Shown: positions 1-42,795 of the stretch, piece after piece | Layout: every line of letters begins with the position of its first letter | Numbering within the stretch: the first letter of the stretch is position 1 | NCBI GenBank assembly: GCA_001798855.1 | Contig: MGQQ01000169.1 | Coordinates: 1 to 42,795, forward strand | Origin: Deltaproteobacteria bacterium RBG_16_49_23 | GTDB taxonomy: Bacteria > Desulfobacterota > BSN033 > UBA1163 | DNA: 42,795 nt | Direction of reading: 5' to 3' | Made by a program: the position numbers and the translations under genes | The notes under the pieces: model-generated | What the model was told of the DNA's origin: nothing | The model's input: the letters and a program-made list of their open reading frames with translations, nothing else | Database searches by the model: none

Positions 1-693
1 ACAGCCATTAAAAAACTGATGCCACAGATTGAAGTGGTCAAGACGTTATGGCCTCCTCTCGGCAACACCGATTTCACAGCCCATATCAGCGCCTTGATGG
101 GATCGGAGCCGGAAATCGTTCACTCATCCCTCTGGGGAGGAGATGCGGTCACCTTTACTAAACAGGCATTAGGAATGGGCTACTTTAAGAAAATCCGGAT
201 GGCGTATTCCCGCGGCGAGCCCTATCCTCAAGAGGTGGGGAAAGATTATCCGGAAGGGCAGATTATCTGCTGCGCTGGAACTCACTACTTTCTATATACG
301 CCAAAAGACAAAGCTTCCGCAGACCTGCAGAAATGGTTTGTAGGGGAGTATCAAAAGAGATATGGAAAATACCCGACCTATCCGTGCTACCATGCCTTTC
401 AAGCGATATTTGCCTACAAGCATTCCGTTGAAAAGGCTGCGAAAGCAGTAGGGGGGTGGCCGACCATCGAAGAGATTGCCAAAGCCATGACAGGCATAAC
501 CTTCCCAACCCCATCGGGTATGCTGACAATCAGGGAAGATCACAACGGGATTGAGGACTGTTTGGTCGGAATCACAAAACTGACGCCCAAATATCCCTTC
601 CCGATTCTTGACAAAATGGAAATTTTCCCTGCCGCTCAGGTCAACGCACCTATCGGCATGAAAACGGTGGACTGGATCAATAGCTGGAAATAG
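1..693 (+). CDS. livK: Liv-type ABC importer substrate-binding protein, 3' part
   Basis: The reading frame is open from the first base of the window, so the N-terminus and any signal peptide lie upstream. The visible 230 residues match the C-terminal lobe of periplasmic binding proteins of the branched-chain amino acid (HAAT, Peripla_BP_6) family. They include a stretch with GYFKKIRMAYSRG, a conserved YPTYPCYHAFQAI helix and the typical end in which the ligand cleft closes (FPTPSGMLTIREDHNG). The arrangement resembles the binding protein at 13853, where KRWGRYPNYSAETSY occupies the same place. It is followed by permease and ATPase genes on the same strand, so it is the ligand receptor of the first importer. 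The ligand cannot be told from sequence; amino acids, amides, urea and aromatic acids are all known in this family. Confidence 0.88.
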   Translation, partial: TAIKKLMPQIEVVKTLWPPLGNTDFTAHISALMGSEPEIVHSSLWGGDAVTFTKQALGMGYFKKIRMAYSRGEPYPQEVGKDYPEGQIICCAGTHYFLYTPKDKASADLQKWFVGEYQKRYGKYPTYPCYHAFQAIFAYKHSVEKAAKAVGGWPTIEEIAKAMTGITFPTPSGMLTIREDHNGIEDCLVGITKLTPKYPFPILDKMEIFPAAQVNAPIGMKTVDWINSWK

Positions 694-723
694 AAAATCA
701 ATTCATACTTGACTGAAATTTAA

Positions 724-776
724 GCCCCCTCACCTCATTCCTCTCCCCTCGGGGGAGAGGGGAAGGGTGAGGGGGC
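724..776. repeat. G/C-rich palindrome between livK and livH
   Basis: An 11-bp perfect outer stem, GCCCCCTCACC (724-734) with GGTGAGGGGGC (766-776), encloses an inner stem CTCTCCCC (741-748) with GGGGAGAG (752-759). It fills most of the gap between the binding protein and permease genes. It resembles the palindromes at 8162 and around 32484, so it belongs to a dispersed family. In the mRNA it could protect or separate the livK message from the rest of the operon, but this is inference. Confidence 0.75.
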
Positions 777-789
777 AGCAGGATAAAAA

Positions 790-1656
790 ATGTGGATCAT
801 TTATACCCTTAACGGTTTATACTTTGCAGCCCTTTTATTCCTCATCTCCCTTGGGCTTAATATCATATTGGGTGTCATGGGAATTCTCAACCTGGCCCAT
901 GGTTCCTTATACGCGATTGGGGCATTCATTGCCGCCTGGATCATTATCACCCTTGGGACGCACGTCCCGCCATTTTTTCTCTATGTATCACTTTTAAGTG
1001 GATTGGCAGGGGTAGGCATCGTTGGGTTTTTAATGGAAAAATCCTTAATTCGATTCATGTATAAACGGACCCTTGAGTATCAACTCCTGCTCACCTTTGG
1101 AGCCCTGATGCTCCTTGAAGATGTCATCAAGATGATATGGGGAGGGCAGGCCTACTATGCCTCTGCCCCTTTTGAACTATTAGGCAAAGTCGATATTTTT
1201 GGAAATGTTTATCCGGCCTACTTCTTATTTGTGATGTTCATCGCTTTAATCGCAGGACTGCTGATCTGGCTTTTTATGTCCAAAACGAAACTGGGAATTA
1301 TGCTAAGAGCCATCTCTTTGGACAGAGAAATGGCCACCGGATTAGGGCTGGATATTACCGGGCTCAGCACCTTCGCCTTTGTGCTTGGAGCAGGACTGGC
1401 TGGGTTGGCCGGGGCCTTAGTCGTCCCAACGACTCCAGCGCTTTTAGGGTTTGGCCATGAGCCTCTCATCTTTGGTTTTATTGTCGTGGTCGTGGGCGGC
1501 CTCGGAAGTCTCAAAGGCGCCCTGGTTGGATCTCTCCTGGTGGGCTTTACCAGGTCTTTCGGTATTGCCGTATTTCCGGAAATCGAATTGCCCTTATTAT
1601 TCTTAATTGCCGGCATTATTCTGGTCGTTAAACCGGAAGGTCTTTTCGGGAGATAA
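790..1656 (+). CDS. livH: Branched-chain-type ABC importer permease, LivH family
   Basis: This 288-residue, highly hydrophobic protein has the length and pattern of LivH/BPD_transp_2 inner-membrane permeases, with about eight membrane segments. Family landmarks are the N-terminal GLNIILGVMGILNLAHGSLY segment, the cytoplasmic loop ISLDREMATGLGLDITGLS that contacts the ATPases, and the closing VVKPEGLFGR. It pairs with the LivM protein that starts 2 bases after its stop. The start at 790 has only a weak AGGA-like ribosome site, just after the palindrome at 724-776. Function in the transport pore is secure; substrate is unknown. Confidence 0.93.
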   Translation: MWIIYTLNGLYFAALLFLISLGLNIILGVMGILNLAHGSLYAIGAFIAAWIIITLGTHVPPFFLYVSLLSGLAGVGIVGFLMEKSLIRFMYKRTLEYQLLLTFGALMLLEDVIKMIWGGQAYYASAPFELLGKVDIFGNVYPAYFLFVMFIALIAGLLIWLFMSKTKLGIMLRAISLDREMATGLGLDITGLSTFAFVLGAGLAGLAGALVVPTTPALLGFGHEPLIFGFIVVVVGGLGSLKGALVGSLLVGFTRSFGIAVFPEIELPLLFLIAGIILVVKPEGLFGR

Positions 1657-1658
1657 AA

Positions 1659-2651
1659 GTGGGCTTAACGGGAATGGTTAAAAACCCAAGATGGATCGTC
1701 TATTCATTGATCTTCATTGCGTTATTATTCATCCCCCGCATTCTCTCTATCCACGACCTCATGCTCTTCGAATATGGAATAACCTTCGCCATTGTCGGGC
1801 TGGGTTTCAATCTACTTTTAGGATATACAGGCCTTTTATCTTTTGGTCACGGCGCCTATTTTGCAACGGGGGCCTATACTGTCGCTATGATTGCGAAGTA
1901 TCTTCCTCAGGCCTATTCCCTCGAGATATTGATTCCAGCAGCCCTCTTCTTTTCAATGGTACTCTCCATCATCTTCGGTTTTGTCTGCGTAAGGCATACA
2001 AAGATCTTTTTTTCCATCCTCGCCCTCTCTCTTTCCATGCTCCTCTTTGCATTATTATTCAAACTCTATCACATTACGGGGGGTTCCGACGGACTTCGTG
2101 TTCCCCTTCCCACTCTGTTTGGCATGTCATTCAAGGGGATCAGGAGACCTGAGTTTCTTTCTGGAACCTATTACTATTTCTTGTTAGGGATGTTCTCGGT
2201 AAGCTTCCTCGTCATGAAAGGGATTGTCAATTCCCCTTTTGGTAAAGCCCTCCAGGCCATCAGGGATAATGAAGTACGGGCAGAGTTGATTGGCATTCGT
2301 GTTCGTCGGTATCGACTTTACTCTTTTATTATCTCTGGGATGTTCGTTGGGTTAGGGGGCGCTCTCTGGACCTTTGTGAACGGCCATGTCACGGCGGACT
2401 TGTCCCACTGGGTTTTTTCAGGTGAAATTGTTTATATGACCTTGCTCGGTGGTTTTGGAATCTTTGAGGGACCCATCGTTGGGGCAATCATCTTCACCTA
2501 CCTAAAATTATATGCCATGGGGAATACACAGTATTGGATGTTCGTTATCGGGGGAACGCTGATTGTTCTCGTCCTCCTCCTTCCAAATGGTATCGCAGGA
2601 GCTTTTGCAGGCCTATGGACTAAGATAAAAAAAGGGGTTGAGGAAACTTAA
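1659..2651 (+). CDS. livM: Branched-chain-type ABC importer permease, LivM family
   Basis: This 330-residue membrane protein matches LivM permeases: GLGFNLLLGYTGLLSFGHGA near residue 50, a VRHTKIFFSILALSLSMLLF segment, and the coupling loop LQAIRDNEVRAELIGIRV. It starts with GTG two bases after the livH stop, and its TAA overlaps the ATG of the next gene by one base, so translation is probably coupled. It forms the heterodimeric pore with the preceding LivH. Nothing looks damaged. Confidence 0.93.
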   Translation: MGLTGMVKNPRWIVYSLIFIALLFIPRILSIHDLMLFEYGITFAIVGLGFNLLLGYTGLLSFGHGAYFATGAYTVAMIAKYLPQAYSLEILIPAALFFSMVLSIIFGFVCVRHTKIFFSILALSLSMLLFALLFKLYHITGGSDGLRVPLPTLFGMSFKGIRRPEFLSGTYYYFLLGMFSVSFLVMKGIVNSPFGKALQAIRDNEVRAELIGIRVRRYRLYSFIISGMFVGLGGALWTFVNGHVTADLSHWVFSGEIVYMTLLGGFGIFEGPIVGAIIFTYLKLYAMGNTQYWMFVIGGTLIVLVLLLPNGIAGAFAGLWTKIKKGVEET

Positions 2652-3394
2652 TGTTAACGATAGATAATTTGAAGAAACATTTCGGATCTGTCAAAGCCGT
2701 AGATCATGTCAATTTAGAAATCAAGGAGGGGGAGATTGTCTCCATCATTGGAACCAATGGGGCTGGAAAAACAACTCTGGTAAACCTCATCAGTGGGTAC
2801 ATCAAACCTGATAGTGGGCGCATTCAATTTTTAGACAAAGATATCACCTACGCTCCCCCTTACGTCAGGATTAAATTGGGTGTGGGCCGAAGCTTCCAAC
2901 TGATTCAACTCTTCTCCAATAGCACGGTTTTGGATAATGTTAGAATCGCCCTTTTCTCAAAATATGGGATGATTCGAAGGGGGCTGTTGCCGGCGGATCG
3001 TTACTCTTCTGTCACGGATGAGGCGATCAAGATTCTGGACAGTTTTAGTATGTCCGACAAAAAGAATTTGACTCCAAAAGGCCTCTCGGAAGGGGATTTA
3101 AAAATTCTTGATATTGCCATTGCCTTTGCATTGAAATCGAAATTACTCTTATTGGACGAACCTACCAGCGGAGTAGCCACAAACGATAAATTTAAAGTCA
3201 TGGACTCCATCGTCAAGGCAATAAAGAAGGAGGGAATATCAACCCTCATCATCGAGCATGACATGGACATTGTTTCAGGGTATTCGGACAGGGTCATCGT
3301 CATGCACGAAGGCAAGGTTATCGCAGAAGGCAAACCGAACGAAGTTATGGAAAACAAAGAAGTCAAAGCCACCGTCTTTGGTATCGTGAGTTAA
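2651..3394 (+). CDS. livG: Branched-chain-type ABC importer ATPase, LivG family
   Basis: This 247-residue cytoplasmic ATPase has the Walker A motif GTNGAGKTT near residue 35, Walker B LLLLDEPTSG, and the D-loop/H-loop region ending IIEHDMDIV. The C-terminal signature differs slightly from the usual LSGGQ, reading LSEGDLKILDIA, which is within the variation seen in LivG. The start codon overlaps the livM stop (TAATG) and its own stop overlaps the livF start in the same way. It energises the importer with the LivF subunit. Confidence 0.94.
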   Translation: MLTIDNLKKHFGSVKAVDHVNLEIKEGEIVSIIGTNGAGKTTLVNLISGYIKPDSGRIQFLDKDITYAPPYVRIKLGVGRSFQLIQLFSNSTVLDNVRIALFSKYGMIRRGLLPADRYSSVTDEAIKILDSFSMSDKKNLTPKGLSEGDLKILDIAIAFALKSKLLLLDEPTSGVATNDKFKVMDSIVKAIKKEGISTLIIEHDMDIVSGYSDRVIVMHEGKVIAEGKPNEVMENKEVKATVFGIVS

Positions 3395-4098
3395 TGGAGA
3401 TGCTGCTCAAAATTGAAAATTTAGATGTGTTTATCGGCTCGACCCAGATTTTAAGAAATATTTCATTGGGGGTGAACGAAGGGGAAATCGTCTGTCTTTT
3501 AGGGAGGAATGGCGCAGGGAAGAGCTCCATTATCAGAAGCACGATTGGTCTCTATCCTTCCAGGTCGGGCAAGATCATTTTTAAGGGGAAAGACATTACC
3601 TCTCTCTCCCCACGGAAGAAAGTTCTTTCAGGAATCGGATATTCCCCTGAAGATACGAGGATATTTACAGAGCTCACGGTGGAAGAAAACATTAGCCTTT
3701 CGACGTGGGTACGTGGAAAGGGAGAGATCTTTAGTTACGAAAAAATTTTTGCTATTTTCCCAAAGATTAAGGATTTCTTGGACAGAAAAGGGCTTAACTT
3801 GAGCGGAGGGGAAAAGAAGATGGTCTCCGTTGCCCGAGCCTTAGCGCTCAATCCCTCATTACTGCTGTTGGATGAAGCCTTTGAAGGGCTGGCTCCTCTC
3901 GTGGTGAATCATTTTATGGAGGCATTAAACCAGATCAGAAAATTGGGAGTGACTATCCTCTTAGGGGAATCGAACGTCCGAATCGTATCGCAAGTCACAG
4001 AAAGGACCTATATTATAGAAAGAGGAGAAATTATCTTTGAGGGGCATCCTCGAGAAATTCTCGAAAACGAGAGACTGTTGAAGCTGGTTGGAAAGTAA
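3394..4098 (+). CDS. livF: Branched-chain-type ABC importer ATPase, LivF family
   Basis: This 234-residue ATPase has Walker A GRNGAGKSS, the signature LSGGEKKMVSVARAL and Walker B LLLLDEAFEGLAP, where DEA replaces the usual DEP. The start at 3394 overlaps the livG stop by one base; a second ATG lies two codons downstream and cannot be excluded. It is the last gene of the first importer operon, and its stop codon lies directly against the small palindromic element at 4099-4140. Confidence 0.93.
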   Translation: MEMLLKIENLDVFIGSTQILRNISLGVNEGEIVCLLGRNGAGKSSIIRSTIGLYPSRSGKIIFKGKDITSLSPRKKVLSGIGYSPEDTRIFTELTVEENISLSTWVRGKGEIFSYEKIFAIFPKIKDFLDRKGLNLSGGEKKMVSVARALALNPSLLLLDEAFEGLAPLVVNHFMEALNQIRKLGVTILLGESNVRIVSQVTERTYIIERGEIIFEGHPREILENERLLKLVGK

Positions 4099-4140
4099 AC
4101 CCCGTTATAAATTCCAGCGGGGTATTACTTCTAACGGGGT
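4099..4140. repeat. Short palindromic element with ACCCCGTTA ends
   Basis: ACCCCGTTA (4099-4107) and TAACGGGGT (4132-4140) form a perfect 9-bp inverted repeat that starts immediately after the livF stop codon. The longer element at 24721-24844 has the same ends, and both contain a CAGCGGGG core, so the two look related. No T-run follows, so it is not a classic rho-independent terminator. Confidence 0.7.
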
Positions 4141-4230
4141 AAACGCAATTAGCAGATGGCCAATAGTAATCGGCAGATTAACGATTGGCTATCAGCCATT
4201 ATCTATTAGCTGAAAATAAGAGGTTGATTC

Positions 4231-5391
4231 ATGATAGAAAAACTCACTCTTTTCCGAACCACCAGGAGAATTCTTTTTGGAGTTGGAGCGGTTGAAAAAA
4301 TAGGCGCGGAGGCTCAACTCCTTAAAGGGAAGAAAGTTTTAATCATCACCGACTCAGGTGTCATTCAAGCCGGTCTTCTCGAAGGCGTTGAAAAATCTCT
4401 TCAGGCCGCCAATATTCCATTTGTGCTTTTTGATGGCGTGGAACCTGACCCCAGAATTGAGGTGGTTGAGAAGAGCGTTGAAAAAGCGAAAAAAGAGGGG
4501 ATCGATCTCATCATCGGGCTTGGAGGAGGAAGTTCTCTTGACATCGCCAAAGTGACTTCGATTATGATTACCAATTCGGGAAAGATCGACGGTTTTTTTG
4601 GAATCGATCTCGTTCCCAATCCAGGAATACCCGTGATCCTGGTTCCCACCACGGCTGGGACCGGAAGCGAAGTCACCCCCATCGCCATCTTATCCGACAC
4701 CAAAGAAAAATTGAAAAAGGGGATCATCAGCCCTACCCTCTTTCCGGAAGCGGCTATCGTCGACCCCAAGCTTACCATCGGCCTTCCCCCTTCTGTGACC
4801 GCCTTCACAGGAATGGATGCCTTAACCCATGCCATTGAATCCTACGCTTCTATCAACGCCACTGATTTGACAGATCTCTTCGCCCTCAGAGCCATGGATC
4901 TCTGTTCAAAGAACTTAAGAATGGCTTATGCTCATGGCGAGAACCTGGCAGCCCGCTCAAATATGATGGAGGGAAGCCTTCTGGCGGGCATCGCTTTTGC
5001 CAATGCTGGCGTGGGCGCTGTCCATGCCTTTGCCTATCCTCTCGGAGGAGAATTCCATCTCGCCCATGGGCTCACGAATACATTGATGCTCCCTTATGTG
5101 ATGCGATACAACATCCTTGGGTGCCCGGGTAAATTTGCTCAAATGGCAAAAGCATTTGGCGAAAGGGTGGAAGGGCTCTCAGACCTGGATAGCGCAGAAG
5201 CGGCTGTAAGATTTGTAGAACGTCTTTCTGATGATCTCAGGGTCCCACGGAGACTCAGGGATGTTAAGATTCCGGAGTCTGCCATCCCAGGGTTAGCCGA
5301 AGGGGCCATGAAAGTGACCAGGCTCCTGGCTAATAACCCAAGAAAAATAACCCTCGAAGATGCCATTGCTATCTATCAGTCCGCCTATTAG
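4231..5391 (+). CDS. Iron-containing (group III) alcohol dehydrogenase
   Basis: At 386 residues it has the usual length of Fe-ADH family enzymes, which interconvert alcohols and aldehydes with NAD(P)H in the cytoplasm. The nucleotide-binding motif GGGSSLD lies at residues 98-104, PTTAGTGSE near 139-147, and the expected metal ligands are D196, H200 (GMDALTH), H265 (VGAVHAF) and H279 (FHLAHG). All four are present, so it should be active. An AGAGGT ribosome site precedes the ATG. The next gene is an aminotransferase 56 bases downstream on the same strand; the pair could handle an amino-alcohol or hydroxy-acid intermediate. Substrate is not predictable; hydroxy-acid dehydrogenases of this family look similar. 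Confidence 0.93.
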   Translation: MIEKLTLFRTTRRILFGVGAVEKIGAEAQLLKGKKVLIITDSGVIQAGLLEGVEKSLQAANIPFVLFDGVEPDPRIEVVEKSVEKAKKEGIDLIIGLGGGSSLDIAKVTSIMITNSGKIDGFFGIDLVPNPGIPVILVPTTAGTGSEVTPIAILSDTKEKLKKGIISPTLFPEAAIVDPKLTIGLPPSVTAFTGMDALTHAIESYASINATDLTDLFALRAMDLCSKNLRMAYAHGENLAARSNMMEGSLLAGIAFANAGVGAVHAFAYPLGGEFHLAHGLTNTLMLPYVMRYNILGCPGKFAQMAKAFGERVEGLSDLDSAEAAVRFVERLSDDLRVPRRLRDVKIPESAIPGLAEGAMKVTRLLANNPRKITLEDAIAIYQSAY

Positions 5392-5447
5392 GTCTATCAT
5401 GTTTTTCTGTCCTGAAGTGTCAAAATGAGTAAGGAAGGATTGAACCA

Positions 5448-6752
5448 ATGAAAACAAATGATTCGTTACTCGTTGAAAGGAACCGACACATCCCCCAGGG
5501 GCCTTTCAACGTACATCCTATTTTTGTTGAAAAGGCTAAGGGGGCAATCATCACCGATGTGGAGGGAAAAGAATACATCGATTTTGCAGGGGGCATCGGT
5601 GTAAACAACGTTGGCCACTGTGATGATGAAGTGCTAAAAGCTGTCCAGGATCAAATTCAAAAATACATTCACACCTGTTTCCATGTGGTCATGTATGAAC
5701 CTTATGTGGAATTAGCGAAAAGACTTAATAAAATTACCCCAGGAAACTTCCCAAAAAAGACAATGTTTGCAAATAGTGGTGCGGAGGCTGTGGAGAATGC
5801 AGTGAAGATTGCCCGCCATGCGACAGGTCGTACTGCTACCATTGCCTTTGAGGATGCCTTTCATGGCCGAACCCTTCTGGCGTTAAGCCTCACCAGTAAG
5901 ATGAAACCTTATAAATTTGGTTTTGCTCCCTACGCTCCCGAGATCTATCGAATGCCCTATGCCTATTGCTACCGATGCGCTTTCGGTTTGGAATATCCTT
6001 CTTGTGAAATTCATTGCGCCTATTTTCTAAGAGATTTTTTCCAAACTCACATCTCTGCCGAACAGGTGGCGGCTTTGATTGTGGAGCCGGTATTGGGTGA
6101 GGGAGGGTTTGTTGTTCCACCCAAGGAATATTTTAAAATCCTTAAAAAAATCTGTCAGGATAATGGAATTGTCTTCATTGCGGATGAAGTCCAAACAGGT
6201 TTCGGTCGGACAGCAAAGATGTTTGCGATGGAACATTATGAGGTAGCGCCGGATATTCTGGTAACAGCCAAATCCATCGCAGGAGGGTTTCCTCTCAGCG
6301 CTGTTACTGGGAAAGCGGAGTTGATGGATCACCCGCAAGTGGGAGGATTAGGCGGAACTTATTCAGGAAACCCGGTGGCGTGCCGGGCTGCCCTTGCGGT
6401 GTTGGATCAGTTTGAAAAAAAGAATCTTTTGACAAGAGCCGAACAAATTGGTAAAAGGGTTTTAGAAAAGTTTCTTGAGTTCAAAGAAATTTATTCCGTC
6501 ATTGGAGATGTCAGGGGGCTGGGAGCCATGGTTGGGATGGAACTGGTGACGGATCGAAAGACCAAAGAACCCGCAACAACGCTTACAAAACAACTGGTAA
6601 CGATCTGCCGTGACAAAGGGCTTCTTATGATCTCGGCCGGCACCTACTCCAATATCATTCGGCCATTAATGCCCCTCGTGATCACGGACGAACAGCTTGA
6701 AAGAGGTCTCTCAATCATTGAGGAGAGTCTCAGTGAACTTTCTCTTACTTGA
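5448..6752 (+). CDS. Class III PLP aminotransferase with four-cysteine insert
   Basis: This 434-residue enzyme belongs to the omega-aminotransferase group (GABA, ornithine, beta-alanine and AGXT2 types). The PLP lysine is K275 in TAKSIAGG, the pyridine-binding aspartate is D246 in ADEVQTGFG, and the NSGAEAVENA phosphate-binding region is at about 109-118. Between residues 174 and 190 there is a C-x2-C-x8-C-x3-C set (CYRC, then C186 and C190) that looks like a metal site; the aminotransferase at 22082 has the same spacing. AAGGAAGG precedes the start. Its place between two amino-acid-type importers and beside an alcohol dehydrogenase suggests catabolism of an imported amino compound to an aldehyde or keto acid. 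The exact donor is unknown. Confidence 0.93.
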   Translation: MKTNDSLLVERNRHIPQGPFNVHPIFVEKAKGAIITDVEGKEYIDFAGGIGVNNVGHCDDEVLKAVQDQIQKYIHTCFHVVMYEPYVELAKRLNKITPGNFPKKTMFANSGAEAVENAVKIARHATGRTATIAFEDAFHGRTLLALSLTSKMKPYKFGFAPYAPEIYRMPYAYCYRCAFGLEYPSCEIHCAYFLRDFFQTHISAEQVAALIVEPVLGEGGFVVPPKEYFKILKKICQDNGIVFIADEVQTGFGRTAKMFAMEHYEVAPDILVTAKSIAGGFPLSAVTGKAELMDHPQVGGLGGTYSGNPVACRAALAVLDQFEKKNLLTRAEQIGKRVLEKFLEFKEIYSVIGDVRGLGAMVGMELVTDRKTKEPATTLTKQLVTICRDKGLLMISAGTYSNIIRPLMPLVITDEQLERGLSIIEESLSELSLT

Positions 6753-6891
6753 CATGCGGGAACGCGGATGCGGGAAATGAGACGTATCTTGCCTGTGAGT
6801 CTCTCTCTCCTGGGTGGGCAGTGGTTCGAGCGATGGTAAACAGGTAGGACAAAAAACTTAAATTTTTTAAAGGGCAGAAAGGAGGATTCTT

Positions 6892-8157
6892 ATGAAAAAG
6901 AGGATGCTTCAGAAAATGGCAGTTTTTGGTTTAATCACTTTGATGGTCGGTGTCATGAACCTGCACTCTGCACAGGCCCAGGAGAAGAGAGATTTCTTCA
7001 AAGTGGGTGTTGTTACCTCTCTCTCTGGCGAACTCGTCTTTGGAGGAACGGTAACAAAGCGAGGTTACGACATGTGGGCGGATACGGTGAATCAGCAAGG
7101 TGGAATTGAAATTGCAGGAAAGAAATATAAGGTTACACTGGTCTATGCTGATGATCAGAGTACACCAGCCACTGCAGCTGTGGCGGGTGAACGTCTGATC
7201 ACGCAGGAAAAAGTTGACTTCATCCTGGGACCCTATGCCAGCGGCCCCACCTTAGCTCTGGCACCCATTACTGAGAAATACAAGATGCCCCACATTACAG
7301 GATCGGCAGAGTCTCCATTGATTTGGAAAAGGAAATTTAAATATACGTTCGGCACGATTCCATCGGTCAACCTCACAGCCCAGGGGATCATCCAGACGCT
7401 CGCTCAGGACGTCTCACCCAAGCCGAAAACCATCGGCATCCTTGGAATTGATGACCCGTTCTCTAAATTTACAGCAGAGGCGTTCAAGGCGGCCTCTGAA
7501 AAATTGGGACTGAAGGTGCTCAAGTATGAAATCGTCCCCGAAGGAAGCGACTACACTCCTGCCATCACTTCGATTAAGGCTGTCAACCCTGACATCTTCG
7601 CCATGGGCAATCATGAGAAGGCGGCCATCGAAATGATGAAGATTGCCAAAGAGTTGAGATTCAACCCTAAGGCCTTTGTCCAGCATTACGGGATGACCAC
7701 CCCGGATTTTCGAAAGGGGTTGGGCAAGGATTGCGAATACGTCTTTGGGAACGCCGTCTGGACGCCCAATATGAAGCACCAGTCGACCATCCTTTTCAAA
7801 ACGACAAAGGAATATGCTGATGCTTTTGTCGCCAAGTTCAAGACAGATCCCGACTATACAGAAGCTGGTTCAACGGCAGCGGGCATCGCATTTCAAGAAG
7901 CCCTGCGCATGATCAAGGCGACTCCTCCACTGACCGATGCCCAGAAAGATGCGCTTATCGGTGCATTGGAAAAACTGAATATTATGACCTTCTACGGACA
8001 GATTAAGTTTGCGACGGAGGGAGATTCCTATCACTGTAATGCAGGACTGCAACCCGTGGCTCTTCAATACCAGGGAGGAAAAACAGTCGAAGTGGGACCT
8101 GGGAAACTTCGGACAGTGGCGCCCAAGTATCCAACCCCCTCCTGGGACAAAAGGTAA
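6892..8157 (+). CDS. livK: Liv-type ABC importer substrate-binding protein
   Basis: This 421-residue exported protein has a Sec signal peptide, with a basic start, a hydrophobic core and probable cleavage after SAQA at about residue 29. The mature part begins FKVGVVTSLSGELVFGG, typical of Peripla_BP_6 receptors, and contains the lobe-1 motif ILGPYASGPTLA. A strong AGGAGG ribosome site lies 7 bases before the ATG. It opens the second importer, with livH, livM, livG and livF following. Sequence features differ from the binding proteins at 1 and 13853, so the three importers probably take different ligands. Confidence 0.94.
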   Translation: MKKRMLQKMAVFGLITLMVGVMNLHSAQAQEKRDFFKVGVVTSLSGELVFGGTVTKRGYDMWADTVNQQGGIEIAGKKYKVTLVYADDQSTPATAAVAGERLITQEKVDFILGPYASGPTLALAPITEKYKMPHITGSAESPLIWKRKFKYTFGTIPSVNLTAQGIIQTLAQDVSPKPKTIGILGIDDPFSKFTAEAFKAASEKLGLKVLKYEIVPEGSDYTPAITSIKAVNPDIFAMGNHEKAAIEMMKIAKELRFNPKAFVQHYGMTTPDFRKGLGKDCEYVFGNAVWTPNMKHQSTILFKTTKEYADAFVAKFKTDPDYTEAGSTAAGIAFQEALRMIKATPPLTDAQKDALIGALEKLNIMTFYGQIKFATEGDSYHCNAGLQPVALQYQGGKTVEVGPGKLRTVAPKYPTPSWDKR

Positions 8158-8161
8158 TCCT

Positions 8162-8240
8162 CCCCTCACCCCATCCCTCTCCCCTCATGGCCCCTCCATG
8201 GCAGTAACCTGCTACGGAGGATGGAGGAGAGGGTAAGGGG
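8162..8240. repeat. Imperfect G/C-rich palindrome between livK and livH
   Basis: CCCCTCACCC at the left pairs, with a mismatch, with GGGTAAGGGG at the right (8231-8240), and inner segments CCTCCATGG and GGAGGATGG also pair. It occupies the same place between livK and livH as the palindrome at 724-776 does in the first importer. Confidence 0.6.
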
Positions 8241-8269
8241 TCATTTAGCTCAATGATCTGAGGTAAATC

Positions 8270-9142
8270 GTGGAACTCTTCCTACAAATGCTCATTGATG
8301 GACTCCTGATCGGAGGCCTCATCATCGTTGTTGGCATCGGATTCTCCCTCTGTTTTGGGGTGATGCACATCGTTGACTTTGCCGTAGGCGAGTGGGTCAT
8401 GCTGGGCGCCTATACGGGTTTTATCCTGGTCCGCTATTTCGGACATGACCCCATGATCTACTTGCCTATCGTTTTTTTGATCTTTTGTGCCCTGGGTTGG
8501 GCCATCTACCCTCTCATTTATCGAGCTGTAAGTGGAAAGCGACACAACCCTGTGCTCATGGGGCTGGTCTTTACCTTTGGACTCTCCATTCTGGCCAAAG
8601 GCGGGGCCCTTTCGGTCTGGGGGTATCATATTCAATCTATTACCACCTGGCTATCAGGAAAGAGTTTAGCTCTTGGTCCTTTAACAATTCCAGCCCTCCG
8701 GTTTTCAGGGTTCCTGTTTGGTATTCTCATCACCCTCCTCCTTATGCTTTTCCTTTACAAAACAAGACTTGGAATTACCATTCGGGCTACAGCCCAGGAC
8801 AGAGAAATGGCGAACCTCCTTGGGACGGACGTCAGAAAGGTAGGAGCTCTCGTATATAGTCTTTATGCCGGAGTAACAGGCATGTCAGGGATACTGATCG
8901 GAGCGCTCTTTTCCATCCATGCGGCTATGGGGGTTAAATACTGCACCATGGCCTTCTTTGTCGTTGTCCTGGCAGGGATGGGATATGTCCCTGGCGTGAT
9001 CATTGCCGGCCTTATCCTTGGCCTCCTTCAGTCTTTTGTAGGAGTCTATATTGGAGGACGCTATAACCTCCTGGCCCTCTTCATGGTCATGTACGGAGTC
9101 CTCCTCATCACACCGAAAGGCATCTTAAGGAGAGGCATTTGA
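8270..9142 (+). CDS. livH: Branched-chain-type ABC importer permease, LivH family
   Basis: This 290-residue polytopic membrane protein starts with GTG at 8270. Landmarks are FSLCFGVMHIVDFAVGEWVM near the N-terminus, the ATPase-contact loop ATAQDREMANLLGTDVRKVG and the end ITPKGILRRGI. Its TGA overlaps the ATG of livM (TGATG). It differs clearly from the LivH at 790, for example in having VDFAVGEW in place of LNLAHGS, so the second importer is not a recent tandem duplicate of the first. Confidence 0.93.
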   Translation: MELFLQMLIDGLLIGGLIIVVGIGFSLCFGVMHIVDFAVGEWVMLGAYTGFILVRYFGHDPMIYLPIVFLIFCALGWAIYPLIYRAVSGKRHNPVLMGLVFTFGLSILAKGGALSVWGYHIQSITTWLSGKSLALGPLTIPALRFSGFLFGILITLLLMLFLYKTRLGITIRATAQDREMANLLGTDVRKVGALVYSLYAGVTGMSGILIGALFSIHAAMGVKYCTMAFFVVVLAGMGYVPGVIIAGLILGLLQSFVGVYIGGRYNLLALFMVMYGVLLITPKGILRRGI

Positions 9143-10137
9143 TGCCTTTGAAAAACGCTCATACCCAACCTCACACATCGGCACCTTCCTGGCGATGGGC
9201 TCTGCTCGGCCTGGCTCTCCTTATCGCCTTTCTCCTTCCCTGGCCCCTTTCTCCTTTATGGATTCGGATTGCCACTGAAGTCATTATGTGGGCAGGATTG
9301 GCGCAGAGCTGGAACATAATCGGGGGATACACAGGCTACCTCAGCTTTGGACACGGAGCTTTCTTCGGTGTGGGAGCCTATATGACGGGGATAGTCATGT
9401 TGCATCTGGGGTGGCCCTTTGCATTGGGGCTCCTTATTTCAGGAATTGCTGCGGCCCTCATGGCAGTCATCATCGGTTATCCTACACTCCGTTTGAGAGG
9501 AGCCTATTTTGCGATTGCCACATGGGCATTTGGAGAAATGATTCGTCAGATCGCTACGATCCTGGAAATCACCGGAGGCGCCTTCGGCATGCAGCTTCCC
9601 TCCTATTTGAACCTCCCTTTCTTCTATTACCTCTTTCTCCTCGTCACCGGTCTCACCTATTTAACCACTTATCTTTTGCTGGAACGCTCCCCTTTTGGTT
9701 ATAAGCTGTTGGCCATTCGGGAACATGAGGAGGCGGCCGAGATGGTCGGCGTGGATACGGTCACAATTAAAATTAAGGCCTTTGCCCTAAGCGCCTTCTT
9801 CCCGGGAGTATTAGGCGGAATCTACGCCTACTGGGTCACCTATATCCACCCGGACAGCGTCCTGGGAGCCCAACTCACAGACTTCATGGTTGTCATGGCT
9901 TTTCTGGGTGGCATTGGAAGTTTGTGGGGACCTTTTCTGGGCGCTGTGGTCGTCCAGCTCGTCAATAGAGTTTTATGGCTGGTTTGGGGGGAAGGAACGT
10001 TCTATCTCATCATCATTGGGGCGGCCATTTGCACAGTCGTCCTTTTTATCCCCAGCGGGATCATCGGCCTACTGCAATCCAGGATTTTCCTGCCCGGAAC
10101 CGCCTGGAAAGAAATTCGAAAAAAGGTGAAATGGTAG
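9142..10137 (+). CDS. livM: Branched-chain-type ABC importer permease, LivM family
   Basis: The ATG at 9142 overlaps the livH stop by one base and is preferred to the in-frame TTG just before it. The 331-residue product has the LivM landmark IIGGYTGYLSFGHGAFFGVG, a YPTLRLRGAYFAIATWAF segment and the coupling loop LLAIREHEEAAEMVGVDTV. About eight to ten membrane segments are visible. It forms the pore of the second importer with LivH. Confidence 0.92.
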   Translation: MPLKNAHTQPHTSAPSWRWALLGLALLIAFLLPWPLSPLWIRIATEVIMWAGLAQSWNIIGGYTGYLSFGHGAFFGVGAYMTGIVMLHLGWPFALGLLISGIAAALMAVIIGYPTLRLRGAYFAIATWAFGEMIRQIATILEITGGAFGMQLPSYLNLPFFYYLFLLVTGLTYLTTYLLLERSPFGYKLLAIREHEEAAEMVGVDTVTIKIKAFALSAFFPGVLGGIYAYWVTYIHPDSVLGAQLTDFMVVMAFLGGIGSLWGPFLGAVVVQLVNRVLWLVWGEGTFYLIIIGAAICTVVLFIPSGIIGLLQSRIFLPGTAWKEIRKKVKW

Positions 10138-10143
10138 GAACCC

Positions 10144-10869
10144 ATGCTGTTGCAATCCCATGACTTAACCAAATCCTTTGGAGGATTGGTGGCTGTCAAC
10201 CAACTCTCCCTGAAGGTAGAAAAAGGAACGATCCTCGGGATTATCGGCCCCAATGGGAGCGGTAAAACAACCTTCTTCAACCTCATCACAGGAATGCTGC
10301 CTTCCGATTCAGGAAAAGTGATTTTTAATGGACAGGAGATTACCAAGCTCCGGCCTCACCGAATTGCCCGATTGGGCGTTGGACGAACCTTTCAGATCCC
10401 GGCTCCTTTCAGCAAGATGACCGTTCTCGAAAATGTGATGGTCAGCGCCTTCCTCCACACCTCTTCGATGAAGACGGCAAAGAAGAAAGCAGAGGAGGTT
10501 TTGAAAAAGGTAGGCCTCGATGAGAAAGCCGATTTTCAAGTCCTCAATGTCACCCTTGAAGATAGAAAACGGCTCGAATTGGCAAGAGCGCTGGCCATCG
10601 AGCCTATTCTCCTTCTTCTTGATGAGGTGATGTCAGGACTCACCCCGGTGGAGGTAAAATCTGCCATCAATCTGATCAAGCAGATGCATCACCAGGGCTT
10701 AACCATCATTGTCGTTGAACACGTCATGGATGTCATCCTGTCCCTTTGTGACCGGGTGGCCGTGCTGGATTATGGACGAAAGATCGCCGAAGATACTCCT
10801 CAAAAAATCGTAAACCATCCGGAAGTGATCCGGGCCTATTTAGGAGAACGCTACCGTGCTCGAGGTTAA
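10144..10869 (+). CDS. livG: Branched-chain-type ABC importer ATPase, LivG family, unusual signature
   Basis: This 241-residue ATPase has Walker A GPNGSGKTT and Walker B LLLLDEVMSGLTP followed by VVEHVMDVI. The ABC signature is odd: where LivG proteins usually read LSxGxxR or LAYGQ, this one reads VTLEDRKRLELARAL, without the small glycines that contact ATP across the dimer. Everything else looks intact, and it lies 6 bases after livM and overlaps livF by 14 bases. The partner LivF may supply the only fully canonical site. Role in the second importer is secure. Confidence 0.92.
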   Translation: MLLQSHDLTKSFGGLVAVNQLSLKVEKGTILGIIGPNGSGKTTFFNLITGMLPSDSGKVIFNGQEITKLRPHRIARLGVGRTFQIPAPFSKMTVLENVMVSAFLHTSSMKTAKKKAEEVLKKVGLDEKADFQVLNVTLEDRKRLELARALAIEPILLLLDEVMSGLTPVEVKSAINLIKQMHHQGLTIIVVEHVMDVILSLCDRVAVLDYGRKIAEDTPQKIVNHPEVIRAYLGERYRARG

Positions 10870-11560
10870 ACAGATCTCCGTAAGCTACGGTCTTGCACCT
10901 GCATTATGGGAGGTTTCCCTTTCTGTTAAGGATGGAAAGATCGTCGCCATAGTGGGCTCAAATGGAGCCGGGAAGAGCACCCTGATGAAAGCTATCTCTG
11001 GGCTTATCCACCCCGGAGAAGGAACCATTGAATTTGATCAAAGGCGGATTGACCATCTTCCTCCCCATCAGGTCGCCCGGATGGGAATCGCCCATGTGCC
11101 TGAAGGACGCCGGATTTTCCCCCATCTGACGGTGATCGAAAATCTTAAGATGGGAGTTTTACCTATCAAGGGCCAGAAGCGGGCCCAAGAAATTTTAAAA
11201 AATGTTTTTAACCTCTTTCCCATCCTTGCGGAACGGCAGCGCCAATTAGGAGGAACACTCTCCGGAGGACAGCAACAGATGTTGGCCATCGGACGGGGCC
11301 TTATGTCCGATCCTAAAATCCTCCTTCTCGATGAACCCTCCCTGGGACTCGCTCCCATCATTGTGGATATGGTCTTTGAAGTTATCGCCCGGCTCAATAG
11401 CCAGGGACAGACCATCCTCCTCGTTGAACAGAACGCCTTCCTATCCCTTGAAGTGGCCCAATATGCCTATGTCCTTGAGGTGGGGAGAATCGTCCTCGAA
11501 GGAGAGGCTTCAAAACTGATTGATGACCCCCATATAAAAAAGGCCTATTTGGGGGAATAG
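10856..11560 (+). CDS. livF: Branched-chain-type ABC importer ATPase, LivF family
   Basis: This 234-residue ATPase starts with GTG inside the end of livG (14-base overlap). Walker A is GSNGAGKST, the signature is LSGGQQQMLAIGRGLM and Walker B is LLLLDEPSLGLAP, all canonical, followed by LLVEQNAF. It closes the second importer operon; a 100-base gap separates it from the aldehyde:ferredoxin oxidoreductase gene. Confidence 0.94.
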   Translation: MLEVKQISVSYGLAPALWEVSLSVKDGKIVAIVGSNGAGKSTLMKAISGLIHPGEGTIEFDQRRIDHLPPHQVARMGIAHVPEGRRIFPHLTVIENLKMGVLPIKGQKRAQEILKNVFNLFPILAERQRQLGGTLSGGQQQMLAIGRGLMSDPKILLLDEPSLGLAPIIVDMVFEVIARLNSQGQTILLVEQNAFLSLEVAQYAYVLEVGRIVLEGEASKLIDDPHIKKAYLGE

Positions 11561-11660
11561 AGTCTTGAGAACAGTTCAGCCATCAAATGTTTATGTTTCT
11601 TCGAGTTATGCCAAAACACTAATTTGTCCTATTCGAAGATATAAAAAGAGGTAAGCGACC

Positions 11661-13421
11661 ATGTATGGTTTTTTTAATAAAATCCTGAGGATCAATCTCA
11701 AGGCAAAAACCTCTAAGGAAGAACCCATCACTGATTCTGTTTATGAATCCTGTCTGGGTGGAAAAGGGTTGGGTATCCATCTTCTCATGAAGGAAAATCC
11801 TCCTGGCGTTGATCCCTTATCTCCTGGCAACAGACTGATCTTCGCCCTCGGCCCGATCACCGATAGCCGGATCTATGGGTCCTGCCGGCATGGCGTCTTC
11901 ACAAAATCCCCTTTAACCGGAATCTTCTCCGAATCCTATGCCGGTGGGAAAGCCGCAGAACCCATGAGCCGGACGGGATTTGACGCATTCATCTTCGAGG
12001 GAGCATCCGATCAGCCTGTCTGGGTTGAAATCTCCGACCACGCCGTGCGCTTCCATGATGCAAATGACCTCTGGGGCAAGGATACATATTCTACAGAGGA
12101 TGAAGTATTAAAAAAGGTCAATCAAAAGGGAACCGGAGCCCTTGTCATTGGCCCTGCTGGAGAGAATCTCGTCCGATATGCGGTCATTGAAAATGATTAC
12201 TGGCGGTCCCTTGGAAGAACCGGAGTGGGCGCGGTGATGGGCTCCAAAAAGATGAAGTCGATTGCTTTTCACGGTGCAAAGATGAAGGAGACTGCCGACC
12301 CTGACCGGATCGCACAGTTCGCGAAAGAGACGTTGGATCGTGGAAAAGAAAACCCGGGTGTTCAAAACTACCGGAGGATGGGCACGCCGATGCTTGTTGC
12401 CATGAACAATGCGGTCGGGGGCTTCCCATCGAAATACTGGCATCTTGGGACCTTTGAAGGATGGGAAAAGATCAGTGCAGAAGCTCTTCTTGAACGATGC
12501 CAGGTGAGACCCACTGCCTGTCTTCGCTGTTTTGTGGCCTGTGGAGATTTAAGCGAGGTCAAAGAGGGGAGACACAAAGGTCTCAAGATCGAAGGGCCGG
12601 AATATGAGACGATTTACGCCTTTGGCGGACTCTGCATGGTTCACGAGATCGAGGAGATTGCCTATCTCAACGATATCTGCGACCGCCTGGGCATGGACAC
12701 GATCTCTGCCGGAAGTCTCTGCGCCTTTGCCATGGAGGCATCGGAGATGGGACGGATTCAAGAGAGAATTTCCTGGGGCGATGTGGACAGGATCGCTCAA
12801 CTTCTCCATGATATTTCATCCAAGAAAGGAATCGGGGCCATCCTGGCAGAAGGGATTCGGCATGCTGCCAAGACCTGGGAGATGGAAGATGTCGCCATCC
12901 ATGTGAAGGGCCTTGATCCTGCCGGTTACGATCCAAGAATCCTCAAAGGGATGGGCCTCGCCAATGCCACCTCCGATCGGGGGGCTTGTCATTTAAGGGC
13001 GACCTTCTATAAAGCCGAACTTGCCGGAATGATCCCAATGGATCAGATGGAAGGAAAAGCAAAGCTCTTCCTTGAATTCGAAGATCGCTTTAACATTCAC
13101 GACTCCCTGATCTTGTGCCGTTTCTATCGTGACCTTTACTGGGATTGGGCACACCTTTCAGCCATAGTTGAAATGACGACAGGGCTCAAACTGGATGAGG
13201 CCGGATTGCGAAAAATCTCATCCACAGTACAGAATGAGACCCGGAGATTCAACCTTCGTGAAGGCATGAAACCGGAAGAAGACACGCTCCCCAAGAGATT
13301 TTTTGACGAACCTCTCGGCAAAGATGGAAAGACGATCCGAAGGGAAGACCTCCGTCGGATGCTTCAGGATTACTACGCCCTGCGGGGCTGGAGCCCTGAG
13401 GGGATTCCCGGTATAGTTTAA
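11661..13421 (+). CDS. Tungsten-type aldehyde:ferredoxin oxidoreductase
   Basis: This 586-residue cytoplasmic enzyme is of the AOR family, which oxidises aldehydes to carboxylates and reduces ferredoxin, or runs in reverse, with a W-bispyranopterin cofactor and one 4Fe-4S cluster. The N-terminal beta-rich domain starts NKILRINLKAKTSKE, the cofactor region includes GRTGVGAVMGSKKMK at about 185-199, cluster ligands are C287, C290, C294 and C486, and the second pterin motif SDRGACHLR is near 438-446. All ligands are present and the length is close to the family norm of about 600. An AGAGGT site precedes the ATG. It may consume aldehydes made by the neighbouring aminotransferases and alcohol dehydrogenase; the real substrate is unknown. 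Confidence 0.95.
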   Translation: MYGFFNKILRINLKAKTSKEEPITDSVYESCLGGKGLGIHLLMKENPPGVDPLSPGNRLIFALGPITDSRIYGSCRHGVFTKSPLTGIFSESYAGGKAAEPMSRTGFDAFIFEGASDQPVWVEISDHAVRFHDANDLWGKDTYSTEDEVLKKVNQKGTGALVIGPAGENLVRYAVIENDYWRSLGRTGVGAVMGSKKMKSIAFHGAKMKETADPDRIAQFAKETLDRGKENPGVQNYRRMGTPMLVAMNNAVGGFPSKYWHLGTFEGWEKISAEALLERCQVRPTACLRCFVACGDLSEVKEGRHKGLKIEGPEYETIYAFGGLCMVHEIEEIAYLNDICDRLGMDTISAGSLCAFAMEASEMGRIQERISWGDVDRIAQLLHDISSKKGIGAILAEGIRHAAKTWEMEDVAIHVKGLDPAGYDPRILKGMGLANATSDRGACHLRATFYKAELAGMIPMDQMEGKAKLFLEFEDRFNIHDSLILCRFYRDLYWDWAHLSAIVEMTTGLKLDEAGLRKISSTVQNETRRFNLREGMKPEEDTLPKRFFDEPLGKDGKTIRREDLRRMLQDYYALRGWSPEGIPGIV

Positions 13422-13424
13422 TGA

Positions 13425-13481
13425 GGGTGTAGCCGCACCCTTGAGGGTGCGTTATTCGCAGGCTGAAGCCTACGCCTACCA
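13425..13481. repeat. Cruciform-type palindromic repeat after the AOR gene
   Basis: A perfect stem, CGCACCC-TTGA-GGGTGCG, is followed by AGGCT-GA-AGCCT, and the outer arms GTAGCC and GGCTGAAGCC/CTACC also pair loosely. It starts just after the AOR stop and could act as an mRNA 3' end. It opens a 431-base gap without a gene that also holds the element at 13552-13688 and a candidate promoter. Confidence 0.65.
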
Positions 13482-13551
13482 TTTTTTCTATCCATCATCA
13501 CAGACCCAAGCCCCTTTTAGAAACTTACCGTTGAACATAAATCCCCTCCCC

Positions 13552-13688
13552 TTGGAGACTGTGTCGTAATGTGGGAATTGGGATGTCTGTCATTCTGAAC
13601 GAAGTGAAGAATCTAATGATTTCAACTGAATCGATTATAGAGATTCTTCGGCTATCGCCTCAGAATGACATTGCGACACAGTCTCCAA
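13552..13688. repeat. MITE-like element, copy A (GAGACTGTGTCG ends)
   Basis: The ends form a terminal inverted repeat of about 20 bp with two mismatches: left GGAGACTGTGTCGTAA, right TTGCGACACAGTCTCC. Inside is a second inverted repeat, GTCATTCTGA with TCAGAATGAC, and AAGAATCT with AGATTCTT. No coding sequence is present. The same ends occur at 17178-17315 and 32513-32647, but the core of those two copies is different, so the outer ends seem to be swapped around unrelated palindromic cores. Confidence 0.8.
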
Positions 13689-13743
13689 AGGAGAGGGTAA
13701 TAATTTGAGATTCCTATCTCTGTTTTTGGGACAGATTTTTAAT

Positions 13744-13772
13744 TTGACAAGGTAAAAATGTTTTGCTAATTT
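13744..13772 (+). promoter_or_regulatory. Candidate sigma-70 promoter for the third liv operon
   Basis: TTGACA at 13744-13749 is followed after 17 bases by TAATTT (13767-13772), 80 bases before the livK start. The -35 is perfect and the -10 is weak. The surrounding AT-rich stretch and position at the head of a five-gene operon support it. Confidence 0.4.
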
Positions 13773-13852
13773 GACCGGTATATGGGTGGGGTGAATTACT
13801 TCTAATTTGTAAAACCTTTAGGGCGAGATTTAATAGAAAGGAGGGGCAAAAG

Positions 13853-15139
13853 ATGGCTAAAAATATCTCAAGAAGAAAATTTTTGAAGAATGCGGTGATC
13901 GGCGGTGCGGCTATCGGAAGCGGATTGGGAAGCTATCGAATCACTTATGGCCAGGCCAAAAAAGCGGCAGGGCCGATCAAGATCGGCGGTCAGGGCGCCA
14001 TATCGGGAGCCCATGCCGATTACGGCTGGCAGATGACGGCCGGGTCAACAATGGCCATTGAAGAGATCAATTCCAAGGGTGGAGTCTTGGGTCGTAAACT
14101 TGAGATGAAATTCATGGACGAAGAATTAAAGCCGGCTACTGCCGTCAAGAATGCAAGGTATCTGGTGACAGACTGGGGAGCGGATGTCCTTTTCGGTGTA
14201 GATTCAAGCGGAAGCGCCATGGCATTGGGTCCAGTTCTGGCAGAATTGAATCGTGTCCATATCTTCTGCCACGCCGCCACCCATCGCTTAACAGAGGAAC
14301 TTGTTGCTCAAAGGCGTATCCCGCAGATCTTCCGGATTTCTGTCCCAACTTATCAAGATGGTATCCTTCCTGCTTTGATTATGGAAGATTTCCCTGAGAT
14401 AAAAAGATGGGCGGGCATTCACGAAGACTATGAATATGGATATGTAGCCTGGAATACATTTAAAGAAACCATGAAGAAAGTTCGTCCGGATGTCGAGTTT
14501 GTATCCATTGCATGGGCTCCTTTCTGGACCATGGATTTCTCATCCCATATTGCTGCTGTAATGGCTGAAAAACCTGATGCGATTCATACGACCAAATGGG
14601 CCGGAGAGGGTGTCATGCTCATTCGGCAAGCCCTAACCATGGGTGTATTTGATAATATCAAAGCGTGGTGGCAATGTATGGGTGGCTCTGTTGACGTCCT
14701 CCAGGGGATAGCAAGGGAAGTTGAGGCAGATAAGTTTAAGGGAAAATTGTGGGCTTCGGCGCGTTACATCCATAACTACCCGGTCACACCGGAAAATAGA
14801 GCTTTCGTTGAGAAATTCATAAAAAGATGGGGTCGGTATCCAAATTATTCTGCTGAAACCAGTTATTCTTCAATCTATGTCATCAAAGCAGCTGTCGAGA
14901 AGGCAAAATCTTTAGAAACAGAAAAGCTGATTGCCGCTATCGAAGGAATGGAGATTATGACTCCAGCTGGCAAGAGATATTTTAGACCGGAAGATCATCA
15001 AGCTGTTTATAATGTCCCAGGAGGAAGAGTGATTAAAAGTCCTGACTATCCTCTACCCATTCTTGGAGATCTGAGGGTGATACCAGCAAAAGACTATTAT
15101 CGTCATCCACCTTTTACGCCAATTTCTGCAACAAAATAA
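13853..15139 (+). CDS. livK: Liv-type ABC importer binding protein with Tat signal
   Basis: This 428-residue protein starts with a twin-arginine signal: SRRKFLK at residues 5-11, then a hydrophobic GGAAIGSGLGS stretch and a likely cut after TYGQA. The mature part begins IKIGGQGAISGAHADYG and follows the Peripla_BP_6 pattern to the end (TPAGKRYFRPEDHQAVYN). It is the same type as the truncated binding protein at position 1. A strong AGGAGG site precedes the ATG. Tat export means the protein folds before export, which is less usual for Liv receptors. It opens the third importer. Ligand unknown. Confidence 0.94.
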   Translation: MAKNISRRKFLKNAVIGGAAIGSGLGSYRITYGQAKKAAGPIKIGGQGAISGAHADYGWQMTAGSTMAIEEINSKGGVLGRKLEMKFMDEELKPATAVKNARYLVTDWGADVLFGVDSSGSAMALGPVLAELNRVHIFCHAATHRLTEELVAQRRIPQIFRISVPTYQDGILPALIMEDFPEIKRWAGIHEDYEYGYVAWNTFKETMKKVRPDVEFVSIAWAPFWTMDFSSHIAAVMAEKPDAIHTTKWAGEGVMLIRQALTMGVFDNIKAWWQCMGGSVDVLQGIAREVEADKFKGKLWASARYIHNYPVTPENRAFVEKFIKRWGRYPNYSAETSYSSIYVIKAAVEKAKSLETEKLIAAIEGMEIMTPAGKRYFRPEDHQAVYNVPGGRVIKSPDYPLPILGDLRVIPAKDYYRHPPFTPISATK

Positions 15140-15235
15140 AACCTTCGGTTGCTGGAGGTTAGAGGTTTGAGGTTGGGGGCTTAATCTCTCATTTGCCTTC
15201 AACCTCTATCCTCCATCCTCAAACGATTTTCAGCT

Positions 15236-16096
15236 ATGCTCGAAAAATTACTTTTCCAGGGTCTTATCGGTTTGAGCTTTTCGATGTACCTTTGGCTCCT
15301 TGCCGCTGGACTCACCCTTGTGTTCGGAGTTCTGGGAGTTCTGAATTTTGCCCACGGCAGCTTCTTTATGCTGGGAGCTTATGCAGCTTTCACATTTTAT
15401 GAAAAACTGGGTATCAATTTTTTTCTCTCCATTTTCCTTAGCCTCGTCAGTGTGGGTATCATAGGAGTAATCTTCGAACGTTTTTTCCTACGTAAAATCT
15501 ATGATATCGATCTCCCCTATCAATTAATTCTGACCTTTGGCTTTATTCTGATCTTCGATGATCTGGTCAAGATGATCTGGGGCGGTGTGGCCATGATTCC
15601 TCCGATGCCCTCTTTCTTAGAGGGAAACTTCTCGATCCTGGGCAGACCCTATCCCTTTTACAATCTCTTCATCATCTTTGCGGGATTGGCTGTTGCAATC
15701 GTTCTATGGCTCCTTCTTGAGAAGACATGGTGGGGAAGGATGATCCGGGCCTCTGCATCGGATCGGGAGATGGCGAGCGCAATTGGAATCAATATTCCTG
15801 TTCTTTTTACCACTGTTTTTATCTTTGCAGCCATGCTTGCTGCCCTGGGAGGAGCATTGGGGACTCCTGTTCGTGTCGTGGCCCCCGGGATTGGAACAGC
15901 CATGATCATTCAGGCTTTTGTGATTACGGTGATTGGAGGACTGGGAAATCTGAAGGGGGCTTTTGTCGGCGCCCTGATCGTAGGCATACTGACCTCTTAT
16001 GGAATTTTACTCTTTCCCATTTTTGAACTGTTTATCATCTTCGTCGTCATGGTCATTGTGCTGTTGGTAAAACCGGAAGGACTTTTCGGGAAATAA
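15236..16096 (+). CDS. livH: Branched-chain-type ABC importer permease, LivH family
   Basis: This 286-residue polytopic protein has landmarks LTLVFGVLGVLNFAHGSFFM, the coupling loop ASASDREMASAIGINI and the end LLVKPEGLFGK. It resembles the LivH at 790 (LNLAHGS, DREMATGLGLDI, VVKPEGLFGR) more than the one at 8270, so importers one and three look like closer relatives. A gap of 96 bases separates it from livK. Confidence 0.93.
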   Translation: MLEKLLFQGLIGLSFSMYLWLLAAGLTLVFGVLGVLNFAHGSFFMLGAYAAFTFYEKLGINFFLSIFLSLVSVGIIGVIFERFFLRKIYDIDLPYQLILTFGFILIFDDLVKMIWGGVAMIPPMPSFLEGNFSILGRPYPFYNLFIIFAGLAVAIVLWLLLEKTWWGRMIRASASDREMASAIGINIPVLFTTVFIFAAMLAALGGALGTPVRVVAPGIGTAMIIQAFVITVIGGLGNLKGAFVGALIVGILTSYGILLFPIFELFIIFVVMVIVLLVKPEGLFGK

Positions 16097-16099
16097 ACA

Positions 16100-16202
16100 T
16101 TGATCAATACTCAATTATCAATGGGCAATTATCAATTAGGATTATGAGTTATACCGGTTAATCATTGATCATTGAGAAATGAACATTGATCATTGCTAAT
16201 TG
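16100..16202. repeat. AT-rich ATTGATCATT-type repeat tract between livH and livM
   Basis: The gap between livH and livM is filled with alternating copies of ATTGATCA, CAATTATCAAT and ATCATTGATCATTGAG. The 18-base string ATTGATCATTGCTAATTG at 16185-16202 recurs exactly at 30704-30721. It probably represents a dispersed intergenic repeat; no ribosome site is visible in it. Confidence 0.6.
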
Positions 16203-16208
16203 ATTTTT

Positions 16209-17159
16209 ATGAAACTACGAATTCTTTTCCTTGCAGCACTCATTCTCTTCCTTCTCCTTCTTCCATTCTTTGGGGGTAAATATCTTCTCTACATGGCGAT
16301 CCATATCTGCTTGCTTTCTGTATTCGCTCTCGGTTTCAACCTCCTTCTGGGATATACCGGTTTGCTCTCCTTCGGTCAGGCAGGATTTTTTGCTGTGGGC
16401 GCCTATGCCTCAGCCAAAATTCTTCTCGTCACTCCATCTCTTCTCTTAGGAACGATTGTCGGAACGCTGGCTGGAGGCATCGCTGCCCTGATTCTCGGCT
16501 TCCTCTGCATCCGCCACACTCGAATCTACTTTTCCATGCTCACTCTCTCTTTTGGAATGATGATCTACTCCCTGGCCTGGAAATGGAGAGAGGTGACTGG
16601 AGGAGACGATGGGCTGGTGGGCATTCCGAGAGCCCCCCTCCAAATCCCGGGTATCCTCCATCTCGATATGAGTTCCATGGGGCATTATTACTATTTCGTC
16701 CTGGTGATTTCCATCATTGCCATCTTCGTTCTCTATCGAATCGTCCATTCCCCCCTCGGCCTCACTTTGAAAGGAATACGGGATAGCGAAAACCGTGTGG
16801 CCTTTGCAGGAATATCGATAAGAAACTACCGCCTTCTCGCTTTCACCATCGCAGGATTCTATGCAGGCCTGGCGGGCTCGTTCCTGCCCCCGCTGGAGAA
16901 TACGGTCACTCCACCCATTGCCCACTGGACCCATTCCGCTGAGCCGGTGATGGTCACCCTCCTCGGCGGCATCCATACTTTTTCAGGCCCTATCGTAGGC
17001 TCTGTCCTTTTCTACCTCATTAAAGACATCATTGTCCGTTATACTCAATACTGGTTGATCTGGTTTGGCTCGATCGTTGTCTTGCTTGTGCTGGTCTTTC
17101 GCGGCGGAATTGTCATTTTCTTTACAGAAAAAATATGGCCCTGGTTAATAAGAAAATAA
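16209..17159 (+). CDS. livM: Branched-chain-type ABC importer permease, LivM family
   Basis: The ATG at 16209 is chosen; an in-frame TTG nine bases upstream lies inside the repeat tract and has no better ribosome site. The 316-residue product has the LivM landmarks LGFNLLLGYTGLLSFGQAGF, CIRHTRIYFSMLTLSFGMM and the coupling loop LKGIRDSENRVAFAGISI. Note GQAG in place of the usual GHGA. About eight membrane segments. It is separated from livG by the inserted element at 17178-17315, so operon continuity is interrupted physically but probably not transcriptionally. Confidence 0.92.
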   Translation: MKLRILFLAALILFLLLLPFFGGKYLLYMAIHICLLSVFALGFNLLLGYTGLLSFGQAGFFAVGAYASAKILLVTPSLLLGTIVGTLAGGIAALILGFLCIRHTRIYFSMLTLSFGMMIYSLAWKWREVTGGDDGLVGIPRAPLQIPGILHLDMSSMGHYYYFVLVISIIAIFVLYRIVHSPLGLTLKGIRDSENRVAFAGISIRNYRLLAFTIAGFYAGLAGSFLPPLENTVTPPIAHWTHSAEPVMVTLLGGIHTFSGPIVGSVLFYLIKDIIVRYTQYWLIWFGSIVVLLVLVFRGGIVIFFTEKIWPWLIRK

Positions 17160-17177
17160 ACAATTTTTCCTCCCCCT

Positions 17178-17315
17178 TTAGAGACTGTGTCGTAAATCGC
17201 CGTTCCCCCTTCGACACGCTCAGGGCGAACGGCTAAGCAATTGAATTTTAATGTGGCGTGGTCCGTTCGTGGTGAGCTTGTCGAACCACGAGCGGACTTG
17301 TGACACAGTCTCTTA
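17178..17315. repeat. MITE-like element, copy B, inside the third liv operon
   Basis: Left end TTTAGAGACTGTGTCGTAA and right end TTGTGACACAGTCTCTTA form the terminal inverted repeat. The core has two stem-loops: one around CCTTCGACACGCTCAGGGCG, and CCGTTCGTGGT paired with ACCACGAGCGG. Nearly the whole sequence matches the copy at 32513-32647. It sits between livM and livG, ending about 20 bases before the livG ribosome site. Confidence 0.82.
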
Positions 17316-17345
17316 GAAAATGGGGAGTCTTGCAAGGTGTGTTGA

Positions 17346-18113
17346 ATGGCTGAACTTCTCAGGACAGAGAAACTTAAAAAATATTTCGGTGTTGTCAGCG
17401 CCGCCGATCATATCGATTTATCGATCGATGCGGGGGCGCTCACTTCTATTATCGGCCCCAATGGCGCGGGGAAAACAACCTTCATCAATCTTCTCACGGG
17501 AAATATTCCGGTCGATTCGGGAAAGGTCTTTTTCAACAACGAAGAGATCACCCATCTCCCGACCCATAAGAGAGTAAAGAAGGGAATCTGCCGCTCCTTT
17601 CAGATCATGAATATCTTCCCCAAACTCTCGGTCTATGAAAATCTCCAGATTCCGGTCTTCTCCCTCTTAAATCGGAGCCTCCATTTTTTCAAACCGGTTT
17701 CTAGTCATGCCGATGTGAAGGAACGGGTTGATAAACTGCTCGGAGAGATCGGTCTTTTCGATAAGAAGGATCTTCCTGCAGGCACACTGTCCCATGGAGA
17801 TCAACGCCTCCTTGAGATTGCGCTGGCCATGGCTCCGGAGCCGAAGCTCCTCTTTCTCGATGAGCCTACGGCAGGAATGAACCCGGTGGAACGGGTGAAG
17901 GTCCTGGAAAATATCAGGCGATTGTCGCAGGAGAAACAATCCACCTTTGTGATCGTGGAACATGATATGGACATTGTCTTCGCTCTTTCGGATCGAATCG
18001 TCGTATTGCATCGAGGTCAAATCCTGGCAGACGGGTCTCCGGATCAGATTAAACAGAATGAAGATGTCCGCAAGGTCTACCTCGGGGAGGAAATTCTCTG
18101 GGAGAAAGTATGA
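17346..18113 (+). CDS. livG: Branched-chain-type ABC importer ATPase, LivG family
   Basis: This 255-residue ATPase has Walker A GPNGAGKTT, signature LSHGDQRLLEIALAM, Walker B LLFLDEPTAGMNP and H-loop VIVEHDMDIVF, all as expected for LivG. AGGTG six bases before the ATG serves as the ribosome site just past the inserted element. Its stop overlaps the livF start by 4 bases (ATGA). Confidence 0.94.
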   Translation: MAELLRTEKLKKYFGVVSAADHIDLSIDAGALTSIIGPNGAGKTTFINLLTGNIPVDSGKVFFNNEEITHLPTHKRVKKGICRSFQIMNIFPKLSVYENLQIPVFSLLNRSLHFFKPVSSHADVKERVDKLLGEIGLFDKKDLPAGTLSHGDQRLLEIALAMAPEPKLLFLDEPTAGMNPVERVKVLENIRRLSQEKQSTFVIVEHDMDIVFALSDRIVVLHRGQILADGSPDQIKQNEDVRKVYLGEEILWEKV

Positions 18114-18835
18114 TTTTAGAGCAGAGTGTATCTCTTCTTCATATCGACCGGATCAATACCTTTTATGGCCAGAGCCATGTCCTTCAAGATGTCTCCCTGG
18201 GCATTGACGAAAAGAAGGTGGTCTGCCTTTTGGGTCGAAACGGAGTGGGCAAAACAACCACCCTACGCTCCATTATGGGTCTCACCCCCCCGCGTTCCGG
18301 AAGCATTCTTTTTAATGGAAGAGAGATTGTTGGGAAACCTCCTTTCCGGATTGCCCAGCTCGGGATCGGTTATGTGCCGGATGATCGGAGAATCTTCCCG
18401 GACCTCACTCTCTACGAAAATCTCGAACTGGCCCGCAGATTGTCAAAGAAGGGAAAAACCCTCTGGACCTTCGAAAAAGTCTATGACCTCTTCCCTGTCT
18501 TCAGGGATCTAAGAGACCGGAAGGGAACCCAGCTGAGCGGAGGGGAACAGAAGATGCTGGCCATTGGACGGGCGCTGATGAAGAATCCCGACCTTCTCCT
18601 CCTGGATGAACCTTCCGAAGGTCTCGCCCCCCTCATCGTCCAAAATTTGGTTGAGGTAATCGGCCGTATCCGGAGCGAAGGCGTCACCATTCTCCTGGCG
18701 GATCAGAATCTTAAATTCTGCCGCAGGACCTCGGATCGGGGATACATCCTTGAAAAGGGCGTGGTCCAATACCAGTCCATGATGGAAGAGATCTGGCAGA
18801 ACGAAGAGATCGTAAAGAAATACCTCGTCGTGTAA
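18110..18835 (+). CDS. livF: Branched-chain-type ABC importer ATPase, LivF family
   Basis: This 241-residue ATPase has Walker A GRNGVGKTT, signature LSGGEQKMLAIGRALM and Walker B LLLLDEPSEGLAP. It ends the third importer operon and is convergent with the minus-strand restriction-modification genes that follow 100 bases later. Confidence 0.94.
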   Translation: MILEQSVSLLHIDRINTFYGQSHVLQDVSLGIDEKKVVCLLGRNGVGKTTTLRSIMGLTPPRSGSILFNGREIVGKPPFRIAQLGIGYVPDDRRIFPDLTLYENLELARRLSKKGKTLWTFEKVYDLFPVFRDLRDRKGTQLSGGEQKMLAIGRALMKNPDLLLLDEPSEGLAPLIVQNLVEVIGRIRSEGVTILLADQNLKFCRRTSDRGYILEKGVVQYQSMMEEIWQNEEIVKKYLVV

Positions 18836-18938
18836 AGGGATCAGGGCGATAGTATCAAAATAAAATGACTGAATATTTTCGATGCGGAATCGACAGAAAT
18901 CAGCGGCTGTGTTATTTGACATCGGCGGGATTGATTGG

Positions 18939-19139
18939 TTAAGCCATTTTCTGCTTCTTTCTCGAATCTTTCCTTTCAGGTCGCATGGCGCGTTTTGGTG
19001 GAAGCGAGATGAACATCTTGCCACTTTTAGTCTCTAACTCTTTGAGATCACGGTAGATAATATCTAAGTCGTAGTTAAATTGTTTCGCATAGGAATCACG
19101 AATATCACGTACTTCTTCAACAATTGGATCCTTCACCAT
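18939..19139 (-). CDS. Small hypothetical protein downstream of the methyltransferase
   Basis: This 66-residue, highly charged protein begins DPIVEEVRDIRDSYAKQFN and ends in a basic tail (RPERKDSRKKQK). I recall many short bacterial proteins with the same DPIVEEVR...FNYDL..I..DL pattern and no known function; some lie near toxin-antitoxin or mobile DNA. It starts 29 bases after the methyltransferase stop on the same strand, so it is probably the third gene of that operon. Ribosome site weak (GAGA). A role as an antitoxin-like or DNA-binding accessory is possible but not shown. Confidence 0.7.
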   Translation of the reverse strand: MVKDPIVEEVRDIRDSYAKQFNYDLDIIYRDLKELETKSGKMFISLPPKRAMRPERKDSRKKQKMA

Positions 19140-19168
19140 AGATTATTTCTCATATTATTCATTTTGAT

Positions 19169-20203
19169 TTAGATCTTGTCCCAATCGACAAAGCTAAGAG
19201 GCGCGGCGGATTTTCGCTGAGTCCCTCTTGAGCGATTTTTCTGACCGTCTTTTTTTATAATCCGCGTTACATATTCGGCTTCGGGTTCATGCACTGCGGG
19301 GGAACCGTCCATCCATGATAAATCTTTACCGATTACCAATTCTTCCATCGTTGCATGATGGGTGTTAGTCATTGGTATTAAGCGCATTTCAAAGCCATGA
19401 ATCCGGGCCATCCTTTTAACTTCCTCTGCATTATCATAGGTCATTAAAAAATCGCCCTTCAATGTCTCAACCAAGGTAAACAATTGCTCATGATCGAGAT
19501 CATAATGTTTATATAAACGTTTGCCGGCTTTCTTTCCTCCGGCAGTATATGGAGGGTCGATAAAAAAGACCGCAGCTCGATTTGTGGCAAATTCCCGCAT
19601 CACTTTCAGTCCATCGTCACATCGGAAGTCAATTCGATTAGCGATATGTTTCAGGTTCAAAAGTCTTTTCGCAAGGGTTCCGGGGTACCAGCGAGAATGA
19701 ATTCCCTTCCCATTCTCCCCGTATTTTAAGAATCCCGAACCTTTGGCGAGGATACCCCCATGAAATGTTCGATTCTTAAGAATCGTCTGGAATGCTTTCT
19801 CTCTTTGAGTGTTTGGCCTTTTCTTCAATTCCCGTATGACAGATTCTTTGGTCAGGTCAAAAGTAAGGACTCGATTAGCCAACCATTCGGCATCACCGCG
19901 AATGATGGATTTCCAGACAGCAGCGATCTCTTCGTCTAATTCAACCATAACTGCCTTTTCAACAAGATTCTCAAAGAGAGCAGTAAGGGTAATTATCCCT
20001 CCACCCGCAAAGGGCTCAACAAGGATACTTGGCTTTGGGTATTTATCCTCTAACCAGTGTCTGAATGTCGGCACAAACCACGTTTTTCCCCCGGGGTAGC
20101 GGAAAGGGCTTCGTTGTGGAACAGAGGCTACATTTACCGGCTTAGGTATTTCTAATTCACCGGATAGTCCAGGAAATAGGGACGATTGTCTCAATGCATG
20201 CAT
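19169..20203 (-). CDS. D12-class adenine-N6 DNA methyltransferase
   Basis: This 344-residue protein carries the alpha-class (Dam-like, D12) methyltransferase motifs: FRYPGGK at residues 34-40, the AdoMet-binding EPFAGGG at 63-69, and the catalytic DPPY at 216-219. A target-recognition region lies between about 100 and 210. It methylates adenine N6 and should protect the host from the linked endonuclease. The ATG follows the endonuclease stop by one base (TGA-G-ATG), so the two are translationally coupled. Length beyond Dam (about 280) is taken by N- and C-terminal extensions; the C-terminal end is basic. The target sequence is unknown. Confidence 0.92.
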   Translation of the reverse strand: MHALRQSSLFPGLSGELEIPKPVNVASVPQRSPFRYPGGKTWFVPTFRHWLEDKYPKPSILVEPFAGGGIITLTALFENLVEKAVMVELDEEIAAVWKSIIRGDAEWLANRVLTFDLTKESVIRELKKRPNTQREKAFQTILKNRTFHGGILAKGSGFLKYGENGKGIHSRWYPGTLAKRLLNLKHIANRIDFRCDDGLKVMREFATNRAAVFFIDPPYTAGGKKAGKRLYKHYDLDHEQLFTLVETLKGDFLMTYDNAEEVKRMARIHGFEMRLIPMTNTHHATMEELVIGKDLSWMDGSPAVHEPEAEYVTRIIKKDGQKNRSRGTQRKSAAPLSFVDWDKI

Positions 20204-20204
20204 C

Positions 20205-21092
20205 TCAGAATGGCCTCTCGATCGTTTTGTTCACCGGAGGAGTTTCTAACCGCTCATCCAGTTTTTCTTGAAGCAGTTTTATGAAGTCCTCCACTTTTCC
20301 TGGTGAGGCAGTGGTGATTGAGACAAGGGCTGGTTCGAATTCGGTGAAGACTTCGTCCACCTTCTTAAGGTAATATCTCCCCGGTCCTTTCCCTTTTGCT
20401 TTTATCAATTCCAAATCATAAATAAGCCATACAATATCAGCATCTGATTTTGCCACTTTCTTAAGAGGGGGCAAAGTACCAAAGAAACTCTTGTTAAGCG
20501 CTACAGCAATCTTCTTTTTCCAGCTGTGTAAAATTCCGCCTTTGAAAAGAAGTTGTGGGGCAAGTCTTTTCCGGGATGATGAAAGGTAATCAGGTCGAGG
20601 GTAGTTGGGTTCTTTAGACCAATCCATCGATGCCCGGGCTTTCGGGGCCTTCATAAAGAATTCAAATGGTTCACGTACATTCCCCGAGATGTATACCGCT
20701 TGAACTTCGAGCGCCCCGAAATCATATATCTTCCCCTTATCGTCATAGGCAACAAGCACAACATCAATATTCCCAGCGGACTTTCCTCGCGAGTCGTTCA
20801 AACGGACCTCGGTCAAGGAACTCCAGGTTGCATTACCCTTGAAAAAGAAGGAGGCAGCGTCATCGGTAATGATCCAGTCTTCGCGAAATCTGATGGGGCA
20901 GGTAATCACTGGATGAGTTTCATGATAAATGCTGCATACGCCCAAAGGATCTTTGGCTTTGTCTTTTGTACAATTCGGGACTTTATTGTTAAATCGGAAA
21001 AGGCGATGTGAGCGGTATCTATTGGCATTTTCAGATTGGTCGGTTGTTAAGTAACCGAAGACTTCTGCAAGCGGCTGTCCTGCATCGACCAT
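20205..21092 (-). CDS. NotI-like type II restriction endonuclease
   Basis: The 295-residue protein matches my recollection of the RE_NotI family: an N-terminal block VFGYLTTDQSENANRYR and NNKVPNCTKDKAKDPLGVCS, followed by a PD-(D/E)xK-type core with D110 and the E129-V-Q131 pair. NotI holds a structural iron with four N-terminal cysteines; here cysteines 41, 53 and 65 are clear and a fourth is not obvious. The ATG at 21092 is chosen because AAGAAGG lies 9 bases upstream; the ATG at 21101 abuts that site. It is followed directly by the adenine methyltransferase. NotI itself cuts GCGGCCGC, which has no A, so the target here must differ. Confidence 0.82.
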   Translation of the reverse strand: MVDAGQPLAEVFGYLTTDQSENANRYRSHRLFRFNNKVPNCTKDKAKDPLGVCSIYHETHPVITCPIRFREDWIITDDAASFFFKGNATWSSLTEVRLNDSRGKSAGNIDVVLVAYDDKGKIYDFGALEVQAVYISGNVREPFEFFMKAPKARASMDWSKEPNYPRPDYLSSSRKRLAPQLLFKGGILHSWKKKIAVALNKSFFGTLPPLKKVAKSDADIVWLIYDLELIKAKGKGPGRYYLKKVDEVFTEFEPALVSITTASPGKVEDFIKLLQEKLDERLETPPVNKTIERPF

Positions 21093-21173
21093 GTGACCCA
21101 TCCTTCTTGGATCAAGTATCTAACTTTGTATCTTTTAAATTCCAAAATAAAACTGTGATATTGATTTCCTTGA

Positions 21174-21202
21174 ATCTTATACTTGTCAACAGACTTTGTC
21201 AA
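21174..21202 (-). promoter_or_regulatory. Candidate promoter of the restriction-modification operon
   Basis: On the minus strand TTGACA (21202-21197) is followed by 17 bases and TAAGAT (21179-21174), about 80 bases before the endonuclease start. A second TTGACA overlaps the spacer. The region is AT-rich. No operator or controller gene is visible. Confidence 0.42.
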
Positions 21203-21283
21203 AGTAATTTTCATGGATTCATTAGACACCAGGCTGCTATTTATCTGAGTCATGTCAAATGGTTGTTGTTTCGAATATAAAAG

Positions 21284-21958
21284 TCATCCCGGGACACCCA
21301 GCTCCTTTTGGATCTGGGTGTAAGCTTCGGAGAGGTTTTCGGGGGTGACCTGGACCGGTGCGCTGAAACGGACCTTGATGGAATTGAAAGGCAAAGGGAT
21401 CCTCTTTCGATCCCAGCCTCTCAATTTAAAGAATCTTGCTACGGAGAATTCAATAGAGATGACCGGGACGCCGCTCTGGCGCGACATATGGAGGATACCT
21501 TTGTGGAGAACATAGGGAGGTCCGTATGGGCCGTCGGGTGCCAGAACGGTGGAGTAACCCTGCTTGAGGCACTCGACGATTTCATCTGCTGCCTCCCGTC
21601 CGGAATGGCCGGTTGACCCAAAGATGATTCTTTCCACTCCGACAAAACGGAGAAAGATATGCAAGTGTTTCATGAGCCAGCCGGGGTGCTCCATCCAGAC
21701 GTGATGAGCGTGTTTCATGAAAACGCAGAAATAAAGAGGGGTGAAGGTATGCCATATGCAGAAGATGTAGTTTGACCTTCCCTCCAGATGTTCTTGGCCG
21801 CTATACTCGATCCTGCTGGTATGGTGGACGAGAGCGGAATAGACGAAGAGTCCAAGAGCAATACTGTATGCATAAAACCAGTGGAGCGGCCGCAGCAGCG
21901 CCGGAACAGTGTCTACGCGGTATATGTTCAGGAAAGACTGAAAAACGGGATGAGGCAT
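21284..21958 (-). CDS. DUF374 lysophospholipid acyltransferase-like protein
   Basis: This 224-residue protein has a hydrophobic segment at about residues 20-45 and then the DUF374/LPLAT-like pattern: FCIWHTFTPLYF (an H-containing first motif), FGSTGHSGREA, and APDGPYGPPYVLHKGILHMS, the family core near residues 139-158. DUF374 proteins are thought to acylate lipid A or phospholipid precursors at the inner membrane. The length is typical. It is separated from the restriction operon by 191 bases, and I see no reason to link them. The start at 21958 has a weak ribosome site. Confidence 0.82.
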   Translation of the reverse strand: MPHPVFQSFLNIYRVDTVPALLRPLHWFYAYSIALGLFVYSALVHHTSRIEYSGQEHLEGRSNYIFCIWHTFTPLYFCVFMKHAHHVWMEHPGWLMKHLHIFLRFVGVERIIFGSTGHSGREAADEIVECLKQGYSTVLAPDGPYGPPYVLHKGILHMSRQSGVPVISIEFSVARFFKLRGWDRKRIPLPFNSIKVRFSAPVQVTPENLSEAYTQIQKELGVPG

Positions 21959-22044
21959 GAAACCTATTTTTATCAGAATGATCAGGATTATTCAAATGAA
22001 AAATCTATTTATCGGTTTAAAATAAACTTTTAAAATCCCTCCTC

Positions 22045-22067
22045 ACCTCCCTTTGCCAAAGGGAGGT
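22045..22067. repeat. Hairpin ACCTCCCTTT-GCC-AAAGGGAGGT
   Basis: A perfect 10-bp stem with a 3-base loop lies just upstream of the aminotransferase gene. The hairpin at 31155-31177 shares the CCCTTTG(G/C)CAAAGGG centre, so both belong to a dispersed palindrome family. Confidence 0.7.
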
Positions 22068-22081
22068 AAAACAATCCCTCC

Positions 22082-23473
22082 ATGAAAATTAAGATTGAAT
22101 CGGGGCGCTTCATTATGTTAAAGAACCTGATTAAAAATACCGAATGGAGAGGGATGATGAAAGAAGATGAACTTCACCTGATTCTTGCAAGAACCCACCG
22201 GGATTACATCAAGGGAGGAATCACCGTTATCACCAGGGGAGAAGGCGCCCGGGTCTATGACCGGGATGGCAAAGGCTATCTTGACCTGGTGGCTGGAATG
22301 ACCCGTCCGGTCCATGTCGGTTACGGCCGTGAAGAGATCGCCCGGGCGGCATATGAGCAGATGGTCCAGCTCTGTTACTATACGCCCATGCAGTTTGCCA
22401 ATGAGCCTGCCCTCAAGCTGTCCGAAGTCCTTTCGAATTTAACTCCCGGGAAATTGAGCTGGTTCTTTTTTGTCTCCAGTGGCTCCGAGGCAGTGGAATC
22501 AGCCATCAAATTGGCAAAACATTACCATTTCTATAGAGGAGACAGAAAACGTTATAAAATCATCTCCCGGCGGGGCGCCTATCACGGAGTCACGGGCGGA
22601 GCCTTAAATATTCTCGGCACAGTCCTTCCCATGCGGCAAATCATGGAGCCCCTTGCCCCCGGGACGATCTTTGTGGAATCCCCTTACTGCTACCGTTGCC
22701 CCCTCCGCCTTACCTATCCCGATTGCGAGATCGCCTGCGCTACGGACATTGAGCGGATCATCCAGTTCGAAGATCCCGAACAGATCTCTGCTTTCATCGG
22801 CGAACCGATTCAACAGGGATTCGGCGCCTATGCTCCTCCGAAAGAGTATTGGAAGATCATCCGGGAAATCTGCGACCGTTATGGAATTCTCCTCATCGAC
22901 GACGAGGTCATTTGCGGATTCGGCCGAACAGGCAGATGGTTTGGCATCGAACATTTTGACATCCAGCCCGATCTCATGACGATGGCAAAAGGGATCTCGA
23001 GCGGATATGTTCCGCTTGGAGCCGCCGGATGCACGGATGCGGTCATGGAACCGATCGAGATCTTCCAGCACCTCCATACCTATTCCAACCATCCTGTGGC
23101 CTGTGCCGCAGCCCTGAAAAATATCGAGATCATGCAGAGGGAAAATCTCATTGAAAATTCGCTGCGCATGGGGATCTATTTTCTCGAAGGGTTAAAAACG
23201 CTCGAGCATCACTCAACCGTCGGCGAAGTCAGGGGGACAGGGCTCTGGACAGCCATTGACTTCACTTCGGATAAGAAAAAGAGAGCCCCCTTCCCTGTTC
23301 AACGGGTCAACCGGCTGATTGAACGGGCCAAGAAGAAAGGATTGATGATCAAGACGATGGGACAGACCCTCGAGTTCGCTCCTCCACTCATCATCCGGAA
23401 GGAAGAAATTGATGAGGCCATACGGATATTGGATCAGTGCATTACGGAAGAGGAAAAAGAATTGAATCTGTAA
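22082..23473 (+). CDS. Class III PLP aminotransferase with four-cysteine insert
   Basis: This 463-residue enzyme is related to glutamate-1-semialdehyde and omega-aminotransferases. SSGSEAVESA at about 132-141 binds the cofactor phosphate, D273 (LIDDEVICGFGRTGR) contacts the pyridine nitrogen, and K303 (MAKGISSG) is the PLP lysine. Cysteines 203, 206, 215 and 219 give C-x2-C-x8-C-x3-C, identical in spacing to the enzyme at 5448. The first 25 residues look non-conserved; starts at 22115, 22154 or 22157 are possible, the last two behind GGAGAGGG. It lies upstream of the IclR gene with a 433-base gap, so it may be transcribed on its own. Substrate unknown. Confidence 0.92.
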   Translation: MKIKIESGRFIMLKNLIKNTEWRGMMKEDELHLILARTHRDYIKGGITVITRGEGARVYDRDGKGYLDLVAGMTRPVHVGYGREEIARAAYEQMVQLCYYTPMQFANEPALKLSEVLSNLTPGKLSWFFFVSSGSEAVESAIKLAKHYHFYRGDRKRYKIISRRGAYHGVTGGALNILGTVLPMRQIMEPLAPGTIFVESPYCYRCPLRLTYPDCEIACATDIERIIQFEDPEQISAFIGEPIQQGFGAYAPPKEYWKIIREICDRYGILLIDDEVICGFGRTGRWFGIEHFDIQPDLMTMAKGISSGYVPLGAAGCTDAVMEPIEIFQHLHTYSNHPVACAAALKNIEIMQRENLIENSLRMGIYFLEGLKTLEHHSTVGEVRGTGLWTAIDFTSDKKKRAPFPVQRVNRLIERAKKKGLMIKTMGQTLEFAPPLIIRKEEIDEAIRILDQCITEEEKELNL

Positions 23474-23589
23474 CAGGGCGCTCTTCCCCACTCAAACGTT
23501 CAAATGATCAATAACAATATCAAACATTGAGAAAATCTTTTTAATCATTTTTGGATTCTTCCTGCTTTAACACAGTCATTAATCTACCG

Positions 23590-23729
23590 ATCACCCTGAG
23601 GCCCTCGAAGGGTGAGGCATCGGACCATTCATGCTTCGACAAGCCTGTTCTGAGTAAACCTTTCACCCTTCGACAGGCTCAGGGCGAACGGTTTTTTTTA
23701 CGAATGTCCTGAGCAAAGTCGAAGGAAGG
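23590..23729. repeat. Dispersed CCCTTCGACAGGCTCAGGGCGAACGG-type repeats
   Basis: This part of the 433-base gap between the aminotransferase and iclR holds several arms of a common intergenic repeat: TCACCCTGAGGCCCTCGAAGG, CTTCGACAAGCC, CCCTTCGACAGGCTCAGGGC and TGTCCTGAGCAAAGTCGAAGG. The CTTCGACA..CTCAGG..CGAACGG unit also forms the core of elements B and C. The first 110 bases of the gap show nothing else recognisable; the end of the gap holds the iclR promoter and operator. Confidence 0.65.
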
Positions 23730-23819
23730 TCTCGGTACAAACGATTTCTCCAACTCAAAACCCTGAAGAATCTTAAATGGAACCTACCCCTCTCGAAAAA
23801 ACCTTCCGAAAAAAATCTC

Positions 23820-23848
23820 TTGACAGGGCATGAGGATTCCAGTAATAT
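23820..23848 (+). promoter_or_regulatory. Strong sigma-70-type promoter of iclR
   Basis: TTGACA at 23820-23825, a 17-base spacer and TAATAT at 23843-23848 form a good match, 59 bases upstream of the iclR GTG. Transcription would start near 23855 and run through the palindrome at 23870-23885. Confidence 0.6.
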
Positions 23849-23869
23849 TCGGGCAGTTTTTATAACACT

Positions 23870-23885
23870 GTTCTGTATATAGAAC
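23870..23885. promoter_or_regulatory. Candidate IclR operator GTTCT-N6-AGAAC
   Basis: The 16-base sequence GTTCTGTATATAGAAC has two perfect 5-bp half-sites. It lies between the predicted promoter and the start of the IclR-family gene. IclR regulators bind short imperfect palindromes near their own promoters, so autoregulation is likely. I found no second copy elsewhere in the window by eye. Confidence 0.5.
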
Positions 23886-23906
23886 TTCCCTTGAGGTTAC
23901 TATCCT

Positions 23907-24758
23907 GTGAGCAGCCTTCCCCGGGAGAAAAAGAAAACGAGCAAGAAGAAATCCTCTTACAAGCCCATTGTTCCGGCCGTGGATCAGGCCTCCCGGATCC
24001 TTCTCTGTTTGAGTAAAAATTCCAATTTCAAGATGGGGCTGACCGAGATCTCCAGAGAAGTCGGGATTCATAAAAGCAAAGGCTTCTCCATCCTCAACAC
24101 CCTTAGCCAGTTTGGATTTGCGGAAAAAGATCTCCAGACCAAAACTTACTCGCTCGGTCCCGGTCTCCTTTCCCTATCACGGCATGTTTTAGATAACATT
24201 CGTTATCCGGAAGTGGTCGCTCCCTTTCTCCAGCGCCTCGCTGTTGAAACGAATGGAACGGCTATCTTCGGATTGATAAATGGCGAACATGTCATCGTGG
24301 TCGGCAAACATGAAGGAAATCAGAATATAGGGTTTACTGTTCGGCTTGGGCACCAGTTTCATATCACTCTGGGCGCCCACGGGAAATCCATTTTAGCTTT
24401 CATGCCTGAGACTGAAAGGGAAAAAATACTGTCTCGAAAGAAGGTCTTCTTCTATTTGGACCCATCCCGCGTGGATAGGGAGTTTCTGAAGGAAGAGCTG
24501 GCGAGATGCAGAGCTCTTGGATATTCGCAAGATATTGGGAACATCACTCCTGGAGCCAATGTGGTCAGCGCTCCCTTGTTCGCGAACCATGAGAAATTGA
24601 TTGGCTGCCTCATCCTCATCGGAACCTTTCCGGAGAAGAGAATTCAGGAATACGGACCAAAGGTGGCCGATATGGCTTTCCAAATCTCACAAAAACTCGG
24701 CGCTAATGTTGAAAACATTTACCCCGTTAGAAAGCCCCACTGCTTGCAGCGGGGATGA
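23907..24758 (+). CDS. IclR-family transcriptional regulator
   Basis: The 283-residue protein has a basic N-terminal tail, a winged helix-turn-helix at about residues 25-85 (LTEISREVGIHKSKGFSILN) and the IclR effector-binding domain after it (TVRLGHQFHITLGAHGKSIL, then DIGNITPGANVVSAPLF). The start is GTG at 23907. The ligand is usually a small organic acid. The gene lies just upstream of the CoA ligase and molybdoenzyme genes, so it probably controls them. Its last 12 or so codons run into the palindromic element at 24721, so the tail PVRKPHCLQRG looks acquired rather than ancestral. Confidence 0.92.
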   Translation: MSSLPREKKKTSKKKSSYKPIVPAVDQASRILLCLSKNSNFKMGLTEISREVGIHKSKGFSILNTLSQFGFAEKDLQTKTYSLGPGLLSLSRHVLDNIRYPEVVAPFLQRLAVETNGTAIFGLINGEHVIVVGKHEGNQNIGFTVRLGHQFHITLGAHGKSILAFMPETEREKILSRKKVFFYLDPSRVDREFLKEELARCRALGYSQDIGNITPGANVVSAPLFANHEKLIGCLILIGTFPEKRIQEYGPKVADMAFQISQKLGANVENIYPVRKPHCLQRG

Positions 24759-24844
24759 AGATTCAATTTCGTTCAGAGTGAACAAGGGGGTTAACCCCTC
24801 GTGTGAGTCGGTCCTTTAAAAGGCCGAAGGCTTTCTAACGGGGT
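24721..24844. repeat. Palindromic element with 16-bp perfect terminal repeats
   Basis: ACCCCGTTAGAAAGCC (24721-24736) is exactly repeated inverted as GGCTTTCTAACGGGGT (24829-24844). The inside has a stem CCCCACTGC/GCAGCGGGG (one mismatch) near the left end and GGGGGTTAACCCC in the middle. It begins inside the iclR reading frame and supplies its stop codon. The related short element at 4099-4140 shares the ends. The length of 124 bp and perfect ends suggest a recently active non-autonomous element or a structured RNA repeat. Confidence 0.82.
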
Positions 24845-24886
24845 TTACCCAAAACAATCGAGAAACGCAGGGAAATAGGAGGGATA

Positions 24887-26188
24887 ATGAACTATTGGAA
24901 TCCATACTTGGAGACGCTGCCCAGAGAGTCATACGGTCAAATTGAGCTTTCCTACTTTCGGAAGATGTTCTCCTTTGCCAAGGAGCACTCAGCCCTCTAC
25001 CGGGAAAAGTTGAAGGGAGTGGATGAGGGGGATATCCGGTCTCTTGACGACCTCAAGAAGATTCCCCTCACAGAAAAAGAAGAGATGAGGAAATATCAGG
25101 AGGTGGAGCCCTTCCCTTACGGAGGGCTTCTGGGAAGCGATATTGAAAGAGTGACCACCTTCAGACAGACCAGCGGTACAACCGGGAAACCTATCTACGT
25201 TCCCGAAACCTATGAAAGCTGGCAATGGAGGGTCGAAGCATGGTGCCATATTCTCTATATGGCAGGCTTCAGACCCCGTCACAGGGTCTTTCTTCCCTTT
25301 GGCTACAATGTTTATGTCGCCTTCTGGGAAGCCCACTTCGCCTCCGAAAAGGTGGGCTGCGAGCTTGTCCCCGGCGGGGCGCTCGACACAAAGGGAAGGA
25401 TCCGCAAGATTCTGGAGATCCGGGCCAACGGGATGATGAATACTCCGACTTATGGGCTTCACATCGCCGAGGAGGCAAAATCGATGGGTATCGACCCCGC
25501 CTCTTTCGGAATCGAAAGGATGCTCTGTGCGGGAGAACCAATGCCATCCGCCACGAGAAAAAGGCTGGAGGAACTCTATCAGTGCCATGTCTTCGATCAT
25601 ATCGGCGGGACGGAACCGTGCGCATGGGCGGGTATGTGTGAAGCCAAAGACGGCATGCATATCATCGAGCCTTTCTTTCTGGTCGAGATCCTTGATCGTG
25701 AAACGCTCCAGAAAGAGGTAAACGAAGGGGAGATTGGCGTTGCGGTCGTCACCCCTCTCGGCAGAAGGTCTTTCCCCCTGATACGGTTCAATACAAAGGA
25801 CCTTGTGATCAAAGGAGAAGAATCCTGCCAATGCGGAAGAACCTCAAGAAAGATCAAAGAGGTTGTGGGAAGGATTGATGATCTCCGGAAGGTGCGGGGC
25901 GTACTCTTCTCGCCAAAAACGGTGGAGGAGGTGATCCGGAAGGAGTTTCAGGAGGTCGAGGAGTTCGAAATCATTGTGGAGAGAAGAGGCCTGATGGACG
26001 TCATCACGCTTAAGGCCGAAGTCAACCCGCAACTTTCGATCAGTTCGATCGAGCAAACAAAAAACCGGCTCCATGAGGCTCTGAAGATCGCCACCAACCT
26101 GACCTTCCATGTCATCATGGAACCTCCGGGGTCGCTCCCCCGCTACACGCTCAAGGCAAAACGTTTTAAGGACTTAAGGGACATCTGA
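24887..26188 (+). CDS. PaaK-like aryl/acyl-CoA ligase (AMP-forming)
   Basis: This 433-residue enzyme has the length and layout of phenylacetate-CoA ligases, which activate an acid through an acyl-adenylate. The P-loop TSGTTGK is at residues 95-101, a PTYGLHIAEEAKSMG region follows, then GTEPCAWAG (the adenine/acyl motif), LIRFNTKDLV, CQCGRT near 315 and GRIDDLRKVRGVLFSPKTVE at the hinge to the C-terminal domain. A GGAGG site precedes the ATG. It follows iclR and precedes a molybdoenzyme, so it probably makes the CoA ester that the pathway uses. An aromatic or arylacetic acid is the best guess; other acids are possible. Confidence 0.9.
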   Translation: MNYWNPYLETLPRESYGQIELSYFRKMFSFAKEHSALYREKLKGVDEGDIRSLDDLKKIPLTEKEEMRKYQEVEPFPYGGLLGSDIERVTTFRQTSGTTGKPIYVPETYESWQWRVEAWCHILYMAGFRPRHRVFLPFGYNVYVAFWEAHFASEKVGCELVPGGALDTKGRIRKILEIRANGMMNTPTYGLHIAEEAKSMGIDPASFGIERMLCAGEPMPSATRKRLEELYQCHVFDHIGGTEPCAWAGMCEAKDGMHIIEPFFLVEILDRETLQKEVNEGEIGVAVVTPLGRRSFPLIRFNTKDLVIKGEESCQCGRTSRKIKEVVGRIDDLRKVRGVLFSPKTVEEVIRKEFQEVEEFEIIVERRGLMDVITLKAEVNPQLSISSIEQTKNRLHEALKIATNLTFHVIMEPPGSLPRYTLKAKRFKDLRDI

Positions 26189-26209
26189 AAAATTTAGGCA
26201 ACTCTTGAT

Positions 26210-26221
26210 ATCTGTGTAATC
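26210..26221. repeat. 12-mer ATCTGTGTAATC, inverted partner at 28610
   Basis: The 12-mer ATCTGTGTAATC here recurs as its exact reverse complement GATTACACAGAT at 28610-28621, and an imperfect copy lies at 26231-26242. Similar short strings are common intergenic repeats in related genomes. The gap is otherwise AT-rich with no other signal except the ribosome site of the next gene. Confidence 0.5.
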
Positions 26222-26294
26222 TTTTTTGAAATCTGTGTCATCATAAGAGCGTGAAGATTTTTTTAGAGCTCTCACTTAAGGAAAGGAGGCAAAG

Positions 26295-26483
26295 ATGAAT
26301 GAGCAGATAAGAAATGAGATCGAAAGGATTGAGGAAAGCGCCAGAAGGCTACAAACCCTGGCACAGGATAATCCTGCCATCCTCAGGAATGCGGATATCC
26401 TTTTGACCTTTGTCTATATTCTTAAGTTTATCACTCCTGTAGGGCGGCTAGACCCGGCCACGGGAGGTAAGGAGGAGAGCTGA
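26295..26483 (+). CDS. Small protein coupled to the molybdoenzyme gene
   Basis: This 62-residue protein begins with an amphipathic charged helix (NEQIRNEIERIEESARRLQ) and has a hydrophobic segment FVYILKFITPV near the C-terminus. AGGAGG lies 8 bases before the ATG, and its stop overlaps the start of the molybdoenzyme gene (TGATG), so it is very likely translated. I do not recognise the family. Size and coupling fit a chaperone, assembly factor or small subunit of the molybdoenzyme, but this is only inference. Confidence 0.78.
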   Translation: MNEQIRNEIERIEESARRLQTLAQDNPAILRNADILLTFVYILKFITPVGRLDPATGGKEES

Positions 26484-28582
26484 TGGAAGAGGTGAAAAAG
26501 ATTCGAACGGCGTGCCGGAGTTGCCACGGAGGCTGCGGGGTCATCGCCCATGTCAAAGACGGCAAGGTGATCAAAGTGGAGGGAGATCCGGATTCCCCCA
26601 TCAGCCATGGAACCCTGTGCAGCAAGGGACTGGCCATCACCCAATTGGCCTACCATCCGGATCGGGTCCTCTACCCCATGAAAAGAATGGGGGCCAAGGG
26701 AGAAGGCAAATGGAAACGAATCTCATGGGATGAGGCTCTGGATACCATCGTTGAAAAATTTAAAAAAGTTGTCGCTGAATACGGTCCGGAATCGATCGTT
26801 GTCGGTCAGGGGACCGGCCGGGATTTTGAAAGCCATCTCTACCGTTTTGCCAATCTTCTCGGGACCCCGAATGTTCTTACCGCCGGGCATATGTGTTATG
26901 TCTCCAGGGTCGGATCAACCCTGATCACCTGCGGCACTTTGCCCATTGCCGATTACGAAGGTGGGCCCAAATGCATCGTCATGTGGGCCTGCAATCCGCA
27001 GTGGACCAACCCGGATGAATACAAGGGGGAGAATTTCTGGAGGGCTTATAAGAAAGGCGTCAAATTGATCTGCATCGATCCCCGAAAAGGATTTATCGCT
27101 AATAGAGCAGACCTCTGGCTTCAAATCCGCCCGGGGACGGACGCTGCCCTTTCGATGGGGTTTCACCGGGTGATCATTGAGGAAGAGCTTTATGAGAGGG
27201 ATTTTGTTGAGAACTACATTAACGGCTGGGACGCCTTCAAGGAAAGGGTGATGAAGGAGTATCCCCTGGAAAAGGTTCAGGAGATCACCTGGGTTGACAA
27301 GGAGCTCATCCGGAAAGCGGCCAGGATGTATGCCACAACCAAGCCGGCCTGTATTCATTGGGGCGTCCCAACGGAACAGACGATCAACTGCGTCAATTAC
27401 ACGCGGGCAACGACTGGATTAATGGCGATTACAGGGAATTTGGATGCTCCTGGTGGAAATGCCCTCTTTGTAAATCCGCCTACCCGGACAGTGGCCGAAT
27501 TTTCCCGCCATCGTGACCTTTCCCAGGAACAGCAGAAAAAAAGATTGGGCGGAGATCAGTTTAAACTTGGAGCCAGGGTTGCCCTGATCAACCCCAAAAA
27601 AGCATGGGATGCGATCGTTACCGGCCAACCCTATCCCTTGAAGGCCGGAATTCTTTGCGGCAGCAATCCAGTGATAACAAGGGCCAACGCTAAAGAGGCT
27701 TATGAGGCGCTGAAGAAAATAGAGTTCCTCGCTGTCATCGATTTCTTTCTCACACCGACAGCCGAGCTGGCTGATATCTTTCTGCCTTCAGGCAGCTGGC
27801 TTGAGCAGAACCACGTCGCAGACAACTGGAAACGGCACGGCTATGTCTTAGCCAGACAGAAATGCGTGGAGATTGGGGAATGCTGGCAGGACCACAAGAT
27901 CTTTCTTGAACTGGGCAAACGAATGGGCCAGGATTGGCCTGACACCGTGGAGGATGCGCTGGATTATCTCCTCGAGCCCTCCGGACTGACATGGGAGCAA
28001 TTCAAGGAGAAAGGATATCTGCGAGGGGAGATGGTCTATTACAAATACAAGCAGAGAGGGTTCTCCACCCCGACGAAGAAGGTGGAACTCTATTCGACCG
28101 TTCTGGAGAAATGGGGTTACGATCCACTTCCCAAATATGTCGAAGTCCCCGAGAGCCCGGTTTCAACGCCCCATCTTCTCAAAGACTACCCGTATATTCT
28201 GAATGCAGGACTCCGGACTCCGACTTTTTTTCATTCAGCGAACCGGCAGATACCTGCTTTGAGGGAGATACGACCCGATCCCATTGTAGAGATTCATCCG
28301 GAGACCGCCAGGAAACATCATATTAAAGAGGCTCAATGGGTTTATATTGCCTCACCGAGGGGGCGCATCAAACAGCGCGCAAAACTGAATGACAACATTG
28401 ATCCAAGAGTAGTCGTTGCAGAGCATGGGTGGTGGTTCCCTGAAATCAAAGACCCGGGTCACGGTTGGAATGTCTCCAATGTCAATATTCTGACCGACAA
28501 TGCCTATGAGACCCTTGACCCTGCGATGGGCTCCACCAATCTGAGAGTCTGTTTGTGCAATATCGCTTCCTGTGAAGAGTGA
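26483..28582 (+). CDS. Molybdopterin (DMSO reductase family) oxidoreductase
   Basis: This 699-residue catalytic subunit has a 4Fe-4S site at C11, C14, C18 and C46, the domain II start YPMKRMGAKGEGKWKRISWD, and C138 in GHMCYVSRVG where the family places the residue that binds molybdenum or tungsten. The end shows the dinucleotide-binding domain (DYPYILNAGLRTPTFFHSAN and RVVVAEHGWWFPE). No Tat signal is seen, so it acts in the cytoplasm. From memory the layout resembles acetylene hydratase and related enzymes, but His15 stands where that enzyme has its key aspartate, and PadB-like phenylacetyl-CoA oxidoreductases are another relation. Its partner is the Fe-S flavoprotein at 28719. Confidence 0.9.
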   Translation: MEEVKKIRTACRSCHGGCGVIAHVKDGKVIKVEGDPDSPISHGTLCSKGLAITQLAYHPDRVLYPMKRMGAKGEGKWKRISWDEALDTIVEKFKKVVAEYGPESIVVGQGTGRDFESHLYRFANLLGTPNVLTAGHMCYVSRVGSTLITCGTLPIADYEGGPKCIVMWACNPQWTNPDEYKGENFWRAYKKGVKLICIDPRKGFIANRADLWLQIRPGTDAALSMGFHRVIIEEELYERDFVENYINGWDAFKERVMKEYPLEKVQEITWVDKELIRKAARMYATTKPACIHWGVPTEQTINCVNYTRATTGLMAITGNLDAPGGNALFVNPPTRTVAEFSRHRDLSQEQQKKRLGGDQFKLGARVALINPKKAWDAIVTGQPYPLKAGILCGSNPVITRANAKEAYEALKKIEFLAVIDFFLTPTAELADIFLPSGSWLEQNHVADNWKRHGYVLARQKCVEIGECWQDHKIFLELGKRMGQDWPDTVEDALDYLLEPSGLTWEQFKEKGYLRGEMVYYKYKQRGFSTPTKKVELYSTVLEKWGYDPLPKYVEVPESPVSTPHLLKDYPYILNAGLRTPTFFHSANRQIPALREIRPDPIVEIHPETARKHHIKEAQWVYIASPRGRIKQRAKLNDNIDPRVVVAEHGWWFPEIKDPGHGWNVSNVNILTDNAYETLDPAMGSTNLRVCLCNIASCEE

Positions 28583-28609
28583 ATAACGATTTCACAGATT
28601 TTTAAAATA

Positions 28610-28621
28610 GATTACACAGAT
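28610..28621. repeat. Inverted copy of the 26210 12-mer
   Basis: GATTACACAGAT is the exact reverse complement of the 12-mer at 26210-26221. Together they flank the small-protein and molybdoenzyme genes. Other nearby strings (TCACAGATT, GTGTAATCATTCC, GAGTAATCAGAG) look like degenerate copies. Confidence 0.45.
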
Positions 28622-28676
28622 TATGCTTTTTTTCCAATTTTTAATCGGTGTAATCATTCCTTAATCTGAGTAATCA

Positions 28677-28703
28677 GAGATTTCTAAATCTTTTAGAAAT
28701 CTC
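28677..28703. promoter_or_regulatory. 27-bp perfect palindrome just before a ribosome site
   Basis: GAGATTTCTAAA (28677-28688), the loop TCT and TTTAGAAATCTC (28692-28703) form a perfect 12-bp stem. The AAGAGGAGG ribosome site of the next gene starts at the next base. In mRNA it would form an intercistronic hairpin between the molybdoenzyme and flavoprotein genes; in DNA it could be an operator. No T-run follows, so it is not a terminator. Confidence 0.65.
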
Positions 28704-28718
28704 AAGAGGAGGAAAGCA

Positions 28719-30620
28719 ATGGGAAAAGTATCCTTGTTGTTCAATGAAGATGAATGCATGGGTTGCCATGCCTGTGAAGTGGCCTGCAAGCAGGAACATG
28801 AACTTGGCGTAGGCCCGAGAGTGGTCAGGGTTCTTGAAAGGGCTCCCTTTTTTAAGCCCTTGTTTTGTCACCATTGTGACAATGCCCCCTGCGCCCTGTC
28901 CTGTCCGGAAGATGCCATCTCCATCGACCCGAAGACAAAGGTCGTTCTTGTGAATGAAGAAAAATGCAATGGCTGCGATGCGGTGGCAGGAAAGTCCGGA
29001 GTTGAAAAACAGCAGACATCTCCGTGTAAGACAGAGTGTCCGGCGCATATCGATGTCCAGGGATATGTCAACCTTGCGGCCAAAGGGGAATTTGAGGAAG
29101 CCCTTCAACTCATCAAGCTCGCAAACCCCTTCCCTTCCATATGCGGACGGGTCTGTCATCATCCCTGCGAGTCGGGGTGCAACCGCGATCAGATCGATGA
29201 GCCCGTAGGGATTCGCTCCATTGAGCGTTTCCTGGCCGATCTCGATATGAAGGCTGACAGGCGTTACATGCCGGAAATAAAATCAAAGAAAAAGGAAAAG
29301 GTCGCCATCATCGGATCGGGTCCTGCCGGTATGACCTGCGCCTACTACCTGGCTCAAGAAGGCTATAGGGTAACGGTCTTTGAGAAAGGCTCCGTATTGG
29401 GCGGAATGCTCACAACAGCCATACCCTCCTATCGGCTTCCTCAAAAAATTGTCGAAGCTGAGATTCAACTCATTCGTGATATGGGCGTGACCATGAAAAC
29501 CGGCGTGGAGGTCGGCAAGGATAAGACCATCGGTCAATTACGCCAGGATGGGTTCAATGCCTTCTTCTTGGCCATCGGCGCCCAGCAAAGTGTCCGGCTC
29601 GGCATTGAGGGTGAGCATTTGGAAGGGATTTACGGTGGTTTGGATTACCTCCGTCAACTTAATCTCGGAAAACCAGTGAGGTTCGCGGAAAAGGTTGCCG
29701 TAATTGGCGGAGGCAATGCGGCGATGGATGCCGTAAGATCGGCACGCCGGGTGGGATCTGAGAAGGCCTTTATCCTTTACCGGCGAAGCCTGGAGGAGAT
29801 GCCTTCAAGACCCGAAGAGATTAAAGAGTTCCGGGAAGAAAAGATCCCTATCAAGCTCCTGACTCAGCCTGTGCGTTTTATCGGCAAAAACGGCCGCGTC
29901 AATGCAATCGAGTGTGTCAAAATGCGCTTGACCGAACCTGATGGAAGCGGCCGTCGGAAACCAGAACCTGTCCCGGGCTCGGAGTTTACGATGAAAGTCG
30001 ATGCCGTGATTACTGCCCTCGGACAGGAATCCGATTGGTGCTGCCTGACCCAGGAGTGCGCCTGCACCTTGAACGAATGGGGAACCATGAGGGTTGATTC
30101 CCTGACCCTTCAAAGCGATGATCCCGATATCTTCGCAGGGGGAGATGCCATCAGAGGTCCTCAAAGCCTGGTCGTGGCTATTGCGGATGGAAGACAGGCA
30201 GCCATTTCGATCAACCGGTATTTGAGCGGCCAGAACCTCCGGCTGGGGAGAGATACGGAATTGAAAGCGATCACAGAACCCAGGAAAGAAAAATATGATC
30301 CCGCTCCCCGGGCTCAGATGGTCTCTCTTGATCCTCAAAAACGGGTCAGGAGCTTCAGCGAAGTCCAGAAGGGATTGACCAAGGGAGTGGTAATTCAGGA
30401 GGCCAAAAGATGTATCTCCTGCGGCACCTGCTGTGTTCAGGCCTGTCCGTATGAGGTCATGCAGTTTGACCAGGATGTCACTAAGGCAACGAAGTGCGAC
30501 CTCTGTGTTGAAAAGCGAGGGCGGAAAGAGATCCCTGCATGTTTTGCGATTTGTCCGACACGATGTATTTCCTGGGGTGATCCAAAGGAGTTTCCAAAAG
30601 AAGTTTATGCGGGGCTATGA
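28719..30620 (+). CDS. Polyferredoxin with inserted GltD-like NAD(P)H/FAD module
   Basis: This 633-residue electron-transfer protein begins like DmsB/PadC-type subunits: CMGCHACEVAC at 13-23 and CHHCDNAPCALSCP at 50-63. The third motif starts (CNGC, 83-86) but then a GltD-like module of about 450 residues follows: a helical CxxxCP Fe-S region from C103, FAD motif GSGPAG near 199-204, and a second Rossmann fold at GGGNAAMDAVRSARR. After FAGGDAIRG and a linker, the rest of the ferredoxin resumes: CISCGTCC...CP from 565 and CDLC...CFAIC to the end. It can take electrons between NAD(P)H and the adjacent molybdoenzyme. A strong AAGAGGAGG site precedes the ATG. Confidence 0.9.
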   Translation: MGKVSLLFNEDECMGCHACEVACKQEHELGVGPRVVRVLERAPFFKPLFCHHCDNAPCALSCPEDAISIDPKTKVVLVNEEKCNGCDAVAGKSGVEKQQTSPCKTECPAHIDVQGYVNLAAKGEFEEALQLIKLANPFPSICGRVCHHPCESGCNRDQIDEPVGIRSIERFLADLDMKADRRYMPEIKSKKKEKVAIIGSGPAGMTCAYYLAQEGYRVTVFEKGSVLGGMLTTAIPSYRLPQKIVEAEIQLIRDMGVTMKTGVEVGKDKTIGQLRQDGFNAFFLAIGAQQSVRLGIEGEHLEGIYGGLDYLRQLNLGKPVRFAEKVAVIGGGNAAMDAVRSARRVGSEKAFILYRRSLEEMPSRPEEIKEFREEKIPIKLLTQPVRFIGKNGRVNAIECVKMRLTEPDGSGRRKPEPVPGSEFTMKVDAVITALGQESDWCCLTQECACTLNEWGTMRVDSLTLQSDDPDIFAGGDAIRGPQSLVVAIADGRQAAISINRYLSGQNLRLGRDTELKAITEPRKEKYDPAPRAQMVSLDPQKRVRSFSEVQKGLTKGVVIQEAKRCISCGTCCVQACPYEVMQFDQDVTKATKCDLCVEKRGRKEIPACFAICPTRCISWGDPKEFPKEVYAGL

Positions 30621-30640
30621 GGCCTCACAAAAGATCAATG

Positions 30641-30735
30641 ATCAATGGTCAATGATCAGTACCCAATGAACAATGCGAAAACCAAAGTTTTGTAACATTG
30701 ATAATTGATCATTGCTAATTGGTCATTGACCATTT
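30641..30735. repeat. ATTGATCATT-type repeat tract
   Basis: Short inverted units such as GATCAATGATCAATGGTCAATGATC and TTGATCATTGCTAATTGGTCATTGACC pair with each other. The 18-mer at 30704-30721 also occurs at 16185-16202. No gene is present here. Confidence 0.55.
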
Positions 30736-30750
30736 CCTTTTTCCACGGCG

Positions 30751-31125
30751 ATGGAACACGTGACACAACAACCCCCAACATGGAAAGACCCCAAAACCGG
30801 ATTGGAATGGCAGTGGGAATCTCCGGGCGAGATGACCTGGCATGAAGCCCGGGAATATGCAGCATCGCTTGCATTGGATGGTAAAACGGATTGGCATTTA
30901 CCCGCCTTGGCAGAACTTGAATCTTTGCTGGACAGGACGAAGGCGCGTCCTGAGGGCAGGCCCCCTGTGCGGGAAGATGTTATCTTCAGGGATAACCTGT
31001 CCTACTGGTCATCAACGACGTTTGAGGACGATACTCAAAACGCATGGATTGTCATGTTCGACGGCGCCTATGTGCTGAGTTACTGTAAGAGCAACCTGTA
31101 TCATGTCCGCTGTGTCAGAGGGTAG
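30751..31125 (+). CDS. DUF1566 (Lcl-domain) protein
   Basis: This 124-residue protein has the DUF1566/Lcl C-terminal pattern: PKTGLEWQWE near the start, WHEAREYAASLALDGKTDW, LPALAELESLLDR, YWSSTTFEDDTQNAWIVMFD and a closing YHVRCVRG. These domains occur in secreted or lipoprotein-type proteins and are thought to bind carbohydrate or act in surface structures, but their function is not established. No signal peptide is seen, and no good ribosome site. The gene stands alone, flanked by repeats, and may be a recently inserted or trimmed copy. Confidence 0.75.
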   Translation: MEHVTQQPPTWKDPKTGLEWQWESPGEMTWHEAREYAASLALDGKTDWHLPALAELESLLDRTKARPEGRPPVREDVIFRDNLSYWSSTTFEDDTQNAWIVMFDGAYVLSYCKSNLYHVRCVRG

Positions 31126-31154
31126 GATGGTAACCCCTCAGTTATGTTTTTTTT

Positions 31155-31274
31155 ATCCCCCTTTGGCAAAGGGGGATAAAGGGGGATTTTAAAAATATGT
31201 TTGGAAAATCTCCCCCTACCCCTCTTTGCCCTCCGGGCCAGAGACCCTATGGGCCGGCGGCCAAAGAGGGGTAG
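31155..31274. repeat. Two adjacent hairpin repeats
   Basis: ATCCCCCTTT-GGC-AAAGGGGGAT (31155-31177) is a perfect 10-bp stem, followed by CTACCCCTCTTTG (31216-31228) and CAAAGAGGGGTAG (31262-31274), a perfect 13-bp stem with a 33-base loop. They fill the gap before the TRAP operon, related in motif to the hairpin at 22045. Confidence 0.65.
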
Positions 31275-31410
31275 AAAAATATATTCGTATTACTTGAACT
31301 CGTAACTGAGGCATTTTTAGGATGCCCCTTTCAGGTTGACATCGATATCTTTCTAATGGTAGGAATACAAAAATGTTGGCATCATCATTTCATACTACAG
31401 GAGGTGGAAG

Positions 31411-32469
31411 ATGAAAAAGATTGTTCTATTTTTGCTCTTCATTTCTCTCTTCACTTTTGCAACCCGCTCCCTTGCGCCTGCGGCAGAGGTCATCAAGTTG
31501 AAGGCCGCCAATTACCTCCCGGTCACTCACCCCATGTCGCTTCTCACCGGGTGGTTTTGCGACGAAGTGAAGAAGCGGTCAAACGGTCGGGTGGAAATCG
31601 CCTACCATCCCGGCGGCACGCTCCTCTCGCCGGTCAAGATGTATGACGGCGTAGTCACGGGCATCGCAGATTTGGGTTTTTCTCACATTCAATATACCCG
31701 GGGGCGATTCCCTGCAATGGAAGTCTTCGATCTGCCCCTGGGGTTTCCGAGCGGCTGGGTGGATACGCAGGTGGCCACCGACTTCTTCAACAAGCACAAA
31801 CCGAAGGAATGGGATGATGTTCGGGTCCTTTATGTAACCACGACCGGACCGCTCATCCTTCAAACGATCAGCAAACCCGTCAGGACCCTTGAGGATTTGA
31901 AGGGTCTCAAGATCAGGGCAACGGGACAGCTTGCTGACATCATCAAGGCGCTGGGGGGCATTCCAGTTCCCCTTCCCATGCCCGATGTTTACGAGTCCCT
32001 GAGAAGAGGCGTCATTGAAGGAGTTTCGGTAGACCTTTCCACGCTCAAGTACTGGAAGTTTGCAGAGGTGACAAAGTTCGTTACAGCCTACTGGCAGCTC
32101 GGAACTGGCATTACCTTCTATTACGTAATGAACAAAAACAAATGGAATGGCCTTCCTCCTGACATTCAGAAGATATTTACCGAAGTGGCGCTCGAGGCCA
32201 GAGAAAAACAGGCAGCCCTGTGGGACCAGATGGATATCGAGGGGAAGGACTTGTTCTCGGGCCAGGGAGGACAGGTGATATCCCTTTCGGATGCCGAGGC
32301 GTCGAGATGGATCAAGGCTGTTGAACCGGTGATAGCGGATTACAAAAAAAGCATGGTTACCAAAGGATATAAAGAAGCTGACGTGGATGGCTGGCTCAAA
32401 TACATCAAAGAGCGCATCGAGTACTGGCATAAAGAGCAGAAAAAGAGAGGATTTACCTCTGTGTTCTAA
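31411..32469 (+). CDS. dctP: TRAP transporter solute-binding protein, DctP family
   Basis: This 352-residue periplasmic protein has a Sec signal (MKKIVLFLLFISLFTFA, cut probably after AAPA-type residues around 25) and the DctP pattern: KLKAANYLPVTHPMS, then VKMYDGVVTGIADLGFSH, and LKGLKIRATGQLADIIKALG, where the arginine normally holds the ligand carboxylate. AGGAGGT precedes the ATG. It delivers an organic acid to the DctQM membrane pair encoded after the inserted element at 32513-32647. Ligand unknown. Confidence 0.93.
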   Translation: MKKIVLFLLFISLFTFATRSLAPAAEVIKLKAANYLPVTHPMSLLTGWFCDEVKKRSNGRVEIAYHPGGTLLSPVKMYDGVVTGIADLGFSHIQYTRGRFPAMEVFDLPLGFPSGWVDTQVATDFFNKHKPKEWDDVRVLYVTTTGPLILQTISKPVRTLEDLKGLKIRATGQLADIIKALGGIPVPLPMPDVYESLRRGVIEGVSVDLSTLKYWKFAEVTKFVTAYWQLGTGITFYYVMNKNKWNGLPPDIQKIFTEVALEAREKQAALWDQMDIEGKDLFSGQGGQVISLSDAEASRWIKAVEPVIADYKKSMVTKGYKEADVDGWLKYIKERIEYWHKEQKKRGFTSVF

Positions 32470-32483
32470 ACAAAACAGATGTG

Positions 32484-32662
32484 TCCCCTCACCCTCTCCC
32501 TCTCTCCCGAGAGAGAGACTGTGTCGTACTGAGCCATTCGCCCTTCGACACGCTCAGGACGAACGGCTAAATAATTGAGTTTTAATGCGCAGTGGTCCGT
32601 TCGTGGTGAGCCTGTCGAACCATGAACGGACTTGCACCACAGTTTCGGAATGAGTGAGGGGA
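32484..32662. repeat. Composite: palindrome interrupted by MITE-like copy C
   Basis: TCCCCTCAC (32484-32492) and its exact reverse complement GTGAGGGGA (32654-32662) are the arms of a palindrome like the one at 724. Between them lies element copy C (32513-32647) with left end GAGAGACTGTGTCGTA and a decayed right end TTGCACCACAGTTTC. The core of C matches copy B closely. The arrangement reads as an insertion of the element into an older palindrome. Confidence 0.72.
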
Positions 32663-32669
32663 AGGAAGC

Positions 32670-33155
32670 ATGATGACCACCTTCTTCCGTATCTTTCGAT
32701 ACATCAGTAAAATCCTCAGCTTCATCGCTGGCATTGCGCTCACCTTCATGATGCTTCTGACCGTTGCCGATGTCCTCCTGAGAGCAGGTGGCCATCCCAT
32801 CATCGGGACTTATGAAATCGTCGCCCTCTTTTTGGCGCTCGTGATTGGATTCGGCATTCCCCAGGTTTCGATGGACAGGGGCCATGTCTACATGGAATTC
32901 CTCCTGGATAAATTCTCCAGGAGGGGCAGAAACGTGATGAACATTCTTACACGACTGCTATGCTTCTTTCTGTTCGCATTCATAGGGTATAACCTATTGA
33001 ATGTCGGGGCTGTCTATAAAGCCTCCGGGGAAGTGACATCCACCATCAAGCTTCCCTTCTACCCCGTCGCCTACGGCGTGGCCATCTGCTGCTTTCTCGA
33101 GTGTGTCGTCTTTCTATTCGACATCTTCAGAATCCGGAAGGGTCAATATGAGTGA
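32670..33155 (+). CDS. dctQ: TRAP transporter small permease, DctQ family
   Basis: This 161-residue protein has four predicted membrane segments and the DctQ pattern ADVLLRAGGHPIIGTYEIVA near the first cytoplasmic turn, then RGHVYMEFLLDKF. GAAGGAAG precedes the ATG (a second ATG follows directly). It overlaps dctM by 8 bases. It anchors the large permease. The gap to dctP is 200 bases because of the inserted element. Confidence 0.92.
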   Translation: MMTTFFRIFRYISKILSFIAGIALTFMMLLTVADVLLRAGGHPIIGTYEIVALFLALVIGFGIPQVSMDRGHVYMEFLLDKFSRRGRNVMNILTRLLCFFLFAFIGYNLLNVGAVYKASGEVTSTIKLPFYPVAYGVAICCFLECVVFLFDIFRIRKGQYE

Positions 33156-34449
33156 GATCGTTATCGGAATCACGGGTCTCATGGTGCTGCTTCTCCTCTT
33201 CGGAACAGGGATCGAGCTGGGTTTCGCCATGGCGTTGGTCGGCTTTGTGGGTTTTGCCACCCTGAACGGCTTTCATGCCGCGATGAACCTCCTCTCACGG
33301 GATGTCTTTGAGGTCATCACCAATTATGGCTACACGGTCTTCCCTCTCTTCATTTTAATGGGGCAGATTGGATTCAATGCCGGCATAGCGACCAGGCTCT
33401 ACAACGCGGCCCACAAATTCATTGGCCATGTCCCCGGGGGCCTGGCGATGGCCACGGTGATAGGGGCGACTGCGTTCAAAGCGATCTGTGGCTCGTCAGC
33501 AGCCACATCGGCTACCTTTGCGAGCGTTGCCATCCCGGAGATGGACCGGTATGGTTACGACAAAAGACTCTCCGCCGGAATCGTGGCCACCGTTGGGACG
33601 CTTGGCGTCATCATCCCGCCAAGTGTCACGCTGATCATCCTGGGCATTCTCACAGAACAGTCCATCGGACAACTCTTTCTCGCCGGCATCCTCCCCGGAC
33701 TGATCATCGCCCTCTTTTTCATTGGCATCATCTATGGATGGGCGAAAATCAATCCCGCTATTGCGCCCATGTCTGAACGTTCGACCTGGGGAGCGAGAAT
33801 GCGCTCGATCCCAGAGGTTTTCTGGGTCGTGATTGTCTTTGTCCTGGTCGTGGGAGGGATCATGCGAGGTTTTTTTACCCCTACGGAAGCAGGGGCAGTG
33901 GGGACCTTCGCCGTCCTTCTTCTATCCTTACTGAAGCGTGACATGACCTTTAAGAAATACTTCATGTCGCTGCAACAGACCCTCCGGACCGCCATCATGC
34001 TCCTTATGCTGATTGCGGGCTCCACTGTCTTAGGCCACTTTATCGCAGTGACCGGCATCCCGCAGGCAACGGCGGACTGGATCGCCTCGCTCCCATTAAA
34101 TCGCTACTTCATTATGATCCTGATCTGTCTTGTTTACGAACTCGGAGGATCGTTTATCGATGACCTCGCCTTTATGATCCTGGCCACCCCTATCTTTTAT
34201 CCTGCCGCCCTGAAACTCGGCTTCCATCCTCTCTGGTTCGGGATCGTCATCGGCGTTGTCGCCATGATTGGCGTTGTCATTCCACCGGTGGCCATCTGTG
34301 TCTTTGTAGTAAAGAATATCACCAAGATTCCCATGGGGGTTATCTATAAGGGAGTAGCGCCGTTTTTAATCTCTCTCATTCTTGTCTGGGGCCTGCTCTT
34401 TCTCTTTCCGCAGTTAGCTCTCTGGCTTCCTTCAATCTTCTTTAACTAA
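33148..34449 (+). CDS. dctM: TRAP transporter large permease, DctM family
   Basis: The ATG at 33148 overlaps the dctQ stop by 8 bases and is preferred to the longer in-frame start at 33103. The 433-residue product, with about 12 membrane segments, has DctM landmarks: YGYTVFPLFILMGQIG, AICGSSAATSATFASVAIPEM, TLGVIIPPSVTLIILGILTE, and FTPTEAGAVG. It is the transport subunit, driven by the sodium or proton gradient. Length is typical. Confidence 0.94.
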   Translation: MSEIVIGITGLMVLLLLFGTGIELGFAMALVGFVGFATLNGFHAAMNLLSRDVFEVITNYGYTVFPLFILMGQIGFNAGIATRLYNAAHKFIGHVPGGLAMATVIGATAFKAICGSSAATSATFASVAIPEMDRYGYDKRLSAGIVATVGTLGVIIPPSVTLIILGILTEQSIGQLFLAGILPGLIIALFFIGIIYGWAKINPAIAPMSERSTWGARMRSIPEVFWVVIVFVLVVGGIMRGFFTPTEAGAVGTFAVLLLSLLKRDMTFKKYFMSLQQTLRTAIMLLMLIAGSTVLGHFIAVTGIPQATADWIASLPLNRYFIMILICLVYELGGSFIDDLAFMILATPIFYPAALKLGFHPLWFGIVIGVVAMIGVVIPPVAICVFVVKNITKIPMGVIYKGVAPFLISLILVWGLLFLFPQLALWLPSIFFN

Positions 34450-34497
34450 GAGCAATACATATAGCGGAAGGGTGAAGAAATCGATTTATTTTTTTAT

Positions 34498-34584
34498 GTC
34501 ATTCCGGCGAAAGCCGGAATCCAGAGTTTTAACACGTTACAATGCCCTGGACCCCGGTTTTCACCGGGGAGACGAAAAGGGTCC
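34498..34584. repeat. GTCATTCCGGCGAAAGCCGGAAT-type palindromic repeat
   Basis: ATTCCGGC-GAAA-GCCGGAAT (34501-34520) is a perfect stem with a GAAA tetraloop. CCCCGG-TTTTCA-CCGGGG (34552-34569) and the CCAG/CTGG arms make a second stem. Such units are widespread intergenic repeats. The rest of the 215-base gap shows only the UroD-like gene's GGGGAGGAAA ribosome site. Confidence 0.7.
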
Positions 34585-34664
34585 AATTTTTTCACAGTTT
34601 CGGGGAATAAAAGTGTGACCGGGCAATTTAAGAGTTATTTTCTATCAATCAGGGGAGGAAACCG

Positions 34665-35723
34665 ATGAATTCAAGAGAAAGAGTGCTGACCACCATCGCC
34701 CATAAAGAACCGGACAGGGTTCCCCTTTTTTTCAATGCGATCGAGGCCAAGTTCGTCCGCGCCATCGGCCAGGGGGATATGATTCAAACCTGGAAGCAAC
34801 TCGGTGTGGATGTATTTGTCGTTGCCCGAAGGTCATGGTGCGAAGGGAAACCGGCAGGGCTCGGTTATTCGCCCGACCCGCCCCCTCCCGAAGAATCGCT
34901 CGGAGGAGCCATCTATGCCGGCTGGAACGGGGTTGACGAGTTTGGCAGAAGGTGGGAGCACGGAAGATATCTCGGTGGCGCGGTCGCGACCCGGGAAGAT
35001 CTTCACAAGTATTCCCCGAAACTCAGACTCAACGAACGGTTTAACAAAGCCATGATGGAGGACTGGAAAAAGAACCATGGAGACCATGCCTTCGCCCTCT
35101 TCTCACATTCCGGTCCCCTCGGCTTAACCATCGAAGCCTTCGGACTCATTGAGTTCTGTTACGCCCTGCTAGACAAAAGAACGCTGATCCATAAAAGCGC
35201 TGAGTTGAAGACCGAATGGTTTATCGAGACTTCGAAATATGCCGTTGAGCTGGGAGCCGACTTCGTCATCCTGGGCGATGATATGGGGTTCAAGGGGCAT
35301 GGATATGTCTCCCCTTCCGACTTCAGAGAATTCGCCTTTCCCTACTACCGCCGGATCGTGGACTCGCTTTCGGTCCCGGTGTTCTGGCATTCCGAGGGTT
35401 ATATCCGCGAATATATCCCGATGGCAGTCGAAGCGGGGATCAAGGGAATTCACGGACTGGAGCCGGGAGCCGGAATGAACATGGGTGAGATCAAGAAAGA
35501 GTTCGGCAAAGACCTCGTTCTTCTTGGAAATATGGACGGAAATGAGGTCTTATGTCAATCGGATCTCGCCCTGGTTAGAAAAGAGGTGGACCGCTGTTTG
35601 AAGGAAGGAATGGAAGGGGGCGGATTTATGCTCTCCATTGCCGGGTCTGCCCATGAGGCCATTCAACTGGAAGCCCTGATCGAAATGTGTCACTACAACC
35701 AAAAAGCCGGCCTCTATCGGTAG
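34665..35723 (+). CDS. UroD-like (MtaA/CmuA-type) TIM-barrel protein
   Basis: This 352-residue protein matches the uroporphyrinogen decarboxylase superfamily: MNSRERVLTTIAHKEPDRVP at the start, GADFVILGDDMGFKGHGYVS in the middle, FWHSEGYIREYIP, GIHGLEPGAGMNMGEIKKE and LLGNMDG near the end. It lacks the RQAGRY motif of true HemE, so it is not a haem enzyme. Relatives act as corrinoid methyltransferases or unknown lyases in anaerobes. It follows the TRAP genes on the same strand, so it may act on the imported compound. A GGGGAGG site precedes the ATG. Confidence 0.87.
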   Translation: MNSRERVLTTIAHKEPDRVPLFFNAIEAKFVRAIGQGDMIQTWKQLGVDVFVVARRSWCEGKPAGLGYSPDPPPPEESLGGAIYAGWNGVDEFGRRWEHGRYLGGAVATREDLHKYSPKLRLNERFNKAMMEDWKKNHGDHAFALFSHSGPLGLTIEAFGLIEFCYALLDKRTLIHKSAELKTEWFIETSKYAVELGADFVILGDDMGFKGHGYVSPSDFREFAFPYYRRIVDSLSVPVFWHSEGYIREYIPMAVEAGIKGIHGLEPGAGMNMGEIKKEFGKDLVLLGNMDGNEVLCQSDLALVRKEVDRCLKEGMEGGGFMLSIAGSAHEAIQLEALIEMCHYNQKAGLYR

Positions 35724-35727
35724 GGAA

Positions 35728-35935
35728 TCCCCCACCCCCACCCCCACCCAACCCTCCCCCCTACCTTCGCCGAAGCGCCTGCCCTCCGCAAGGCTTCTGG
35801 AGGCGGGGCTTCGCGCAGGCAGGCTGAAAGGGAGGATAATTGTCACGTCCTTTGCGTAATCCCTCCCCCTTCAAGGGGGAGGTCAGGCCGCCGGCTCGGA
35901 GAGCCTCTGGCTCGGAGAGAGGGGGATGGGGAATC
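35728..35935. repeat. Cluster of G/C-rich palindromic repeats
   Basis: The 390-base gap between the UroD-like gene and its decayed copy is filled from 35728 to 35935 with repeats: CCCCCACCCCCACCCCCACCC, arms GCCTGCC and GGCAGGC, CTCCCCCTTCAAGGGGGAG, and a doubled CTCGGAGAG unit. The rest (35936-36113) shows nothing I can name apart from a GGAAGGAAAGAGGG ribosome site before 36114. Confidence 0.6.
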
Positions 35936-36113
35936 TGTTGGAGTGCTCCTTGTGTACAGCGCCTCATTTATGGGTAAAGATCAGTTTGGCAAAGAGGGGT
36001 TCGGGGAGATTTTATGAAGTAAATGCCTAACCACTTATGAACTTCTTATTAAATTTCATTTCAACGGTGTCGAAAAGGTCCGACGGCAGTCCTCAAGCAG
36101 GAAGGAAAGAGGG

Positions 36114-36527
36114 ATGACCTATAAGGAGCGAATGATTCAGGCAGCCCGCGGAGAATGGGCAGATTGGCTCCCCTGAGCCCCGAGACTGGAAATGTATGAT
36201 CACCCCGCAGAAATCCGCCAGCTTTGCGAGGACATGGAGCCCTATTTTGATCAGCCCATGACCAAAGTGACCATCTCCGATGTCAAGAGAGCCTTTCGGG
36301 AAAAAGTCACCATCTTCGGCGGTATTCCCTCCGTAGCGCTTCTCGAAGAGTCGATGTCGGATGGAGAATTCGAACTGTTTATGAAAAGACTCTTTCAGGA
36401 CATATCCCCGGGGGATCGTTTCATTCTCGGCGTAAGCGACACCACCCCGCTAAACGCCAAATTCGACAGACTCCTCCGCATCACAGAGATGGTCCGCGAA
36501 TGGGGAGAATTACCGATGACAGTTTAG
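36114..36527 (+). pseudogene. Decayed UroD-like gene, premature stop and internal deletion
   Basis: The ATG at 36114 follows a GGAAGGAAAGAGGG ribosome site and reads MTYKERMIQAARGEWADWLP, the usual N-terminus of UroD-like enzymes. It then hits TGA at 36174-36176 where relatives have a tryptophan (LPW-PRL). The same frame resumes through the family C-terminus (DVKRAFREKVTIFGGIPS, and GDRFILGVSDTTPLN) to the stop at 36527. About 120 codons are left where about 350 are expected, so the middle is deleted. It lies 390 bases after the intact UroD-like gene on the same strand. A shorter product from 36192 is unlikely to fold. Confidence 0.82.
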
Positions 36528-36574
36528 ATCAAGGACTCAACGGAGGTTAGAATATTTTTATAAAACAATCCATC

Positions 36575-37591
36575 CTATCTCTTTTCTAATTCCTGAACCC
36601 TCAGCGCCAAATCCTTTATCGTGGCATGAAGCCAACCGATATAGCCAACAAGATCGAGCCCATCCTTTTTTCCGGTTCTGTCGAAAGTTGCGATTTCACC
36701 TGGAATATTCGGATCATCCAGCATCACACCCACACGTACTGCTTGAAACTTCGGCAGTTTGGCCTTCTCCGCAGAAAGTTCCTGCCTTCTTTTTTCCAGC
36801 TCCTCCTGAGTCATAACCTTCTCCGGCTCGGTCTTGATTTCTTCATCCGAGACAAGGGGTTTGCGTTTCCATTCATAAAGCTCAACCGCAAGAAGACGAT
36901 CCAATGCCCCGGACTGATTCGGGAGGGTACGGATGACATCCTTGGTCGTCCGGTCACAGGGATAGACGGTCCAGGAATCGGCTATAGGGTCGGTCGTCGA
37001 GTATTGCAGAACGGATAATAGGTTGGCAGGGTTATTTGTTCCAACACCGACGTTACCGCCCAGTTTCAAGTAGAGCTGGTTCCCGCTGTTTATCCCCAGC
37101 CCAAGGTCTTTGTAGGCCAAGGCACTCCTGTCAAAGGCCAATATTCTTCCAAGACTGCTTGCACTATGGTAATACAGTTCAACCCCGGTCCCCGATGTTG
37201 GTGCTACGTAAGTATATGAACCCGCCCTGATTGTACCCGCTGTATCAAGGGCAGACGCCGGGCTTGCGGTTCCAACGCCAAGATTATTCATAATCCACGA
37301 ATTATTATTGGCGGCTATTCTAACATCCGCATTACCACTGCTATCACGTAAATCAAGATGCCCATTATTCCCTCCGAATAAATTCCCCAGCATATATAGG
37401 ATTCCCCCGCTGCCATTAAATCCCAAAATGTGTGCGCCTGCAGCGGATGATTTTACTGTCAAGGGGTAAGACGGAGTTGTTGTCCCGATTCCCACTTTGC
37501 CGCCGTTGACAATGAGGTCTCCATCTGCTGCAAAGAGGTTCCCTCCGATAAACACGCAACCTAAAACCAAACCCAATATTATCTTTCTCAT
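36575..37591 (-). CDS. Exported fibre-like protein with S74-type C-terminus
   Basis: This 338-residue protein has a signal peptide (MRKIILGLVLGCVFIGGNLF, cut near AADGD) and three GxVGIGTxxP repeats (KVGIGTTTPSYPLTVKSS, NLGVGTASPASALD, NVGVGTNNPANLLSV), a pattern of phage tail-fibre and adhesin stalks. The C-terminal part, from about residue 255, looks like the intramolecular chaperone of endosialidase (Peptidase S74) ending in a coiled segment LALRVQELEKR; the catalytic Ser-Lys dyad is not evident. AAGGAGGGAGAGGAG precedes the ATG. It is the last gene of a minus-strand surface-protein cluster. Confidence 0.75.
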   Translation of the reverse strand: MRKIILGLVLGCVFIGGNLFAADGDLIVNGGKVGIGTTTPSYPLTVKSSAAGAHILGFNGSGGILYMLGNLFGGNNGHLDLRDSSGNADVRIAANNNSWIMNNLGVGTASPASALDTAGTIRAGSYTYVAPTSGTGVELYYHSASSLGRILAFDRSALAYKDLGLGINSGNQLYLKLGGNVGVGTNNPANLLSVLQYSTTDPIADSWTVYPCDRTTKDVIRTLPNQSGALDRLLAVELYEWKRKPLVSDEEIKTEPEKVMTQEELEKRRQELSAEKAKLPKFQAVRVGVMLDDPNIPGEIATFDRTGKKDGLDLVGYIGWLHATIKDLALRVQELEKR

Positions 37592-37609
37592 CTCCTCTCC
37601 CTCCTTTAT

Positions 37610-38632
37610 CTATTGTGAAAGAATGAAATTCTTTATCGTTAACGTCCCCCCGCCAACTGTTGTTGTTATCGAGCCTTTAATCGCTGTCATATTTCCATAA
37701 TTCGATGTAAATCCACAATCATATCCTCCCTCAAGAGTAACGGAAATGTTTCGATTAACCGTAAGGTTTTCAATCAACATGATCCCTTGAACCTTGATCA
37801 CATTCCCATTGGATGCAGCGTTGTAGGCAGATTGAAGTGAAGTGTAAGATGTGGTTCCGATTCTTACGGTTGAATTTGAACAGGAACTGTTAAAAACGAC
37901 GGTATCTGAAAAAGGATTAGACCAGTTTCCGGCCAGATCCTGAAATTTAACGTAAACGTATTTGGTGCCACTTCCCGGGGTTAAGCTCCAGGCCTTTGTG
38001 GCAGCATAAGGTTCAAGGTTGGAATAGTTGCCATTGTCGTTCTTGAATTGCATCTGTGAGCAGCCGGAGAGGTCATCATTACATGTGAGGGTTAAAGTGA
38101 CATTGATGCTGTTTGTATAGGTTGCTCCTCTATTGATGGTGATTGTGCCTGTTGGAGGTATTGAATCAATGGTATAAATCTGAGTTTTTATAGATTCGCT
38201 GTGGTTGGCGAGATCTCTTGCGAAGAACTTCAATGTCGTGGGGACCGAAATGTTGAGAGTGACGGGAGAGGACTGGGAAGGCGAATTGATGTCAGGGTTT
38301 TGCCCATTCGTGGTGAAGTAGATTTTCTCACACCCCAAACCTGTGCCATCGTTGCAGGTCAATGTTACAGATTGAGCCGTGTTGAATATGCCTCCCGCGG
38401 GGACGGCTGTTGTTGTGGGAGGCGTTGTGTCAATGATTTGGACTGTCCGATTGCCTGTTTTGTCATAGGTAAACTCTATAACCGTACCATCCGCATATTT
38501 AATTCGTTTCAAGCGATTCAACTCATCATAGATATAATCTATTGCTTCGCCATAAGAAATGGCAGTGGATGCGAACAATAGAGTGATAATTGCGATGATT
38601 AATAATAGTCCTCGTCTTATTCTCGATGGCAT
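37610..38632 (-). CDS. Exported YD-repeat and Ig/beta-helix protein
   Basis: The ATG at 38632 is chosen for AGGGGG 8 bases upstream. The 340-residue product has a hydrophobic signal (GLLLIIAIITLLFASTAIS), one Rhs/YD repeat (YIYDELNRLKRIKYADGTVI), then a CHB_HEX_C-like domain (IYFTTNGQNPDINS...LKFFARDLANHSE), an Ig-like domain rich in C-N-D-x-S-G-C motifs (TCNDDLSGCSQMQ), and a beta-helix-like end. It stops 18 bases before the start of the fibre-like gene, so the two are probably co-transcribed. A surface or secreted role is likely; the exact function is unknown. Confidence 0.72.
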   Translation of the reverse strand: MPSRIRRGLLLIIAIITLLFASTAISYGEAIDYIYDELNRLKRIKYADGTVIEFTYDKTGNRTVQIIDTTPPTTTAVPAGGIFNTAQSVTLTCNDGTGLGCEKIYFTTNGQNPDINSPSQSSPVTLNISVPTTLKFFARDLANHSESIKTQIYTIDSIPPTGTITINRGATYTNSINVTLTLTCNDDLSGCSQMQFKNDNGNYSNLEPYAATKAWSLTPGSGTKYVYVKFQDLAGNWSNPFSDTVVFNSSCSNSTVRIGTTSYTSLQSAYNAASNGNVIKVQGIMLIENLTVNRNISVTLEGGYDCGFTSNYGNMTAIKGSITTTVGGGTLTIKNFILSQ

Positions 38633-38679
38633 TTGTTTATCCCCCTGAATGGACGTCAATGCATTAGATAATTCGAATC

Positions 38680-38889
38680 CTATATCTTGCTGCTTCTTAA
38701 CGTTCCTAATCCCATGAAAGCTGGAGACCGGTTTTGAGTCATGTTTTCATTAGGGTCCCTTATAGACGCCAGGTTGTCCTGGTCGTCATAGGCGTGAAGT
38801 GTGATTGTGCTCAATTGCTGGTCCATCTCGCTAAATATATAGGTTGCCAGAGACTGTTCATAAAATGTCGCCCAACCAGTGTCCCCATA
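38680..38889 (-). pseudogene. Orphan Rhs-repeat fragment
   Basis: A frame on the minus strand, open from two tandem TAA stops (38890-38895) to TAG at 38680, encodes about 69 residues: YGDTGWATFYEQSLATYIF, HAYDDQDNLASIRDPNEN and an end LGTLRSSKI. HAYDDQDNL..IRDPN is a YD-type repeat. No start codon with a ribosome site is seen, so it is a broken piece of an Rhs gene left between the surface-protein genes. Confidence 0.55.
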
Positions 38890-38931
38890 TTATTACTTCT
38901 CAAGTGTCAATGACTGACCCTAACCTCTTTC

Positions 38932-39414
38932 TCATGGTAATTGGTTAGGATTATCCGAACTTCTAGGAAGACGGTCAACACGCCAAACGTTTCCCTGTTT
39001 CACAACTTCCATGACACCCTTGTATGCGAAACCCATATTTTCACCGGAATATAGCTCGTAGAGGGTTACGGAGAAAATAAAGCGGGTGTCGCTCAGTTTC
39101 CGACCAGCTTCAATTTCGAACGCTTGATGGTGAGGATTAGATAAACCAACGATAAACTGACGAAGCCAAGCATCATTATTTACTTTGCCCCGTAAGTGGT
39201 CAGACAATAAACGCAACCCAACTTCAGCGTCGCGCATAACCCATGCCAATAAGAATGCATTTGCTGTTTGGAGTGCCTCCAAGTAGTTTGCGGAAGGCCT
39301 CTCCTCGGTCGGAACCCTTTCATTTGGGAATACCATTCGACTAAAATCAAAAATGTTGATGCAGGTACAGATAATCCCCATTACGGCAATAAATTTATAC
39401 AATTTCTTCATCAT
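38932..39414 (-). CDS. Exported NTF2-like small protein next to Rhs, possible immunity protein
   Basis: The start at 39414 follows AAGGAGG by 9 bases and is preferred to the longer in-frame start. The 160-residue product has a signal or anchor segment (KFIAVMGIICTCINIF), then LEALQTANAFLLAWVMRD and a beta-rich C-terminus ending AYKGVMEVVKQGNVWRVDRL, which fits an NTF2/SnoaL-like fold. It follows the Rhs gene by 43 bases on the same strand. Immunity proteins often sit exactly there, and an exported one would suit a cell-wall toxin. Family not recognised. Confidence 0.72.
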   Translation of the reverse strand: MMKKLYKFIAVMGIICTCINIFDFSRMVFPNERVPTEERPSANYLEALQTANAFLLAWVMRDAEVGLRLLSDHLRGKVNNDAWLRQFIVGLSNPHHQAFEIEAGRKLSDTRFIFSVTLYELYSGENMGFAYKGVMEVVKQGNVWRVDRLPRSSDNPNQLP

Positions 39415-39457
39415 TGTGAATATCCTCCTTTTTCTCAATAATTTGAAAAAAGCAATG

Positions 39458-41326
39458 TCACGGGACACCTCGCCAACGTTCTCTGGTGGTACCTCTTAAT
39501 CTTAAAAGCTTTGCCAAAGATGCAGAAATATCAATACCACCACGGTTAGTTGGCCGGCCCCGAAGGTCTGTACCGCATTCGGCTTGTGGCCGCCTGTTGG
39601 TTTCCCAATAAGGGTCATCCAAACTCGTACCCCCAAAAGTATGACCTCCGTTCCAAGGTCCTACGTCGCCCACAGACACTTCGACCCATATTCCATTAAC
39701 CTGAATTTCAACCCTCTTTCCCCTAAGATGTTCGCTCGGAAGCGCAACGAAAAAGTCAGTATCTGTATTGAAATTATAAGAGGTTGTTGCGCGTAAGCCC
39801 TGAGCTGTTGTGCCTTCTATAGTTGCTATAACCTCTTGCCAATCGGTCCATGCTAATCCCAACGGATCAACCCATCGCAAGGGATTCCCTGCGACGTAGG
39901 TAAATAGATTTATTCCGCCATCCAACCCAATCGGATCAGGGGTTACATACCTCCCCGTCGTCGGATCATAATACCGGTAGTAATTGTAATGCAGTCCTGT
40001 CTCGCTGTCGTAATATTGGCCCGGGAAACGGAAGTTGTTCTCTACTGTCCCAATCGTTATATTCGCTTGTCCGAATGGCGTGTAGGTTGCTTTCCAAGCA
40101 ACATTCCCGATGGCATCCGTAATGACTTGCGGTGTTCCCAGGTGATCATTATGGAAATAATAAACCGCTTCTCCCGGCTTTACCATCGCAAGAAGCTGAT
40201 CGCCGAGATAGATGTACTCTGCCAACATGTTGCCAGCCTGGTTTGTTTCAGCAATCAAGTGCCCCCATGGATCATAATGAAAGATGCGCATTCCAGCCTG
40301 ACTGTCTTTTATTATTCTCTGCCCGATTCCGTTGTAAACATACTCCGCAATCGAAACGGTGTTTTCCAAGACCTCTTTTAGCCGGTTCGACAGATCGTAA
40401 ACGTAAGTTCGGTTATTGGCCAAGGTGATATTCCCGTTAAAATCGTAACCGAAGGTAATCGAAGTGCTCCTCTGTATGCCCATCAATTTGTTCTTGTTGC
40501 TATTCCCGGAAGCGTTCAGTTCATAGCTGTAGGTTTCAGCCGATTCACCCGCTGTATTCCAGGTGGTCTGAAGGACATCCATGATCTTCTTCACGTTGCC
40601 ATTTGCATCGTACACGCTATAACTCCGGTTTAGAACAGACCCCCCAGTACCTGCCACGATCGAAGTGATCCGGTACTGATTGTCATACTGCTGAGTTAGA
40701 GTGAGACCATTGCCATAAGTTAAACCCGTGACTCCCCCATAAGGCAGGTAAGAAATGGATGAGGCCAGGGTTTTTTCCTGTTGATTGAAACTCATTTTCG
40801 CCCCACCCACCCTTCTCACGTCGTCCGGCAAGTAAGTGACCGTCCTCGATGACGGATAGGTGATCGTTGAAATAAAATCGTTTTTGTCGTAGGCATATTG
40901 AGTTGTATAGACGACTCCACTAATGGTCTTTTCCTCTTTGATCATATTCCCATGGGCGTCGTAATGGAATACATAAGACCCGCTGGGATCAATCCTTCCG
41001 GTCAGCCTCCCGATTCCATAGGAAACCGAGGTAGAATCGTAAGATAGGCTGACGTTTTGTGTGAGATCAGATGGAAATTGGATTGCCGTGAGCCGATTCA
41101 GGGCATCGTATGTATAGTTCACAATCGTGCCATTGGCATCCTTCTTCTGCTTCAGATTTCCCGCTTCGTCATAGAGATATGTGGTGATCCCTGTGTCCGG
41201 GGAAATCGTTTTGCAAAGCCTTCCAAAATCATCATAGATATATTCGGTTGTGTTGTCATTTGGATCCGTTATCTTCCGCCGATTGTCGTGACTGTCGTAT
41301 TCGGGGTAACGGGTGGTGGCATTCAA
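39458..41326 (-). CDS. Rhs protein, 5' truncated, with RlpA-like C-terminal domain
   Basis: About 13 YD repeats (YIYDDFGRLC, YLYDEAGNLKQ, YTYDALNRL and so on) lead to the Rhs core end YYRYYDPTTGRYVTPDPIGL and DPLG at residue 487. The variable C-terminus that follows (about 521-612) has VGDVGPW at 552-558, DDPYW and GIDIS at 597-601, the pattern of a double-psi beta-barrel as in RlpA. The TTG at 41326 is the first possible start, but the frame is open and Rhs-like upstream (NETTYTPDSLDRLKEI) to the end of the transposon at 41399, so the 5' part was removed by insertion. Expression is doubtful. Confidence 0.82.
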   Translation of the reverse strand: MNATTRYPEYDSHDNRRKITDPNDNTTEYIYDDFGRLCKTISPDTGITTYLYDEAGNLKQKKDANGTIVNYTYDALNRLTAIQFPSDLTQNVSLSYDSTSVSYGIGRLTGRIDPSGSYVFHYDAHGNMIKEEKTISGVVYTTQYAYDKNDFISTITYPSSRTVTYLPDDVRRVGGAKMSFNQQEKTLASSISYLPYGGVTGLTYGNGLTLTQQYDNQYRITSIVAGTGGSVLNRSYSVYDANGNVKKIMDVLQTTWNTAGESAETYSYELNASGNSNKNKLMGIQRSTSITFGYDFNGNITLANNRTYVYDLSNRLKEVLENTVSIAEYVYNGIGQRIIKDSQAGMRIFHYDPWGHLIAETNQAGNMLAEYIYLGDQLLAMVKPGEAVYYFHNDHLGTPQVITDAIGNVAWKATYTPFGQANITIGTVENNFRFPGQYYDSETGLHYNYYRYYDPTTGRYVTPDPIGLDGGINLFTYVAGNPLRWVDPLGLAWTDWQEVIATIEGTTAQGLRATTSYNFNTDTDFFVALPSEHLRGKRVEIQVNGIWVEVSVGDVGPWNGGHTFGGTSLDDPYWETNRRPQAECGTDLRGRPTNRGGIDISASLAKLLRLRGTTRERWRGVP

Positions 41327-41398
41327 CGGCTGGGCAATCTCTTTCAGACGGTCCAGGGAGTCGGGGGTATAAGTTGTCTCATTTGTATTTGTTAAGGC

Positions 41399-42461
41399 GG
41401 GATAAGGGGTCAGGTCTCAACATTCAACAAACCCTCCCTCTCTATCTTATCAAAGATTCCCCGTAGCCCCTTATCCCCCTTTATCGTTTCCTTGAACCTT
41501 CTGCTCAACTGGCTGACCGCACCACCCTTCATACCAAACCACTCCCCAATCTCCTCAAGCCTCATGCCGCTATATTGATGACTTAAGTAAATACACATCT
41601 TCTTATAAAGAGTATGATCTTTCCCTAATACTTTAACCACTGCTCTTTCTATCTCCTCAAGAGAAGGCTCCTTTAATACTTTCTTGATCGCTGGAATGTT
41701 TCGCTTGTCTATTTTCCTGTCCTCTAAGTACTCCATTCTGATTCGGTTGATAAAATCTTCACCTCCCAAGAATGTTGACGCCATTACACTTTTCAAAGGA
41801 TTCCTCAGTTCCTTAGCTTCTCCTCTCTCCACATATTCCTTATACCCCCTGAATCCAGTTCTCCCCTCCCCACCAAAGTCTCCAAGAATCAACTCCATCG
41901 TTAACCATTGCGGCCTCTTGTCTTTTCCTACAAAATATCGGTAACTCGACCATGTATATTCCGAAGGAGTCTTCACCATCCCTGCTCTTACAGGGTTGAG
42001 ATGTATGTAGCGAGATAGTTCCTTGCAATAAGCATCTTTATCAACGAGTATCCCCTTAAACCGGCCCTGAAAGAGATGCCCAAAAAGACTCCTTTTGATA
42101 TTGAAGTAGGTTGTGTATGCTCCATTGATATGATGAAGAATCTGTGATAGGTTTCCCCTCGGCGTCTCCAATAGAAGATGATAGTGATTTCCCATTAAAC
42201 AATAGGTATGGATGATGGCTCCATAACGTTGATGGGCCGATTCAAGATAGGAGAGATATTTCTCCCTGTCCCGGGTGCTTTGAAATACCATCTTTCTTTC
42301 GTTTCCCCGGGAGGTTACATGATAAAAAGCTCCAGGATACTCAATCCTTAACGGCCTCGACACGACTATTCTCTCCTCACCACTCTCTATCCTGACTTAC
42401 AACCTAGACTTGCGAATGCCTACTGAACATTGTCATTTGTTGAGACCTGACCCCTTATCCC
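41399..42461. mobile_element. TnpA_REP (RAYT) unit with 24-bp perfect inverted ends
   Basis: The strings GGGATAAGGGGTCAGGTCTCAACA (41399-41422) and its exact inverted copy at 42438-42461 bracket a single transposase gene. The unit is 1063 bp. Its left end lies within the Rhs reading frame and carries the transposase stop codon. A CCCCTTATC tandem follows the right end (42451-42468). RAYT enzymes normally act on REP palindromes rather than leave terminal inverted repeats, so the perfect ends are notable. Confidence 0.85.
41410..42363 (-). CDS. REP-associated tyrosine transposase (Y1_Tnp)
   Basis: This 317-residue protein is a HUH-type single-strand transposase. The histidine pair H60 and H62 is in CLMGNHYHLLLET, and the catalytic tyrosine is Y119 in SRYIHLNPVRAG. 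The conserved start SRPLRIEYPGAFYHVTSRGN is complete. The C-terminal third has a DnaA-like helix-turn-helix (MRLEEIGEWFGMKGGAVSQ). It cuts and joins DNA at the foot of hairpins. Its final codons lie within the inverted end of the unit. It appears intact. Confidence 0.93.
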   Translation of the reverse strand: MSRPLRIEYPGAFYHVTSRGNERKMVFQSTRDREKYLSYLESAHQRYGAIIHTYCLMGNHYHLLLETPRGNLSQILHHINGAYTTYFNIKRSLFGHLFQGRFKGILVDKDAYCKELSRYIHLNPVRAGMVKTPSEYTWSSYRYFVGKDKRPQWLTMELILGDFGGEGRTGFRGYKEYVERGEAKELRNPLKSVMASTFLGGEDFINRIRMEYLEDRKIDKRNIPAIKKVLKEPSLEEIERAVVKVLGKDHTLYKKMCIYLSHQYSGMRLEEIGEWFGMKGGAVSQLSRRFKETIKGDKGLRGIFDKIEREGLLNVET

Positions 42462-42462
42462 C

Positions 42463-42648
42463 TTATCTTGTTCCCTTTATTATGAAAAGAATAGTCGCTA
42501 TAAGCACAAACACACCTAGCCCTATTTGACCTACAGAAATAATAAGTGGGGCCAATTTGTTAATACTTTTTCTTTTCATAACACCACGAATACCAGATCC
42601 TATCAATGCCAAACCACATAATATACCTAGTAGATCCCACTTATCCAT
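42463..42648 (-). CDS. Small two-helix membrane protein
   Basis: This 61-residue protein has two hydrophobic segments (LLGILCGLALIGSGIRG and IISVGQIGLGVFVLIATILF) joined by a basic loop KRKSINKLAP. A GGAT/AAGGA site lies about 10 bases before the ATG at 42648. It stops two bases from the right end of the transposon. Family not recognised; orphan immunity or membrane proteins of this size are common in Rhs regions. The last 147 bases of the window show no other gene. Confidence 0.5.
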   Translation of the reverse strand: MDKWDLLGILCGLALIGSGIRGVMKRKSINKLAPLIISVGQIGLGVFVLIATILFIIKGTR

Positions 42649-42795
42649 TCTTACTATAATCCTTCATTTCTTGTGCGAACCAACCTTGTCAAGGATCACG
42701 TTAATTCACCCCCCCTGGGATCACCTCATTTCACCCCTTTTGAGGGATAGGGGTTAGTTGGTTTAGGACTAAGTTTCTTTCGATACGATTCTCCT

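Follow-up and report, generated by a model that had tools for sequence, protein, structure and literature searches.

Gene Content of the Locus

The window analyzed here is the whole stretch of 42,795 nucleotides of contig MGQQ01000169.1 (positions 1–42,795, forward strand) from Deltaproteobacteria bacterium RBG_16_49_23 (GCA_001798855.1). It encodes a 633-residue protein in which a GltD-like FAD/NAD(P)H module lies inside a DmsB-type polyferredoxin, immediately downstream of a molybdo/tungsten enzyme. The features of the locus are as follows.

23907–24758, + strand: putative IclR-family regulator, also upstream in several related loci
24887–26188, + strand: putative PaaK-like AMP-forming CoA ligase, also upstream in several related loci
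26483–28582, + strand: partner molybdo/tungsten enzyme, acetylene-hydratase-like, 699 aa, no apparent signal peptide; it adjoins the fused gene in related loci
28706–28714, + strand: ribosome-binding site GAGGAGGAA, judged good to strong, seen directly in the sequence
28719–30620, + strand: fused gene, DmsB-type polyferredoxin with internal GltD-like FAD/NAD(P)H module, 633 aa, kept at full length in two phyla
28719–28982, + strand: ferredoxin N-half, residues 1–88, with motifs I and II and the host motif III CxGC (C83, C86)
28983–30428, + strand: insert, residues 89–570, ending in the module's own EAKRCISCG; delimited by empty-site alignment with L122, L079, L116, L117 and L118
29016–29252, + strand: Fer4_20 (GltD/DPD N-terminal Fe-S domain), residues 100–178, with C103, C107, C142, C146, C150 and C154, all invariant
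29298–30191, + strand: Pyr_redox_2, residues 194–491, with FAD site GSGPAG (199–204) and NAD(P) site GGGNAA...YRR
30411–30617, + strand: ferredoxin C-half, residues 565–633, with complete motifs III and IV
30751–31125, + strand: Lcl_C (DUF1566) small protein, which often accompanies the pair in related loci

Architecture of the Fused Protein

The order of the parts was read directly from the translated gene. Motif I of the ferredoxin comprises C13, C16, C19 and C23 and motif II comprises C50, C53, C58 and C62, followed by a CNGC at 83–86; after the insert come motif III (C565, C568, C572 and C576) and motif IV (C593, C596, C608 and C612). Pfam places Fer4_20 and Pyr_redox_2 at residues 100–491 and Fer4_11 at 554–621, and NCBIfam places FDH3_beta at 4–87, the GltD-like PRK12771 at 92–618 and DmsB at the C-terminus. 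The PRK12771 score of 503.8 bits lies just under the curated cut-off of 516, and the module combines Fer4_20 and Pyr_redox_2 with the FAD and NAD(P) glycine motifs of GltD-like proteins. Of the 16 motif Cys of DmsB (TIGR02951), all 16 are present in one chain in the order I–IV, split by the insert. Against the curated cut-off of 214 bits, the whole protein scores 94.1 and the joined ends 103.6 bits; judged by these scores, the fused protein is a relative of DmsB and not DmsB itself. An AlphaFold model of the 633-aa chain, built from an alignment of 13 sequences, reached a pLDDT of 56.5, too low a confidence for the geometry to be interpreted.

The initial annotation had described DmsB-like motifs I and II in the N-terminal end, a GltD-like FAD/NAD(P)H enzyme of about 450 residues in the middle and complete motifs III and IV behind it. 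This description holds: Cys 13–23 and 50–62 are invariant in relatives, the enzyme measures about 480 residues, and C565–576 and C593–612 lie in a C-half that is closest to DmsB-type motifs III–IV (TIGR02951 positions 90–156). It had also taken the CNGC at 83 as the beginning of motif III, which is right in so far as this is the CxGC position of the host's motif III; however, a complete motif III follows the insert as well, and the first CxxC of that later motif (565–568) comes from the GltD module, as part of its conserved EAxRCxxCG tail. When the protein was split as that annotation had proposed, the ends scored 52.4 and 52.8 bits to TIGR02951 singly and 103.6 bits joined, and the middle scored 465 bits to PRK12771.

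The same architecture could be read as a PRK12771-like GltD protein, already equipped with a C-terminal [4Fe-4S] domain, to which a short ferredoxin has been joined at the N-terminus, so that the ends are unrelated and nothing has been inserted. It is true that PRK12771 spans residues 92–618, the C-terminal Fe-S region included, and that GltD proteins in general carry the EAxRCxxCG tail. However, the C-half is nearest to DmsB-type motifs III–IV and, in the lineages A and B described below, to the very class of standalone ferredoxins that is nearest to the N-half, and the two ends, once joined, match standalone orthologs from the corresponding locus along their whole length, which leaves this reading highly improbable.

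Empty Sites and Ferredoxin Lineages

Empty sites were observed directly at L078/L122, L079, L116, L117 and L118, where an ortholog of the molybdoenzyme (78–83% identical to that of the window) is followed by an uninterrupted ferredoxin of 148–159 aa. The four standalone ferredoxins that were measured share 58–60% identity with the N-half of the window protein and 40–48% with its C-half, and alignment with the uninterrupted ferredoxins of these loci puts the insert between A88 and C571/C572. The IclR and PaaK-like genes are common to the window and the L078/L122 locus. No GltD gene was seen near the standalone orthologs, which suggests that the catalytic subunit can use another electron partner.

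In a second lineage, B, the ferredoxin is fused in L082 and L113 and standalone in L024, each beside a molybdoenzyme 59–61% identical to that of the window. For all fused A and B proteins tested, both halves had their nearest counterpart among the standalone ferredoxins of their own lineage. A more distant fused lineage C (L080, L121 and the partial L081) has molybdoenzymes 30–31% identical to that of the window.

The empty-site orthologs, together with the nearness of both halves to one standalone ferredoxin class, bear out the original claim of an internal insertion: the GltD module of the fused protein is a true insertion into a DmsB-type ferredoxin, not an end-to-end fusion. The case that the annotation had named as fatal to this claim, ends that match two unrelated ferredoxins, was not seen, and such an origin is rejected on account of the halves tracking the same standalone class in lineages A and B. 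An AegA-type end-to-end fusion is likewise rejected, since the ferredoxin is split around GltD and the AegA model gives 346 of 1003 bits.

Conservation and Distribution of the Fused Form

Conservation of the fused form is a direct observation. Full-length relatives in Thermodesulfobacteriota MAGs are 69–81% identical and those in Anaerolineae (Chloroflexota) 53%, and this recurrence in independent MAGs of two phyla, at 53–81% identity, rules out an assembly chimera or chance. The fused form was found in 14 of the 395 sampled genomes of the window's phylum (two of them distant) and in 2 of 301 sampled Chloroflexota genomes (one of them distant). Among the matches listed for 300 genomes of Bacillota_A there was no fused-type match, and two scans of viral contigs for further sequences found none.

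All ligand-motif Cys, C83 and C86 included, are invariant in 12 relatives, except for L032, which ends at a contig end before the C-terminus. The dN/dS is 0.05–0.13 in the N-end, the insert and the C-end, where dS is not saturated, and on these estimates purifying selection acts on all three parts. At the NAD(P) site the window protein has GGGNAA...YRR and the Chloroflexota forms have CLE, a difference which suggests the use of NADP(H) by the former and of NAD(H) by the latter.

A different N-terminal Fe-S-type domain, NuoF/HydB-like by eye, is fused before a GltD module in L045, L046 and L004; the modules of L045 and L046 are 49% identical to that of the window.

The Partner Molybdoenzyme and Its Neighborhood

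In every locus with a readable upstream flank, the fused gene is seen directly downstream of an acetylene-hydratase-like molybdoenzyme. The closest solved relative of this partner is acetylene hydratase (PDB 2e7z; 438 bits). The catalytic, water-activating Asp beside the Fe-S ligands of acetylene hydratase (CQSCD) is replaced by His in the partner (CRSCH), which points to a redox rather than a hydratase role, and the latter is disfavored. The motif HMC of the partner aligns with YMC of acetylene hydratase, in which this Cys is the metal ligand. Taken by its sequence, the partner is probably a redox-active, acetylene-hydratase-like bis-pterin enzyme.

In one genome (L028 5172–5990, the same as L115 6414–7232), the fused gene stands beside only the C-terminal third of a molybdoenzyme gene, which has probably decayed or been rearranged; this genome also carries an intact lineage-B pair (L113). 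The Lcl_C gene follows the fused gene in the window, and in L079 (5585–6055) and L116 (5830–6207) it lies between the molybdoenzyme and the standalone ferredoxin; its product is possibly a third component or an accessory protein of the pair. Elsewhere in the window (11661–13421), a tungsten-family aldehyde:ferredoxin oxidoreductase without a neighboring ferredoxin subunit sits between branched-chain amino-acid-type transporter clusters.

History of the GltD Module

The trees of the module and of its neighbors conflict, as their topologies directly show. On the ferredoxin and molybdoenzyme trees alike, L082, L113 and the lineage-B member of L024 group together with 99–100% support, whereas the GltD tree places L113 with Chloroflexota-type modules and L082 with the group of the window. 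Forcing the two lineage-B GltDs together was rejected (AU p 0.010), and uniting all lineage-A fused forms as one clade on the molybdoenzyme tree gave p 0.031. Furthermore, the molybdoenzyme tree makes L032 the sister of L033 and the GltD tree does not, and the GltDs of lineage C (L080, L081 and L121) belong to another clade. A strictly single origin with congruent partners is disfavored by these disagreements, and the GltD module has probably been exchanged or inserted more than once, although lineage B offers two fused members, L032 is cut short at a contig end, and paralogy may also produce such conflict.

The direction of change has been weighed separately. Fused and standalone states interleave on the molybdoenzyme tree with at least five changes, and on this unrooted tree a gain looks the same as a loss; the A and B lineages, moreover, have GltDs that lie near each other. 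The fused form could then be ancestral in the subfamily, and the uninterrupted copies would derive from precise loss of GltD, with some exchange, a history that is compatible with the mechanism proposed below. We consider it rather unlikely: DmsB-type ferredoxins at large are uninterrupted, including those of the more distant homologs L081, L011 and L013, the rejected grouping of the lineage-B GltDs requires at least one acquisition or exchange, and the GltDs of lineage C come from another clade.

A broader proposal, to which we give about an even chance, is that GltD acts as an exchangeable cassette for NAD(P)H input. It would have been inserted repeatedly at equivalent Cys motifs of at least two or three DmsB-type ferredoxin lineages, of HdrA and of NuoG/StnC, its own terminal CxxC rebuilding the broken motif each time and, in the ferredoxins, the displaced host CxGC being recruited to a GltD cluster. 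Gain, loss or swap of the cassette would re-wire the same molybdoenzyme to another carrier, and also between NADP-type (YRR) and NAD-type (CLE) sites.

Proposed Mechanism and Its Meaning

In the fold of NarH and FdnH, each cluster is bound by a pair of motifs, either I+IV or II+III, and the II/III domain lies away from the catalytic subunit. With this pairing, each half of the split ferredoxin would need the other to complete any cluster, and the chain must double back around the insert. Insertion at motif III would affect the domain that faces the electron exit in related enzymes, not the catalytic subunit, so the GltD module appears to occupy the docking place of a membrane or other acceptor partner. 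The terminal CxxC of the module would rebuild motif III, and the CxGC (83/86) displaced from the host motif probably supplies the missing ligands of the first cluster in the GltD N-domain, for a predicted total of six [4Fe-4S] clusters.

The fused protein and the upstream partner likely form a soluble NAD(P)H-linked molybdo/tungsten oxidoreductase of the cytoplasm, whose electron-transfer subunit is the fused protein, a single DmsB-type ferredoxin split at motif III by GltD. Considering the NarH/FdnH motif pairing, the polarity of AorABC and the path in StnC, electrons would run from NAD(P)H through FAD, two GltD [4Fe-4S] clusters and four ferredoxin clusters to the [4Fe-4S] cluster and Mo/W of the partner, or in the opposite direction. 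That NAD(P)H is electronically wired into the molybdoenzyme is our best inference; the cofactors, electron path, cluster ligands, substrate and direction of such a system are all predictions from sequence.

The GltD module might instead serve a free partner, for example a ferredoxin in a bifurcation as in NfnAB, with the polyferredoxin not primarily feeding the molybdoenzyme. The GltD domain lies close to modules of the Nfn/StnC kind, of which some work in bifurcating complexes, and it carries the conserved YRLP arginine; but StnC retains this arginine and does not bifurcate, the neighborhood showed no NfnA-like or HydBC-like gene, and the constant neighbor is the molybdoenzyme. We judge a free partner to be quite unlikely and retain the coupling to the molybdoenzyme.

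Orthologous operons that have or lack the NAD(P)H module offer a before-and-after case of the re-plumbing of an electron chain, where the same class of Mo/W enzyme is paired either with a plain ferredoxin or with one that carries its own NAD(P)H dehydrogenase. In uncultured anaerobic bacteria, an enzyme that already existed seems to have been connected to a new source of electrons, and at a demanding site for a domain insertion, as distant parts of the chain share the Cys of the split motif. An uncharacterized acetylene-hydratase-like family of anaerobes is also predicted to be redox-active and NAD(P)H-coupled, through which its activity would become assayable.

Comparison With Known Systems

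Insertion of GltD is itself already known, in HdrA and in the NuoG-like StnC, neither of which the initial annotation had named, and the DmsB-type ferredoxin is, as far as found, a new host. The initial annotation was unsure whether the exact arrangement had been studied; among open-licence PMC papers, no description of a GltD insertion in a DmsB-type ferredoxin was found.

The nearest outside relatives of the window's GltD module (61–64% identity) lie inside HdrA-like proteins of about 1,400 aa in the same phylum. Type III HdrA, with GltD inserted in the ferredoxin domain, was described in 2025 from nine archaeal sequences (PMC12054007), and the HdrA-like proteins of L123–L130 go beyond these. 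Comparison of the junctions shows that type III HdrA, like the fused protein, has the module inside a ferredoxin motif with an EAxRCxxCG end, whereas its host is an HdrA with a thioredoxin-reductase core, part of an Hdr complex, and the fused chain consists of ferredoxin and GltD only. In the HdrA-like proteins, the module opens with SPCKxxCPAH, immediately ahead of which no CxGC stands, and closes with EAxRCLxCG; from this, the CxGC at 83–86 can be assigned to the host and the CxxC at 565–568 to the module. HdrA-like proteins with internal GltD (frames of 1410–1530 aa) are seemingly common in the window's phylum and in Bacillota_A, where junctions were checked in L123–L130 and the Bacillota_A members judged by frame length and match.

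Another host is StnC of the Sporomusa-type transhydrogenase, whose path has been solved as FAD-C7-C6-C5, from NADPH through FAD and the GltD clusters to the clusters of the host (PMC10482914; PDB 8oh5). It shares with the fused protein a GltD-like NADPH/FAD module followed by the host's clusters, but the host is NuoG-like with an inactive molybdopterin-fold domain, and the partner is the bifurcating StnAB. AegA and YgfT combine the same two domain types, a DmsB/HydN-like ferredoxin and GltD, yet in them the complete ferredoxin comes first and GltD follows end to end, in contrast to the split ferredoxin of the fused protein. On the side of the partner, acetylene hydratase is alike in the conserved position of the metal-ligand Cys and differs in being a hydratase without such an electron-transfer subunit and in having Asp where the partner has His.

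In AorABC, FS4 of the polyferredoxin lies 9.5 Å from the FAD of AorC, and FS1/FS2 face AorB (PMC10413684; PDB 8c0z). There, separate subunits, an AOR-family catalytic subunit and filament formation set the complex apart, but a polyferredoxin and an FAD/NAD subunit likewise serve a W enzyme, with the same parts and the same polarity of electron flow.
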